NCBI GenBank assembly: GCA_018053845.1
Contig: JAGPKU010000002.1
Coordinates: 1 to 52,734 of the forward strand
Direction: 5' to 3'
Length of the DNA: 52,734 nucleotides
Source of the DNA: Syntrophobacterales bacterium
Lineage (GTDB): Bacteria; Desulfobacterota; Syntrophia; Syntrophales; UBA2192
Below, one piece after another: positions 1-52,734 of the stretch; position 1 is the first letter of the stretch, and each line of letters starts with the position of its first letter. The notes below the pieces were generated by a model that was not told the origin of the DNA, searched no databases, and saw only the letters and a list, made by a program, of their open reading frames with translations. The position numbers were made by a program, and so were the translations under genes.

Positions 1-1389
1 GTTTTTTCTCTCCGCCTGTCCGCACAGGTCAATCAGCAGACGCTCGAGCAGCAGCCTCGCGTCCCCGCCCGTCGACTTCATCGCCACGTCGGCCGCCAGC
101 ACCCGCTCCATCTGAGCCAGCAGCTCGCCCTGGGAGTGGCGCTCCGAGTTGCGCAGCGCGTTGTAGATCACGTAGGGGTGCTGGCCCGCCAGGGTCGACC
201 CCCCGCCCAGCTCCGCCTGGCATTCTTTCACCGCCGGATAGAGGGTCCGCTGAAACCGGCCGAAGTCCATGTCGGCGCGGAACCCGACGAGACGGCCCGA
301 ATGGAGAAGGACCTTCCCGTGGAGGAGAAAGCGGATCTCCCTCGTGATCATGGCCAGGATGACGAGGGGGTGGACGCCCTGGTAGAGCAGGTCGCCGAGG
401 CTCGCCAGGGCTTGTTGCAAATCGCCGGCCGCGAGGGCCTCCGTGAGGTCGAAGACCGTGTCGTCGCGCGTGCGTCCGATCACCTCCTCCACGTCCGCCT
501 TCCCGATCTCGGTCCTGTCCCCCGTATAGGTGATCAGCAGGTCGAGCGCCTCGGCGGAATCCCGCAGCCGAAACCCCGTCTTTCTCCCCAGGACGACCCA
601 CGCCTCGGGGCTGAGCGTCTTGCCGTTCCGCGCGAGTTTTTCCCGCAGGCTCTCCATCATGAGACCGCGCCGCCTTGCTTCGCCGCGCGTCTGCAGGAAC
701 GCGAGCACGGCGCCCCGGTCGGCCATCATCTTGAAGAGCTTCTTTCGCCGGTCCACCGCGTCGGCCGTCACGACCAGGACATGCCCTTCCGGCAGGCCCG
801 CCGCCAGGAGATCCTCGAGGGCCTCCGTGCCGCCCGGCCGCGCGCGATCAGCGAGGCCGTGCGCGATGCAGTGCTCCAGCACCCGGGGGAGCCATTTCTG
901 CCGCTCCGCAGCCCCTTCCTCCCCCGCGAGCTCCCGCCACTGTTCGTCTGGGATCCTCCGCCAGCCCTCGTCGCGGAGATGCTCGAGGCTCCAGCCCGCC
1001 AGGTCGAGCAGGGCCATAAAGTTCCGGGCCGCCGATGGGAGGTCCGTTTCGACGGTGTCGGCGATCTTCCGGACCAGCTCCGGGACGGAGGTCTTCGAGT
1101 AGAAGAGGCGGGTCTTCCGAAGGACCACGGCCTTCGGGCCCGGGACGAGGGAGGGGGTCAGGAGGGCCTCGCATACGGCATGCACCCCGCCCGATTCGTC
1201 ATCCATCATGAACAGGCTCAGGTCCCGGTCCTGCTCCGGGATCAGGGCGTCGACGATCTTCCCCAGGGCCTGTTCCACGAGAAAGTCCTCGTCCCCGTAC
1301 AGGAGGTAGCAGGGCGCGCCCTTCCCCTTCGCGATGTCCCTCAGGACACTCTCGAGACTCTTTTCCGCAACCGTCTCTCTCTGGCTCAT
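1..1389 (-). CDS. holA: DNA polymerase III delta subunit, 3' end cut by the window
   Basis: Delta subunit of the clamp loader, which opens the beta sliding clamp for loading onto primed DNA. The ATG at 1389 opens a frame of 463 codons that stays open to the left edge. The N-terminus carries the family pattern around YLLYGDEDFLVEQAL, and the last visible residues, LLERLLIDLCGQAERKN, look like a normal HolA C-terminus, so probably only a few codons and the stop are missing. It is clearly longer than the roughly 340 residues of E. coli HolA. The extra length appears to lie around residues 110-205, rich in Glu, Arg and Trp, between the N-terminal and middle domains. I see no frameshift. A plus-strand open frame across the same region is a shadow caused by GC-rich codon bias. 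Confidence 0.85.
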   Translation of the reverse strand, partial: MSQRETVAEKSLESVLRDIAKGKGAPCYLLYGDEDFLVEQALGKIVDALIPEQDRDLSLFMMDDESGGVHAVCEALLTPSLVPGPKAVVLRKTRLFYSKTSVPELVRKIADTVETDLPSAARNFMALLDLAGWSLEHLRDEGWRRIPDEQWRELAGEEGAAERQKWLPRVLEHCIAHGLADRARPGGTEALEDLLAAGLPEGHVLVVTADAVDRRKKLFKMMADRGAVLAFLQTRGEARRRGLMMESLREKLARNGKTLSPEAWVVLGRKTGFRLRDSAEALDLLITYTGDRTEIGKADVEEVIGRTRDDTVFDLTEALAAGDLQQALASLGDLLYQGVHPLVILAMITREIRFLLHGKVLLHSGRLVGFRADMDFGRFQRTLYPAVKECQAELGGGSTLAGQHPYVIYNALRNSERHSQGELLAQMERVLAADVAMKSTGGDARLLLERLLIDLCGQAERKN

Positions 1390-1634
1390 GACTCGATTTC
1401 ACCGAAAAGATCATCCGCAAGCCGGGAAAGCCTGCGGAGAGGTACCGATATACATCATATGCGTGAAAAACGGGAGAGGATTATGCCCGCATGAGCAAGA
1501 GCGAAAGAATGCCGGATGGGAAAAGGATGAGGGAAAGGCCGCCTGCGCGGCATCGGATGTTCGAAAATGGCCGGATCCAAGGCCCCCCTTACCTTCTTGC
1601 ATTCGTTCGGGATACGCCCCCGGTCACCGGCCTG

Positions 1635-2288
1635 TCAGACGATGACGAACTTGCGGATGTAATCGACGATCTCCTCCGGCTCGTCCAGGACGCGGAAAAG
1701 CTCCATGTCCTTCAGGGAGATCATCCCCTGGCCGAGCATGGTGTCCTTGAGCCAGTCGAGGAGCCCCTTCCAGTACTCGCTGCCCATCAGGATGACCGGA
1801 AAGCTCTTGATCCGCTTCGTCTGGATCAGGGTCAGGGCCTCGAAGAGCTCGTCCATGGTGCCGAAACCGCCGGGCACGATGACATAGGCCACGGCGAACT
1901 TGACGAACATGACCTTCCGGATGAAGAAATACTTGTGGTAGAGCCTGACGTTGGCGAACTCGTTGGGGGTCTGCTCGAAGGGCAGGCGGATGTTCATCCC
2001 CACCGACGTCCCGCCCGCCTCGGCGGCCCCCTTGTTGGCCGCCTCCATGATGCCGGGCCCTCCGCCCGTGATGACGCCGAAGCCCTGCTGGGCCAGCAGC
2101 CGGGCGAGATGCTCCGTCTTCCGGTAGTAAGGGTTTTCGGGGGTGATCCGGGCGGAACCGAAGATGGTCACGGCGCGCCCGATGTCGGAGAGTTCTTCTA
2201 TGGCCTCGACGAACTCCGCCATGATGCGGAACATTCGCCAGGATTCATTGACGGAAAGGGCATCGACGAGGTATTGTTTTTCTTCCAT
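1635..2288 (-). CDS. LOG-family (TIGR00730) nucleoside 5'-monophosphate phosphoribohydrolase-like protein
   Basis: Rossmann-fold protein of the LOG/YgdH family, several members of which hydrolyse the N-glycosidic bond of nucleoside monophosphates. It shows both family signatures: GGGPGIMEAAN in the middle and PGGFGTMDELFEALTL, the PGGxGTxxE motif that carries the catalytic glutamate and binds the phosphoribosyl group. The chosen ATG at 2288 begins MEEKQYLVDAL and gives 217 residues. An upstream in-frame start would add 43 Arg/Gly-rich residues that look untranslated. The gene lies between rpsU upstream and holA downstream on the same strand. The natural substrate cannot be read from sequence, and nothing nearby suggests cytokinin metabolism. 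Confidence 0.85.
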   Translation of the reverse strand: MEEKQYLVDALSVNESWRMFRIMAEFVEAIEELSDIGRAVTIFGSARITPENPYYRKTEHLARLLAQQGFGVITGGGPGIMEAANKGAAEAGGTSVGMNIRLPFEQTPNEFANVRLYHKYFFIRKVMFVKFAVAYVIVPGGFGTMDELFEALTLIQTKRIKSFPVILMGSEYWKGLLDWLKDTMLGQGMISLKDMELFRVLDEPEEIVDYIRKFVIV

Positions 2289-2385
2289 CAGACGCAATAC
2301 GGCGATCGGGGCAGGAACCCCGATGCGGCGCTCCTGCCCCCGTCCCCGGTGAGGGTTTTCTTCGAATATGCGTCCATGCGGCCGG

Positions 2386-2577
2386 TTACGAGTGGCGCCG
2401 TCTCTGAATCTTGGCAAGCCGCCGTCTCGCCTCGAGCGCTTTTCTCTTGCGCTTGACGGAAGGCTTTTCGTAGGCGCGACGCAGCTTCAGTTCCTTGAAC
2501 AGGCCGTTCTTCGACAGCTTGTTCTTGAGAACCTTCAACGCCTTGTCGACATCGTTGTCGAAAACCTTGACTTCCAA
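2386..2577 (-). CDS. rpsU: 30S ribosomal protein S21
   Basis: Small basic ribosomal protein of 63 residues starting MEVKVFDNDVDKALKVLKNK and ending in a run of Arg and Lys (RRRLAKIQRRRHS), the normal length and shape of bacterial S21. It contains the conserved FKELKLRRAYEKPS stretch. S21 joins the 30S platform and assists mRNA binding during initiation. The next gene, the LOG-family hydrolase, follows 97 bases downstream on the same strand. A sigma-70-like promoter may lie about 160 bases upstream (see 2734-2759). Confidence 0.95.
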   Translation of the reverse strand: MEVKVFDNDVDKALKVLKNKLSKNGLFKELKLRRAYEKPSVKRKRKALEARRRLAKIQRRRHS

Positions 2578-2733
2578 AAATGATCGCTCCCTTCCTTTTA
2601 AATTCGTGAAAAACCCGAAATCCCCGATCAGGAAAAAAACCCCACTGCAGCGGAATCAAAGGCCATTCCGCGGTCGAAGAGGATGCGTGAGCCGATCGTC
2701 GAGTCCGATTTTCCTTTGCGAAACTGTCGAAGA

Positions 2734-2759
2734 TTATTAGAAAAGAATTCTTTTGTCAA
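2734..2759 (-). promoter_or_regulatory. Possible promoter upstream of rpsU
   Basis: On the minus strand, a perfect -35 hexamer TTGACA (plus positions 2754-2759) is followed by an AT-rich stretch containing TAATAA (2734-2739). The spacing to TAATAA is only 14 bases, shorter than the usual 16-18; with a 17-base spacer the -10 would be the poorer TAATCT. It sits between the end of the lipM-like gene and rpsU, where a promoter is expected. Confidence 0.4.
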
Positions 2760-2784
2760 TCAAAACTTTGCGGATGGGACCGCT

Positions 2785-3624
2785 TCAGGCATCGGCCGCG
2801 CTCCCCGGGTCGTCCGATCTCCCCTTGCCCTCCAGGTTCCATCGATCGGTCCCGTACTTTTCCGCCAGCAGCATCTCCTTCAGCGACACCTCGGCCGGAC
2901 TGAGGCCGCCTTCGGCCAGGCGGATGCCCAGGGTGTCCTCGAAGGCCCCCCGCAGAACGCCCGCCAGTTCCCCGTACCCGATGTCCCTTCCGAGCTGCTC
3001 CCGCAAGGTGGTCGTCGTCTTCGCGACCCCGTCGACGGACACCCCCATGACCGCGGCGGTGCGCACGGGGTCCATGTCGGCAAGGAGCGAGCCGTGCTGG
3101 AGAAACGCCCCCCCTGCGCGGACCTGGGCGCTTCCGCAGATCTTGCGGCCGCCCACGAGGAGCTCGTACCGGGACGGCGCGGCGAAACAGTATCCCTCCA
3201 AGGCGGTCCCCGCCGCCGAGCGCCCCTCGAAGGCGACCTCGGGAGAGAGGCCCAGACGGCGCAGGGCCTCCACGATGCAGGCGCTCACGACCCGGTAGGT
3301 TCCGACGATGTCGCCGGTGAAGACGGGATGGTCGGCGGGGGCAACCAGCGAGTAGGTCAGCTCGTGTTCGTGCAGGACGGCCTTTCCCCCCGTGGGGCGG
3401 CGCACGATATCGATCCCCGCCCGGCGGCAGGCGCCGACGTCGATCTCCCGGCCGGTCTTCTGGAAGTATCCGAGCGACACGGCGGGGGGCCGCCACCCGA
3501 AGAAGCGCAGCGTCGGCGGCATCCCTTCCCGGCGGTTCAGGCGGAAGACGGCCTCGTCGATGGCCATGTTCTCGGCGGCGCGCAGCACCCGGTAGGGCAG
3601 GAAGCGCCAGGGGGCGTCATTCAT
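2785..3624 (-). CDS. lipM: Octanoyl/lipoyl protein transferase, LipM-like
   Basis: Member of the LplA/LipM/LipB acyltransferase fold, which attaches octanoate or lipoate to a lysine of lipoyl domains. Visible motifs are RRPTGGKAVLHEHELTYS (residues about 75-92), CFAAPSRYELLVGGRK with Cys146, and KICGSAQ. The cysteine directly before FAAPS matches the catalytic cysteine of Bacillus subtilis LipM, and the 279-residue length matches LipM rather than the longer LplA with its accessory domain, so octanoyltransferase is more likely than ATP-dependent ligase. Its start overlaps the gcvH stop in an ATGA arrangement, so the two are translationally coupled and GcvH is the obvious acceptor. Confidence 0.82.
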   Translation of the reverse strand: MNDAPWRFLPYRVLRAAENMAIDEAVFRLNRREGMPPTLRFFGWRPPAVSLGYFQKTGREIDVGACRRAGIDIVRRPTGGKAVLHEHELTYSLVAPADHPVFTGDIVGTYRVVSACIVEALRRLGLSPEVAFEGRSAAGTALEGYCFAAPSRYELLVGGRKICGSAQVRAGGAFLQHGSLLADMDPVRTAAVMGVSVDGVAKTTTTLREQLGRDIGYGELAGVLRGAFEDTLGIRLAEGGLSPAEVSLKEMLLAEKYGTDRWNLEGKGRSDDPGSAADA

Positions 3625-4022
3625 TCCTCATCCCCGGCTTCCTCGCCGACATAATCCCGGTACTCCTCCGCGTCGAGGAGGTTGTTGAGTTCGTCGAGAT
3701 CGCGCAGTTCGACCATGATCAGCCAGCCGGACCCGTAGGGGTCGCTGTTGATCACGCTGGTGTCGTCCTCGATGTCCTCGTTGACGCTGATGACCTCGCC
3801 GCTGACCGGCGAGATCAGTTCCGCCACCGACTTGGCCGACTCGATCGAGCCGAAGGCCTCGTCCTGCTCGACCTCCTTGTCCGGCTCGGGCAGCTCCACG
3901 GAATAGATGTCCCCGAGCTGCCCCTGGGCATAGTCGGAGATCCCGACGGTGGCAATGTTGCCGTCCACACGGACCCATGTGTGTTCGCGGCTGTAGAAGA
4001 GATCCTCCTGATAAACGGTCAT
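3621..4022 (-). CDS. gcvH: Glycine cleavage system H protein
   Basis: Lipoyl carrier of the glycine cleavage/synthase system, shuttling the aminomethyl group on a lipoamide arm. From the ATG at 4022 (MTVYQEDLFYSREHTWV) the protein has 133 residues. The lipoylation motif GSIESAKSVAEL places the modified residue at Lys64, the usual position, and the SPVSGEVISVNE segment follows as in the family. A GAGGGG ribosome-binding site precedes the start. An in-frame upstream start would add 22 residues encoded by the short-period repeat at 4043-4074 and is rejected. No gcvT or gcvP is visible in the window, so this H protein is paired only with its modifying enzyme; it could also donate lipoyl groups to other complexes. 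Confidence 0.93.
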   Translation of the reverse strand: MTVYQEDLFYSREHTWVRVDGNIATVGISDYAQGQLGDIYSVELPEPDKEVEQDEAFGSIESAKSVAELISPVSGEVISVNEDIEDDTSVINSDPYGSGWLIMVELRDLDELNNLLDAEEYRDYVGEEAGDEE

Positions 4023-4042
4023 GCTGCCCCCTCGAAAAAAAA

Positions 4043-4137
4043 GAAGGGAAGAAGGTGAGACGGTTGGAGAGGCATGGGGCAGGAGCATGACCGCCGGCCT
4101 GTCCGACCCTCTTACCCTCTCAACCTCTTGCCTTCTC
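4043..4137. repeat. Short-period (8-nt) repeat pair between pepP and gcvH
   Basis: Two runs of 8-nt words. Left run 4043-4074: GAAGGGAA, GAAGGTGA, GACGGTTG, GAGAGGCA. Right run 4105-4136: GACCCTCT, TACCCTCT, CAACCTCT, TGCCTTCT. The left run is purine-rich and the right pyrimidine-rich, so the arms could pair imperfectly around the 30-base core. The core and start of the right run (GGCCTGTCCGACC then CTTACCCTCTC) recur at 12741-12765. This fills almost the whole gap between the two genes. Confidence 0.75.
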
Positions 4138-4142
4138 GTCTT

Positions 4143-5228
4143 TCAGCCAATCACGAGCAATTCCTTCGAAAACTCCGTGAGCACCCGCGCGCCCCCCTTC
4201 TCGACGACGGCCGTAACCTCGATGCGGATCCCGCAGCGACCGGGAAGATAGATCCCCGGCTCGATCGTGACGACCATGCCCTCCTCGAGGACCGCCTCCG
4301 ACAGGGCCGAGAGCCGGGGGGCCTCGTGGATGTCGAGCCCCACCCCGTGCCCCGTCCCGTGCGAAAAGAGGGGCCCGTAGCCTGCCTTTTCGATGACGGC
4401 CCTCGCGGCGGCGTCCACGTCGCGGCACGGCACGCCGGGCCTCACCGCCTCCAGGGCCCTGTCGTGAGCCTCCTTGACGAGGGCATAGAGTTTCTCGTGG
4501 CGCCGGCCCGCGCGGCCGATCACGAAGGTGCAGGTTTCGTCCGAATGGTACCCGCCGCTGACGGCCCCGAAATCGACGACCACGAAGTCCCCCGGCCGGA
4601 TCTTCCGTCTGCCCGGCCGCGCGTGGGGAAGGGCGCTGTTGGGACCCGATGCAACGATCGTGTCAAAGGCGAGGCCCTCCGCCCCTTTTTTCCGCATCTT
4701 GTATTCGAGTTCGACGGCGATGTCCAGCTCGCACGCGCCGGGGCGTATGCTCCCCAGGGTCGACTGCATCGCCCCCGTGGCGATCCGGATCGCCTTGCGG
4801 ATCTGGCCGATCTCGGCAGGGTCCTTCACGGCGCGCAGGTCCGCCAGTTCAGACGCAAGGGGCTTCCAGCGGACGTTTTTCGCCTTGCGCCGCAGGGCGC
4901 GGAAAAGCGCCACGGACATGGCGGAGGGCTCGAAGCCGACCATGCCGTACCGACCCTCCGCCAGGGCATCGGCAATCCCCTCGGCCTTGTCGCGGTAGAG
5001 CACCACCCGGGCCCCCGGGGCCTCTCTTGCGGCCTGGGTCGTGTAGCGTCCGTCCACGAGCAGGGAGGGCTTCCCGGAGCCCACCAGGAGGGCCCCGTCG
5101 CTTCCCGAGAAACCCGTCAGGTAACGGATGTTTTTGAGATCGAGGATGAGAATCGCATCCACGCCCGCGCGGCGGATGAGCTTCCGCAACCGGGACAGTC
5201 TCACGGCCGTTGACGGGCTGTCAGGCAT
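4143..5228 (-). CDS. M24 metallopeptidase, Xaa-Pro aminopeptidase/dipeptidase type
   Basis: Two-domain creatinase/aminopeptidase P family enzyme of 361 residues that removes N-terminal residues before proline using two metal ions. The N-terminal creatinase-like domain contains ILILDLKNIRYLTGFSGSDG. The C-terminal pita-bread domain carries the metal ligands in order: VVVDFGAVSGGYHSDETCTF (two Asp), SHGTGHGVGLDIHE (His), VVTIEPGIYLPG (Glu) and GIRIE (Glu). All five ligand positions appear intact. The start overlaps the stop of the upstream TPR gene by 8 bases, indicating co-transcription. PepQ versus PepP specificity is not resolved by eye. Confidence 0.88.
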   Translation of the reverse strand: MPDSPSTAVRLSRLRKLIRRAGVDAILILDLKNIRYLTGFSGSDGALLVGSGKPSLLVDGRYTTQAAREAPGARVVLYRDKAEGIADALAEGRYGMVGFEPSAMSVALFRALRRKAKNVRWKPLASELADLRAVKDPAEIGQIRKAIRIATGAMQSTLGSIRPGACELDIAVELEYKMRKKGAEGLAFDTIVASGPNSALPHARPGRRKIRPGDFVVVDFGAVSGGYHSDETCTFVIGRAGRRHEKLYALVKEAHDRALEAVRPGVPCRDVDAAARAVIEKAGYGPLFSHGTGHGVGLDIHEAPRLSALSEAVLEEGMVVTIEPGIYLPGRCGIRIEVTAVVEKGGARVLTEFSKELLVIG

Positions 5229-6093
5229 GATTCTTCATCCTGTCCAGGGCGGTGAGCCAGCGGTTGAGGGTCCCGACGAGAGCGGCGCGGCGGTCCGGGG
5301 CCCCCTGCGGACCGTCGGCGGGCCCCGGCGTTTGGGCTTCCTCGGCCTCGAGCGACTCCGTGCGGACCGACCGGCTGAACAGGCCCGGGAAGGGGGGTGC
5401 GGCGGGATCCCCGAAAAACAGGTCCTTGTCGTCCCGGGCCGGTGCCGACTCGGCCTGCAGCGGGGGCCTGGCGTCCCCGCCGGACAGCGACTGCAGCCTG
5501 TCGAGTCTCTCCAGGGCGGCGCGGTTCCGGGGGTCCGCGGCCAGGATTTCCCTCAGGAGCGCCTCGGCGAGCTCCCGGTAGCCCTGCCGGGCATAGAGAT
5601 CGGCCAGGGTCAGGGTCTTGAAATCGGCCCCCCGGGGCAGCCCGGCCTCCTCGTCGGGCTTCTCGGCCGTCTCCGGGTAGGCGCGGCTCTCCCTGCGCAG
5701 ACGGTCCTCGAGGTCCTGGATGGCCTCCGCGGATTCGGGGTTGAGCGCCATGTAGATGCGGGAGGCCCGATCGGCCTCGTCATCGAGGCCCTGCGCGCGG
5801 CACAGCTCGGCAAGGACACGGAACGCCGGCGACCACCGGGTCACGTCGCGGGCGAGGTCCCTCAGCACGTCGAGCGCCGGGGCCGTTTCCCCCTTGCGGA
5901 ACCACCCGATGCCGAGAACGACCCGCGCCTCGACATCGTCGGGGTAAACCCTCAGGCGCTCGAGGGCCATGTCCACGGCAAGGGAGGGGTCCTGCTCCAG
6001 GCAGGCCTCGGCCCGGGAGATAAATGCCCTGCGGTCCACCATGTCACCACGCCGCACGACCCCGGAGCCGCTCCTCTCGCCGTCCTTTCCCAT
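5221..6093 (-). CDS. Tetratricopeptide-repeat protein of unknown function
   Basis: Soluble protein built of TPR-like helix pairs, for example VDMALERLRVYPDDVEARVVLG, ALDVLRDLARDVTRWSPAF and LAEALLREILAADPRNRAAL, with an acidic, proline-rich C-terminal part after about residue 220 and a short terminal helix. No signal peptide or membrane segment is evident. Start is uncertain: ATG codons at 6171, 6093 and 6042 are in frame. 6042 (MVDRRAFISRAEACL) begins the recognisable fold; 6093 is given as a compromise. It overlaps the downstream M24 peptidase gene by 8 bases. TPR modules usually mediate protein contacts; the partner is unknown. Confidence 0.7.
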   Translation of the reverse strand: MGKDGERSGSGVVRRGDMVDRRAFISRAEACLEQDPSLAVDMALERLRVYPDDVEARVVLGIGWFRKGETAPALDVLRDLARDVTRWSPAFRVLAELCRAQGLDDEADRASRIYMALNPESAEAIQDLEDRLRRESRAYPETAEKPDEEAGLPRGADFKTLTLADLYARQGYRELAEALLREILAADPRNRAALERLDRLQSLSGGDARPPLQAESAPARDDKDLFFGDPAAPPFPGLFSRSVRTESLEAEEAQTPGPADGPQGAPDRRAALVGTLNRWLTALDRMKNHA

Positions 6094-6203
6094 CGGCCGA
6101 TTTCCGCCCTTTTTTCGTCCGTCTTCTTGTCCGCTCTTCCGATGTTCCCGCTCAGTCCGGGGCACTAGCACAGCGTCCCGGGTGTGTCAAGGTTCAAAAC
6201 CAA

Positions 6204-6234
6204 AGGCCCCGCGATCTCGCGGATCGCGGGGCCT
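6204..6234 (-). terminator. Intrinsic terminator of the pil operon
   Basis: Perfect 13-bp stem AGGCCCCGCGATC (6204-6216) and its complement (6222-6234) with a 5-base loop, just after the pilQ stop. Read on the minus strand it is followed by TTTGGTTTTG, a moderately T-rich tail. Confidence 0.85.
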
Positions 6235-6260
6235 TCGTCCTTCGGGGCGCTTCCTCCCCG

Positions 6261-7946
6261 TCACAGGTTCTGGGCCACCTGGGTGTCCGGAACGACCCTG
6301 GGCGTGATGAAGATGAGGATCTCGCGCTTGAGCTTCTGCTCGTCCTCCGCCTTGAAGAGCCAGCCGAAGAGCGGGATCTTGTAGAGGCCGGGCACGCCGG
6401 CAACGGCCTTGTTGTCCGTCGACTTGTAGATGCCGCCGATGACGATCGTGTCGCCGTCCTGAACCACGACGGTCGAATCCACCTCGTTCTTGTTGATGGG
6501 CGGGTTGCCCTGGATCGACCGGGAGTAATCGGCGTAGTCGTTGGTGGCCTTGATCTCCATGGAGATCTTGCCCTCGGGGGTGATGGTCGGCTTCACGTCG
6601 AGCTTGAGCACCGCCTCCTTGAACTGGATCGTCCGGGTGACGACGCCGCCCGAGGTGGACTCCGTGACGTAGGGGATCTCCTCGCCCTGCTTGATCGTCG
6701 CCTTGACGTTGTCGAGCGTCGTGACCTTCGGCGAGGAGATGATCTTGCCCTCGCTCGTGCTCTCCAGGGCGTGGATCTGGGCGCTGATGACGTAATTGCT
6801 CCCCCCTGCGACGACGCCCAGGAGCGGCGTGGCCGAGTAGGTGTAGGGGAAGTTCACGGCGAGGTTGCTGCCGGTGAACCCGATGCCGTTGGGCAGGGTC
6901 TGGGCGATCGTCGTGGCGCCCGTCGTCCCCGTCGACGTCGTCTGCGTGGCGTACCCGGCGGAGCCGCCAAGGATGCCGAGGTTCGTGCTGTTGATGTTGG
7001 TCGCGCCGCCGGCGCCCCACTGGACGCCGAGCCTGCGGGTGAAGGTCTCGTTGGCCTCGACGATCTGGGCCTCGATGGAGATCTGCTTGAGCTTGCCCCG
7101 GGAGACGTCCTCCTTGAGGCGCTGCTCCTCGGCCTTCTTGATCTTGTCCGCGGGCATGACGACGATCACGTTGCCCTGACGCTTGGTCCCCAGCTGCTGG
7201 ATGTCGAGGATCGTCTCCAGGGCCTGGTCCCAGGGGATTTCGTTGAGCTTCATCGTGACGGTGCCCTTCACGTCCTCGCCGGCCACGATGTTGAGGCCGC
7301 TCACCTCGGCGATGAGGCGGAAGACGCTCCGGACGTTGGCATCCTGGAAATCGGCCGTGATCTTCTGTCCCGTGTAGACCTTCGATTCCTTCTTCTCGAC
7401 CTTGTTCTCCCGGGCCTTCGGCGCGGGGCGCATCGCCTCGATCTTGCCCACTTCGTTCTTCATCGCCTCGCTGCGGGGCAGGCTGACGGTGTCCACGTCG
7501 ACGATCAGCCGGTTCCCCTCCTCGCGCACGAGGTGGGGGACGGCGTCCCGCAGGGAGATCCGGAGGGTGGCGACGGGCCGCTCGCCCGTCTTCACCTGTT
7601 CGCCGGTGACCCCCTCGATGACATTGAGGCCCCCCTCGGCGGTCTTCCTCTTCAGCTCGTCGGGCACCATCATCCGGTCGAAGGTGACCACGAGCGTCCG
7701 GGCCGATTCGCGCGAGGCCGTGTAGCCCATGAGCCGGGAGGTCGTGATGACGACCTTCTCCTTGTCCGCCGACTTGTCGAAGGCGATCTTCTCGATATAG
7801 CCGAAGGCGGCGGCCGCATCGGCCGGTGCCCCGGGTTTGGCGGCCGCATCGGCCGCCGGGTCGGGCCCGGCGTTCATCGTTGCGCAGCCGGCAACCAGCA
7901 TCACACAGAGTGAAATCGTCAGTGCCCACAGGCTCAGCTTCTTCAT
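6261..7946 (-). CDS. pilQ: Type IV pilus secretin
   Basis: Outer-membrane secretin through which the type IV pilus fibre passes. The 561-residue precursor has a lipoprotein-type signal with lipobox LVAGC (Cys21). Then come an AMIN-like region that binds cell wall (around FGYIEKIAFDKSADKEKVVI), a secretin/TonB short N-terminal domain (GQKITADFQDANVRSVFRLI), an N-domain (SIEAQIVEANETFTRRLGV) and the C-terminal secretin barrel with IPYVTESTSGG and VVQDGDTIVIGGIYKS. It is somewhat short for a PilQ, with one AMIN-like segment. It is the last gene of pilMNOPQ, overlaps pilP by 4 bases and is followed by the hairpin at 6204. Confidence 0.93.
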   Translation of the reverse strand: MKKLSLWALTISLCVMLVAGCATMNAGPDPAADAAAKPGAPADAAAAFGYIEKIAFDKSADKEKVVITTSRLMGYTASRESARTLVVTFDRMMVPDELKRKTAEGGLNVIEGVTGEQVKTGERPVATLRISLRDAVPHLVREEGNRLIVDVDTVSLPRSEAMKNEVGKIEAMRPAPKARENKVEKKESKVYTGQKITADFQDANVRSVFRLIAEVSGLNIVAGEDVKGTVTMKLNEIPWDQALETILDIQQLGTKRQGNVIVVMPADKIKKAEEQRLKEDVSRGKLKQISIEAQIVEANETFTRRLGVQWGAGGATNINSTNLGILGGSAGYATQTTSTGTTGATTIAQTLPNGIGFTGSNLAVNFPYTYSATPLLGVVAGGSNYVISAQIHALESTSEGKIISSPKVTTLDNVKATIKQGEEIPYVTESTSGGVVTRTIQFKEAVLKLDVKPTITPEGKISMEIKATNDYADYSRSIQGNPPINKNEVDSTVVVQDGDTIVIGGIYKSTDNKAVAGVPGLYKIPLFGWLFKAEDEQKLKREILIFITPRVVPDTQVAQNL

Positions 7947-8533
7947 GGTCTTCCCTCGCCTTCTTCTTTATGGAGCTTCAGCGCCACGCGATGCGACTTT
8001 TCCTTGCCCTTGCCGCCTTCCCCGACCTTCTCCTCGACGATGACCCGGTCGGGGAGGATCTGGATCACCCGGCCGCCGTTCTCGCCGATCAGCGTGCCCA
8101 GGTAGACGATGTAGCCCTTGCCCGACCCGTCCTCGACCATGGCCGCGCGCTTGTCCGTCGAGCCGGCGATGCCCGTCAGGCGGACCTTGTCCAGGGGCAC
8201 CCGCTGCAGGGGGGTGAGGTGGCCCGTGTACTTCTTTTTCTCCGGACCCTTCTTCGCGGGGGTGGGCAGCTCGAGCCGCACGAAGGGCTTGAAGGGGTCC
8301 GTCTTGCCCTTCGGGTCGTACCGGTAGTCCGGGATCTCGAGGGCCGCCGCCTCGGTCTTCACCGCGGCCGGCGCGGCGGCGGGCACGGCCGAGGCCACCG
8401 TCGCGGGCGCGGGCGCGGCCGCGGGCGGGGCCTGCGGCGGGGCCGCCGTTGCGGAAACCGCAAGCAGGAAGACGAGAGCCAGGCTTCCCGCCAGGGGCTT
8501 ACTTTTTCTGCACTGCTTTCTTGTCCGTTCCAT
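7943..8533 (-). CDS. pilP: Type IV pilus assembly lipoprotein/periplasmic protein PilP
   Basis: Periplasmic protein that links the inner-membrane PilN/PilO complex to the PilQ secretin. After an N-terminal hydrophobic segment (SLALVFLLAVSATAA) there is a low-complexity Ala/Pro linker, then the PilP beta domain with YDPKGKTDPFKPFV, the family hallmark, and LVPLDKV-like and IVYLGTLIGENGGRV strands. The ATG at 8533 (MERTRKQ) was chosen; a TTG at 8569 would lengthen the overlap with pilO. No lipobox cysteine follows the signal, so it is probably not a lipoprotein here, unlike PilP of Pseudomonas. Confidence 0.88.
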   Translation of the reverse strand: MERTRKQCRKSKPLAGSLALVFLLAVSATAAPPQAPPAAAPAPATVASAVPAAAPAAVKTEAAALEIPDYRYDPKGKTDPFKPFVRLELPTPAKKGPEKKKYTGHLTPLQRVPLDKVRLTGIAGSTDKRAAMVEDGSGKGYIVYLGTLIGENGGRVIQILPDRVIVEEKVGEGGKGKEKSHRVALKLHKEEGEGRP

Positions 8534-9140
8534 CCGCCTTCTTGCTCCCTTCAACGGGCTTTTCGACAAACATGTAGGTCTTGATCAGGAAACTCGTGGC
8601 CAGGGTGGGGCCCTTGGCGCCGTTGCCGTCCTTGGTCCCCTCGCGCCGCTCCATGGAGATGTCCGACACGTTGACGATGCGCGGCAGCTTCGCCACTTTT
8701 TCGAAGAACGTGGCCGTGTCGTGATAGACCCCGGTGAGCGAAATCTTCACGGGCAGCTCGGCGTAGAATTCCTTTTCGACGGGGGCCAGGGGCTCGAAGA
8801 GCTGGAACTCCACGCCGCCGATGTTCTCGGCCTCCGACATGGAGATCAGCAGGCCCGGGATCTCCTTCTGCTCGGGCAGCTTGGCCATGGCCACCTTGAG
8901 CTGCTCCTGCAGCTGGGCGATCTCCCGCTCGAACTTGAGCTTCTCCTCCATGAGCTTCTGCTTCTGGGTGAGCTCCGCCTGAAGGGCCGCGAGATTCTGC
9001 TGGAGCCTCTCTTCCTCCTGCATGGCGTTCTGGTAGTAGAGCGAGTAATAGGCGAACCCCAGCAGGATGAAGAGCACGAACATCGCCAGGACCTTCTGCC
9101 GGACGGGCATTTTCTTGAGATCGTCTACGCTCAGTGCCAT
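8499..9140 (-). CDS. pilO: Type IV pilus inner-membrane protein PilO
   Basis: Bitopic inner-membrane protein forming the alignment complex with PilN and PilP. Layout matches the family: short cytoplasmic N-terminus, one membrane helix (VLAMFVLFILLGFAYYSLYY, residues about 17-36), a periplasmic coiled coil with LQAELTQKQKLMEEKLKFE, then a ferredoxin-like domain with KLPEQKEIPGLLISMSEAE and ISLTGVYHDTATFFEKVAKL. It has 213 residues and starts two bases after the pilN stop. Confidence 0.93.
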   Translation of the reverse strand: MALSVDDLKKMPVRQKVLAMFVLFILLGFAYYSLYYQNAMQEEERLQQNLAALQAELTQKQKLMEEKLKFEREIAQLQEQLKVAMAKLPEQKEIPGLLISMSEAENIGGVEFQLFEPLAPVEKEFYAELPVKISLTGVYHDTATFFEKVAKLPRIVNVSDISMERREGTKDGNGAKGPTLATSFLIKTYMFVEKPVEGSKKADGTDKKAVQKK

Positions 9141-9142
9141 GC

Positions 9143-9691
9143 TCAGAACCCCTTCTTGAGACCGCAGGACAGGGTGAACTGCTTCAGCTTGTTGCCCGCG
9201 ATTTCGGTTTGTTTGGACGAGACGAGGTCGACGGTGGTGAGGTGCTTGGACTTCTCCAGGTTGCGCATGAACTTCGCGATGGCGACGTTGTCCCGTGCGA
9301 AGCCGTCGATCTTGACGTCCGCCTCCGTTTCCTTCATCGACTTGACCCAGACCTGGTTGGCCGGGACCATGGCGGTCAGCTCATCGAGGAAGTAGACCTT
9401 GGCGAAGCGGTTCTTCTCGAGGTAGCTGATGATCTGAAGCCGCTTTTCGAGGATCTCCTTCGCCTTCTTGTACTGGTTGATGTCGCCGATGCTCGACTTG
9501 AGCTGCTGGAGCCTCTGCTGGGTGCCCTGGACCTCGTTCTCGAGATCGCTGAGCCGCATCACGGTGACGACGTGGAACCCGACGAGCAGGACCGCGAACG
9601 CGGCACCCAGGATGCCGAGGATGACGACCTGGTTCTTCGACTGGACTTCCTTTTTCTTTTCCCGGTAGGGAAGCAGGTTGACCTTGATCAT
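9143..9691 (-). CDS. pilN: Type IV pilus inner-membrane protein PilN
   Basis: Starts with the diagnostic PilN peptide MIKVNLLPYREKKK, which binds the groove of cytoplasmic PilM, followed by one membrane segment (VVILGILGAAFAVLLVGFHV) and a periplasmic coiled coil plus ferredoxin-like domain. It has 182 residues. The start ATG at 9691 overlaps the pilM stop as ATGA, so the longer open frame upstream is an artefact. Periplasmic PilN pairs with PilO. Confidence 0.93.
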   Translation of the reverse strand: MIKVNLLPYREKKKEVQSKNQVVILGILGAAFAVLLVGFHVVTVMRLSDLENEVQGTQQRLQQLKSSIGDINQYKKAKEILEKRLQIISYLEKNRFAKVYFLDELTAMVPANQVWVKSMKETEADVKIDGFARDNVAIAKFMRNLEKSKHLTTVDLVSSKQTEIAGNKLKQFTLSCGLKKGF

Positions 9692-10758
9692 TTGTCCCCG
9701 ATCCTCCTCATGGCGAGCCCGACGCCGACCGAGGCCTGCGGCCCGATTTCTTTCAGGTCCTCGGCGGAAAACGATTTCTTGTCGGCCGACACCTTGCGGA
9801 AGGGATCGGCGATCTCGACCTCCACGTTGAGCCGCTGCACGAGCGCCTCCGCGATCCCGGGCATCCGGGCCGTCCCGCCGCACAGCAGGATCTGCTTGAT
9901 GAACTTGCCCGGGTAGGTCGAACGGAAGTAATCGACGGAGCGCTCGATCTCCAGCAGCAGGGGATCGGCATAGGCCAGAAGCTCATCCCGGCTCTGCTCG
10001 TCCCCCGAGGCCGCCTTCTCGAGCTTCATGCGTTCGGCCTCTTCGAAGGAGACCCCCGTCTTGTCCTGGAGGTTTTCCGTGATCGAGGTGCCGCCCAGGG
10101 GGAAATCGCGGATGAAGATGGAGGCGCCCCCCTTGACCACGTTGATGTTGGTCATGCTGGCCCCGATGTTGACGAGGATGCAGACGTCGTCGTGCCCGTA
10201 ATCGTAGTTTTCCTCGTACATCGTCTCCAGGGCGAAGGAATCGACGTCCAGGATGGCGACCTCGAGCCCCGCCTTCTTCAGGGTATCGACGTAGCTCTGC
10301 ACGACGTCCTTCTTGGCGGCCACGAGAAAGACCTCCATCTGCCCCGGGCTCATGTCGCTGGATCCCAGGATCTGGAAGTCGAAGTTGACGTCCTTCATGT
10401 CGCCGAAGGGCAGGTACTTCTCGATCTCGTCGCTGATCAGCTCGCGCAGCGATTCCTCGTCCATGGAGGGGAAGCCGATCTTCTTGGCGATGACGGAGTA
10501 GCCGGAGAGGGAGGTGACGACGGTGCGGGCCCTGCAGCGTGAGATCTTGAGGAGCTCCTTGATCCGCTCGACCAGGGCGTTGGGGTTGGCGATGATGCCG
10601 TCGGCGACGATGCCCTTGGCAAGGGGAATGCTGGCGAAATTCTGCAGCGTGTAGCCGTCGGGTCCCTCGGCGATCTCGGCGAGCTTGACGGAACTGGATC
10701 CGATGTCGAGCCCCGCAATCTGCTTCTTGCTGGAAAACAGGCCGTTGAGTTTGAGCAT
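9688..10758 (-). CDS. pilM: Type IV pilus assembly ATPase-like protein PilM
   Basis: Cytoplasmic actin/FtsA-fold protein that binds the PilN N-terminus. The phosphate motifs are visible: GLDIGSSSVKLAEI near residues 16-29, LVNIGASMTNINVVKGG in the middle and LLCGGTARMPGIAEAL near the C-terminus. The ATG at 10758 (MLKLNGLFSSKKQIAG) follows a GAGGAC ribosome-binding site and gives 356 residues. It is the first gene of pilMNOPQ, about 90 bases downstream of the predicted sigma-54 start site. Confidence 0.94.
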   Translation of the reverse strand: MLKLNGLFSSKKQIAGLDIGSSSVKLAEIAEGPDGYTLQNFASIPLAKGIVADGIIANPNALVERIKELLKISRCRARTVVTSLSGYSVIAKKIGFPSMDEESLRELISDEIEKYLPFGDMKDVNFDFQILGSSDMSPGQMEVFLVAAKKDVVQSYVDTLKKAGLEVAILDVDSFALETMYEENYDYGHDDVCILVNIGASMTNINVVKGGASIFIRDFPLGGTSITENLQDKTGVSFEEAERMKLEKAASGDEQSRDELLAYADPLLLEIERSVDYFRSTYPGKFIKQILLCGGTARMPGIAEALVQRLNVEVEIADPFRKVSADKKSFSAEDLKEIGPQASVGVGLAMRRIGDK

Positions 10759-11176
10759 GGAGTCCTCTGTGTCTGGCGGTCTCTTCCGGCCGGACAACCG
10801 GCACCGGGGAAAGGGTTAAGGCCGATTCACTTCACACCACTACGGGCAATACGTTAAGCAAGCACTGTGCCACGGCCAGTCCGGCAAACGGCCCGGGGCG
10901 GGGCCGTCCCGGCCGCAACCCCGGAAGGCCCTGATTTGGAAACCTTTTCGGCAGGCCATCCCGTAGGATGTCCGGCCTGCAGGCCTTGCGGCGGGGCAGA
11001 CTCCCAACGTTACCAATCGGCAGGGACGCGACGGGGGTTAAATAAAAAATACGGGGGGCGGGCTGCCGGAAGGACCGGGTGCCTCAAGAAGCAAGACAGG
11101 ACTGCGTTTCAAGGCATGTGTCAGGGTCTTTGACACCCGGACGGAGGAGGAAGTGAAGAGGGTGATGTGAGTGGCT
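10759..11176. other. Intergenic region upstream of pilM
   Basis: This 418-base gap between the end of ftsB and pilM holds the sigma-54 promoter at 10857-10872. It also holds a small dyad GTGTCA-N7-TGACAC near 11118-11136 and an AT-rich patch TTAAATAAAAAAT near 11037-11051. No convincing gene is present on either strand. The length is suitable for an upstream enhancer-binding site, but none is identified. Confidence 0.6.
10857..10872 (-). promoter_or_regulatory. Sigma-54 (-24/-12) promoter of pilMNOPQ
   Basis: On the minus strand the site reads TGGCAC-AGTGC-TTGCT, an exact match to the sigma-54 consensus TGGCAC-N5-TTGCW including the GG-to-GC spacing. It lies about 100 bases upstream of the pilM start and nothing else is transcribed from it. 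Sigma-54 promoters need an enhancer-binding protein such as PilR, which is not in the window. Confidence 0.85.
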
Positions 11177-11443
11177 TCAGTCCACGCGCCGGTAGACCCG
11201 GTCGCTGGGTTTGACCATGCCGAGCTCGTCGCGGGCCACCTTCTCGATGTAGCGCAGGTCATTGCGGAGCCGGAGGATCTCCTTTTTGAGGGCGACGTTT
11301 GTCGCGGCCAGATCGTCGTTGCCCTGCCGCAGTTCGAGAAGCTTCCGGTCCAGGCGGTGATTGTCGAGGACCCCCCGGCTTCCGAAGAGGATGACCGACC
11401 CCATGAGGATCAGGAACAGCAGAAGCACTCGGCCCACCTTCAT
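11177..11443 (-). CDS. ftsB: Septum formation initiator, FtsB/DivIC family
   Basis: Small bitopic cell-division protein of 88 residues: one membrane helix at residues 5-21 (RVLLLFLILMGSVILFG) and a coiled coil (LDRKLLELRQGNDDLAATN and KKEILRLRNDLRYIEKVAR). It ends in the short domain with ARDELGMVKPSDRVYR, the usual FtsB hallmark. In the divisome FtsB pairs with FtsL and FtsQ. It lies 22 bases downstream of the DUF39 gene and is probably co-transcribed with it. Confidence 0.9.
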   Translation of the reverse strand: MKVGRVLLLFLILMGSVILFGSRGVLDNHRLDRKLLELRQGNDDLAATNVALKKEILRLRNDLRYIEKVARDELGMVKPSDRVYRRVD

Positions 11444-11465
11444 CCGCCATCCCCCGACACCGGTC

Positions 11466-12671
11466 TCAGCGTTTCCGGTGACCCCCGGCCGTCTCCGCGC
11501 TGACCGAGGGAAGGAGCGCCTGGGGCTCGCCCAGCAGGAATTCCTTCTTTTCGATCCAGGTCTTGAGTGTCTCCGCGATCTGCCGGGCCTTGTAGTAGCT
11601 CGACATGGAGGCCGTGGCCACTTCCTTTCCGTTCAGGACGATCCGGCCGCTGCGAAGCTCCCGATAGCTCACCTCGCCCAGACTCTTGATCTCGCCGCCG
11701 CCGGGATAGTCCATGCTGTAGTCGTAGACCTGGGTCCTGATGTCCGCGTCCTTCACGGCGGAGTAGCGGGCCATCTCCTCGTCGAGCACGGGGATCGGGA
11801 TCCCGATGCCGACATAGAGCGAAACGCCGTAGCCCAGAAAGCTCGCCCCGGTGAGCCACTCCGGGGACATGGTCTTCAGGTCGCCGATGACGGCGAGGGT
11901 ACCCGCCCCGCCCGTCGGAACGCCGTTGGGGCCCCGCGGCGTGTCCGGGTGGTGCTGGGTGCCGTGCCAGGCCACGTACCCCTGGGCCCCGCCAAGGAAG
12001 ATGCGGGTCCCGATCCCGATCGTCCGGTAGTAGGGGTCGTTGAACAGGGGGCTGAGCTGACCCGAGGTGGAATAGTTGGCGTTGGCCATCCGCGGGCGCA
12101 GGACCCCCATGTACGTGTAGATGGTCTTGTCGGACATGTTCACGGCGCAGTTGTAGTTCTGATAGCAGTTGCGGGGGTTGAAGAGGATCGCGTCCCGCAG
12201 ATCCTTCAGCACGATGTTCTTCTCCTGCTTGCGCGAGGGGTAGCAGTCCGTGCCGTAGCCCTCCAGGCGAAGACGGATGACGTTGCCGGCCACGAGGTCC
12301 TCGATGACGTGGCCCCCGCCGTAGTTGAACTCGCCGGGGAAGACGCTGTTGAGGGGATCCCCCTCGGCCACCTCGGTGGCCCCGATGTAGCAGTCCACCG
12401 CCGCCACGCCGCCGTAGGCCGCAACGTCGTTGAGCCAGACCTTTTGGGCCTTGATCCGCGGAGAGGTGTGGCCGAAGTTCAGGAAGGCCCCCGAGGAGCA
12501 CATGGGCCCGAAGGTCCCCGTGGTCACCACGTCGACCTTCCGGGCCGCCTCCACGTCGCCGTGGCGCTCGACGATGTCGATCATCTCCTCGGCCGTGACG
12601 ACGACGGCCCTGCCCTGCCGGATCCTCTCGTTGATCTCCGCGATCGTTTTCTTGACTTTGAACGTTTTCAC
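11466..12671 (-). CDS. DUF39 homocysteine biosynthesis protein (L-aspartate semialdehyde sulfurtransferase type)
   Basis: Member of the DUF39 family, which in methanogens and sulfate reducers makes homocysteine from aspartate semialdehyde and a sulfur donor. It contains the conserved VVTTGTFGPMCSSGAFLNFG with its cysteine, DCYIGATEVAEGDPLNSVFP, and FLGGAQGYVAWHGTQHHPDT. The GTG at 12671 (read as MKTFKVKKTIAEINERI) is preferred, giving 401 residues. The ATG starts upstream would translate the 9-nt repeat into a Lys/Thr-rich tail and are rejected. The usual partner with NIL and ferredoxin domains is not adjacent. The downstream neighbour is ftsB. Confidence 0.85.
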   Translation of the reverse strand: MKTFKVKKTIAEINERIRQGRAVVVTAEEMIDIVERHGDVEAARKVDVVTTGTFGPMCSSGAFLNFGHTSPRIKAQKVWLNDVAAYGGVAAVDCYIGATEVAEGDPLNSVFPGEFNYGGGHVIEDLVAGNVIRLRLEGYGTDCYPSRKQEKNIVLKDLRDAILFNPRNCYQNYNCAVNMSDKTIYTYMGVLRPRMANANYSTSGQLSPLFNDPYYRTIGIGTRIFLGGAQGYVAWHGTQHHPDTPRGPNGVPTGGAGTLAVIGDLKTMSPEWLTGASFLGYGVSLYVGIGIPIPVLDEEMARYSAVKDADIRTQVYDYSMDYPGGGEIKSLGEVSYRELRSGRIVLNGKEVATASMSSYYKARQIAETLKTWIEKKEFLLGEPQALLPSVSAETAGGHRKR

Positions 12672-12676
12672 TCTCG

Positions 12677-12716
12677 TCTGTTTCGTTCTTTTCGTTTCTT
12701 TCGTTTGTTTCGTTCG
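12677..12716. repeat. 9-nt-period TTTCG repeat run
   Basis: Four words in strict 9-nt phase: TCTGTTTCG, TTCTTTTCG, TTTCTTTCG, TTTGTTTCG, then TTCG. It lies immediately upstream of the DUF39 start and is translated only if a spurious upstream start is used. The lead GTCTGTTTCG and following TCTTTTCG recur at 13344-13362. Confidence 0.8.
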
Positions 12717-12747
12717 ACGGCCCGGCATCCGGATCGCCCCGGCCTGT

Positions 12748-12807
12748 CCAACCTTCTTACCCTCTCGCCCTCTCAACTTCTGCGCTTCCCAACTTCATAA
12801 CTTCACG
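12748..12807. repeat. 8-nt-period pyrimidine-rich repeat run
   Basis: Seven words in strict 8-nt phase: CCAACCTT, CTTACCCT, CTCGCCCT, CTCAACTT, CTGCGCTT, CCCAACTT, CATAACTT, then CACG. The anchor is a pyrimidine pair plus CT or TT at the word end while inner bases vary. Its lead GGCCTGTCC and CTTACCCTCTC matches the run at 4100-4122. Confidence 0.8.
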
Positions 12808-12817
12808 TTTTCCTGCA

Positions 12818-12850
12818 TTATTAGAGCATTTCGAGTCTGTTGTCCAACAG
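12818..12850 (-). promoter_or_regulatory. Possible promoter with overlapping palindrome upstream of the DUF39 gene
   Basis: On the minus strand TTGGAC (plus 12842-12847) and TAATAA (12818-12823) are 18 bases apart, a plausible sigma-70 promoter for DUF39-ftsB. The -35 box lies inside the palindrome CTGTTG-TC-CAACAG (12837-12850), which could be a repressor operator. Purely a sequence-based prediction. Confidence 0.4.
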
Positions 12851-12865
12851 AAATGCGGGAAAGCC

Positions 12866-12881
12866 GGGGCCGTGAGGCCCC
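12866..12881 (-). terminator. Hairpin after dut
   Basis: GGGGCC-GTGA-GGCCCC, a strong 6-bp tetraloop hairpin directly after the dut stop. The tail on the minus strand (GGCTTTCCC) is only weakly T-rich, so termination may be partial or Rho-assisted. Confidence 0.5.
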
Positions 12882-12889
12882 GCGCGGGG

Positions 12890-13336
12890 CTAACCGGTGT
12901 GCCCGAAGCCGCCGTCCCCCCGATCCGTCGCGGGCAGGCTTCCCTGCAGATCCCACCGGACCCGGCAGACCGGCGCCACGATCATCTGGGCGATCCGGTC
13001 CCCCCGCCGGACGACGAAGGGCTCGGCGCCGTGATTGATCAGGATGACGCGGATCTCGCCGCGGTAATCGGCGTCGATGGTGCCCGGCGCGTTCGCAAGG
13101 GTGACCCCGTGTTTCAGGGCTAGGCCGCTCCGCGGCCGGATCTGCGCCTCGAAGCCCTCCGGCAGGGCGATGGCGATGCCCGTGGGGACGAGGGCGCGCC
13201 GGCCCGGGGAGAGGACCAGGTCGCCCCGGACGGCGGCCACGAGGTCCATGCCCGCCGCGTGATCCGTCATGTAGCCCGGAAGGGGAAGATCCTCCGAACC
13301 CTCCAGGCGCGTGATGGCCACACGAACCGATTCCAT
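12890..13336 (-). CDS. dut: dUTP diphosphatase
   Basis: Trimeric dUTPase of 148 residues converting dUTP to dUMP and pyrophosphate. All five motifs are present in order: [36 protein letters not shown] and the C-terminal GDGGFGHTG arm that closes over the substrate. The ATG at 13336 ([13 protein letters not shown]) is used. The open frame upstream reads through the short-period repeat at 13345-13457 and would add 47 meaningless residues. It follows the M16 protease gene on the same strand. Confidence 0.95.
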
Positions 13337-13344
13337 CAAACCCG

Positions 13345-13457
13345 TCTGTTTCGCTCTTTTCGCTATCGCCGGTTTCGCCGGCCCCGGTTGCGAAGGGCCG
13401 AAGGCCGCAGGCCGAGAAGGGAAAGACTGCATTTCCGCCGCCTGCGGCCCGTCGCCT
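13345..13457. repeat. Compound short-period repeat between the M16 protease gene and dut
   Basis: Begins with 9-nt words TCTGTTTCG, CTCTTTTCG, CTATCGCCG, GTTTCGCCG (13345-13380), homologous to the run at 12677. A purine-rich run follows with 8-nt spacing (TTGCGAAG, GGCCGAAG, GCCGCAGG, CCGAGAAG), then a core GGGAAAGACTGCATTTCC, and 7-nt words CCGCCTG, CGGCCCG, TCGCCTT, TCGCCTT ending next to the upstream stop codon. The arms are roughly complementary. Confidence 0.7.
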
Positions 13458-13463
13458 TTCGCC

Positions 13464-14726
13464 TTAGAGATCGACATCCCCCGCGGGCATTTCCGATTCC
13501 GTCATCTCGCCGAGGAAGACCATGGAGAGGTTGGGACGCGTGAACAGCCGACCGGCGAGGGACAGGATGTCCTCGGCGGTCACGGCCTCGATCCGGCCGA
13601 CGATCTCCTCGGGCGGCACGTTGCGGCCGAAGTAGATCTCGTTGGTCGCGAGCTTCTGCATCCGGTTGTCGGTGCTCTCCATGCTCAGCAGCAGATTGCC
13701 CTTGATCAGCTCCTTGGCCGACTGCAGCTCCTTGTCCGTGAGCCGCTCGGTCTTCATGCGCCGCATCTCGGCCAGGATGATGTCGATGACCTCCCGGGTC
13801 TTGTCCTTCGAGGTCCCGACGTAGACATTGAGCATCCCCGTGTCCCGATAGGAAACGATGTAGGAACGCACGGCGTAGGCCAGGCCCCGCTTCTCGCGGA
13901 TCTCCTGGAAGAGGCGGGAGCTCATCGAGCCGCCGAAGACGGAATTCATCAGGATGCCGGCGAACCGGTCGTTGTCCAGCGTCGCCGGGGCCGGCGTGCC
14001 GACGACGAGGTGGAGCTGCTCGAGATCCTTCTCGATGCAGCACCGGCGGGCCGTGGTGCCCGGCCGGATCTCCCCGGACTGCAGCCGCAGGGCCGGCAGC
14101 GACCCGAAGAGCTTCGCCACCCAATCGACCAGCGCCTCGTGCTCCAGGTTGCCCACGGCGGCGATCACCAGGTTCTCTCCCCGGTAACGATCCTCGAAGA
14201 ACCGCATGACCTGCCCGCGATCGAAGGCGTCGACGGAGTCCCTCGTGCCCAGGACCGGCATGGCCAGGGCATGCCCCTCCCAGAAATGCTTCTCGAAGAT
14301 GTCGTGGATGTACTCGTCGGGCGTGTCCTCCACCATGCTGATCTCCTGGAGGACGACGGCCTTTTCCTTTTCGATGTCGTCGAGGTCGAACCGCGAGTGG
14401 GTGAAGATGTCCGCGAGCAGGTCGATGGCCAGGTTCACGTGGTAGTCGGGAACCTTGACGTAGAACGCCGTCAGCTCCTTGCCCGTGAAGGCGTTCATCA
14501 CGCCCCCGACGGAGTCGATGTCGGAGGCGATGTCGAAGGCCGACCGCCGGTCCGTGCCCTTGAAGAGCATGTGCTCGATGAAGTGGGCCGTCCCGTTGAT
14601 CCGCTCGTCCTCGTGGCGCGACCCGCAGCGGACCCACGCGCCGATCGAGGCGGACCGGACGTGACGGATCTCCTCCGTGATGACCTTGATCCCGTTAGAA
14701 AGGACTGTTTTTCGGTACGTCTGCAC
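13464..14726 (-). CDS. M16 (pitrilysin-family) zinc protease
   Basis: Insulinase-family peptidase of 420 residues. The inverted zinc motif HxxEH is seen as HFIEH at residues 48-52 ([14 protein letters not shown]), with the downstream glutamate in [19 protein letters not shown]. The second half, with the [20 protein letters not shown] signature, forms the matching non-catalytic lobe. The GTG at 14726 (read as [15 protein letters not shown]) overlaps the end of pnp by 32 bases. This pnp-M16-dut order is common in related bacteria and resembles the mitochondrial-processing-peptidase-like proteins; its substrates are unknown. Confidence 0.88.
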
Positions 14727-16824
14727 CCAGGGCTTCCTTCCGGCTCAGGCGGATCTTCCCGTTCGAGTCGATCTCGAGGACCTTCACGGGGATCTTGTCG
14801 CCCTCCCTGACCACGTCGGTCACCTTGGCGACGCGCTTCGTGTCGAGCTGCGAGATGTGGACGAGCCCCTCGGTGCCGGGCAGGATCTCCACGAAGCAGC
14901 CGAAGTCGACGACCTTCTTCACCGTGCCCATGTAGATCTTGCCGATCTCGGCCTCCTCGGTGAGCCACTTCACCATGGCGATGGCGCGGTCGGCCGCCTC
15001 GAGGTCGGTCGAGGCGATGAGCACCGTCCCGTCGTCCTCGACGTCGATGGTCACGCCCGTCTCGGCGACGATCTGGCGGATGTTCTTGCCGCCCGTGCCG
15101 ATGAGGTCGCGGATCCGGTCGGGCCGGATCTTCAGGGTGAGGATCCGCGGGGCGTACGGGGAGAGCTCCTTGCGGGGCTCGGCCAGGGTCTCCTTCATCT
15201 TGTCGATGATGAAGAACCGGCCCTCCTTGGCCTGCTGGAGCGCCTTGCGGAGGATCTGCTCGTTGATGCCGTCGATCTTGATGTCCATCTGCAGGGCCGT
15301 GACGCCCTTCTTGGTGCCGCAGACCTTGAAGTCCATGTCGCCGGCGTGGTCCTCGTCGCCGAGGATGTCGGACAGGACGGCCACGTTGTCGCCTTCCTTC
15401 AGGAGGCCCATGGCGATGCCCGCCACGACGTCCTTCACCGGCACGCCCGCGTCCATCAGCGAGAGGGTCCCGCCGCAGACGCTGGCCATGGAGGACGAAC
15501 CGTTCGAGGAGACGATCTCCGAGACGGTGCGGATCGTGTAGGGAAACTCCTCCTGGCTCGGGATGACGGGCAGCAGCGCCCGGCGGGCCAGGGCCCCGTG
15601 GCCGACCTCGCGCCGGCCGGGGCTCCCGAGACGCTTCACCTCGCCCACGCAGTAGGGCGGGAAGTTGTAGTGGAGCATGAAGGAGCGCATCTCCTCGCCC
15701 GTGATGTAGTCCAGGCGCTGCTCGTCCGAGGAGGTCCCCAGGGTGATCGTCACGAGGGCCTGGGTCTCGCCCCGCGTGAAGAGGGCCGACCCGTGCGTGC
15801 GCGGCAACAGCCCCACCTCGCAGTGGATCGGCCGGATCTCGTCGTAGGCGCGGCCCCCGATGCGCCGCTGCTCGGTCAGGATCATGCTGCGCAGCACGCC
15901 GCGGTCGATCTTTTCGATCACGTGCTCGACGAGGGGCTTGAGCGAGGGGTCGTCCTTGCAGAGGGTCTCGACGGCTTTTTCCCGCACCTCCCGCAGCCTG
16001 GCGTAGCGGTCGAGCTTCTCCGGGATCCGGTATGCCTCCTGGAAGCCCTCCTTCACCAGGTCGGAGATCTTCCGGTGGAGCGCCTCGTCGACGACGGGGG
16101 GCGTGAAGGCCCGCTTGGCCTTCCCGATGGCCTTCTGCATCTCGTCCTGCAGTTCGATGACGGGGCGCATGGTCTCCAGGGCGAGGTTGATGCCCTGGAC
16201 GATTTCCTCCTCGCCCAGTTCCTGGGCGCCTCCCTCGAGCATGACGAGGTTGACGTCGTAGGGCTTGCCGCCCGTCCCGGGGGTCACCTTGCGCCCCACG
16301 ATGAACATATCGAGTTCGCTGCCCTCCATCGCCGTGGGGTTGGCGACGAGCTTGCCGTCGATGCAGCCGATCCGGACGCCGGCGATGGGCCCGTTGAAGG
16401 GGATGTTGGAGATCTGCAGGGCCGCCGAGGCGCCCAGCAGGGCCGCCACGTCCGAGTCGTGCTGCCCGTCCACGGAGAGCACCGTGGCGATCAGCTGCGT
16501 CTCGTAGTTGTAGCCCTTGGGGAACAGCGGGCGGATGGAGCGGTCGATGATCCGGCAGATCAGGATCTCGCGCTCGTTGGGGCGCCCTTCGCGCTTGAAG
16601 AACCCGCCGGGGATCTTGCCCGCGGCGAAGGTCATCTCCTGGTAATCCACGGTGAGGGGCAGGAAGTCGAGCCCCTCCCTCTGGGTGCGGGCCGACACGA
16701 TGGTGACGAGCACGACCGTCTCCCCGTAGGTGACGAGAACGGCGCCGTCGGCCTGCCCGGCGATGTAGTGTGCCTTGATGCTGATTTCGCTGCCCGCGAA
16801 CCGGGTCTTGAAAATCTGACTCAT
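14695..16824 (-). CDS. pnp: Polyribonucleotide nucleotidyltransferase (PNPase)
   Basis: Phosphorolytic 3'-5' exoribonuclease and degradosome component, 709 residues, the normal length. Two RNase PH domains are visible (first with PGGFFKREGRPNEREILICR, second with RTHGSALFTRGETQALVT and EDHAGDMDFKVCGT). A KH domain (IRDLIGTGGKNIRQIVAETG) and a C-terminal S1 domain (GTVKKVVDFGCFVEILPGTE) follow. It lies downstream of rpsO as in most bacteria, with a 201-base gap that contains the CGTGCGCC tandem repeat. Confidence 0.97.
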   Translation of the reverse strand: MSQIFKTRFAGSEISIKAHYIAGQADGAVLVTYGETVVLVTIVSARTQREGLDFLPLTVDYQEMTFAAGKIPGGFFKREGRPNEREILICRIIDRSIRPLFPKGYNYETQLIATVLSVDGQHDSDVAALLGASAALQISNIPFNGPIAGVRIGCIDGKLVANPTAMEGSELDMFIVGRKVTPGTGGKPYDVNLVMLEGGAQELGEEEIVQGINLALETMRPVIELQDEMQKAIGKAKRAFTPPVVDEALHRKISDLVKEGFQEAYRIPEKLDRYARLREVREKAVETLCKDDPSLKPLVEHVIEKIDRGVLRSMILTEQRRIGGRAYDEIRPIHCEVGLLPRTHGSALFTRGETQALVTITLGTSSDEQRLDYITGEEMRSFMLHYNFPPYCVGEVKRLGSPGRREVGHGALARRALLPVIPSQEEFPYTIRTVSEIVSSNGSSSMASVCGGTLSLMDAGVPVKDVVAGIAMGLLKEGDNVAVLSDILGDEDHAGDMDFKVCGTKKGVTALQMDIKIDGINEQILRKALQQAKEGRFFIIDKMKETLAEPRKELSPYAPRILTLKIRPDRIRDLIGTGGKNIRQIVAETGVTIDVEDDGTVLIASTDLEAADRAIAMVKWLTEEAEIGKIYMGTVKKVVDFGCFVEILPGTEGLVHISQLDTKRVAKVTDVVREGDKIPVKVLEIDSNGKIRLSRKEALGADVPKNSPF

Positions 16825-16867
16825 ACGCTTTCCATCTCCTTGCTGATGACTCGAGTGATGTTCTGAA

Positions 16868-16891
16868 CGTGCGCCCGTGCGCCCGTGCGCC
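16868..16891. repeat. Three exact tandem copies of CGTGCGCC
   Basis: CGTGCGCC repeated three times at 16868-16875, 16876-16883 and 16884-16891 in the rpsO-pnp gap, close to the pnp start. It has the 8-nt period of some of the degenerate arrays elsewhere but is exact, so it may be a separate microsatellite or a young array. Confidence 0.7.
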
Positions 16892-17025
16892 CCGCCGACC
16901 CCCGCGGGGCGTACGGCTCCGCCTTCCGAACGAGCCCGTTTCGATGTCGAGGCAGGGCCCGCCCCGGCAGGCGCCCGGACCCGGGACGGGGGGCGGATCG
17001 AGGGGTGCGATCGCCGCCGTGGCCT

Positions 17026-17292
17026 CTACTTCCGGAGACCGAGCCTCTCGATGATCTTGCGGTACCGCGTCACGTCCTTGTTCTTGAGATACTCCAGCAG
17101 CCGTCGACGCTGCCCGACGAGCTTCAGAAGGCCCCGGCGGGAGTGGTGATCCTTCTTGTGCGTCTTGAAATGCTCCGTCAGGTACTGGATCCTGGCGCTC
17201 AGCAGGGCCACCTGCACCTCGGGCGAGCCCGTGTCGCCCTCGTGGGTCTTGAAGTCGGCGATGATCTCTTTCCTCTTTTCTGCGTCAAGCAC
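17026..17292 (-). CDS. rpsO: 30S ribosomal protein S15
   Basis: Primary 16S rRNA-binding protein of 88 residues, the normal length, with [40 protein letters not shown] and [18 protein letters not shown]. It organises the central domain of the 30S subunit. It lies between truB and pnp in the conserved order. Confidence 0.97.
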
Positions 17293-17340
17293 GTCCGTAA
17301 ATCCTCCCTTTGCTCACAAATGATTGATGTCCGATCCGTC

Positions 17341-18276
17341 TCACGACTCGGCAAACACTCTCAGGATGCGGGCCACCCGGTCCCGGGCCCCCAGCGTCGG
17401 GATCTCCGCGGTTGCAACGACCATCCGGGCCAGCGCCACGAGGCGCCCGGATTCACTGGTGAACTGTACCACATCTCCCGCGGCAAGAGAAGGGATTTGC
17501 AGTCCCGCCAGGGCCCCGGCATCGGGCTGACGGCCCTTCCTCATCTGCTCCTCCAGCGGCGGGGGAACCGGGATGTCCCCCACCCCCGCAAGGGCCCGTG
17601 CCGGGGGGATGAGCCCCCGCTCGAGCCTCTCCCGGAGGGCGGCGTCGCTTGCACCCTCCAGGGAAACGGCGTCTTCCAGCCGAAACCTGCCGCTGGCCGT
17701 CCGGCGCAGACTCTCCAGGGCGGCCCCGCAGCCGAGCCGCTCGCCCGCGTCGGCGCACAGCGTCCGGACGTAGGTGCCCTTGGAGCAGGTCACGTCGAAC
17801 CGCACCCGGGGCGGCTCGAACGCCCGCAGGCGGATGGCCCGGATCTCGACCTGCCGCGCGGGGGGCACCAGGTGCACGCCCTTGCGGGCCCACTTGTAGA
17901 GCGCCCGGCCCCGGACCTTGACGGCCGAGTACTGCGGGGGCACCTGCGTGATGGTGCCCGCAAACCCCTCGAGCACGGCCCTGACGTCCGCCCCGGTCAC
18001 CCGGGGCTCCTGCTCGTCGAGCACCCGCCCGGTCATGTCCAGGGTGTCCGTCCGGACGCCCAGGCGCATCGTGACCTCGTAGGTCTTGTCGTCGCCCGCG
18101 AGGAAGGAGGCCAGTTTCGTCGCCTCGCCGACGCACACGGGGAGCACGCCGGTGGCCATCGGGTCGAGGGTGCCCGTGTGGCCCGCCTTTTTCTCTCCCA
18201 GGAGCTTCCGCACGCGTTCGACGGCGTCGTGGGAGGTGATCCCCGCGGGCTTGTCCACGACGACGACACCGTTCAT
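17341..18276 (-). CDS. truB: tRNA pseudouridine(55) synthase
   Basis: Makes pseudouridine 55 in the T arm of tRNAs. Catalytic motif GHTGTLDPMATGVLPV near residues 32-47, with the aspartate nucleophile in TLDP, plus KTYEVTMRLGVRTDTLD and VPPQYSAVKVRGRALYKWAR. The C-terminal part has a PUA-like extension. The ATG at 18276 overlaps the nrnA stop as ATGA; the longer open frame upstream belongs to shadow sequence. It has 311 residues. Confidence 0.95.
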   Translation of the reverse strand: MNGVVVVDKPAGITSHDAVERVRKLLGEKKAGHTGTLDPMATGVLPVCVGEATKLASFLAGDDKTYEVTMRLGVRTDTLDMTGRVLDEQEPRVTGADVRAVLEGFAGTITQVPPQYSAVKVRGRALYKWARKGVHLVPPARQVEIRAIRLRAFEPPRVRFDVTCSKGTYVRTLCADAGERLGCGAALESLRRTASGRFRLEDAVSLEGASDAALRERLERGLIPPARALAGVGDIPVPPPLEEQMRKGRQPDAGALAGLQIPSLAAGDVVQFTSESGRLVALARMVVATAEIPTLGARDRVARILRVFAES

Positions 18277-19229
18277 CGGCCACCGTTCTTGATCGCGTCG
18301 AAGAGCCTTTTCTTGACCGTGTCCGCGTCGCCCTGGATCCGGCAGGCCGCGGCGTTGATGTGGCCGCCGCCCCCGAACTTCCGGGCCACCGCCTCGACGC
18401 TGAAGCGGCCCTTGGAGCGCAGGCTCACCTTGTAGAGCCCGTCGCCGATCTCGCTCAGGAAGGCCGCCACCTGCACGCCCTCGACGGCGCGGGGGTACTC
18501 GACGAACCCTTCCGTGTGCTCCCACTCGGCCCCCGCCTCGTCGAGCATCTTCTTCGTCACGGTGAGGGCCGCGATCCGCCCCTGCCAGTCGAACTCCAGG
18601 GTGGTCAGGGCCCGGGCCAACAGCCGGATCTTCACGGCCGGGAAGGTCTCGTAGACCTGCTGGGCGATCCAGGCGGGGTCGGCCCCCTTCTCCAGGAGCC
18701 GGCCGGCGACGGCAAAGGTCCCCGGTCCCGTGTTCGAGTACCGGAAGGCCCCCGTGTCGGTCAGGATCGCCGTGTACAGGTTGACCGCCATGTCCTTCGT
18801 GATCTCGATGCCCATCCCGTCGAGGAGCCGGTAGACCATCTCGCCCGTGGAGCTCGCCTCGGGGTCCGTAAGCGTCAGGTGGCCGTAGCGGTCGTTCGAG
18901 ATGTGGTGATCGATGTTGACGATCTGCCGGATCCCGGCGATCCGCGGCGCCTCGTCGCCCACGCGCTCGATCTCGCTGCAGTCCAGGACGAAGACGGCGT
19001 CGAAGCCCTCCAGGGGGCCCAGGCGGTTGACGATGACGCCCGCGTCGGGCAGAAAGGCGTACATCTGCGGCGTGCGGTCCTGGTTGTAGACGACGGCCTC
19101 CTTGCCCAGGCCCCGGAGCGCCTCGTAGAGGGCCAGCTCGGAGCCCACGGCATCCCCGTCGAGCCTCACGTGGGAGGTCACGAGGAAGCGGCGTCCCCTC
19201 CTGATGATGTCAGCGATCGGGTGGATCAT
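18273..19229 (-). CDS. nrnA: DHH-family bifunctional oligoribonuclease/PAP phosphatase
   Basis: NrnA-type phosphoesterase that degrades oligoribonucleotides of 2-5 nt and dephosphorylates 3'-phosphoadenosine 5'-phosphate. The DHH domain shows TSHVRLDGDAVGSELALYEA, FVLDCSEIERVGD and the namesake NIDHHISNDRYG; the DHHA1 domain ends with RKFGGGGHINAAACRI. It has 318 residues, overlaps rbfA upstream by 20 bases and truB downstream by 4. Confidence 0.92.
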   Translation of the reverse strand: MIHPIADIIRRGRRFLVTSHVRLDGDAVGSELALYEALRGLGKEAVVYNQDRTPQMYAFLPDAGVIVNRLGPLEGFDAVFVLDCSEIERVGDEAPRIAGIRQIVNIDHHISNDRYGHLTLTDPEASSTGEMVYRLLDGMGIEITKDMAVNLYTAILTDTGAFRYSNTGPGTFAVAGRLLEKGADPAWIAQQVYETFPAVKIRLLARALTTLEFDWQGRIAALTVTKKMLDEAGAEWEHTEGFVEYPRAVEGVQVAAFLSEIGDGLYKVSLRSKGRFSVEAVARKFGGGGHINAAACRIQGDADTVKKRLFDAIKNGGR

Positions 19230-19578
19230 CCGGTTCGTCTTTCCTGATCTCCTTGAGCAGCCTGTCGATCTTCGAGCCGTACTCGAACGAGGAGTCGTAG
19301 AAGAAGCTCAGCTCCGGGACGTATCGGAGCTGCAGGCGCTTGCCGAGCTCGCGCCGGACAAACCCCCGGGCCTTCGAGAGGCCCTGCCCGACCTCGTCGC
19401 TCATGCGGTCCTTGCCGAGTTCGACGACGTAGATGCGGGCCGAGTGGAGGTCGTCCGTGAGCCTGACGTCCGTGACGGTGATGTTGGCGATCCTCGGGTC
19501 ATGGACCTCGCGGCGGAGGATTTCGGCGATCTGCTGCTTCACGAGGTCCGCGACCCGGTCAGCTCTCTTGAAATCCAT
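19210..19578 (-). CDS. rbfA: 30S ribosome-binding factor A
   Basis: KH-like assembly factor that binds the immature 30S subunit. Family sequence is evident in RADRVADLVKQQIAEILRRE, the HDPRIANITVTDVRLTDDL segment and RLQLRYVPELSFFYDSSFEY. It has 122 residues. The start overlaps the DUF503 stop by 20 bases, and its end overlaps nrnA, so this section is a tightly coupled operon. Confidence 0.95.
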   Translation of the reverse strand: MDFKRADRVADLVKQQIAEILRREVHDPRIANITVTDVRLTDDLHSARIYVVELGKDRMSDEVGQGLSKARGFVRRELGKRLQLRYVPELSFFYDSSFEYGSKIDRLLKEIRKDEPDDPPDR

Positions 19579-19903
19579 CGGGCAGCGCCCCCCCGTCGTA
19601 CCGACCCGTCATGTCGGAGTAGTTCGTGATCTCCCTGCGCACGTTGACGACTTCGGCCAGGTGGAGGTTCTCGACGAAACGCAGGACCCTCTCCATCTTC
19701 GAGTCGACGAAGCCCCGGTCGTTGCCCACGACGGCAAAGCCGATGACCCCCCGCTTCCAGTTCTCGTGCCCGTCGACCTCGGCGATGGAGATGTTGAACT
19801 CGTTCTGCGTGCGGCGGATCAGACTCTTCATCACGCCCCGCTTCTCCTTCAGGGAGCGGCTCTCGTGGATGTGCACCTCGATGATCCCGACACCGACAAC
19901 CAT
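19559..19903 (-). CDS. ylxP: DUF503 (YlxP-like) protein
   Basis: Small protein of 114 residues with the DUF503 hallmark near the N-terminus (GIIEVHIHESRSLKEKRGVM, residues 6-25) and then SLIRRTQNEFNISIAEVDGH. It regularly sits between infB and rbfA in Gram-positive and deltaproteobacterial genomes, suggesting a role in ribosome maturation, but its biochemical function is not established. Confidence 0.9.
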   Translation of the reverse strand: MVVGVGIIEVHIHESRSLKEKRGVMKSLIRRTQNEFNISIAEVDGHENWKRGVIGFAVVGNDRGFVDSKMERVLRFVENLHLAEVVNVRREITNYSDMTGRYDGGALPDGFQES

Positions 19904-19904
19904 T

Positions 19905-19983
19905 CTCGTTCATTTCGTTCATTTCGTTGGTTCGTTGGTTTCGTCGAAAGGAACGAAAAAAACGAAAGAAACGAAACGAAACG
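19905..19983. repeat. 9-nt-period inverted repeat pair filling the infB-ylxP gap
   Basis: Left run from 19905: CTCGTTCAT, TTCGTTCAT, TTCGTTGGT, TCGTTGGTT, TCG. Right run from 19950: GGAACGAAA, AAAACGAAA, GAAACGAAA, CGAAACG. Both keep a 9-nt phase, and the right run is the complement type of the left, so the whole gap can fold on itself. It occupies essentially every base between the ylxP start and the infB stop. Confidence 0.85.
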
Positions 19984-19985
19984 TC

Positions 19986-22577
19986 TTAGAGTTTTCTCTC
20001 GATCTTTTCCGTGATGTACGCCTCGATCACGTCCCCCACGTGGATGTCGTTGTAGCCCTCGATGCCGAGGCCGCACTCCATCCCGGCGGAGACCTCCTTC
20101 GCATCGTCCTTGAAGCGCTTGAGCGAGGCGATCTTGCCGTCGTAGACGACCACCCCGTCGCGCACGAGCTTCACGCCGGCGCTGCGCGGGATCTTGCCGT
20201 CCGTCACGTAGCAGCCCGCCACGGTGCCCACCTTGACGATGCGGAAGGTCTCGCGGACCTCGGCCCGGCCCTGGACGACCTCCTTGTATTCGGGCTCCAG
20301 CAGGCCTTCCATGGCGGCCCGCACGTCGTTGATGGCGTTGTAGATGACGTCGTAGAGCTTGACCTCGACGCCCTCCTTCCCGGCGATCTCGACCACGCGC
20401 GCGTCGGGCCTCACCTTGAACCCCAGGATGATCGCGTCGGAGGCCGAGGCCAGCATGACGTCCGTTTCGGTGACGGCGCCCGTGGAGCTGTGGATGATCT
20501 TCAGCTTGATCTCGTCGGTGGAGAGCTTGCTGAGCGCCTCGGTCAGGGCCTCGAGAGACCCCTGGACGTCGGCCTTCAGGATCACGTTGAGTTCCTTGGC
20601 GCCCTCCTTGATCCGCTGGTAGAGCTGCTCCAGGGTGATCTTGGAGGAAGCGGCCAGTTCCTTCTCGCGCTCCTTGCGGATCCAGTACTCGCTGATGCTC
20701 TTGGCCTTCTTCTCGTCCTCGACGCCGATGAACTCGGCGCCCGCCTGCGGGACGCTGGAGAACCCGATGACCTCCACGGGCATGGAGGGGCCGGCCTCCT
20801 TGACGCGCCGGCCCTGGTCGTCGATCATGGCGCGCACGCGGCCGTACTCCGTCTTCGCGGAGAAGGCGTCGCCCTCGCGCAGCGTGCCCTCCTGGATGAG
20901 CACCGTCGCCACGGGGCCGCGGCCCTTGTCGAGCTTGGCCTCGATGATGATGCCGCGGGCCGGACGGTCCGGGTCGGCCTTCAGCTCGAGCACGTCGGCC
21001 TGCAGGAGGATGAGCTCCAGCAGGTTCTCGATGCCGATCTTCTTCTTCGCCGAGATGTCGGCGAAGAGCGCATCGCCCCCCCAGTCCTCGGGCACGAGGC
21101 CGTGCTGCGCGAGCTCCTGCTTGATCCGATCGGGGGTGGCATTGGGCTTGTCGATCTTGTTGACGGCCACGATGATCGGGACCCCCGCCGACCGCGAGTG
21201 GTTGATGGCCTCCACGGTCTGTTCCATGACGCCGTCGTCGGCCGCCACGACGAGGACGACGATGTCCGTCACCTTCGCCCCGCGGGCGCGCATGGCCGTG
21301 AAGGCCTCGTGGCCCGGCGTGTCGAGGAAGACGATGTCGCGGTCCTTGACGTGGACGTGGTAGGCGCCGATGGCCTGCGTGATGCCGCCGGCCTCGCCGT
21401 CGATGACGTTGGTCTGCCGGATCGCGTCCAGCAGCGAGGTCTTGCCGTGGTCGACGTGGCCCATGACGGTGACGACGGGCGCCCGGGGCTTCAGGTTCCG
21501 GGGCTCGGCCTCGACCCGCTGCATCAGCTCGTCGTACTCGGCCGTCACGGCCTCGACCTGGTAGCCGAACTCGGCGGCGATCAGGGTGGCCGCATCGACG
21601 TCGATGGACTGGTTGATGGTGACCATCATGCCCAGGCCCAGCAGCTTGTTGATGACGTCGCTGGCCCGCACGCCCATCTGCTTGGCCAGTTCGCCCACGC
21701 GGATGGCCTCGGAGATCCGGATCCGCCGCTTGATCGCCTTGGGCGTCGTGATCTCCGTCTTCTTCATCCTGACGGCGGCGGCCTTGCGTTCGCCCCTCCA
21801 GCGCGGCGATTCCTCTTCCTCGATCTCCCGGAGCCGGACCCGCTTGTCCTTCTTGTCGATGACCTGCTTGATCATCGTCTTCTTCTTGGCGGCCACGGAA
21901 TCCATGACCACCTCGACGGCCTTCTTGCCCTTCTTGTCGGCGCCCGGCGCAGCACCCCTCGCCTCCGCGCCCGACGGCGGGGCGGCCTGGCCGCGAGGCT
22001 GGCCCGGCACGGGCCCGGCGGGTTTGCGGATCTGCGCCTGCGGGACCGTCGAGGCCGGGGGCCTCGCGCCTTCCCGCCTCTCGACGGGCTCGGGCCGGCG
22101 GATGATCTGCGCCTGCCGGGACAGATCGGGCTCCTTTTTCGGGGGGGGCTCGGGCTTCGCGGCCGCGGGCGGCTCCGCGGCGGCCGGGGGCTCCTCCGCC
22201 CGGGGCTCGACGGGCTTTACCGCCGCATCGGCCTGTTCGGGCGGCTCGGCCTTCTCTTCCTTTTCCGGCAGGACGGCCTCTTCCTTCTCGGCCTTCTCGG
22301 CCGGCAAGGCCGCCTCTTCGGGGGCTGCAACCTGGGCGGCCTCCTCGGCCGGCAGGCGGACGGCCCGCCTGCGGATGACCGTCGACTTGACGCGCTTCTC
22401 GACGACCTCCTTTTCGCCCTTGGCGGCGAACTCGCGGCGGACCCGCTCGACCTCGCTGTCCTCGAGAGTGCTGGAGTGGGATTTGACGGCGATGCCAAGG
22501 GTCTTGAGCCTCGCGATGAACTCCTTGTTCTCGACCCCGAACTCCTTGGCCAGTTCGTAAACCCTCATCTTGGACAT
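19986..22577 (-). CDS. infB: Translation initiation factor IF-2
   Basis: GTPase delivering initiator tRNA to the 30S subunit, 863 residues. Two IF2-N modules (starting [20 protein letters not shown], and [20 protein letters not shown] near residue 290) flank a long charged Lys/Glu/Pro/Ala linker. The G domain has [14 protein letters not shown] at about residues 373-386, [15 protein letters not shown] and NKIDKPNA, and is followed by the beta-barrel and C-terminal fMet-tRNA-binding domains ([20 protein letters not shown]). Two in-frame ATGs (22577, 22568) are three codons apart. Confidence 0.97.
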
Positions 22578-22632
22578 GCTTGAAACCCCCGAAAAGTATG
22601 GTTCAACCCGGGCCTTCGACCCCCCTCAAGGC

Positions 22633-23889
22633 TCAGGCGGCCCCGCCCGCTTCCTTGTCCACGACCTGCGCGGCCCTCTCGACGATGCCCTGCGCCTTCT
22701 CGGCATCCATCCCGGGGATGGCCTTGAGGGCCTCGGGGTCCGCCGACGACAGGGCGGCGACACTCTTGTAGCCCTCCTTGAAGAGCAGCTCCGCCGTCTC
22801 CTCGTCGAGGTCGGGGACCTTCAGGAGACTCTTGGGCCCCTCCTCGGCCTGCTTCTGGAGCATGGCCTCGCTCTTCACGTCGATCTTCCAGCCCGTGAGC
22901 CGCACGGCGAGCCGCACGTTCTGGCCGCTCTTGCCGATCGCGAGCGAGAGCTGGTCGTCGGGCACGATGACCTCCATGGACCGCTCGTCCTCGTACATGA
23001 AGACCTTGCTCACCTTGGCGGGCGACAGGGCCGAGCAGATGTACTTCACGGCGTCTTCCGAGAAGGGAACGATGTCGATCTTTTCGCCCTTGAGCTCCTG
23101 GACGACGCTCTGGACGCGGGAGCCCCGCATCCCGACACAGGCCCCGACGGGGTCGATGTCCTTGTCGAGGGTCCGGACGGAGATCTTGGAGCGGTTGCCC
23201 GGCTCGCGGGCCACGTTGACGATCTCGATGAAACCCTCGGAGATCTCCGGCACTTCGAGCTCGAACAGGGCGCGCAGGAACCCGGGGTGGGTGCGGGACA
23301 GCACGATCTGGGGCCCCTTGGAGATCTTCTTGACGTCCACGATGAAGGCCCGGATCCGGTCCCCCCGCTTGTAGGTCTCGCGGTGGATCTGCTCGGAGGG
23401 CGGGATGACGGCCTCGGCGCGGCCGAGGTTCACGATGATGCTGCCGCCCTCGAAGCGCTGGACGAACCCGCTGACGATCTGGCTCTTCTTGTCCTTGTAC
23501 TCGTCGTAGATCTTGTCGCGCTCGGCGTCCTTGACCTTCTGGATGATGATCTGCTTGGCCGTCTGGACGGCGATCCGGCCGAAGCTGGCCGCGTCGATCT
23601 TCATGCCGAGGCTGTCGCCCGGCTCGGCCTCCTCGTCGAGATCCCGCCTTGCCTCCTCCAGGGCGATCTGCGTCTCGGGGTCCAGCACCTTCTCCACGAC
23701 CGTCTTGAACTGGAACACCTCCAGCTCGCCCGCCTCCTCGTTGTACTTGGACTCGAGCTCCACCTTCGGCCCCAGCTTCTTTCTCGCCGCGGTGAGGATG
23801 GCCGACTCCAGGGCCTCGATGATGACTTCCTTCTCGATCCCCTTGTCCTTGCCCATCTGCTCGATGAGACGTTTCAGCTCCGGAAACAT
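22633..23889 (-). CDS. nusA: Transcription termination/antitermination factor NusA
   Basis: RNA polymerase-associated elongation factor of 418 residues. The order is an N-terminal RNAP-binding domain (ELKRLIEQMGKDKGIEKEVI), an S1 domain (SGFVQRFEGGSIIVNLGRAE), KH1 (DPVGACVGMRGSRVQSVVQE) and KH2 (LSLAIGKSGQNVRLAVRLTG). A single C-terminal helix-hairpin-helix repeat follows (LFKEGYKSVAALSSADPEAL). The ATG at 23889 has a strong AGGAGGT ribosome-binding site. It is separated from rimP by a short-period repeat. Confidence 0.96.
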   Translation of the reverse strand: MFPELKRLIEQMGKDKGIEKEVIIEALESAILTAARKKLGPKVELESKYNEEAGELEVFQFKTVVEKVLDPETQIALEEARRDLDEEAEPGDSLGMKIDAASFGRIAVQTAKQIIIQKVKDAERDKIYDEYKDKKSQIVSGFVQRFEGGSIIVNLGRAEAVIPPSEQIHRETYKRGDRIRAFIVDVKKISKGPQIVLSRTHPGFLRALFELEVPEISEGFIEIVNVAREPGNRSKISVRTLDKDIDPVGACVGMRGSRVQSVVQELKGEKIDIVPFSEDAVKYICSALSPAKVSKVFMYEDERSMEVIVPDDQLSLAIGKSGQNVRLAVRLTGWKIDVKSEAMLQKQAEEGPKSLLKVPDLDEETAELLFKEGYKSVAALSSADPEALKAIPGMDAEKAQGIVERAAQVVDKEAGGAA

Positions 23890-23909
23890 GCGTGACCTCC
23901 TGATCTGAT

Positions 23910-23982
23910 AGGCATCAGGCATGAGGCGTCAGGCTCCGGGAAATACGCTTTCCCTTGCTGCCTGCTGCCCGTTGCCTGCCTT
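23910..23982. repeat. 7-nt-period inverted repeat pair between nusA and rimP
   Basis: Left run AGGCATC, AGGCATG, AGGCGTC, AGGCTCC (23910-23937). Core GGGAAA-TACGC-TTTCCC is itself a perfect hairpin (23938-23954). Right run TTGCTGC, CTGCTGC, CCGTTGC, CTGCC (23955-23980). The AGGC anchor is fixed and the other three bases vary. This is the clearest example of the arm-core-arm plan. Confidence 0.85.
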
Positions 23983-24033
23983 TTCCAAACCGTCCGTTGA
24001 CTCAAACATGGGGTCTTCGGCACGGAGAAAGCG

Positions 24034-24555
24034 TTATTTCTTCTTCCTGCCTGGTGCCTGATGCCTGGTGCCTGTCGCCCGCAGTTCGTATTCCAGATTC
24101 GCCTTCTGGATGTTCTCCCGGTCGATAAGGACGGCCCGCCCGTCCACGTCGAGGGTGACGATCCGCCGGCCGCCCTCGATCGTGTAGTCGGCGTAGGTGC
24201 CCACAAAATTCCGCGAGCCGTCGATGGGCTCCCGGGTCCGGATGCGGACCCTCGAGCCGCGGTACTGCTCGAAATCCTTGTCGCGGGTCAGCGGCCTGTC
24301 GAGCCCCGGCGTCGACACCTCCAGCGTGTAGGGCCCCGGCGGCAGGTCGTGCACGTTGAGCAGATCGCCCACCTGGTGGCTGAGGGCCGCGCAGTCGTCC
24401 AGGGTCGCCCCGCCCTCGCGGTCGATGAAGATCCGCACGAGCCAGCGGGTCTTCATCCGCAGGCACTCGAGCTCCACGAGCTCGAGCCCCTCGGACTCGA
24501 CGGCGGGCCCGACGAGCTCGATGATCCTTTCGCGGTATGTGGGACTTTCCGGCAT
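24034..24555 (-). CDS. rimP: Ribosome maturation factor RimP
   Basis: Assembly factor for the 30S subunit, 173 residues. Recognisable segments: ELVGPAVESEGLELVELECL, VRIFIDREGGATLDDCAALS and PGPYTLEVSTPGLDRPLTRD, the family signature. The last 13 or so residues (TGTRHQAPGRKKK) are encoded by the 7-nt repeat at 24049-24076 and do not look like normal RimP sequence, so the original stop seems to have been overrun. The ATG at 24555 falls inside the first word of the repeat at 24551, and no clear ribosome-binding site precedes it. Confidence 0.92.
   Translation of the reverse strand: MPESPTYRERIIELVGPAVESEGLELVELECLRMKTRWLVRIFIDREGGATLDDCAALSHQVGDLLNVHDLPPGPYTLEVSTPGLDRPLTRDKDFEQYRGSRVRIRTREPIDGSRNFVGTYADYTIEGGRRIVTLDVDGRAVLIDRENIQKANLEYELRATGTRHQAPGRKKK
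24049..24076. repeat. 7-nt-period repeat run inside the 3' end of rimP
   Basis: Four words GCCTGGT, GCCTGAT, GCCTGGT, GCCTGTC in strict phase (24049-24076). It is the complement type of the AGGC run at 23910, and near-identical to the run at 37503-37525. Next to it, the sequence around 24026-24040 carries a near copy, inverted, of the AAATACGCTTTC core. This run is translated as the C-terminus of RimP. Confidence 0.85.
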
Positions 24556-24633
24556 AGGGCCTATGGCTTATGGCAATGGAAAATTCATCTTCAACAGGGC
24601 CTTGCGCCTTATGCCCTTCGCCTTGCGCCTGTT
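24551..24633. repeat. 7-nt-period inverted repeat pair overlapping the rimP start
   Basis: Left run GGCATAG, GGCCTAT, GGCTTAT, GGCAATG (24551-24578). Core GGAAAATTCATCTTC. Right run GCCTTGC, GCCTTAT, GCCCTTC, GCCTTGC, GCCTGTT (24599-24633). The rimP start codon is within the first word. On the minus strand the pair lies in the rimP leader. No gene is seen in the rest of the 24556-24832 gap, which has a T-rich stretch after GC-rich sequence near 24728-24760 that may terminate the upstream operon. Confidence 0.85.
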
Positions 24634-24832
24634 TGTAAAATAAAAAAGTGGGCAAAAGGGCCCACTCGAATAGGAACCATTCGAATTTCGTGTGCTTTTC
24701 TAGCACAGAAAAAGCGGCGTTGCAAGCAAAAAAACGGGGCCCGGCGCGAGTCGCGAAAAATGCCGAAAGAGGCCGCGGCCAGTTCCCGGGCGGCGGAGGC
24801 GTGGCCGGAGAGCGGGGCGGACGAGAGACCCG

Positions 24833-25669
24833 TTACCGTTCCGGCGCCGGGGTGTGCGCGGCCATGGCCCTGCGCAGCCCGCCTCCCAGGGCGTCGATGA
24901 GCCCCTCGTCCAGCACGCCCGTGTGCTCGTCCATGTAGACCTTGGCGATCTCCGTGGGGAGAACCAGGATCCGGGGGTCCCAGCCCGTCAGGCGTCGGCA
25001 GAGCTCCCCCGCGCCGGTGAAGACCCTGTTCTCTTCCACGGTGACGGCGATCTCCGGGACTTCGATCCGTCCCAGCTCGCGCAGCCACGCGTCGATCCGG
25101 CTGCCCCAGCGCGGCCGATCGAGCAGCGCCGTGCCGAGATTGAACAGGGGGGGAGTCCGGATCCCCTTTTCGATCTGGCGGGAGAGGTTGTAGGAGTGGA
25201 TGTCATAGACGACGCAGAAGCCGAAGCGCTCGAGCAGGACATGGATGCAGCTGCCGGCAAACCGGTAGAACGCCTCGTGCTTTTCGAGGGAGCGCTGCAC
25301 CGCGGCCTCGGGCAGGGGGGCGCGGTAGACCTGCACGCCCCAGAACCGCTCCGCCGTCAGCGGCACGGCCTGCTCCGGGGGGCGATTCAGATCGTACTCG
25401 GCCCTCGAATCCAGACCCCAGACGGCGTTGGCACTGCCCCGGATCATCCGGTCCGTTGCCGGGTCCTCCTCGCGGAGACGGTCCTTTTCCGAAATCCGCA
25501 TCAGGGGGAGCAGTTCTTCGCGGACCCTGTGGCCGGCATGGACGGCCACGGCCAGCGCAGGCGTCGACAAGTCCAGGTCGAAGGCGAACCCGCCGGCCTC
25601 ACCTTCCCCCTGGAGCCGCTTCGTGCTCCGGAGCCGTTCGACAACGTCGGGGTCAAAGGGGAGGCTCAT
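24833..25669 (-). CDS. N-formylglutamate amidohydrolase (FGase) family protein
   Basis: Zinc hydrolase of the FGase family, which has a carboxypeptidase-like fold. The metal-ligand-like motifs are LAVAVHAGHRVREELLP (His, Glu), DSRAEYDLNR and VVYDIHSYN (His). It has 278 residues and no signal peptide, so is probably cytoplasmic. True N-formylglutamate deformylases belong to histidine utilisation, but no hut genes are near. Instead it is the last gene of a five-gene operon with an ATP-grasp ligase, an Asp/Glu racemase-like protein, a CapA-like protein and an acyltransferase, so a glutamyl-amide substrate is a reasonable guess. Confidence 0.75.
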   Translation of the reverse strand: MSLPFDPDVVERLRSTKRLQGEGEAGGFAFDLDLSTPALAVAVHAGHRVREELLPLMRISEKDRLREEDPATDRMIRGSANAVWGLDSRAEYDLNRPPEQAVPLTAERFWGVQVYRAPLPEAAVQRSLEKHEAFYRFAGSCIHVLLERFGFCVVYDIHSYNLSRQIEKGIRTPPLFNLGTALLDRPRWGSRIDAWLRELGRIEVPEIAVTVEENRVFTGAGELCRRLTGWDPRILVLPTEIAKVYMDEHTGVLDEGLIDALGGGLRRAMAAHTPAPER

Positions 25670-25689
25670 GGTTTTTTTCCGCTCTTCCT

Positions 25690-26685
25690 TTACGAACCGA
25701 GACCGTATCGCTCAAGGGCGGAATGCACGATCAGGTGGAGCATGTTGCGGTACTCCTCCATGGGCCCGCCCGGGGAGGGGTGGTACAGCGAGTAGATCTG
25801 CGGGCTCCAGCTCTTCACGGGCTTGAGCCCCGGGATGCCGTTGACCTCCATGACCCGCAGTCGACCCTGCGCATCGACGCGCATGTCGACGCGGACATGG
25901 TCCCAGCACTGCAGGGCGTCGGTGGCCTTCTTCGTCAGCGCCCGGGCCTCCTCGGCTCTCCGCTCGTCCGTGGGGATGCTGATCTTCGTCAGCCCCACCC
26001 CCCTCAGATCGCTTCGCAGGATCTGATGCTTGCCGAAGTGGGACCTGTCAACGGTGACGAGGCCGGGAAGGATCTCCTGCAGCCTCCCGTTGCCCAGCAT
26101 GAGGACCGTGTACTCCTCGCCCGGAAGGAACGCCTCGATGAGGGCGGCCTGCTCGAGTTTCTCGTGGACGTAGCGGATGCGCTGCGCCAGCTCCCCGGGG
26201 TTGTGGACGACGCTGTCGTCGCTGATCCCGACGGAGCGGGACTCGCAGTTGGGCTTGACGAATGCCGGGTACTCGATGTCGGGCAGCGCACCGCCGGGGG
26301 CCACCAGGGTGAAGGACGGGACGAGCACGCCGTTTTCGTGCATGATCCGGTGCGTCTCGTATTTCTGGATCAGGTTTTTCATGGTCTGCGCGTTGGGCCC
26401 GATGTAGGGGATCCCCTTTGCATCCAGGATATCGGCGACCCACTCGTTGTTCTCACCCAGGCCGATGATGTCCTCGCGCTGCGAGATGGAATACAGGGCG
26501 CTCCAGACGATGTCGTAGCTTCGGCCCGCGAGGGCCTTCAGGAATTCCTCCGTGGTCGTCACGTAGGCGATCTCCGCCGCCAGGTCGCCCGAGTTGAGCG
26601 TCCTGCAGAGGGTCTCGGTCACCTTCATGTCGCCCCAACCCTGGGCATCGCCGCCGGGGCCCGTCACGATCAGCACCTTCCGCAT
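25690..26685 (-). CDS. ATP-grasp ligase, D-Ala-D-Ala ligase-like
   Basis: ATP-dependent carboxylate-amine ligase of 331 residues. The N-terminal domain (KVLIVTGPGGDAQGWGDMKV) is followed by the ATP-grasp fold: PAFVKPNCESRSVGISDDSV is the lysine/flexible loop, LIEAFLPGEEYTVLML is the central strand pair and VRVDMRVDAQGRLRVMEVNG contains the metal ligands ending in EVNGIPG. That pattern is shared with D-Ala-D-Ala ligases, but the N-terminus and length differ from Ddl, so the product is unknown. It is co-transcribed with the racemase-like gene 18 bases upstream and the FGase-family gene 20 bases downstream. Confidence 0.8.
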   Translation of the reverse strand: MRKVLIVTGPGGDAQGWGDMKVTETLCRTLNSGDLAAEIAYVTTTEEFLKALAGRSYDIVWSALYSISQREDIIGLGENNEWVADILDAKGIPYIGPNAQTMKNLIQKYETHRIMHENGVLVPSFTLVAPGGALPDIEYPAFVKPNCESRSVGISDDSVVHNPGELAQRIRYVHEKLEQAALIEAFLPGEEYTVLMLGNGRLQEILPGLVTVDRSHFGKHQILRSDLRGVGLTKISIPTDERRAEEARALTKKATDALQCWDHVRVDMRVDAQGRLRVMEVNGIPGLKPVKSWSPQIYSLYHPSPGGPMEEYRNMLHLIVHSALERYGLGS

Positions 26686-26703
26686 GCAGGTCTCTCCTTC
26701 GCG

Positions 26704-27603
26704 TCAGAATGTAAACAGCCCCGGGTCGTGCCGGTATCGTCTCAATGCCGCGGCCGCCGGGGGCGACGACGCCTCCAGCAGGCCCGCGATCGCCGCGATC
26801 TTTTCGTGGCTCCAGGTGATGCGGGAGACGACCTGCAGGTCGATCCGGATCTCTCCCCGCCCCCGGGGGGCAAGGTCCTCCAGCACGGCCTCGCTCATCG
26901 CCCGGTTGGGGTCGAGAATCGCGATCGGCCCCTCGAAGCTCGCCCCCAGGGCCTCCTCGAAGAGGCGACGGCTGTAGCCGTAGTGCGTGCAGCACAGGGC
27001 GGCCGCGACGGGCCGGTGCCGGTCCGTGATGTTCCCGGCGGCCTGTCCCACGTACTCCTCGATCATCGCCCGCACGGTTGCGCCCTCGGGCGCCTTTTCG
27101 ATCTCGCCGGCCAGCCGGTCGCAGGGCTGGCAGACGATGCGCCCCGCATCGATCCCGCTTTCGATGAGCCGGCTCCGATGGACGCCCGTCTCGATGGTGG
27201 TGGGCGTGCCGAAGAGGATGACCCGGCTCTCCGCCCGGGCTCCCAGGTAGGCGAGCATCTGCCCGACGCCGAAGCCGATGATGTCCGTGACCGGCACGGG
27301 GGCCTTTCGGCTGAACGGCGTGTCGGGGTAGAGCGCCGAGAGGGTGTTGCAGGCGATCAGGATCCGGTCGGGCCCGAAGCGGAGCATGGCGGCAAGGGCC
27401 CGGTCGAAGACGCGGATGCGCTCGGCCATGCCGGGCAGGCGGTTGTAGCCGCGGTCCTGCTCCGGCCAGGCGTTGAAATAGGTCAGCGCGGCGGAGCGGT
27501 GGCTTCGGCGCTCCTGCAGTCCGCGGGCGATATCCGCGAAGATCGACAGGCCGCCCATGCCGGAGTCGGCGATGACCAGCGATAGGGATTCCCCTGCGCT
27601 CAT
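26704..27603 (-). CDS. Aspartate/glutamate racemase family protein, MurI-like
   Basis: Cofactor-independent amino-acid racemase fold, 299 residues. It has the MurI-like N-terminus ADSGMGGLSI, the first catalytic cysteine in LIACNTLSALYP (Cys85) and the second in ALCCTHYGYS (Cys205), so both proton-relay cysteines are present. It is longer than typical MurI (about 265), with an extended C-terminus. Within this operon D-glutamate is a likely product, though the main peptidoglycan MurI may be elsewhere. The start is one base after the CapA-like gene stop. Confidence 0.78.
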   Translation of the reverse strand: MSAGESLSLVIADSGMGGLSIFADIARGLQERRSHRSAALTYFNAWPEQDRGYNRLPGMAERIRVFDRALAAMLRFGPDRILIACNTLSALYPDTPFSRKAPVPVTDIIGFGVGQMLAYLGARAESRVILFGTPTTIETGVHRSRLIESGIDAGRIVCQPCDRLAGEIEKAPEGATVRAMIEEYVGQAAGNITDRHRPVAAALCCTHYGYSRRLFEEALGASFEGPIAILDPNRAMSEAVLEDLAPRGRGEIRIDLQVVSRITWSHEKIAAIAGLLEASSPPAAAALRRYRHDPGLFTF

Positions 27604-27604
27604 T

Positions 27605-28852
27605 TCAGTGCGCTCCCTTTGCAGCCAGCTTTTTCGTCATCCACTCGACGGCCAGGTCGTAGGCCCACTGCGGGGACTCGTCGATGGTGCCGTCCATGAT
27701 CCGCGTCATCGCGTCGATCCAGTGCTCCCGGTGCTGCATGGTGGCAACCCGGTTGCGCAGCATGGCGGCGCCCTTGGCCGGCTCCTGGTCCATCTTCGCG
27801 AGGATCATCTCGATCTCGTCGCGGAACCCCTTGATGCCGTAGTACCGTAAGAACCCGTGCCAGGCCTCTGCAATGCCGCCCGCCTCGGCGAGCGGCAGGG
27901 TGACCCTTCTCAGGGCTTCGAAAAAGTGCGCCCGTTCGTCGCGCTGGAGCAGCCTCAGAGATTCGGAGCCGATCCCGTAGGGGATGATGTCGAGGTGAGA
28001 CATTCCCTCCCGGGAGACGCCGGCCTTCACGAGGTACCCCCGCTTGCGGTAGAGCAGATCGGTCTCCTGGTGGAAGACGAAGTTCCCCAGGCTGTAGCAG
28101 ACGGGCACGCCGTTGACGAACTGGATGCCCTGCGGGACATGGGCGTGATGGCCGATGACGAGATCCGCCCCGGCATCGGCTGCGCGACGGTACGCCTCTG
28201 CCAGATAGGGCGGCGGGAAGGGGATGTACTCGACCCCGCCGTGGCAGACGACCAGGATGATGTCCACGTCGGGCCGCAGTGCGCGGATGCTCCCCACGAC
28301 GGCGTCCACATCCCACCCGAAGACACCGGGGCCGGAGACGGCGGCCGTCAGGTCCTCGCCCTCGCTGAAATTGACGATGCCGATCCGCACCCCCTTCACC
28401 TCGAGGATGAGGGGGCGGCGGGCCTCGTCGGGGGACATGCCCGCCCCGACGGTGCGGATGGAGTGATTTCCCAGCAGTTCCAGGGTCTCTCGGAAGGCTT
28501 CCGTCCCATAATCGAAGACGTGATTGTTCGCGAGCGTGACGGCCTCGAAGGGGACCGCCGTCAGCCCGCGGATGTGCTCGGGGCGGCCCTTGAAGACGGA
28601 GCCGCTCTTCCAGACCGGGGAGGCGTCCCCGGAGAGCGCGCACTCCAGGTTGACGATGCGCAGATCGGCCGCGCGCAGGACGGGCAGCGTATCCCCGTAG
28701 ACCGACTCGGGCGCGCGGGCGACGATGTCGTCGAAGGCCCGGATGGGGGCCCAGTCGGAGGCGATGATGACCTCGGCCCGGGCCTGCGGGACCGCGGGAT
28801 TCGCCCATCGGCCCCTGCCCCAGTCAAACCCTTCCAGACCGGTTTTCGCCAT
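27605..28852 (-). CDS. CapA/PgsA-like protein (PGA_cap metallophosphoesterase family)
   Basis: Protein of 415 residues in the family named after the capsule poly-gamma-glutamate protein CapA/PgsA, with a calcineurin-like phosphoesterase fold. Motifs in order: RIVNLECALSGD, TLANNHVFDYG, CHGGVEYIPFPPPYLAEAYR, IGHHAHVPQGIQ and CYSLGNFVFHQ. The ATG at 28852 (MAKTGLEGFDWGRG) is used; upstream starts read into the acyltransferase. There is no obvious membrane anchor at the N-terminus, unlike Bacillus CapA, so it may act in the cytoplasm. It lies between the acyltransferase and the racemase-like genes. Confidence 0.78.
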   Translation of the reverse strand: MAKTGLEGFDWGRGRWANPAVPQARAEVIIASDWAPIRAFDDIVARAPESVYGDTLPVLRAADLRIVNLECALSGDASPVWKSGSVFKGRPEHIRGLTAVPFEAVTLANNHVFDYGTEAFRETLELLGNHSIRTVGAGMSPDEARRPLILEVKGVRIGIVNFSEGEDLTAAVSGPGVFGWDVDAVVGSIRALRPDVDIILVVCHGGVEYIPFPPPYLAEAYRRAADAGADLVIGHHAHVPQGIQFVNGVPVCYSLGNFVFHQETDLLYRKRGYLVKAGVSREGMSHLDIIPYGIGSESLRLLQRDERAHFFEALRRVTLPLAEAGGIAEAWHGFLRYYGIKGFRDEIEMILAKMDQEPAKGAAMLRNRVATMQHREHWIDAMTRIMDGTIDESPQWAYDLAVEWMTKKLAAKGAH

Positions 28853-28872
28853 ATTCGCGCTCCCGGAGGGGA

Positions 28873-29778
28873 TCAGCCCGATTTCGCCTCTTCCAGGAGC
28901 GCCTGGATCCGGGCGTCCTTTTCCTGCCAGAGCTGCTGCACCCATCGTTGCATGGCCCCGCGGAAGGACGGATCGCCCTCGTAGTTGCCCTGCATCAGCT
29001 CCTGCGGGATTTCCAGGGTCCTCAGGCGCACCGTGATGCGCCTGACCTTGCCGCACATAAATTCCCAGAAGGTCGGAATCCCGTCCGGGTACACGATGGT
29101 GATATCCAGCAGCGAGTGGAATTTATCGCCCAGCGCGTTGAGGGCCAGCGCGAGACCCCCGGCCTTGGGGCGCAGGAGATAGGTGTACTCGCTCTGCTGC
29201 CGGGCGTGCTTTTTCGGCGTGAAGCGCGTCCCTTCGAGGAAATTCATGACACTGGTCGAGATGGTCGCAAACTTCTCGCAGGCCCGGCGCGTCGCCTCGT
29301 AATCCTTGCCCCGCTGCTCCGGGTGCTTTGCCAGGTGCTCGGCGCTGTGTCGATAGAGGAACGGGTAATCCAGCGCCCACCAGGCGAATCCCATGAAGGG
29401 CACCTTGATCAGCTCCCGCTTGATGAAGAATTTCAGCAGCGGGATGCGGCGGTTCAGCAGGTGCTGCATCACGAGGATGTCCACCCAGGTCTGGTGGTTG
29501 CTGACGACCAGGTACCAGCCGCGATAGTTCAGTCCCTCCAGCCCCTGCACGTCCCACTTTGTCTTTTGCGTCAGGCGCATCCAGGCGCTGTTGCAGGCAA
29601 TCCAGTTCTCCCCGATCCAGTGGAGGATCCGGTTCAGCACCCGGGTCAGGGGCGGGTAGGGAATAAGAAATTTCGGGATGGCGAACACGAAAAGGATGGA
29701 CACCCAGACCACCACGTTGAGGGCCAGGAGCAAGGCCGCGATGGTTCCCACGAGAAAGGGGGGAAGGAATTTCAGCAT
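28873..29778 (-). CDS. LPLAT-family acyltransferase (PlsC/YihG-like)
   Basis: Membrane acyltransferase of 301 residues. An N-terminal hydrophobic segment (FLVGTIAALLLALNVVVWVS) is followed by the acyltransferase motifs: VVSNHQTWVDILVMQHLL (NHxxxxD, motif I), PFMGFAWWALDYPFLYR (motif II), MNFLEGTRFTPKK (motif III, EGTR) and ITIVYPDGIPTFWEF (motif IV). It most resembles the YihG subgroup, which uses lysophosphatidate or related acceptors. The ATG at 29778 has an AGGAATT site. It is the first gene of the five-gene operon that ends with the FGase-family gene. Confidence 0.85.
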   Translation of the reverse strand: MLKFLPPFLVGTIAALLLALNVVVWVSILFVFAIPKFLIPYPPLTRVLNRILHWIGENWIACNSAWMRLTQKTKWDVQGLEGLNYRGWYLVVSNHQTWVDILVMQHLLNRRIPLLKFFIKRELIKVPFMGFAWWALDYPFLYRHSAEHLAKHPEQRGKDYEATRRACEKFATISTSVMNFLEGTRFTPKKHARQQSEYTYLLRPKAGGLALALNALGDKFHSLLDITIVYPDGIPTFWEFMCGKVRRITVRLRTLEIPQELMQGNYEGDPSFRGAMQRWVQQLWQEKDARIQALLEEAKSG

Positions 29779-29839
29779 GATAGAATTCCTGTCGGCAAGA
29801 CTGCCGGATCGAGCCCGAACCATATCACCCAACAAAGAA

Positions 29840-29867
29840 AAGGGTCAAGCCGCATTGCTTGACCCTT
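29840..29867 (-). terminator. Hairpin terminator next to the orphan tRNA 3' end
   Basis: Perfect 11-bp stem AAGGGTCAAGC (29840-29850) and its complement (29857-29867), loop of 6. On the minus strand it is followed by TTTCTTTG. It lies 8 bases beyond the orphan tRNA-Gly 3' end, where the native terminator of that tRNA would be expected. Confidence 0.75.
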
Positions 29868-29875
29868 GGATTGAC

Positions 29876-29898
29876 TGGAGCGGGCGATGGGAATCGAA
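29876..29898. repeat. Putative attachment-site repeat, left copy (tRNA-Gly 3' end)
   Basis: 23 bases identical to 31555-31577, covering CCA, the acceptor-stem 3' strand and part of the T arm of tRNA-Gly(CCC). The remainder of a tRNA is absent here, so this is a fragment, not a gene. Confidence 0.85.
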
Positions 29899-30150
29899 AG
29901 GGTCTCCATGAACGGTCGGCGCCGGGTTCAGGGCTGTCGAGCAAAAAAGTTAAAAAAGTGTCTATTCGCGAAATATCGCTGCGTAAAACGCGACAAATGT
30001 AAACGTTTCGTTGATTCATGTGTGGCATCTTTGGAAATTGTTCTGTCGAAACCCAAGCTCGATTCCGATCAGGGAACCGGTAACTTCCCCCACCGGGGGA
30101 ATCTTCAAGAAACTATCGGTCCGGGTTGCCAAGACGCGGTGTGTGTCCTT

Positions 30151-31374
30151 CTAAAGCTGGCTGTACGGCCAGGCGGTGACACCCGGCCCGAGAGGCAACT
30201 TGATTTCGCCCGGGTGTACCACATATCCGGGCAGGGTTTTTGCGCCGAGGTCCTCCCGGAAGGTCTTGATCGATGAAGCCATCGCGGGCCGCGGGGTGGA
30301 GGAAAGCTTCACTTCGATGGGGACGAGCTTGCCGCCTGTCTCGACAACGAAATCCACCTCCGTCCCCGTCGAGGTCCGCCAGAAGTACACCTGCGGATCG
30401 ATGCCGTGATGGGTGAGCGACTTGACGATTTCCGACAGGACGGCCGTTTCCATGATCGCTCCCGCCAGGGGTCCGGAAGCAGCATGCTCGGGGTCTTTCA
30501 GGCCCGTAAGATAGCAGAGCATGCCCACGTCAAGTAAGTAAACCTTGGGTGTCTTGACGAGCCGCTTGTTCAGATTGGCAAAGTAAGGACGGAGCACTAG
30601 TACCTGGTAGGTGGCTTCGAGAACCGAAAGCCATGCCTTTGCCGTGTTGACGGCTACACCCAGGTCCCTGGCCAGATCGGTCAGATTGAGCAGCTGTGCA
30701 CTGCGGGCGGCCAGTGCCCGCAAAAAGCCCTGGAACTGGGAAAGATCGCCTACCTGCCGGAGGGTCCGCACATCCCGCTCAAGGTAGGTCTGCACATAAC
30801 CGGCATGCCACAGATTGGCATCACGATCCGGATTTGCCGCCAGTTCGGGGTATTGCCCGCGAAGGAAGCCCGCCCAGAGATCGGTTCTCGACATCGCGGG
30901 CGCCTTCGCATCCCTGCGGTCCGGCTCCCACGGCAGAGGGGCTTGAGGCCGTCCGGCCGCTTCCCGGTTCGAAAGCGGGAGAAGCCGAAGCACGGCGGCG
31001 CGACCCGCCAGTGTCTCGGTGAGCTTTTCCATGAGCAGAATATTCTGAGACCCCGTCAGAAGGTATTGCCCAGAGACGTCCCGACGGGAATCGATGCGCT
31101 CCTTTATATAGGGGAACAGATCGGGCGTGTACTGTACCTCATCGAAGATGACCGGCGGCGGGTACATCTCCAGAAATCCTCTCGGATCTTCCGTCGCGGC
31201 CGCCCTGATATCGGGCGGCTCCATGGAGATGTAGTTGTACTTCTTGGCAAACAGATGCTTGAGAAGCGTCGTTTTACCGGACTGGCGCGGACCCATGAGC
31301 ACCACGGCCGGGAATTCCCCGGCAGCCCTTTTCAAGACCGGCTCCAGAGATCTTCGGATGTATCTCGCAGGCAT
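30151..31374 (-). CDS. AAA_14/DUF4143 family ATPase
   Basis: Protein of 407 residues with an N-terminal P-loop ATPase (Walker A GPRQSGKT at residues 28-35, Walker B PPVIFDEVQYTPDLFPY) and a C-terminal DUF4143 domain. The C-terminal domain contains FWRTSTGTEVDFVVETGGKL followed by VPIEVKLSS, a restriction-endonuclease-like fold pattern. A winged-helix-like segment (LTDLARDLGVAVNTAKAWLS) lies between. Such genes are scattered, often horizontally moved and of unknown function. The ATG at 31374 is used; a TTG at 31380 is possible. It is the only gene inside the tRNA-linked element and sits just downstream of a 37-bp palindrome. Confidence 0.85.
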   Translation of the reverse strand: MPARYIRRSLEPVLKRAAGEFPAVVLMGPRQSGKTTLLKHLFAKKYNYISMEPPDIRAAATEDPRGFLEMYPPPVIFDEVQYTPDLFPYIKERIDSRRDVSGQYLLTGSQNILLMEKLTETLAGRAAVLRLLPLSNREAAGRPQAPLPWEPDRRDAKAPAMSRTDLWAGFLRGQYPELAANPDRDANLWHAGYVQTYLERDVRTLRQVGDLSQFQGFLRALAARSAQLLNLTDLARDLGVAVNTAKAWLSVLEATYQVLVLRPYFANLNKRLVKTPKVYLLDVGMLCYLTGLKDPEHAASGPLAGAIMETAVLSEIVKSLTHHGIDPQVYFWRTSTGTEVDFVVETGGKLVPIEVKLSSTPRPAMASSIKTFREDLGAKTLPGYVVHPGEIKLPLGPGVTAWPYSQL

Positions 31375-31385
31375 GCTCAAGCCCT

Positions 31386-31422
31386 ATTGTGCAATTATGC
31401 ATTACTAATGCACAATTGCAAT
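31386..31422. promoter_or_regulatory. Long AT-rich palindrome upstream of the DUF4143 ATPase gene
   Basis: A near-perfect palindrome centred on C31405. The inner arms TGCATTA / TAATGCA are exact, and outer arms contain GCAATT / AATTGC and end in ATTG / CAAT with two unpaired bases on the left. It begins 12 bases upstream of the ATPase start, so it may be an operator, an attenuating leader hairpin or a crossover-site relic of the element. Confidence 0.55.
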
Positions 31423-31507
31423 CATTATTTTCGGCCGTGCTTCTCGTACTCGGATCTTGTCGTGCGGCGGGCGAAGCCTTGCGGAACCATGCCGCGGCAG
31501 CAAAAAA

Positions 31508-31538
31508 GGGACCCTGCAGGCTGCGGGGTCCCTTTTTT
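31508..31538 (-). terminator. Bidirectional intrinsic terminator after tRNA-Gly
   Basis: Stem GGGACCCTGCAG (31508-31519) with CTGCGGGGTCCC (31521-31532), one mismatch, flanked by A6 on the left and T6 on the right. It can stop transcription on either strand, and follows the tRNA 3' end by about 17 bases on the minus strand. Confidence 0.9.
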
Positions 31539-31554
31539 ATAGCGAGGAAAAAAA

Positions 31555-31629
31555 TGGAGCGGGCGATGGGAATCGAACCCACGACGTTCAGCTTGGGAAG
31601 CTGACATTCTGCCTCTGAATTACGCCCGC
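31555..31629 (-). tRNA. tRNA-Gly (anticodon CCC)
   Basis: 75 bases with CCA encoded. Acceptor stem GCGGGCG / CGCCCGC, D stem ATTC / GAAT, anticodon stem TCAGC / GCTGA with loop TTCCCAA giving anticodon CCC, 5-base variable loop and T arm GTGGG-TTCGAAT-CCCAT. The discriminator base is T. Its last 23 bases recur at 29876-29898. Confidence 0.97.
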
Positions 31630-31728
31630 TCGTTCGCTCATCCGGTCTGTTTCGTCGTCCCGCCCGCTTCGTCTCCCCCGCCGCGGCCGGGGAACGGCAG
31701 ACGACTTCAAAGAACTTCGAGGAAAGAG

Positions 31729-31757
31729 ATTTAATAACCCCGACCCGAATTTGTCAA
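31729..31757 (-). promoter_or_regulatory. Sigma-70-type promoter of tRNA-Gly
   Basis: On the minus strand TTGACA (plus 31752-31757) and TTAAAT (31729-31734) with a 17-base spacer. The -35 box overlaps the hisD stop codon. The expected start point is near 31722, leaving a leader of about 90 bases. Confidence 0.65.
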
Positions 31758-33049
31758 GATGTTTTTGCCCTTAGCCGCGCCAGGATGGACTTCCCGTGGG
31801 CATCGAGGCCTTCCATCGCGGCAAACTCCGCAGCCGGCTTGCCGTATTTCGCAAGCCCCTTCGCGTCGAAGGAAAGCACGCTGATCCGCTTGACGAAATC
31901 GTAGACCCCCAGCGGCGAGGAGAACCGGGCCGTGCCCCCCGTGGGGAGGATGTGGTTGGGGCCCGCCAGGTAATCGCCGAGGGCCTCGGGGGTGTAGTGA
32001 CCGAGAAAGACGGCGCCGGCGTTGCGGATCCCGCGGAGCAGCGCCTTCGGTTCCCTCACGAGAAGCTCCAGGTGCTCCGGGGCGAAGCGGTTGGCCACCT
32101 CGACGGCCTCCGCCAGGTCCTGCGTCACCACGACAAGGCCGTAGTCCCTGATCGCCTTGACGGCGATGGATTCCCGGGAGAGCCGTTTGAGCTGCGCCTT
32201 CACCTCGGCCGAGACCCGTTTCGCGAGGCCCTCGTCGGGCGTGAGCAGGACGGCGCTCGCCAGCTCGTCGTGCTCGGCCTGGGAGAGCAGATCCGCCGCG
32301 GCGACGGCGGGGTCGGCCGACCCGTCGGCGATGACGAGGATCTCGCTGGGCCCCGCGATCATGTCGATCCCCGTGCGGCCGAAAACGAGCTTCTTGGCCG
32401 TGGCCACCCAGGCGTTGCCCGGCCCCACGATCTTGTCGACGGCCGGAACGGACTTCGTCCCGTAGGCCATGGCCGCCACGGCCTGGGCGCCGCCCGCCTT
32501 GAAGATCCGGTCGACGCCCGCGATCTGCGCCGCCGCCGCGAGGATGGGGTTGAGCCCTCCCCTGCCGACGGGGCTCGTCATGACGATTTCCCTCACCCCG
32601 GCGATCTTCGCGGGGATGGCCGCCATGAGCACCGTCGAGGGATACGCGGCAAGCCCGCCGGGAACGTAGATCCCCACGCGGTCGAGGGGGACGATCTTCT
32701 GGCCCAGCTCGACGCCCTCCCGCCTGTAGGACCAGGTCTCGAGCCGCTGCCGCTCGTGGTATCGCCCGATTCGTGCGGCCGCAAGTTCCAGGACAGACCG
32801 CTCCTGCTCCGTCACCGAGCACAGGGCCTCGCGGATCTCGAGAGGGGAGACCTCGATGGTTTTTTCGGTCAGCGCCGTGCCGTCGAAGCGTTTCGCGTAT
32901 TCGAAGAGGGCCCTGTCGCCGCGCTTCTCCACGTCCTGGAGGATGGCGAAGACCTTCTTTTCGAAGGCCGGGTCGAAGGACTTCCCCCGGCCGGTGATCC
33001 GCTTGAACTCCCGCTCGAAATCCCTGTCCGATGTCCGCACGATCCGCAT
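31754..33049 (-). CDS. hisD: Histidinol dehydrogenase
   Basis: NAD-dependent zinc enzyme catalysing the last two steps of histidine synthesis, histidinol to histidine. It has 431 residues, the normal length. Family segments include VDRIFKAGGAQAVAAMAYGT, IVGPGNAWVATAKKLVFG, DMIAGPSEILVIADGSADP, LLSQAEHDE, APEHLELLV and NHILPTGGTARFSSPL, covering the cofactor, zinc and substrate sites. It lies downstream of murA on the same strand, separated by a short-period repeat. No other his genes are in the window. Confidence 0.96.
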   Translation of the reverse strand: MRIVRTSDRDFEREFKRITGRGKSFDPAFEKKVFAILQDVEKRGDRALFEYAKRFDGTALTEKTIEVSPLEIREALCSVTEQERSVLELAAARIGRYHERQRLETWSYRREGVELGQKIVPLDRVGIYVPGGLAAYPSTVLMAAIPAKIAGVREIVMTSPVGRGGLNPILAAAAQIAGVDRIFKAGGAQAVAAMAYGTKSVPAVDKIVGPGNAWVATAKKLVFGRTGIDMIAGPSEILVIADGSADPAVAAADLLSQAEHDELASAVLLTPDEGLAKRVSAEVKAQLKRLSRESIAVKAIRDYGLVVVTQDLAEAVEVANRFAPEHLELLVREPKALLRGIRNAGAVFLGHYTPEALGDYLAGPNHILPTGGTARFSSPLGVYDFVKRISVLSFDAKGLAKYGKPAAEFAAMEGLDAHGKSILARLRAKTS

Positions 33050-33076
33050 GTCTCAGTATCCCTTTGGGCCACGGTT

Positions 33077-33148
33077 CAAGCATCGAGGCTCAAGCAGCAA
33101 GGATTTCTTGCCTCGTCGCTTGAGGCCTGCTGCTTGTGGCTTCTTGTT

Positions 33149-33149
<1 letters not shown>
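33077..33149. repeat. 7-nt-period inverted repeat pair between hisD and murA
   Basis: Left run CAAGCAT, CGAGGCT, CAAGCAG, CAAGGAT (33077-33104). Right run TTGCCTC, GTCGCTT, GAGGCCT, GCTGCTT, GTGGCTT, CTTGTTT (33108-33149), of complementary type. The right run ends exactly at the murA stop codon. Confidence 0.8.
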
Positions 33150-34402
<1,253 letters not shown>

Positions 34403-34521
34403 ACGGCAAACTCCTTATGACAAAGGAAAGGGATGGGCCCCCCTCGCCCTGCCCCGTTTCACGGCCCTGAGCGAGTCGAAGGGTTCTCCCGCGGCGCAGA
34501 GAGGGGATATGATCGTGCCGC

Positions 34522-34623
34522 TCACTTCTTTCGGCGACCGGGTCTTTCCGCCTCCGTCACGTCGAGATCTTGCGTGACATCGTCACCCTTGTCAAACTTT
34601 CTGTCAAAGTCCTTCGCAGGGAC
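34522..34623 (-). pseudogene. Truncated CopG-type antitoxin remnant
   Basis: Between prmC and murA the minus strand encodes, up to a stop at 34522, PAKDFDRKFDKGDDVTQDLD followed by VTEAERPGRRKK. This closely resembles the N-terminus of a common family of small antitoxins (AKxFDxKFDxGEDVxxxLD then xSxARRP), which normally continue with a ribbon-helix-helix domain. Here the frame stops before that domain, no standard start codon precedes it (ATA, GTC at the expected place) and no toxin gene is adjacent. I read it as a decayed fragment. Confidence 0.55.
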
Positions 34624-35504
34624 TATTCCGTTATTGCCCGCCTGGCAATCACGACCCGGTCGAGGCCGGCCAGGTCGGCCCGGAAGCGGATCTCCCCGAA
34701 CAGGCCCGTCTGCCCCAGGATCTCCGTGAGGGCCGCCCGCTGTTCCGCCCCCATCTCCATGAGGAGCCACCCGCCGGGCCTGAGCTTCTCCCGCGCGCCT
34801 TCGGCGATGCGCCGGTGGAACTCGGTCCCCTCGGGGCCCGCCACGAGGGCAGCCCGCGGCTCGTAGAGCGTCACCTCGCGCGCCAGCGCCGCGTACTCGG
34901 CCTCGCTGATGTAGGGCGGGTTCGAGCAGACGATGTCGAAGGTGCCCTCGGCCCCCTCGTAGCAATCGCCCTGCACGAACGTGATGGTCCGGCCCGCACC
35001 GAGAAGCCGTTTCGCGTTTTGGCGGGCCACCTCGAGGGCCGCCGCCGAGAGCTCCGTGGCCGTCATGTCGCAATCGGGCCATTCCGAAGCCACGGCGATG
35101 CCGACGGCCCCCGATCCCGCCCCGATGTCCAGGATCCGCGCCCGCACTCCCCGGCAGGCGTCACGGAGCCTCAGCACCTCCTCGACGAGGCATTCCGTTT
35201 CCGGCCGGGGGACGAGGACGGCGGGGGTCACGGCGAACTCGAGGGACCAGAACTCGCGGAAGCCCCGGATGTAGGCCATGGGCTCGCGGCGCTTGCGGCG
35301 GCCCGCCAGCTCCAGAATCCGGAGGATCTGGTCGTTTTCCAGCTCGAGCGGCAGGTCCCGGTACAGTTCGGCCCGATCCTTGCCCAGGCAGTAGCCGAGC
35401 AGGACCTCGGCATCCAGGCGGGGGGTTTCGATGCCCGCCCGTTCGAAGACCTCGGTGAGGCGGGAGAGAATCCGGGAGATGGAGCGCTTCGCTTCTTCCG
35501 ACAT
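34623..35504 (-). CDS. prmC: Peptide chain release factor N5-glutamine methyltransferase
   Basis: Methylates the glutamine of the GGQ motif in release factors, matching the prfA gene just upstream. It has 293 residues: an N-terminal helical domain (SISRILSRLTEVFERAGIET), the linker strand around LVPRPETECLVEEVLRL, SAM-binding ILDIGAGSGAVGIAVASEWP and the catalytic NPPY in CSNPPYISEAEY. The ATG at 35504 (MSEEAKRSIS) is used; the 46-residue upstream extension is intergenic sequence. Confidence 0.94.
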   Translation of the reverse strand: MSEEAKRSISRILSRLTEVFERAGIETPRLDAEVLLGYCLGKDRAELYRDLPLELENDQILRILELAGRRKRREPMAYIRGFREFWSLEFAVTPAVLVPRPETECLVEEVLRLRDACRGVRARILDIGAGSGAVGIAVASEWPDCDMTATELSAAALEVARQNAKRLLGAGRTITFVQGDCYEGAEGTFDIVCSNPPYISEAEYAALAREVTLYEPRAALVAGPEGTEFHRRIAEGAREKLRPGGWLLMEMGAEQRAALTEILGQTGLFGEIRFRADLAGLDRVVIARRAITE

Positions 35505-35592
35505 CCCCTGACCCTTTCGGTGCATCCGCGTTGAACGTCCGATGATCGACGGAAGGTGCTTTGACAAAATCCTTCCCGACCCTCCTTTTCGC

Positions 35593-35618
35593 AAGGGGGG
35601 GCAGGACGATCCCCCCTT
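35593..35618. repeat. Inverted repeat AAGGGGGG/CCCCCCTT
   Basis: Perfect 8-bp arms (35593-35600 and 35611-35618) around a 10-base loop. Such G/C-run palindromes are frequent intergenic elements in some bacteria. It directly abuts the larger palindromic element and could act as a transcription terminator. Confidence 0.6.
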
Positions 35619-35623
35619 CGCAA

Positions 35624-35785
35624 GAGGCTGTGTCGCGATCATGCAAAATGCAGAAATTCCTTCATTCCGCGAAGCTCGTCCCTCCGAAGGCGGGGCGCGG
35701 GAATCCAGGACTCATTGAGAATGCCGGATTCCGCATCGCGCTTCGCCTGTGCGGAATGACAACATCTGCATTGCGACACAGCCTC
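35624..35785. repeat. MITE-like palindromic element
   Basis: 162 bases bounded by a perfect 13-bp terminal inverted repeat GAGGCTGTGTCGC (35624-35636) and GCGACACAGCCTC (35773-35785). The similarity continues inward (ATGCAGA and GGAATGAC-like segments). The interior has CATTCCGCG and CGCGGGAATCCAGGACTC, resembling the widespread ATTCCCGCG..CGCGGGAAT class of dispersed repeats. It encodes nothing, so would be non-autonomous. No clear target-site duplication is seen. Confidence 0.7.
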
Positions 35786-35807
35786 TACAATTGGATAGAG
35801 GGGGTTT

Positions 35808-36878
35808 TCAAGCCGCCGTCTTTTTCAGCTCCTCCGTCTGGAAGTGGGTCGCCAGGGCGTCGATCACGGGCTGGAGATCCCCGTCGAGGATCGCCTGGAG
35901 GTTGTAGAGGGTGAGCCCGATGCGGTGGTCCGTCACGCGCCCCTGGGGGAAGTTGTAGGTCCGGATGCGCTCGCTGCGGTCGCCGGAGCCCACCTGCCTG
36001 CGGCGCGCCTCGGACATCTGGGCGGCGCTTTCGGCCTGCATCTTGTCCAGCAGGCGTGCCCGAAGGACCTTCAGGGCCTTGGCCTTGTTCTTGAGCTGGG
36101 ACTTTTCGTCCTGGCAGCTCACGACGAGGCCCGTGGGGATGTGGGTCACCCGCACGGCCGAGTCCGTCGTGTTGACGCTCTGCCCCCCGTGGCCGCCCGA
36201 CCGGAAGACGTCCACCCGGATGTCGTTGGGGTCGATCTGCACCTCCACCTCTTCGGCCTCGGGCAGAACGGCCACCGTGACGGCCGAGGTGTGGATCCGG
36301 CCCTGGGCCTCGGTGACGGGGACGCGCTGGACCCGGTGGACGCCGCTTTCGTACTTGAGGCGGCTGTAGGCGCCGCGGCCCTCGATCATGGCGATCACTT
36401 CCTTGAAGCCCCCCATGCCCGACGCCGCGCTGGAGCTCAGCACCTCCACGCGCCAGCCCGACAGTTCGGCAAAGCGGGCGTACATGCGGAACAGGTCGGC
36501 GGCGAACAGGCCGGCCTCGTCGCCGCCCGTGCCGGCCCGGATCTCGAGGATGACGTTCTTCTCGTCGTTGGGGTCCTTGGGAAGCAGCAGGATCGTGAGG
36601 CGCTGCTCGAGATCCTCGATCCTCTGCCTGAGCGCGGGGATCTCCTCCTTGGCCAGTTCCCGGAGCCCCTCGTCGCCTTCCCGCAGCATCTGCTGGGCCT
36701 CGTCGAGCTGGCGGCCCGCCTTCTCGTAGTCCCGGAAGGTCTCGACGAGCGGCGTCAGGTCGGCGTGCTCCTTGGCCAGCTTCTGGTACACGCCGCGGTT
36801 GGCGATCACGGCGGGATCGCTCAGGAGCCGCTCCAGCTCCTCGTAGCGCTTTTCGATGTCCTTGATCCGCTGAAACAT
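35808..36878 (-). CDS. prfA: Peptide chain release factor 1
   Basis: Terminates translation at UAA and UAG. It has 356 residues. The stop-codon-reading tripeptide is PVT at about residues 187-189 ([13 protein letters not shown]), which assigns it to RF1 and not RF2, and the peptidyl-hydrolysis GGQ is at 231-233 ([16 protein letters not shown]). The ATG at 36878 ([15 protein letters not shown]) is used. Its GGQ glutamine is the substrate of PrmC encoded downstream. Confidence 0.97.
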
Positions 36879-37093
36879 ATCGCTGCGTTCCCTGTGGCGG
36901 TTTTGGGTGATGAGGGGGCGCCGCCCCGCGGGCGGCATGCGGACCGGCGAGCGCGGTTGCAGCGCCCTAGAGGAAGCGGCACCTCGGGCGAGGGGGAACT
37001 GTCGGATGGGGCGTCGCGGTCATGGCGTTCGGGTTCGGGCCCGGAAGACAGGTCCGCCCCGCTGCGCATCGGCAACGGGGCGTCGGGTGGTCG

Positions 37094-37333
37094 CTACTTC
37101 GCCTTCTGTTCCCCGGCGGCGTCCTTTGCGGCTTCCTGGGCGGCGTACTTCTTCTTGAAGCGGTCGACACGGCCGGCCGTGTCGATGATCTTCTGCTTGC
37201 CCGTCATGAAGGGGTGACACTTCGAGCAGATTTCGATCTTGATGTCCTTCCGGGTCGAGCGGGTCTTGATGACGTTGCCGCAGACGCAGGTGATGGTCGT
37301 CTCGTGGTATTCGGGATGGATGCCTTGCTTCAT
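37094..37333 (-). CDS. rpmE: 50S ribosomal protein L31
   Basis: 79-residue L31 of the zinc-binding type, with Cys16 and Cys18 (ITCVCGN) and Cys36 and Cys39 (EICSKCHPF), and the conserved [21 protein letters not shown] Lys/Ala-rich tail of about 12 residues extends the C-terminus. It lies between rho and prfA in the usual order. The C+ form suggests that zinc-regulated C- paralogues, if any, are elsewhere. Confidence 0.96.
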
Positions 37334-37446
37334 GATGTCTTTCTATCCTCCTTGCCGTGGGCCCGATTTCCGACCGGGCCGGCATGTGAAGATTGGGAGT
37401 ATAGTCAAAATTCGGTGAATTTCAAGAAAAATCTCAGGACCCTGCG

Positions 37447-37525
37447 CTCCGGATGCCGGGTTCAGGGGATGGGAAACGCTTTTTCGCCGTTCCAGATCCC
37501 CTATGCCTGGTGCCTGATGCCTGTC
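37447..37525. repeat. 7-nt-period repeat between rpmE and rho
   Basis: Right run ATGCCTG, GTGCCTG, ATGCCTG (37503-37523), ending at the rho stop codon and nearly identical to the run inside rimP at 24049. The left run (GGATGCC, GGGTTCA, GGGGATG, roughly 37451-37471) is more degraded. The core GGGAAACGCTTTTTC resembles the GGGAAATACGCTTTCCC core at 23938. Confidence 0.75.
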
Positions 37526-38773
37526 CTATTGGTTCATCGAGGCGAAGAATTCCTCGTTGGTCTGCGTCTTGCGCATCTTGTCGATGATGAACTCGATGGC
37601 ATCGACGGGGTTCATCTCCTGCAGGAGCCGCCGCAGGATCCAGACGCGGTTCAGGATCTCCTTCGGGGTGAGCAGTTCCTCCTTGCGGGTGCCGGAGCGG
37701 ATCAGGTCGAAGGCCGGGAAGACCCTCCGGTCTGCGATCCGGCGGTCCAGGATGATCTCCATGTTGCCCGTGCCCTTGAACTCCTCGAAGATGACCTCGT
37801 CCATCCGGCTGCCCGTGTCGATGAGGGCCGTCGCGATGATCGTGAGGCTGCCGCCGTGCTCGATGTTGCGGGCGGCGCCGAAGAAGCGCTTGGGCTTGTG
37901 CAGGGCGTTGGAGTCCACGCCTCCGGAGAGGACCTTGCCGCTCGGCGGGACGACGGTGTTGTACGCCCGGGCGAGACGCGTGATGCTGTCGAGCAGGATG
38001 ACGACGTCCTTGCGGTGCTCCACGAGGCGCTTGGCCTTCTCGATGACCATCTCGGCCACCTGCACGTGGCGGGTCGCCGGCTCGTCGAAGGTCGAGGAGA
38101 TGACCTCGCCCTTGACGCTGCGCTCCATGTCCGTCACCTCCTCGGGGCGCTCGTCGATGAGCAGCACCATGAGGGTCACCTCGGGGTGGTTGGCGGCGAT
38201 GCTGTGGGCGATGTCCTTGAGCAGGACGGTCTTGCCGGCCCGCGGCGGGGAGACGACCAGGGCCCGCTGGCCCTTGCCGATGGGAACGAAGATGTCCATG
38301 ATCCGCGTCGAGAAGTTCTCCGGGTCGCTTTCGAGTTTGAGCTTCCGGTCGGGGTACAGCGGGGTGAGGTTGTCAAAGAGGATCTTGTCGCGGGCCTGCT
38401 CGGGGCCCTCGAAGTTGACGGTGTCGACCTTCAGAAGGGCGAAGTATTTTTCCCCTTCCTTGGGCGGCCGGACCTCCCCCGACACGGTGTCTCCGGTCCG
38501 AAGGTTGAAGCGGCGGATCTGCGAGGGCGACACGTAGATGTCGTCGGGCCCCGGGAGGTAGTTGTAATCGACGGCCCGCAGGAATCCGAACCCGTCGGGG
38601 AGGGTCTCGAGCACCCCTTCACCGTAAATGGCCCCGTTCTTTTCGGCCTGGGTCTGCAGGATGGCGAAGATGAGGTCCTGCCGGCGCATGCCGCTTGCGC
38701 CGGGCACGTTGAGTTCCTTGGCCAGGACCGTCAGTTCATTGATCGGCTTCCTCTTGATCTCGACGATGTTCAT
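37526..38773 (-). CDS. rho: Transcription termination factor Rho
   Basis: Hexameric RNA-dependent ATPase of 415 residues ending transcription at Rho-dependent sites. The N-terminal cold-shock-like RNA-binding domain ([20 protein letters not shown]) is followed by the RecA-type motor. Walker A is PPRAGKT at about residues 176-182 and the Walker B region is [18 protein letters not shown], followed by the R and Q loops. The length is that of E. coli Rho, with no large insertion. Many operons here lack strong intrinsic terminators, which is consistent with Rho use. Confidence 0.97.
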
Positions 38774-39008
38774 GATGGTTTTCCTCGAGGCTGTCGCGCG
38801 CCGGGTTCACTCCCCGGTCGCCGCAGGGCGGCGGAAGCAGGGATGACCCTTCCTCTTCGAACAGGCGCGCATGGATGTGGGTGAGTTACTCTTCGTATCT
38901 CAGGATTAATTCAACGGGCAGTGCGTCGAACAGCTGGGTTACTCAAGGGAAGGACTTGCAAAAGCCTCTTTGAGATGGCCGGTATGTACACCACGCCTTC
39001 CCCCCTTG

Positions 39009-39821
39009 TCAAGCGCAATCTGCCCCCGCGATCAGGATGAAATTCAGGTGCCTCCCCGTTTTCGTCCCGTCGCGGCGGTGCGAGTAGAACAGGTCCCTGC
39101 GGCAGCAGGTGCAGAGACCGGCGGCGGAAATCCGCCCCGGCGGCACCCCCTCCCGCTCGAGCTGGAGCCGGTTGGCCAGCGGCAGGTCCAGCATCCAGCG
39201 ACCCTGCCTCGCGCCCGGACGCAGGAACCGGTCCGCATCGCCCCCCCCGGACAGGGCGTCGAAGACCGGCCCGTCGACCTCGTAGCAGCAGGGGCCGATG
39301 GAGGGGCCGATGAGGGCCGACAGGTCCCCGGGGCGGGTGCCGAAGCGCTGCCCCATCATCCGGACGGCCCGGGCGGCGATGCCGAGCGCCGTCCCCCGCC
39401 AGCCGGCATGGACGGCGGCGATCACCCTGCACCGGCGGTCCAGGAGCAGCACCGGCGCGCAGTCGGCCGTCTTGATGCCGATGGCCACGCCGGGTCTGTC
39501 CGTCACGATCGCGTCGTAGGGCCGTTCTTCCAGGGAGTGGCAGGAACGCGCATCCTCGATGACCAGGATCCGCTGCCCGTGAACCTGGTTGACGACAAAG
39601 AACTGCTCGCAGGGTATTCCGAAGGCAGAGGCAAGCCGCTGCCAGTTCTCGCGGACGTGATCCGGGGGGTCTCCCTCCCGGGGACTGAAGTTGAGAGAGG
39701 CATAGGGGCCGCCGCTCACACCCCCGATACGCGTGCAAAACCCGTGCAAAATACCGGGAGCTTGCAAAAGTTCTTCACTTTGCAGGACCGTGATGGGGTT
39801 TTTGAGGACCAGTTTGAGCAT
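39009..39821 (-). CDS. pgeF: Laccase-domain purine nucleosidase/phosphorylase (YfiH/PgeF family)
   Basis: YfiH-family zinc protein of 270 residues; characterised members phosphorolyse purine nucleosides or edit peptidoglycan precursors. The metal-binding residues are visible in VVNQVHGQRILV (His), IGIKTADCAPVLLL (Cys) and AAVHAGWRGTALG (His). The ATG at 39821 (MLKLVLKNPITVL) is used. An ATG at 39836 lies in the short-period repeat. The gene follows the RluA-family gene on the same strand. Confidence 0.87.
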   Translation of the reverse strand: MLKLVLKNPITVLQSEELLQAPGILHGFCTRIGGVSGGPYASLNFSPREGDPPDHVRENWQRLASAFGIPCEQFFVVNQVHGQRILVIEDARSCHSLEERPYDAIVTDRPGVAIGIKTADCAPVLLLDRRCRVIAAVHAGWRGTALGIAARAVRMMGQRFGTRPGDLSALIGPSIGPCCYEVDGPVFDALSGGGDADRFLRPGARQGRWMLDLPLANRLQLEREGVPPGRISAAGLCTCCRRDLFYSHRRDGTKTGRHLNFILIAGADCA

Positions 39822-39831
39822 ATACCCAAGG

Positions 39832-39920
39832 GGCATAAGGCTTATGGCGCAGGGCTTAAGGCAAGCCCATTTCCGCTTTTCCTTTTCTTGCCTTAAGCCT
39901 TCAGCCCTAAGCCCTTTGCC
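39832..39920. repeat. 7-nt-period inverted repeat pair overlapping the end of the RluA-family gene
   Basis: Left run GGCATAA, GGCTTAT, GGCGCAG, GGCTTAA, GGCAAGC (39832-39866). Core CATTTCCGCTTTTCC. Right run TTGCCTT, AAGCCTT, CAGCCCT, AAGCCCT, TTGCC (39888-39920), overlapping the last codons and stop of the neighbouring gene. The arms are complementary in type. Confidence 0.85.
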
Positions 39921-40875
39921 AATTTCTCAAAAAAGATATCACCTCCGCCATGTCGGCGGGCAGGGGCGACTCGAAGGTCATCTCCTGCCCCGTGACGGGG
40001 TGATGGAAGGACAGCAGGCTCGCGTGGAGAGCCTGCCGGGTGACCCTCTTCAGCACCGCCTGCAGGGAGGGCATCCCGGAGGCGCGCCGGGATCCGCCGT
40101 AGACGGCATCCCCGACGACGGGGCGCCCCAGGGTGCCCAGGTGGACGCGGATCTGGTGCGTCCGCCCCGTCTCGATCCGCACCTCCAGCAGGGTGAAGGC
40201 GCCGAAACGCTCGAGGACCTTCCAGCGCGTCAGCGCCGCCTTTCCCCGGCGGCTTGCCGTCGACATCTTCTTGCGCTCCACGGGGTGGCGCCCCACGGGG
40301 GCGTCGACGACACCCTCGTCCTCGCGGAAGTCGCCGTACACGAGGGCGGTGTAGCGCTTGGAGACGAGGCGTCTCTTGAACTGCTCGGCGAGTCCCCTGT
40401 GCGCCTCGTCGGTCTTGGCGACGACCATGAGGCCCGAGGTTCCCTTGTCGAGGCGGTGGACGATCCCCGGCCGCATCACCCCGCCGATCCCCGAGAGCCT
40501 GCGGCAGTGGTGCTGCAGGGCGTTCACGAGGGTGCCGCTGGAATTCCCCGCGGCGGGGTGGACGACCATGCCGGCGGGCTTGTCGAGGACGAGGATCGCC
40601 TCGTCCTCGTAAAGGATCGCAAGGGGGATCGCCTCGGGGACGATCCCGGAGGGACGGGGAAGAGGAAGGCGAAGGGTGACCCTCTCGCCGGGCCGGAGGC
40701 GATGAGACGCCTTCGCGGGCTTTCCGTCGACGAGCGTGTCCCCGTCATCGATGAGGCGCCGGGCCTGGGACCGCGACAGGGTCCCATCCCGCTGCGGGAG
40801 AAACACGTCCAGTCGGAGGCCCTGTTCGCCCTCGGCGACGATGAACTCCGTCTCGGCCCGCTTTCGTTCTGTCAT
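39907..40875 (-). CDS. rluD: RluA-family 23S rRNA pseudouridine synthase (RluD-like)
   Basis: Protein of 322 residues with an N-terminal S4 domain (LDVFLPQRDGTLSRSQARRL) and the RluA-family catalytic core with MRPGIVHRLDKGTSGLMVVA, whose aspartate is the nucleophile, and TGRTHQIRVHLGTLGRPVVG. RluD, acting on helix 69 of 23S rRNA, is the most likely member because of the S4 domain and length, but RluC-like specificity cannot be excluded. The start overlaps the selA stop as ATGA. The final codons (QRA then TAG) fall in the 7-nt repeat. Confidence 0.9.
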   Translation of the reverse strand: MTERKRAETEFIVAEGEQGLRLDVFLPQRDGTLSRSQARRLIDDGDTLVDGKPAKASHRLRPGERVTLRLPLPRPSGIVPEAIPLAILYEDEAILVLDKPAGMVVHPAAGNSSGTLVNALQHHCRRLSGIGGVMRPGIVHRLDKGTSGLMVVAKTDEAHRGLAEQFKRRLVSKRYTALVYGDFREDEGVVDAPVGRHPVERKKMSTASRRGKAALTRWKVLERFGAFTLLEVRIETGRTHQIRVHLGTLGRPVVGDAVYGGSRRASGMPSLQAVLKRVTRQALHASLLSFHHPVTGQEMTFESPLPADMAEVISFLRNWQRA

Positions 40876-42293
40876 CCCTTCCCACTCGAAGCCAGGACGG
40901 CCCTCAGGGCGTTGCGGACCTCGGGCAGCTCCCCCGCGGCCAGGGTCCGGGGGTCGAAGAGGACCTCGTCCCCGGCGATCCGGGCCACCACGGGCAGGGG
41001 CAGGGCCCTGAGCCGCTCGTCGATGCGCGCCGCCGAGAGCCCCTCCGAGCGCAGGGCGACGAGCACCGTGGGGATCTGCTGCGTCGGCAGCGACCCCCCG
41101 CCGGACATGGAGGATCCCTGCCTGAGCCCGAGCGTCACCCCCGGGAAGTCCTCCTTCCTGAGCATCCGCAGAAGCCGCCGGGCGCGCCGCGTGACGGCCC
41201 CGACGGGCTCCGTGAGCGCCGCCAGCGAGCGCAGGCCGGCAACGGCCTCACGCTCGTTGAGATAGAGCTTCGCCGTGGCCTCCAGGGCGGCAAGGGTCAG
41301 CTTGTCGATCCGCAGCGCCCGGTTCAGGGGGTTGCGCTTGATTCCCGCCAGCAGGTCCTTCCTCCCGACGATGATGCCCGCCTGCGGGCCTCCGAGGAGC
41401 TTGTCGCCGCTGAAGGTGATCACGTCGGCCCCTTCCTTCACGGCATCCGTAACCGTCGGCTCGTGCTTCAGGCCGTATTGTTCGAGGCGGATGAAGCAGC
41501 CGCTGCCCAGGTCGTTCATCACGGGGATCCCGTGCCGTCTGCCCAGCGCCACGAGTTCCGGCACGCCGACCTCCTCGGAAAAACCCACGATCCGGAAGTT
41601 GCTCGGGTGGACCTTCAGGATGAGGGCCGTGTTTTCGCCGACGGCCCTCTCGTAGTCGGACAGGTGGGTCCGGTTCGTGGCCCCGACCTCGCGCAGGACG
41701 GCGCCGCTGCGCTCCATCACCTCGGGGATGCGGAACTCGCCGCCGATCTCGATCAGTTCGCCCCGCGACACGACGGCCTCCCGGCCCCGGGCCAGCGTGC
41801 TGAGCACCAGCAGGACCGCGGCGGCGTTGTTGTTGACCACCAGCGCGTCCTCGGCCCCCGTGAGCTCGCAGAGGATCCCCCGGACGTGATCGTAGCGAAG
41901 GCCCCGCTTGCCGGAGGCCAGATCGAACTCCAGGTTGGAGTAGCCCCGGCTCACCTCGACGATGCGCTCCAGGGCCTCCCTGCACAGGGGCGCGCGCCCC
42001 AGGTTCGTGTGCAGGATGATCCCGGTCGCGTTGATGACCCGCCGGAGGCTGTATTCATGGAGCCGCTCGATCCGTGCCGCCACGGCATCGGCGGCCGACT
42101 CGATCGTGAGCGCATCGCCGCGGCCCCGCGTGCCCGCCAGGATCCCGGCGCGGATCGAGCCCACGACTTCGCGGATCGCCTCGAGGACCTTCTCCCGGGG
42201 GGCTCGCTCCAGCACCCCCCGTTTCTCGAGAGCGGCGAGGACCTCGTCGATCTTCGGCAGGTTTTTCAGAAGTGCTCTCTGTGCGTCGTCCAT
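40872..42293 (-). CDS. selA: L-seryl-tRNA(Sec) selenium transferase
   Basis: PLP enzyme converting seryl-tRNA(Sec) to selenocysteinyl-tRNA(Sec) with selenophosphate. It has 473 residues from the ATG at 42293 (MDDAQRALLKNLPKIDEVLA), which has a GAGGT site; a GTG at 42305 is the alternative. Family segments: RRVINATGIILHTNLGRAPL, VNNNAAAVLLVLSTLARGRE, MNDLGSGCF and the PLP-lysine region VITFSGDKLLGGPQAGIIVG. The organism must make selenoproteins; selB, selD and tRNA-Sec are not in this window. Confidence 0.95.
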   Translation of the reverse strand: MDDAQRALLKNLPKIDEVLAALEKRGVLERAPREKVLEAIREVVGSIRAGILAGTRGRGDALTIESAADAVAARIERLHEYSLRRVINATGIILHTNLGRAPLCREALERIVEVSRGYSNLEFDLASGKRGLRYDHVRGILCELTGAEDALVVNNNAAAVLLVLSTLARGREAVVSRGELIEIGGEFRIPEVMERSGAVLREVGATNRTHLSDYERAVGENTALILKVHPSNFRIVGFSEEVGVPELVALGRRHGIPVMNDLGSGCFIRLEQYGLKHEPTVTDAVKEGADVITFSGDKLLGGPQAGIIVGRKDLLAGIKRNPLNRALRIDKLTLAALEATAKLYLNEREAVAGLRSLAALTEPVGAVTRRARRLLRMLRKEDFPGVTLGLRQGSSMSGGGSLPTQQIPTVLVALRSEGLSAARIDERLRALPLPVVARIAGDEVLFDPRTLAAGELPEVRNALRAVLASSGKG

Positions 42294-42347
42294 GGGCGAC
42301 CTCACGACCGTTCGTTGTGTTTACAGTAATCCCTGCGAGGCCGGGGC

Positions 42348-42468
42348 GTCAAGGCTCTTGCAGCAAGGTTTCTCCGGGGAGCAACAAGGATCAGGGATCA
42401 AGCAACAAGGGTGCCTGTCGAAGAAAATTCTGTCACCTTGTTGCTCGCGGCGTGGGGCTTGCGGCTTC
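42348..42468. repeat. 7-nt-period inverted repeat pair between selA and the radical SAM gene
   Basis: Left part GTCAAGG, CTCTTGC, AGCAAGG (42348-42368), then GAGCAAC, AAGGATC, AGGGATC, AAGCAAC, AAGGGTG (42379-42413). Core GAAGAAAATTCTGTC. Right run CACCTTG, TTGCTCG, CGGCGTG, GGGCTTG, CGGCTTC (42434-42468), which ends just before the stop of the radical SAM gene. Confidence 0.8.
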
Positions 42469-42473
42469 GCCCG

Positions 42474-43715
42474 TTATTGCCTGCAATAATCCCGGAAATT
42501 GTTCACGGCCGTGAAGAACTCCCGCATCATCACGACCCAGTAGTAGCGCCCCCGCGGGGTCAGGTAGAGCCAGTCCTTGCGGTAATCGTACCGGACGGCG
42601 TCCACGAGTCGGAAGGGCAGCAGGAGCCGGCCGAAGTGCCATTCGAACTCCTTGCCGTACTTCTTCCGCAGCGATGCGATGTCGAGGAAGAGCCCGAACA
42701 GTTTCATGAGAAAGTCGTAGCGCACCCGGTCGCCCAGGCTGAACGCCTTCGAGGCCGCAAGCGGGATCTCCCCGCGATTCACCCGGCCGACGTAGTCGCG
42801 GATGTCGAAGGTGTTGGCGTAACAGGTCCCGTACAGGTAGCCGATGGAGCCGCTCCCGAGGCCTGCGTAGTCGTCGTAGTTGACGACGTACTCGTCGACC
42901 ATCGCCTCCTTGCGGGAGAAACACCACGCCGAGGAGAAACGGTACGGCGGCACGAGCCGCTCCGTGATGATCCCGTAGAATTCCCTCTCGCGGTCCTCCG
43001 GGATGGGCCCCAGGGTCCGTTGCACCAGCTCCCGCGTCTTCGTCGAGACCATGAGCGGGTAGTAGGTCACCTGGTCGACACCGGTTTCCAAGAGCCGGTC
43101 GATGTCGGCCTTCAAGCTCTCGGAGGTCTGCCTGGCGAAGTTGAAGATCATGTCCGCATTGAGCGTGTCGAACAGACCCCCGATCTCCCTGAGCCTCGCG
43201 GCGATTGAGGCGCCGCTGCCGTACTTCTCGTAGCGGTCCATGGCCCTGAGCAGCGCGTCGTCAAAGCTCTGGATCCCCACGGAGAGGCGGTTCACGCCGG
43301 CTTTTTTCAGGACATCGAGGTGCCCGTCCGTCAGGTGGTTCGGATTGGTCTCGACGGAGATCTCCCGGATGGGGTAGAGGCTTTTCGCATGCCCGAGCGT
43401 TGCCGCCAGTTCGTCAACCATGACCGTGGGCGTGCCGCCGCCGGCGTAGATCCCCTCGAAGGTGAACCCCCGTTCCTTGTAAAGGGAGAGCTCCTTCCGG
43501 AGGGCCTCGAAGTATTCCCGGCACAGGGTCTCGTCGAAGGTCACGCGGTTGAAGGAGCAGTAGGGGCAGAGTTTCTCGCAGAAGGGGACGTGAATATAGA
43601 GAAGGCAAGGGCCTGCCGCCTGGGCCGGCGGGAGCGCGGGGGTTGCGCCACCCTGAAAATTCATGGCCCGGGCGAACTGCTTTCGCGCCACGCGCCCGAT
43701 GATGGTGTCGATCAC
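42474..43715 (-). CDS. HemN-like radical SAM protein (coproporphyrinogen III oxidase family)
   Basis: Radical SAM enzyme of 413 residues. The cluster motif CxxxCxxC is seen at Cys46, Cys50 and Cys53 (VPFCEKLCPYCSF), followed by FEGIYAGGGTPTVM (SAM-binding GGGTP) and VNRLSVGIQSFDDALLRAM, both typical of the HemN/HemW/HutW group. The start is a GTG. The C-terminal half differs from classical HemN, with FSSAWCFSRKEAMVDEYVVN. It could be a true coproporphyrinogen dehydrogenase, a heme chaperone or a heme-degrading relative. Confidence 0.8.
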   Translation of the reverse strand: MIDTIIGRVARKQFARAMNFQGGATPALPPAQAAGPCLLYIHVPFCEKLCPYCSFNRVTFDETLCREYFEALRKELSLYKERGFTFEGIYAGGGTPTVMVDELAATLGHAKSLYPIREISVETNPNHLTDGHLDVLKKAGVNRLSVGIQSFDDALLRAMDRYEKYGSGASIAARLREIGGLFDTLNADMIFNFARQTSESLKADIDRLLETGVDQVTYYPLMVSTKTRELVQRTLGPIPEDREREFYGIITERLVPPYRFSSAWCFSRKEAMVDEYVVNYDDYAGLGSGSIGYLYGTCYANTFDIRDYVGRVNRGEIPLAASKAFSLGDRVRYDFLMKLFGLFLDIASLRKKYGKEFEWHFGRLLLPFRLVDAVRYDYRKDWLYLTPRGRYYWVVMMREFFTAVNNFRDYCRQ

Positions 43716-44028
43716 GGGATTCTCTCCGGGTGTGCCTGGAAGGCATTTTCCTTGCGGTCAGGCGACGTTAGCAGACATCAACGGATTTATCAACAGGAAA
43801 GGCTTGTGGCATAAGGCTAAGGGCTTGGGAAGAAAAATACAAGAGTCGCAACGGTTGAATTTCATGCCGTGTGGTGTTATAGCATCAACAAATTCATTCC
43901 CCTGCAATGGCCTTTCGACTTACGCCGCATGCCCTGCGCCCGCGGCCCCATGACCTCACGGAGGCCGGGCGCGCCGGAATGTCGCGGACGAGAGGCGACA
44001 CACCCGCTATCGAAGGAAGAGGCCGCAT
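43716..44028. other. Divergent intergenic region between the radical SAM gene and def
   Basis: No gene. Most of the 313 bases are the short-period repeat at 43801-43950. The def ribosome-binding site GGAAGAG is near 44015-44022. Promoters for both directions must lie here, but none is clear. Confidence 0.6.
43801..43950. repeat. 7-nt-period inverted repeat pair upstream of def
   Basis: Left run GGCTTGT, GGCATAA, GGCTAAG, GGCTTGG (43801-43828), then GAAGAAAAATAC. A spacer of about 70 bases follows. Right run GGCCTTT, CGACTTA, CGCCGCA, TGCCCTG, CGCCCGC, GGCCCCA (43909-43950). The left words match those at 39832 (GGCATAA in both). Confidence 0.75.
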
Positions 44029-44583
44029 ATGACCGCGCACAAAACCTGGCAGCTCTGGCGCGACGGAAAGAGGATCGAAGAGGAGGCGAAGCTTCTGCGA
44101 AAGAAGGCCGCCGACCTGCCCGTCCCCTTCGACGCCGCGGCGAAAAAGGACATCCAGACCCTCGTCGATGCCTTCCTGAAGCGCAACGACGCCCTGGGGC
44201 TGGCGGCACCGCAGATCGGGATCAGCAAGCGGATCATCGCCTTCAAGGTGAAGGATTTCGACAAGAAGGGCGTCAGCGGCAAGGACGACTGGGAGGTCCT
44301 GATCAACGCGCGCATCACCCAGATGCGCGGCGAGCCGGAAGTGATGAACGAGGGGTGCCTCTCCTGCCCGGACATCAGCGTCGAGGTCACCCGCGCGACG
44401 GAGATCAAGGTGAAGGCCGTCGACATGAAGGGCAACAAGGTCAACAAGCGCTACACGGGCTTTCTCGCCCGCATCGTGCAGCACGAGATCGACCACCTCG
44501 ACGGCCGCCTCGTCGTCGACCACGAGGGCACCATTTCCTACCCGAAGGAGAAGCAGGCGTTCTTCGAGCAAATCTTCAAATAG
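44029..44583 (+). CDS. def: Peptide deformylase
   Basis: Metal-dependent hydrolase removing the formyl group from nascent proteins, 184 residues. The three motifs are present: GLAAPQIGISKR (motif 1), NEGCLSCPDISVEV (EGCLS, metal-ligand Cys) and VQHEIDHLDGRLVVD (HEIDH, two His ligands and catalytic Glu). The N-terminus TWQLWRDGKRIEEEAKLLRK differs from the usual MxIRxIL type, so it may be a secondary deformylase. It is the first plus-strand gene, converging on the TRAP operon. Confidence 0.93.
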   Translation: MTAHKTWQLWRDGKRIEEEAKLLRKKAADLPVPFDAAAKKDIQTLVDAFLKRNDALGLAAPQIGISKRIIAFKVKDFDKKGVSGKDDWEVLINARITQMRGEPEVMNEGCLSCPDISVEVTRATEIKVKAVDMKGNKVNKRYTGFLARIVQHEIDHLDGRLVVDHEGTISYPKEKQAFFEQIFK

Positions 44584-44734
44584 GCGCGGGGTCCGGGGGG
44601 CAGGAAGAAAGAACCGGCGAAACGTCCCGCCCGCAGTGTCCTTAGTCCAGCCGTCTGTCACCCCCGTCTGAGCAGGCCCCTCTCTCCGCAACCCTTCCCG
44701 GGAAACTCTTTGACGGGTCTTGCTGCGCACCCGC

Positions 44735-47494
44735 TCATGCCGCCGTTTCGGCCGGCGCCCCGGGAGTCTGGAGTTTTCTCCGGCGCTTCCTCAACTTGTG
44801 GATGACGTATACCGCGAACAGAAGGCCGAGACCGAGAATGTCCGTGATGTTTTCGGGCATGATCAGGAAGGCGGCGGCCAAACCCGTCAGGACCCTCTCC
44901 AGGATGGTGGACCGGTCGGCCAGGTAGCCGATGACCGTGGCCCCCAGGGCGATCGCGCCGGCGATCAGAGTGAAGAGGACCTGGCAGAACCAGACCCAGT
45001 CCATGGGCACATTGGGGTCCAGGATGCTGGGGTAGCCCAGCACGATAGGGGCCGACACGAAGACGAAGGGGACGATGAACCCCCCGGAGGAGAGGGTGAA
45101 CGCCCGGAGCCCCGTCCGGAAGGGGTCGGCCCCCGAGATGCCCGACGCGGCATAGGCGGCGAGCGCCACGGGCGGCGTCACGTCGGCGAGGATCGAATAG
45201 TAGAAGACGAAGAAGTGGGACACCAGCGGGTTGATCCCCCACTGCAGAAGGGCTGGCGCGGCGATCATGGAGGCGACGATGTACTGCGCCGTCGTGGGGA
45301 TGCCCATGCCGAGGATGAAGCAGGCGAACATCGTGAACAGCAGGGTGAAAAAGAGCGTGACCCCCTTGAGCGTGAAAAGGCTGAAGACATCGAGGGAGAT
45401 CACGGCCGACCCCGCCGCGTTGGCGAGGTTGATGACCGTGGCGGCGAACTTGAGCCCGAGGCCCGTGAGGGTTGTCGCCCCGACGATGAAGCCCACACAG
45501 GCACAGGCGGCGCCTATGGACAGGGCGTTCCGGGTCCCCCACTCCAGGGCGCTCAGGATGTCGGAAACCCGCATCTTGCTCTCCTCGTAGAAGATGCCCG
45601 CGGCGACGACGGCGGTGTTCGTCCAGAAGGCCGCGTCAAAAGGCTCCATGCCCAGAACCAGCATGCCGGCCAACAGGGCCGACGTCAGGACCCCCAGGAG
45701 CCAGGTCAGGCGATCGGTGCGGAAAAAGGTGAAGCCGAACCCGGCGATGCAGAAGACGACCCACATCGTGAACGCGGGGGAGATCTCCTGCAGGGGGTTC
45801 ATGTCCGCCAGGATGCAGGGCACCGACAGGAGGATCGTCACCAGCAGCGGCATCGTTTTCCGGTGGACCTGCCCGATGGACACGGACAGGATGATTCCCC
45901 AGAAAGCCGACAGGAAGGGGCTTTTCCCCGAAATGAGCAGGTAGACGATGGCGACGAGGGGGGCGATGATGATCCCCCTGTCCTTCAGGATGGCCCAGAT
46001 GTTCGGCAGCATGTGCCGCGGCAGTCCCGCCAGGTTGTTCTTCAGGGCCTCCAGGTGGACCATGGTCACGACCGCGAAGTAGTAGACGAGCGCCGGCACG
46101 ATGGCGGCCGTGGCGATCTTGATGTAGGGGACCCCCAGGAACTCGGCCATGATGAAGGCGGCGGCACCCATGACGGGGGGCATGATCTGGCCGCCCGTGG
46201 AAGAGGTGGCCTCGACGGCGCCGGCGAAGACCGGCCTGTAGCCCACCTTCTTCATCAGGGGAATCGTGAAGGAGCCCGTCGTGACGGTGTTCGCCACGGA
46301 GGAGCCGCTGATGGATCCGAAGAGGCCGCTGGAAATCGCGGCAACCTTCGCCGGCCCGCCGGCGGACCAGCCTGCCAGCGCCATGGCCAGGTCCATGAAG
46401 AGCTGCCCCAGGCCCGTCCGGGCGATGAAGAGCCCGAAGAGAACGAAGTGAAAGACGAAGGTGGCAATGACCCCGATCGGGATCCCGTAGATTCCCTCGG
46501 TGCCGAGGAACATGTAGTCCACGATCCTCGAGATCGAGTAGCCCCGGTGGGCGAAGAGCGTGAGCCCCGGGATCTCGAGAAAGTAGGGCCCCAGGTAGCA
46601 GTTGATGAGGACCAGCCCCGCAATGATGGGCAGCGGAGGGCCGATGCTCCTGCGGGCCCCCTCGAGCACCAGCAGGATGGCGAACCCGCCGACGATCAGG
46701 TCGGCCCGGTCCGGGGCCCCCGTGCGCAGGCCGAGGGCGTTGAACTCCAGGAAGATGTACAGGGACATGATGGAGGCCAGCAGCGCGAAGAACAGGTCGT
46801 AGTAGGGCATGTTGTCCATGCTGTAGGGAAACGACTTCCTCGCGATCAGCGAACGCAGGGCAAGCCCCCACTGCATCACGAAGAGCAGCAGGATCCCCAG
46901 GAAGGAGGCCACAAGCAGGGAGCCCCACACGACGAGCGACAGGTTCAGATCCTTGAACCACAGGGTGTAGTCGAACTCGCGGGAGGCCAGGAATGCCCCG
47001 TACCCCAGGGAGAAGATCATCGCGGTGAAAAGGGGTGCGTCGAGGTACCGGGCGATGCCGTCGGGCACGAAGGGCCTGCGCCGGAAGTAGACGAGCAGCG
47101 CCGTAACGGCAAGGGCGAGGGCGCCCGAGGAAACAAAGGCGAGGTCGAACAGCTCCCGGAAGATGGCCGTCGCGAAGACACCCGCGATGGCGCCGAAGAC
47201 GACGTCGTACACCAGGAACTTCGTCCCCTTCTCGGCGTGGTCCTTGCGCATCACGTAGAGGAAGAAGACGAGCGGCAGGACAAAGGCCAGGAAATAGGCC
47301 CGGTGCCTCCACTCCTGGAGGATGCCGAACCCGGCCGTGTAGACATGGAAGACGGAGTGGACGACGCACATGGCCGCCATGAGCTTGAGGGTGAGACCGG
47401 AGAGTTTCCGGAATCTCAGTTCGGGGTCGTACTTCGCGACCTGGTCGATGTCCTCCTTGACTTCCGTCGAGATCTTCCGAGGTTCTTCGGCCAT
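44735..47494 (-). CDS. TRAP transporter permease, 4TM/12TM fusion (TAXI type)
   Basis: Fused small and large membrane subunits of a tripartite ATP-independent periplasmic transporter, 919 residues with many hydrophobic helices (for example LVVWGSLLVASFLGILLLFV, VFHFVLFGLFIARTGLGQLF and YYFAVVTMVHLEALKNNLAG). The DctM-like signature GLFGSISGSSVANTVTTGSF and VEATSSTGGQIMPPVMGAAA mark the large subunit. Fused permeases pair with TAXI binding proteins, and one is encoded just upstream with a DUF1850 protein. Uptake is driven by an ion gradient. Substrate unknown; glutamate or C4-dicarboxylates are known for some TAXI systems. Confidence 0.93.
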   Translation of the reverse strand: MAEEPRKISTEVKEDIDQVAKYDPELRFRKLSGLTLKLMAAMCVVHSVFHVYTAGFGILQEWRHRAYFLAFVLPLVFFLYVMRKDHAEKGTKFLVYDVVFGAIAGVFATAIFRELFDLAFVSSGALALAVTALLVYFRRRPFVPDGIARYLDAPLFTAMIFSLGYGAFLASREFDYTLWFKDLNLSLVVWGSLLVASFLGILLLFVMQWGLALRSLIARKSFPYSMDNMPYYDLFFALLASIMSLYIFLEFNALGLRTGAPDRADLIVGGFAILLVLEGARRSIGPPLPIIAGLVLINCYLGPYFLEIPGLTLFAHRGYSISRIVDYMFLGTEGIYGIPIGVIATFVFHFVLFGLFIARTGLGQLFMDLAMALAGWSAGGPAKVAAISSGLFGSISGSSVANTVTTGSFTIPLMKKVGYRPVFAGAVEATSSTGGQIMPPVMGAAAFIMAEFLGVPYIKIATAAIVPALVYYFAVVTMVHLEALKNNLAGLPRHMLPNIWAILKDRGIIIAPLVAIVYLLISGKSPFLSAFWGIILSVSIGQVHRKTMPLLVTILLSVPCILADMNPLQEISPAFTMWVVFCIAGFGFTFFRTDRLTWLLGVLTSALLAGMLVLGMEPFDAAFWTNTAVVAAGIFYEESKMRVSDILSALEWGTRNALSIGAACACVGFIVGATTLTGLGLKFAATVINLANAAGSAVISLDVFSLFTLKGVTLFFTLLFTMFACFILGMGIPTTAQYIVASMIAAPALLQWGINPLVSHFFVFYYSILADVTPPVALAAYAASGISGADPFRTGLRAFTLSSGGFIVPFVFVSAPIVLGYPSILDPNVPMDWVWFCQVLFTLIAGAIALGATVIGYLADRSTILERVLTGLAAAFLIMPENITDILGLGLLFAVYVIHKLRKRRRKLQTPGAPAETAA

Positions 47495-47500
47495 GGCATG

Positions 47501-48040
47501 CTACCCTTTCGTGACCTTGCGTTCCTGTCCTTTATGACGATACCCGATCGAGAAAAGCAGATATTCCTTCGCCGTGGCCGTTCCCGCCTTGACCCGGAGA
47601 AGCGTCTCCCCCGCGAGGCCGGGCAGGTCATGGTCTACGCCATGGATCGTCAGCCTGTTGCCGGACGACTCGCCGACCCAGAGCGAGACCTCCTCCATGA
47701 CGCGGTGCATGCCCGAAATGCGGAACCCCCCCTCGCCCCTTGTCAGGCTTTCCCCGGGAGTCAGAACAGAGGGGAGACCCGCGTTGGACGAGGAGAATTC
47801 CGTGCCATATAAAACAAGCCGACCACCCTCGTCAATCCGGAAAAAATCCCTGACGACGGACCGCTCCACGGAGTGGATGAAAGACAGGACAAAGGTGTCC
47901 CCCGGACCGGCGGGGACGAGCAGGACCTTCCGTCCCTCCCGAAACGACTCCACCCGCAGAACGTCCAGCCGGACCCACTGCGCCGCCGTCAGGACGGCAA
48001 CGAACAGGGCTACGCCGGCGAGAAGGTTTCGTCTCTTCAT
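47501..48040 (-). CDS. DUF1850 protein of the TAXI TRAP operon
   Basis: Protein of 179 residues with an N-terminal membrane segment or signal (LLAGVALFVAVLTAAQ) and a domain with FVLSFIHSVERSVVRDFFRI, the DUF1850 hallmark. DUF1850 proteins are regularly encoded beside TAXI-type TRAP permeases, and this one lies 6 bases upstream of the permease and 73 bases downstream of the binding protein. It is probably a periplasmic or membrane-anchored accessory factor; function unknown. Confidence 0.85.
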   Translation of the reverse strand: MKRRNLLAGVALFVAVLTAAQWVRLDVLRVESFREGRKVLLVPAGPGDTFVLSFIHSVERSVVRDFFRIDEGGRLVLYGTEFSSSNAGLPSVLTPGESLTRGEGGFRISGMHRVMEEVSLWVGESSGNRLTIHGVDHDLPGLAGETLLRVKAGTATAKEYLLFSIGYRHKGQERKVTKG

Positions 48041-48113
48041 ACAAAACTGGGCACCCCGTTGCGGGTGCCCAGTCGTCTCCCGGAAAATTGGGGCCTTTCT
48101 TCGCCTGTGTTCC

Positions 48114-49118
48114 TTACTTCTTCTTCGGAGCCGATTTCTTGGCAGGTTCCGCCTTGATCAGGCCCGCTTCCTTGTAGAATTTCTCGGCGCCCGGGTGGAG
48201 AGGGATGGACATGCCGGCCAAGGCGGTCTTGGGCTGCACGTTCTTGCCCTGCGCGTGGGCCTCGGCCATCTTCTTTGCGCCGCTCTCCCAGAGGGCCTTG
48301 GTGAGCTTGTAGACCACGTCATCGGGCACCTCGGCCCCGACGACCCACTGGGCCATCGTGGTGATCGTGGCCACGTCCTTTTCCTGCCCCTTGTAGGTAC
48401 CCTTGGGGATCACGATCCGCGCGTAGAAGGGGAACTTCTTGGTGAGGTCCTTGATCTTGGCCTCGTCGATGGGGACGAGGACGATGTTCGTCGAGATGGC
48501 CAGTTCCGTGATCGCCGCCGTGGGCCAGCCCGCCGTCGTGAAGGTCACGTCAGCCTGCTTGTCCTGGAGCCGCTGCGCGCCGCCCGAAAAGGAAAGCCAG
48601 TCGACACTGCTGAAGTCCTTGTAGGTGTATCCGTAAGCGCCCAGAACGTTGAGAGCGTCGACCTCGGTTCCGCTTCCGCGGTCGCCGGGGACGAGCCTCT
48701 TGCCCTTGATGTCCTTCACGGTCTTGATGCCCGAATCGGCCCGCGCGACGATCTGGATCGTCTCGGGGTAGAGGGACGCGATGAACCGGAGGTTCTTGAC
48801 CGGCTTTTCCTTGAACTGCTCGAGGCCGTTGAAGGCGTTGTAGGCCACGTTGCTCTGGACGAAGGCCGACTCGACCTGCTTGTCGCGGATCAGGTTGCAG
48901 TTGGCCACCGAAGCGTTTCCTGCCTGGGAGGTCACGACCACCTCGGGCACCGCCTGGCTCAGCGCCTGGGCCAGGATGCCGCCGAGGGGATAGTAGGTGC
49001 CGCCCGTGCCGCCGGTTGAGATGACGAAGAACTTCTTCTGCTGGGCGATCGACGTCCCCGCGAGGACGAGGGTCAGCGCCAGTACGATGGATACGACGAG
49101 GAATGCTCTCTTCTTCAT
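48114..49118 (-). CDS. TAXI-family TRAP transporter solute-binding protein
   Basis: Periplasmic binding protein of 334 residues. The signal peptide (AFLVVSIVLALTLVLAGTSIA) is followed by the TAXI hallmark FFVISTGGTGGTYYPLGGIL and the family pattern VTSQAGNASVANCNLIRDKQ. Later come GDRGSGTEVDALNVLGAYGY and KFPFYARIVIPKGTYKGQEK. A strong AAGGAGGG site precedes the start. First gene of the three-gene TRAP operon. It ends with a Lys/Pro-rich tail. Confidence 0.94.
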   Translation of the reverse strand: MKKRAFLVVSIVLALTLVLAGTSIAQQKKFFVISTGGTGGTYYPLGGILAQALSQAVPEVVVTSQAGNASVANCNLIRDKQVESAFVQSNVAYNAFNGLEQFKEKPVKNLRFIASLYPETIQIVARADSGIKTVKDIKGKRLVPGDRGSGTEVDALNVLGAYGYTYKDFSSVDWLSFSGGAQRLQDKQADVTFTTAGWPTAAITELAISTNIVLVPIDEAKIKDLTKKFPFYARIVIPKGTYKGQEKDVATITTMAQWVVGAEVPDDVVYKLTKALWESGAKKMAEAHAQGKNVQPKTALAGMSIPLHPGAEKFYKEAGLIKAEPAKKSAPKKK

Positions 49119-49464
49119 CCGAAAACCCTCCTTATCAAAATGTTGGCTGAAACTCCCGATTGGATGCCAGCTGTGGCCCCCGCTGGCGGTCGGCCCCGGG
49201 ACCGGCGTTGATCCCGGGAGCGAACGGCCGCTTCGTGCCGATGGTCCTGATTAGAATAAATCCCCCGCGTTGTCAAGATTTTCCTCGGCTATCCACAGGG
49301 TTCCTTTTGTAAAATCCGTTACAAAACAGACACTTTTGTGCCGTGCAGACTCGCTCCGCCGCAAAATGTCCTTGATTTTTCGCATTCAAGATAATAAAAG
49401 GGACCGTTCATTTCTGCGGCGGCTCCAGTGTCATGCGGGCCGTTTTGCACCGGGAGATCAGCGG
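49119..49464. other. Divergent control region between the TRAP and ABC transporter operons
   Basis: No gene. It contains the 22-bp palindrome at 49305-49326 and AT-rich sequence with CTTGATTTTTCGCATTCAAG near 49372-49391, itself a small dyad, and GATAATAAAAG just after, which may be the -10 region for the ABC operon. Confidence 0.6.
49305..49326. promoter_or_regulatory. 22-bp palindromic operator candidate
   Basis: Perfect inverted repeat TTTTGTAA-N6-TTACAAAA between two divergent uptake operons. The geometry (TGTAA-N6-TTACA in 22 bp) is that of CRP/FNR-family sites, with TGTAA in place of TGTGA. It lies 139 bases from the ABC ATPase start and 187 from the TAXI binding-protein start, so one regulator could control both. 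Confidence 0.6.
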
Positions 49465-50199
<735 letters not shown>

Positions 50200-50246
50200 G
50201 CTTGCGATCCGATACCGGAGGAAACCATAGAAAAGGGAGGAAGGAC

Positions 50247-51068
50247 ATGAAGAAGATTCTGGCGCTTGCATTGACCGTTGCCTTCGTGGCCGGCCTGGCG
50301 GGAATCGCCCTGGCCGAAGACACCTACGACATCGTGAAAAAGAAGGGCGTTCTCGTGGTCGGCGTGAAGGACGCCTCGCCCGGGTTCGGCTACATCGACC
50401 CCAAGACGCGAGAGATCGTGGGCTATGACTGCGACTTCGCGGCCTACCTGGCCAAGAGGATGGGCGTGAAGCTCGAGCTCAAGGGCGTCACCTCGGCGGC
50501 CCGCATTCCCCAGCTCCAGGCGGGCAACATCGACCTGGTCATCGCAACGCTGACCTACACGCCCGAGCGGGCCAAGCAGGTCGACTTCTCCTACACCTAC
50601 TTCCTCACGGGGCAGAAATTCCTTGTGAAGAAGGGCACCGTGAAGAGCCTCGCCGACCTCGACGGCAAGAAGATCGGCACGGCCAAGGGCACCACCTCCG
50701 AGCAGAACGCCTCGAAGGCACTGCCCAAGGCGACGATCCTGTCCTTCGACGACTACCCCCAGGCCTTCCTCGCCCTTCAGCAGGGGAAGGTCGCGGCGGT
50801 GACGACGGACGAGTCGATCCTGGCCGGCATCCTCGGCAAGGCTCCCAACAAGGACCAGTACGAGATCGCCGACATCCGGATCTCCGACGAGCCCTACGGG
50901 ATCGCCATGCGCAAGGAAAGCCCCAAGATGCTGAAGTTCGTCAACGACACGCTCCTCGAGATGGAGAAGAACGGCGAAGCCAAGAGGATCTGGGACAAGT
51001 GGTTCAATCCCAAGAGCGACCAGCCCATGGAGCGCGGCAAGTTCAAGATCACGGCAGACCGGAAGTAG
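50247..51068 (+). CDS. Polar amino-acid ABC transporter substrate-binding protein
   Basis: Periplasmic binding protein of 273 residues. The signal peptide (KKILALALTVAFVAGLAGIA) ends near ALA-EDTYD. The mature part has the SBP_bac_3 pattern: GVLVVGVKDASPGFGYIDPK, VGYDCDFAAYLAKRMGVKLE, GNIDLVIATLTYTPERAKQV and TAKGTTSEQN. The ATG at 50247 follows GGGAGGAAGG. Glutamate/aspartate or glutamine is a plausible ligand by similarity to GlnH/PEB1-like proteins, but it cannot be read from the sequence alone. Confidence 0.93.
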   Translation: MKKILALALTVAFVAGLAGIALAEDTYDIVKKKGVLVVGVKDASPGFGYIDPKTREIVGYDCDFAAYLAKRMGVKLELKGVTSAARIPQLQAGNIDLVIATLTYTPERAKQVDFSYTYFLTGQKFLVKKGTVKSLADLDGKKIGTAKGTTSEQNASKALPKATILSFDDYPQAFLALQQGKVAAVTTDESILAGILGKAPNKDQYEIADIRISDEPYGIAMRKESPKMLKFVNDTLLEMEKNGEAKRIWDKWFNPKSDQPMERGKFKITADRK

Positions 51069-51105
51069 GATCCGTTCTTCGGTCCCATCGTTTGTCTTGA
51101 CCGGC

Positions 51106-51151
51106 AGCCGTCCGCATCCGCCCTGCAGGAGGGTGCGGACGGCTCCTTTTT
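51106..51151 (+). terminator. Intra-operon terminator/attenuator hairpin
   Basis: Perfect 11-bp stem AGCCGTCCGCA (51106-51116) and TGCGGACGGCT (51134-51144), a 17-base loop, then CC and five Ts. It lies between the binding-protein gene and the permease genes and probably reduces read-through so that the binding protein is made in excess. Confidence 0.8.
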
Positions 51152-51197
51152 CCATCGCCGGGCGTCCGCGATGGATTCATCCGGCGGCAGCGGAAAC

Positions 51198-51905
51198 ATG
51201 TTCAGTTACCAGTTCGACTGGTCCGTCGTCCTCACGGGGCAGTACTCCCAGTGGATCGTCGACGGCATCAAGATCACCATCCAGCTCTCGGCGGTGTCGA
51301 TCGTCCTGTCGTTCTTGATGGGGCTTCTGATCGCCGTCATGCGCCTGAGCAACGTCGGGCCCATCCGCTGGTTCGCGCAGGGCTACCTCGAGTTCATCCG
51401 CAACACGCCCCTGCTGGTGCAGTTCTTCTTCTGGTACTTCGGCTCCTACCAGATCCTGCCGCAGTCGGTGAACGATTGGCTCAACGCCCGGGACTTCGAG
51501 TTCTCCGCGGCGGTCATCGCCCTGACGATCTACACCTCGGCCTTCATCGCCGAGGACATCCGCTCGGGCATCCGCTCCATCCCGAAGGAGCAGATGGAGG
51601 CCGCCCGCAGCTCCGGCTTCTCCTACATCCGCTCCATGCAGTACATCATCCTGCCTCAGGCCGTGCGGCTCACGATCCCGCCGCTCATCAGCCAGTTCCT
51701 CAACCTCACGAAGAACTCGTCGCTGGCCATGACGATCGGCGTGGCCGAGCTGACGTACCAGGCCAGGCAGGTGGAAAGCTATACCTTCAAGGGCTTCGAG
51801 GCCTTCACGGCGGCGACGCTGGTCTACCTGACGCTGTCGGTCGTGATCACGGCCCTCGTGACGCTCTACGACAAGAAAGTCCTGTCTCCGACGGGGATGA
51901 AGTAA
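51198..51905 (+). CDS. Polar amino-acid ABC transporter permease, first subunit
   Basis: Inner-membrane subunit of the HisMQ type, 235 residues from ATG 51198 (MFSYQFDWSVVLTGQYSQWI); an ATG at 51171 is possible, and neither has a strong ribosome-binding site. Hydrophobic helices include ITIQLSAVSIVLSFLMGLLI and VVITALVTLYDKK. The cytoplasmic EAA loop, which contacts the ATPase, is seen as EQMEAARSSGFSYIRSMQYI with LPQAVRLTIPPL. Follows the attenuator hairpin and is 3 bases from the second permease gene. Confidence 0.92.
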   Translation: MFSYQFDWSVVLTGQYSQWIVDGIKITIQLSAVSIVLSFLMGLLIAVMRLSNVGPIRWFAQGYLEFIRNTPLLVQFFFWYFGSYQILPQSVNDWLNARDFEFSAAVIALTIYTSAFIAEDIRSGIRSIPKEQMEAARSSGFSYIRSMQYIILPQAVRLTIPPLISQFLNLTKNSSLAMTIGVAELTYQARQVESYTFKGFEAFTAATLVYLTLSVVITALVTLYDKKVLSPTGMK

Positions 51906-51908
51906 CCC

Positions 51909-52610
51909 ATGGACGGCTGGTTCGGATTCCAGGTCATCTGGGACAACATCGAGCACTTCCTCATCGGGCGCTACCCCAGCGGGCCCATCGGCGGGCTTGC
52001 GCTCACGATCTGGCTGGCCGTGGTGTCCTGCACCCTCTCGATCCTCATCGGCATCTTCACGGGCCTGCTGTGCGTCTCGCAGAACCGGTTCATCAAGTAC
52101 CCCGTGCTGACCGTCGTGAACGCGATCCGCGGGATCCCGCTGCTGATGGTCATCTTCTGGATGTACTTCCTGCTGCCGGCCTTCATGGGGATGGTCGTCC
52201 CGGAGAGCTGGACGGTCATCGCGGCGCTCACCGTCTTCACCTCGGCCTACATGTCCCAGATCGTCCAGGCCGGCATCGAGGCCATCCCCCGCGGCCAGAC
52301 CGAGGCGGGTCTCTCGACGGGCCTGTCCCGCAGCCGGGTGATGGTCTTCATCGTCCTGCCCCAGGCCGTGCGCAACATGATCCCCTCCTTCGTGAACCAG
52401 CTCGTCTCCCTCATCAAGGACACGTCGCTCGCCTTCATCGTCGGGGTGGCCGAGCTCACCCACGTGGCCACCCAGGTGAACAACCGCACCATGATCTACC
52501 CGGCCCAGATCTTCCTCTTCATCGCCGTCATCTACTTCATCCTCTGCTTCATGCTCACGAGCTACTCGAGGCATTTGGAGAGGAAGCTCGCCTACCGGAA
52601 AGGCATCTGA
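51909..52610 (+). CDS. Polar amino-acid ABC transporter permease, second subunit
   Basis: Second HisMQ-type membrane subunit, 233 residues. Helices such as LALTIWLAVVSCTLSILIGI and IFLFIAVIYFILCFMLTSYS; the EAA loop is GQTEAGLSTGLSRSRVMVFI followed by VLPQAVRNMIPSF. The start ATG is preceded by GATGAAGTAACCC, just after the previous stop, so translation is probably coupled. The heterodimer with the first permease forms the pore. Last gene of the operon. Confidence 0.93.
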   Translation: MDGWFGFQVIWDNIEHFLIGRYPSGPIGGLALTIWLAVVSCTLSILIGIFTGLLCVSQNRFIKYPVLTVVNAIRGIPLLMVIFWMYFLLPAFMGMVVPESWTVIAALTVFTSAYMSQIVQAGIEAIPRGQTEAGLSTGLSRSRVMVFIVLPQAVRNMIPSFVNQLVSLIKDTSLAFIVGVAELTHVATQVNNRTMIYPAQIFLFIAVIYFILCFMLTSYSRHLERKLAYRKGI

Positions 52611-52671
52611 GGCTTCATCTGAGATCTTCGGCGTCACTTCCGCTCAATCGCTTCAAGTATGGCACAAACCC

Positions 52672-52734
52672 AGGTGACAGGTTACAGGTGTCAGGTGGCA
52701 GAAAAGATGGGCAATGGGGTCTTCCTGTTACCTG
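52672..52734. repeat. 7-nt-period repeat at the right edge, right arm cut
   Basis: Left run AGGTGAC, AGGTTAC, AGGTGTC, AGGTGGC (52672-52699), core beginning AGAAAAGATGGGC, then the start of a complementary run CCTGTTA, CCTG (52724-52734) at the window edge. The anchor is AGGT with three variable bases, different from the AGGC and GGC anchors of other loci. Confidence 0.8.

Follow-up and report, generated by a model that had tools for sequence, protein, structure and literature searches.

Phased short-word arrays in the intergenic gaps of the window

The stretch of DNA analysed here (the window, 52,734 nt) is contig C46 of G000, the genome of an uncultured Syntrophales bacterium, 2.65 Mb in 162 contigs, whose closest relatives among the compared genomes are MAGs of the Syntrophales/Syntrophaceae. 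The gap between rimP (24034-24555, minus strand) and nusA holds an element in which two arms made of 7-nt words flank a short core (Table 1), with a fold of -36.9 kcal/mol (z -4.3). A third 7-nt run, 82% complementary to the arm at 23907-23934, lies at the end of rimP, where it supplies the C-terminal codons of the gene, and drift of the array alters the protein tail. Directly upstream of the called rimP start, a further 7-nt element folds no better than shuffles (z -0.2), and 7-nt words of the GGC class (GGC7) occupy the matching place in the congener G004, whose NusA is 98% identical to that of G000 and whose flanking DNA is ~90% identical.

Similar elements are found in other gaps of the window. 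A sequence-only reading had listed twelve intergenic sites as sharing one design, and we recovered arrays at or beside 4043, 12677, 12748, 13345, 19905, 23910, 24049, 24551, 33077, 37447 (at 37504-37523), 39832, 42348 (at 42380-42467) and 52672; only the site at 43801 stayed below threshold. The 8-nt element at 4041 shares 80% identity over 96 nt with a site on a different contig, and the same gap in G004 contains a GAAGTTGN element instead. A 9-nt GTCTATCCA element stands in another congener, G002 (L071), at the place matching 19906-19983, and the G004 counterpart of the 33078 element has equal length (99-nt gap) and the same word class, with different letters. Other repeats also occur. A dispersed repeat with GTCATTCCGC/ATGCGGAATCC at 35525-35807 matches a second gap (L018) at 86% identity across 89 nt, its own gap measuring 12 nt in G004. 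GC-rich low-complexity tandem repeats with periods of 6-21, which are of a different kind, lie in called coding sequence at 8363-8446 and 22153-22199.

Table 1. Array elements of the window, with their counterparts in G004 where compared
Feature	Position	Strand	Remarks
8-nt element, dispersed AGAGGGTG family	4041..4142	-	fold z -4.2
9-nt run (TCGTTCTTT...) followed by 8-nt run ACCTTCTT ACCCTCTC GCCCTCTC AACTTCTG	12674..12805	-	
9-nt TTTCGCTCT run and 7-nt GGCCGAA element	13349..13465	-	G004 counterpart: CAGGCNN 7-nt words
9-nt element between infB and next gene	19906..19983	-	pyrimidine arm first on coding strand; fold z -2.9
7-nt element, rimP-nusA gap	23907..23980	-	arm AGGCATC AGGCATG AGGCGTC AGGC, core GGGAAATACGCTTTCCC, arm GCTGCCTGCTGCCCGTTGCCTG
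Third 7-nt run, TGCCTGG TGCCTGA TGCCTGG TGCCTG	24034..24100	-	spans rimP stop and last codons
7-nt element, arms GGCNNNN / GCCNNNN	24551..24632	-	directly upstream of called rimP start
7-nt CAAGCAG element	33078..33165	-	fold z -2.7
One-armed 7-nt run, GGCATCA GGCACCA GGCATAG	37504..37523	-	directly after stop codon; class kept in G004
7-nt GGCTTAA element filling gap	39832..39920	-	fold z -3.6; G004 gap: 8-nt TGGAATGA element
7-nt AGCAACA element	42370..42470	-	fold z -2.8; G004 gap: 8-nt TGGAATGA element
Weak 7-nt GGC and GCC arms	43760..43980	.	sub-threshold; flank core with GATGCTATARCACCAC, core kept in G004
7-nt run, CAGGTGA CAGGTTA CAGGTGT CAGGTGG	52671..52701	+	

Arrays exceed chance and concentrate after stop codons

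In a first sample of 404 intergenic gaps, base-match autocorrelation exceeded that of dinucleotide shuffles at lags 7 (z=23), 8 (z=14) and 9 (z=5); harmonics appear at lags 14 (z=10), 16 and 21, and the values are flat at lags 10 and 11. Lags 7, 8 and 9 gave 46, 30 and 11 segments with a score of 12 or more, a few of them being N runs, against 3.0-3.4 in shuffles; called genes had about one at each of lags 7 and 8, and seven at lag 9, to which codon periodicity contributes. We rejected a coding artefact, since genes are periodic at lags 3, 6, 9 and 12 and not at 7 or 8; lag 3 is also raised in the gaps, where it probably reflects missed coding. The excess extends beyond the window. In a larger sample of genomic stretches (809 kb of G000 and 1.18 Mb of G004), with arrays called at a score of at least 10 and gaps with N left out, 114 of 535 gaps in G000 and 100 of 728 in G004 bear arrays. 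The density of one site per 4 kb, stated for the window, falls to ~1 array-bearing gap per 7 kb genome-wide in G000. Inverted repeats scoring at least 12 are present in 60 gaps versus 1.7 in shuffles. Neither of the outcomes named with the first reading as refuting it, autocorrelation no higher than in shuffles or a lack of such runs outside the window, was thus observed.

Other trivial or known sources were discarded. Illumina adapter remnants, suggested by AGATCGGAAGAGC-like 8-nt words, were rejected because variants recur in separately assembled congeners and such words also appear in hairpins of other words. CRISPR loci were rejected from the sequence, long repeats and spacers being lacking. 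G-quadruplexes were rejected as a general cause because the anchors lack G-tracts. An Rfam 15 scan of the window at gathering score returned tRNA-Gly as sole match and no match to an array.

The arrays are placed with respect to gene ends. In tandem gaps the median distance is 15 nt from the upstream stop codon to the array and 55 nt from the array to the following start codon (p=3e-6). Among gaps of 60-300 nt, an array is present in 19% of those between tandem genes, 24% of those between convergent genes and 6% of those between divergent genes. Gene limits are approximate, as genes in the G000 and G004 samples were called with a custom dicodon-based caller. Of 14 arrays listed in called genes, eight are assembly N runs and six are real, five of these within 60 nt of the 3' end. 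The claim that gene interiors are free of arrays thus holds except where arrays overrun gene 3' ends, as at 24049, within the last codons of rimP.

Word classes and arm anatomy

Words of all three lengths described before are found, and they fall into classes. The 7-nt classes are GGCNNVR, CAGGTNN and CAAGCAN, the 8-nt classes GAAGNNNN, GAGGGTNN and TGGAATNN, and the 9-nt classes GTC and TTCGTT types. The anchors are GGC, GAAG, GGAA or TTCGTT, without G-tracts of three or more per word, and neighbouring words of an array share 47% of their non-anchor letters. There are several word classes, rather than the one shared family first proposed, and two of the 8-nt classes form dispersed, MITE-like families alignable along arms and core, unrelated sites matching at 86% across 124 nt. 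The GGC7 class shows no conserved core, and its copies are not alignable over their whole length.

As had been noticed, elements as a rule have a second, complementary run, although the two arms are paired at their anchors only and not letter by letter in one register. Non-anchor letters pair at 0.40 in the hairpin register versus 0.40-0.43 in shifted registers, so we rejected mirror-copied arms; the arms share words. Purine-first polarity of the arms, counted on both strands, is nearly strict (GGC 43:1, GAAG 30:0, AGG 28:1); the 9-nt type at 19906-19983 has the opposite order. Perfect arrays, with four or more copies of one word, were found only at periods 7 (n=7) and 8 (n=1) among periods 5-13 in the ~2 Mb of both samples, and one element of an 8-nt class carries a perfect (CTTCTTA)5 in its arm. 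These cases suggest word-by-word expansion, a preferred step and a route between word lengths. In the CAGGTNN elements at C18:264-343 and C111:13222-13317 of G000, one arm consists almost throughout of CAGGTAA while the other is degenerate, which would fit a recent expansion of just one arm.

A shared end motif borders 8-nt elements in 9 of its 22 matches, as judged by eye, and also ends another repeat; the flanks of the 8-nt elements are too diverged for a target-site duplication to be defined. A second dispersed repeat lies at C2:271676, C3:89233 and C2:44964 of G004 (joined-sample coordinates) and at L034:1601 of G000; its ends resemble CAGGCTGTTGAAAAA ... GGCGCCTTGCATCTGGGCATTTTTGAACAGCCTG and its interior contains GTACGCCTCGCTCCTCGG. 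Several 8-nt word elements likewise abut the right end of this repeat, which gives the impression of swapped interiors. A hairpin resembling an intrinsic terminator (AAAAAACCTGAAGGCCC) is found at C4:12602 of G000 between arms of the GAAGAGCG family, and its counterpart in G004 stands without such arms. No GTAG-type ends, of the GTAG/GAGG kind that marks REP palindromes, were noticed in an unsystematic look, and a Y1_Tnp (RAYT) transposase as genus-specific mover is not supported, Y1_Tnp genes being found in array-rich and array-poor genomes alike.

Conservation and turnover between sister species

Orthologous gaps of G000 and G004 tend to agree in bearing arrays: 16 have them in both, 19 in G000 only, 8 in G004 only and 110 in neither (OR 11.6, p=5e-7). 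GGC elements retain their class in 9 of 16 cases (automatic table), and for most 8-nt elements of G000 the G004 gap either lacks an element or has a replacement. Replacement can involve a change of word length, from 7-nt words in G000 to TGGAATNN 8-nt words in G004 at 39832 and 42370, or two different 8-nt words, as at 4041. Filled and empty orthologous sites measure 199 vs 0 nt and 219 vs 47 nt.

For GGC elements picked in G000 alone and compared with their G004 orthologues, anchors are kept at 193 of 216 positions and non-anchors at 130 of 216 (p=2e-12). The reverse direction, from G004 to G000, gives 183/195 and 119/192, that is, 89-94% conservation of anchors versus 60-62% for the letters between them, in 17-18 runs of a single species pair. 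These counts agree with the earlier claim that anchors stay in phase as the remaining letters drift. The difference holds in one-armed gaps (41/45 vs 24/44) and for each base: G and C are kept at 93% and 85% as anchors, 55% and 49% as non-anchors, and 77% and 76% in intergenic DNA outside runs. In the downstream arm of the rimP-nusA element the GCC anchors of the two species align although hardly any intervening letter is shared, and the word type of G004 is also that of its congeners G003 and G006 (both by eye). Non-anchor letters also change faster than other intergenic DNA (0.60 vs ~0.75 kept), which is no proof of selection because word exchange within an array could produce it. Only the slow rate of the anchors argues for selection; it calls for constraint, though it does not amount to proof of a function.

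Distribution across genomes

A GGC pattern, with 130 matches in G000 and none in a reversed control, was searched in 149 genomes of the order. Matches are plentiful in the genus (except G002) and in G018, G034, G040, G065 and G124, of intermediate number in G007, and few or none in the remainder; some of them are near-exact arrays, for instance in G124. The GGC pattern is also patchy across 158 genomes of the phylum Desulfobacterota. The GAAG pattern is, across the order, nearly confined to the genus and G034. Arrays of G034 also follow stop codons (median 7 nt) and lie outside genes, all three two-armed GGC elements of G018 are purine-first, and the hairpin-array design recurs in another family of the order. 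G002 has only 8 GGC7 matches against 127-212 in its congeners, and it keeps GAAG 8-nt arrays and the 9-nt element; its genome is 86% complete, and incompleteness cannot explain this scarcity. As G002 is almost without them, GGC7 arrays are not indispensable. The CAGGTNN class is present in G000, G001, G004 and G005, with one copy in G002, and none was found in G003 and G006.

Origin and possible role

We give about even credence to a reading in which the arrays are gene-end inverted repeats whose arms grow in 7-9-nt steps, which are partly mobile, and whose selected anchors serve a boundary role. Two convergent arrays of 7-, 8- or 9-nt words would flank a short core a few bases after stop codons. 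Single words would be duplicated or lost, so that the arms grow and are rewritten 7-9 nt at a time, which would keep the phase while changing the letters between anchors. Part of the elements may move or be replaced as MITE-like units, which would account for different word classes in one gap of sister species. Selection would keep the anchors because they are contacted by a putative DNA-binding protein or by the DNA or RNA hairpin itself, and the element might work as a gene-end boundary comparable in role to the REP/BIME of E. coli.

The main rival explanation is that the arrays are neutral repeats, generated by replication slippage in 7-9-nt steps and by MITE-like spread wherever they do no harm, the anchors being simply what the words have in common. 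We regard it as a serious possibility, if a less probable one, given the perfect period-7 and period-8 expansions, the dispersed families with shared flanking ends, the word spectrum that differs between species, the absence or replacement of most G000 8-nt elements in G004 and the fast non-anchor letters; moreover, avoidance of promoters and ribosome-binding sites could alone be enough to place neutral repeats after stop codons. It fits poorly with the nearly strict polarity of the arms and with anchors that change less than like bases do elsewhere in intergenic DNA and are slow in one-armed gaps too, and this anchor rate, seen in one species pair, tips the balance toward constraint. Selection had been put forward at the outset together with a templated copying process; anchor conservation backs the former, and the perfect 7-nt expansions point to ordinary steps for which no copying machine is needed. 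Fixed-step templated synthesis, such as a polymerase adding words from an RNA template, would agree with constant word length within an array and with the same words at many sites, but we deem it highly improbable because most non-anchor positions vary, one element mixes 7- and 8-nt words, ordinary slippage accounts for the steps and no candidate enzyme was identified.

Elements close to stop codons might also be RNA stem-loops at mRNA 3' ends or between cistrons, acting as terminators, attenuators or exonuclease barriers. The 118 two-armed elements have a median fold z of -2.9, and a T-rich stretch follows 18-32% of GGC7 arms versus 4% in the background. Nevertheless, the majority lack a T-tract, T-richness partly continues the word composition, non-anchor letters show no register-specific pairing, and elements lie within the rimP-nusA-infB series, where it would be costly to end transcripts. 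Folded RNA of the sense strand is no more stable than that of the antisense strand (46 vs 42 elements more stable, p=0.54), so that a strand-specific RNA function finds no support, and we consider the stem-loop explanation improbable. For the selected gene-end repeats that we favour, we think that a role at the level of DNA is more likely than one of strand-specific RNA, given this equal stability, the richness of convergent gaps in arrays, equal to that of tandem gaps, and the anchors kept by one-armed runs. A more elaborate and rather doubtful version would be a dedicated trans-acting system in which class-specific proteins read anchors at 7-, 8- or 9-nt spacing, classes are swapped wholesale while the gap stays occupied, and loss of a factor, perhaps in G002, leads to decay of its class.

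Comparison with known repeats

Cyanobacterial STRR heptamers, once taken as the nearest analogue, are near-exact copies. The arrays described here are likewise tandem intergenic heptamers in part but, unlike them, share only 47% of non-anchor letters and include just 8 perfect arrays (at least four words) in 2 Mb. REP/BIME and other bacterial MITEs are short, dispersed intergenic palindromes near gene ends. Our elements resemble them in all these respects and differ in having arms of phased short words and, in GGC7, no conserved core; copies alignable over their whole length, as in MITEs, exist for two 8-nt families and not for GGC7.

The TAACTGA repeats of Beggiatoaceae are also tandem intergenic heptamers; they repeat a single invariant word, lie for the most part immediately 5' of starts, and are all direct repeats but one (PMC4679880). 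Closer relatives have been published. In Geobacter metallireducens, a former deltaproteobacterium, paired "predicted global regulator binding sites" consist of tandem octamers (GTTGCTYN, TCTCCGTS) or heptamers (MTYCTGA), recoverable by BLAST in tens of copies within that single species, and were proposed to bind IHF/HU (PMC2700814). They also form opposite-strand pairs at variable distance (PMC2700814), whereas the words here differ and vary far more. Xanthomonas heptamers, (GGGANTN)n with positions 1-4 and 6 conserved, form 70-75 convergent pairs among ~185 repeats per genome, lie on average 28 nt from the upstream ORF versus 160 nt from the next, are rare between divergent genes and occupy the same gaps in related species with differing sequence; they were reported without function (Rehm et al. 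2015, PMC4692102). Intergenic heptamers of Nostoc have the form GGGGA(C/T)T, and a polymerase-footprint explanation for the preference for heptamers is quoted in the same work (PMC4692102). A literature search in which subscription journals were thinly covered returned no description closer than these Xanthomonas/Nostoc and Geobacter repeats.

The arrays studied here are not members of the Xanthomonas/Nostoc heptamer repeats, but they are alike in build and placement: tandem 7-nt words with kept and free positions, mostly intergenic, in convergent purine-first pairs near the upstream stop and rare in divergent gaps. They look like a maintained form of bacterial gene-end punctuation related to those repeats. 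No function has been assigned to the phased heptamers noted in Xanthomonas, Nostoc, Geobacter and Beggiatoaceae; between-species evidence is now added that anchors are kept and the rest is not, and that elements of different word length may hold one gap in sister species. Sister species with and without the GGC class offer a natural contrast that makes the long-open question of function testable. Unlike in the Xanthomonas/Nostoc heptamers, 7-, 8- and 9-nt classes coexist in one genome, the anchors are GGC, GAAG, GGAA and TTCGTT instead of runs of 3-4 G, some 8-nt elements are dispersed families, and the word class may switch between species at one gap. Three word lengths in a single genome, anchors without G-tracts, anchor constraint between species and replacement of word classes at orthologous gaps are what is new here.
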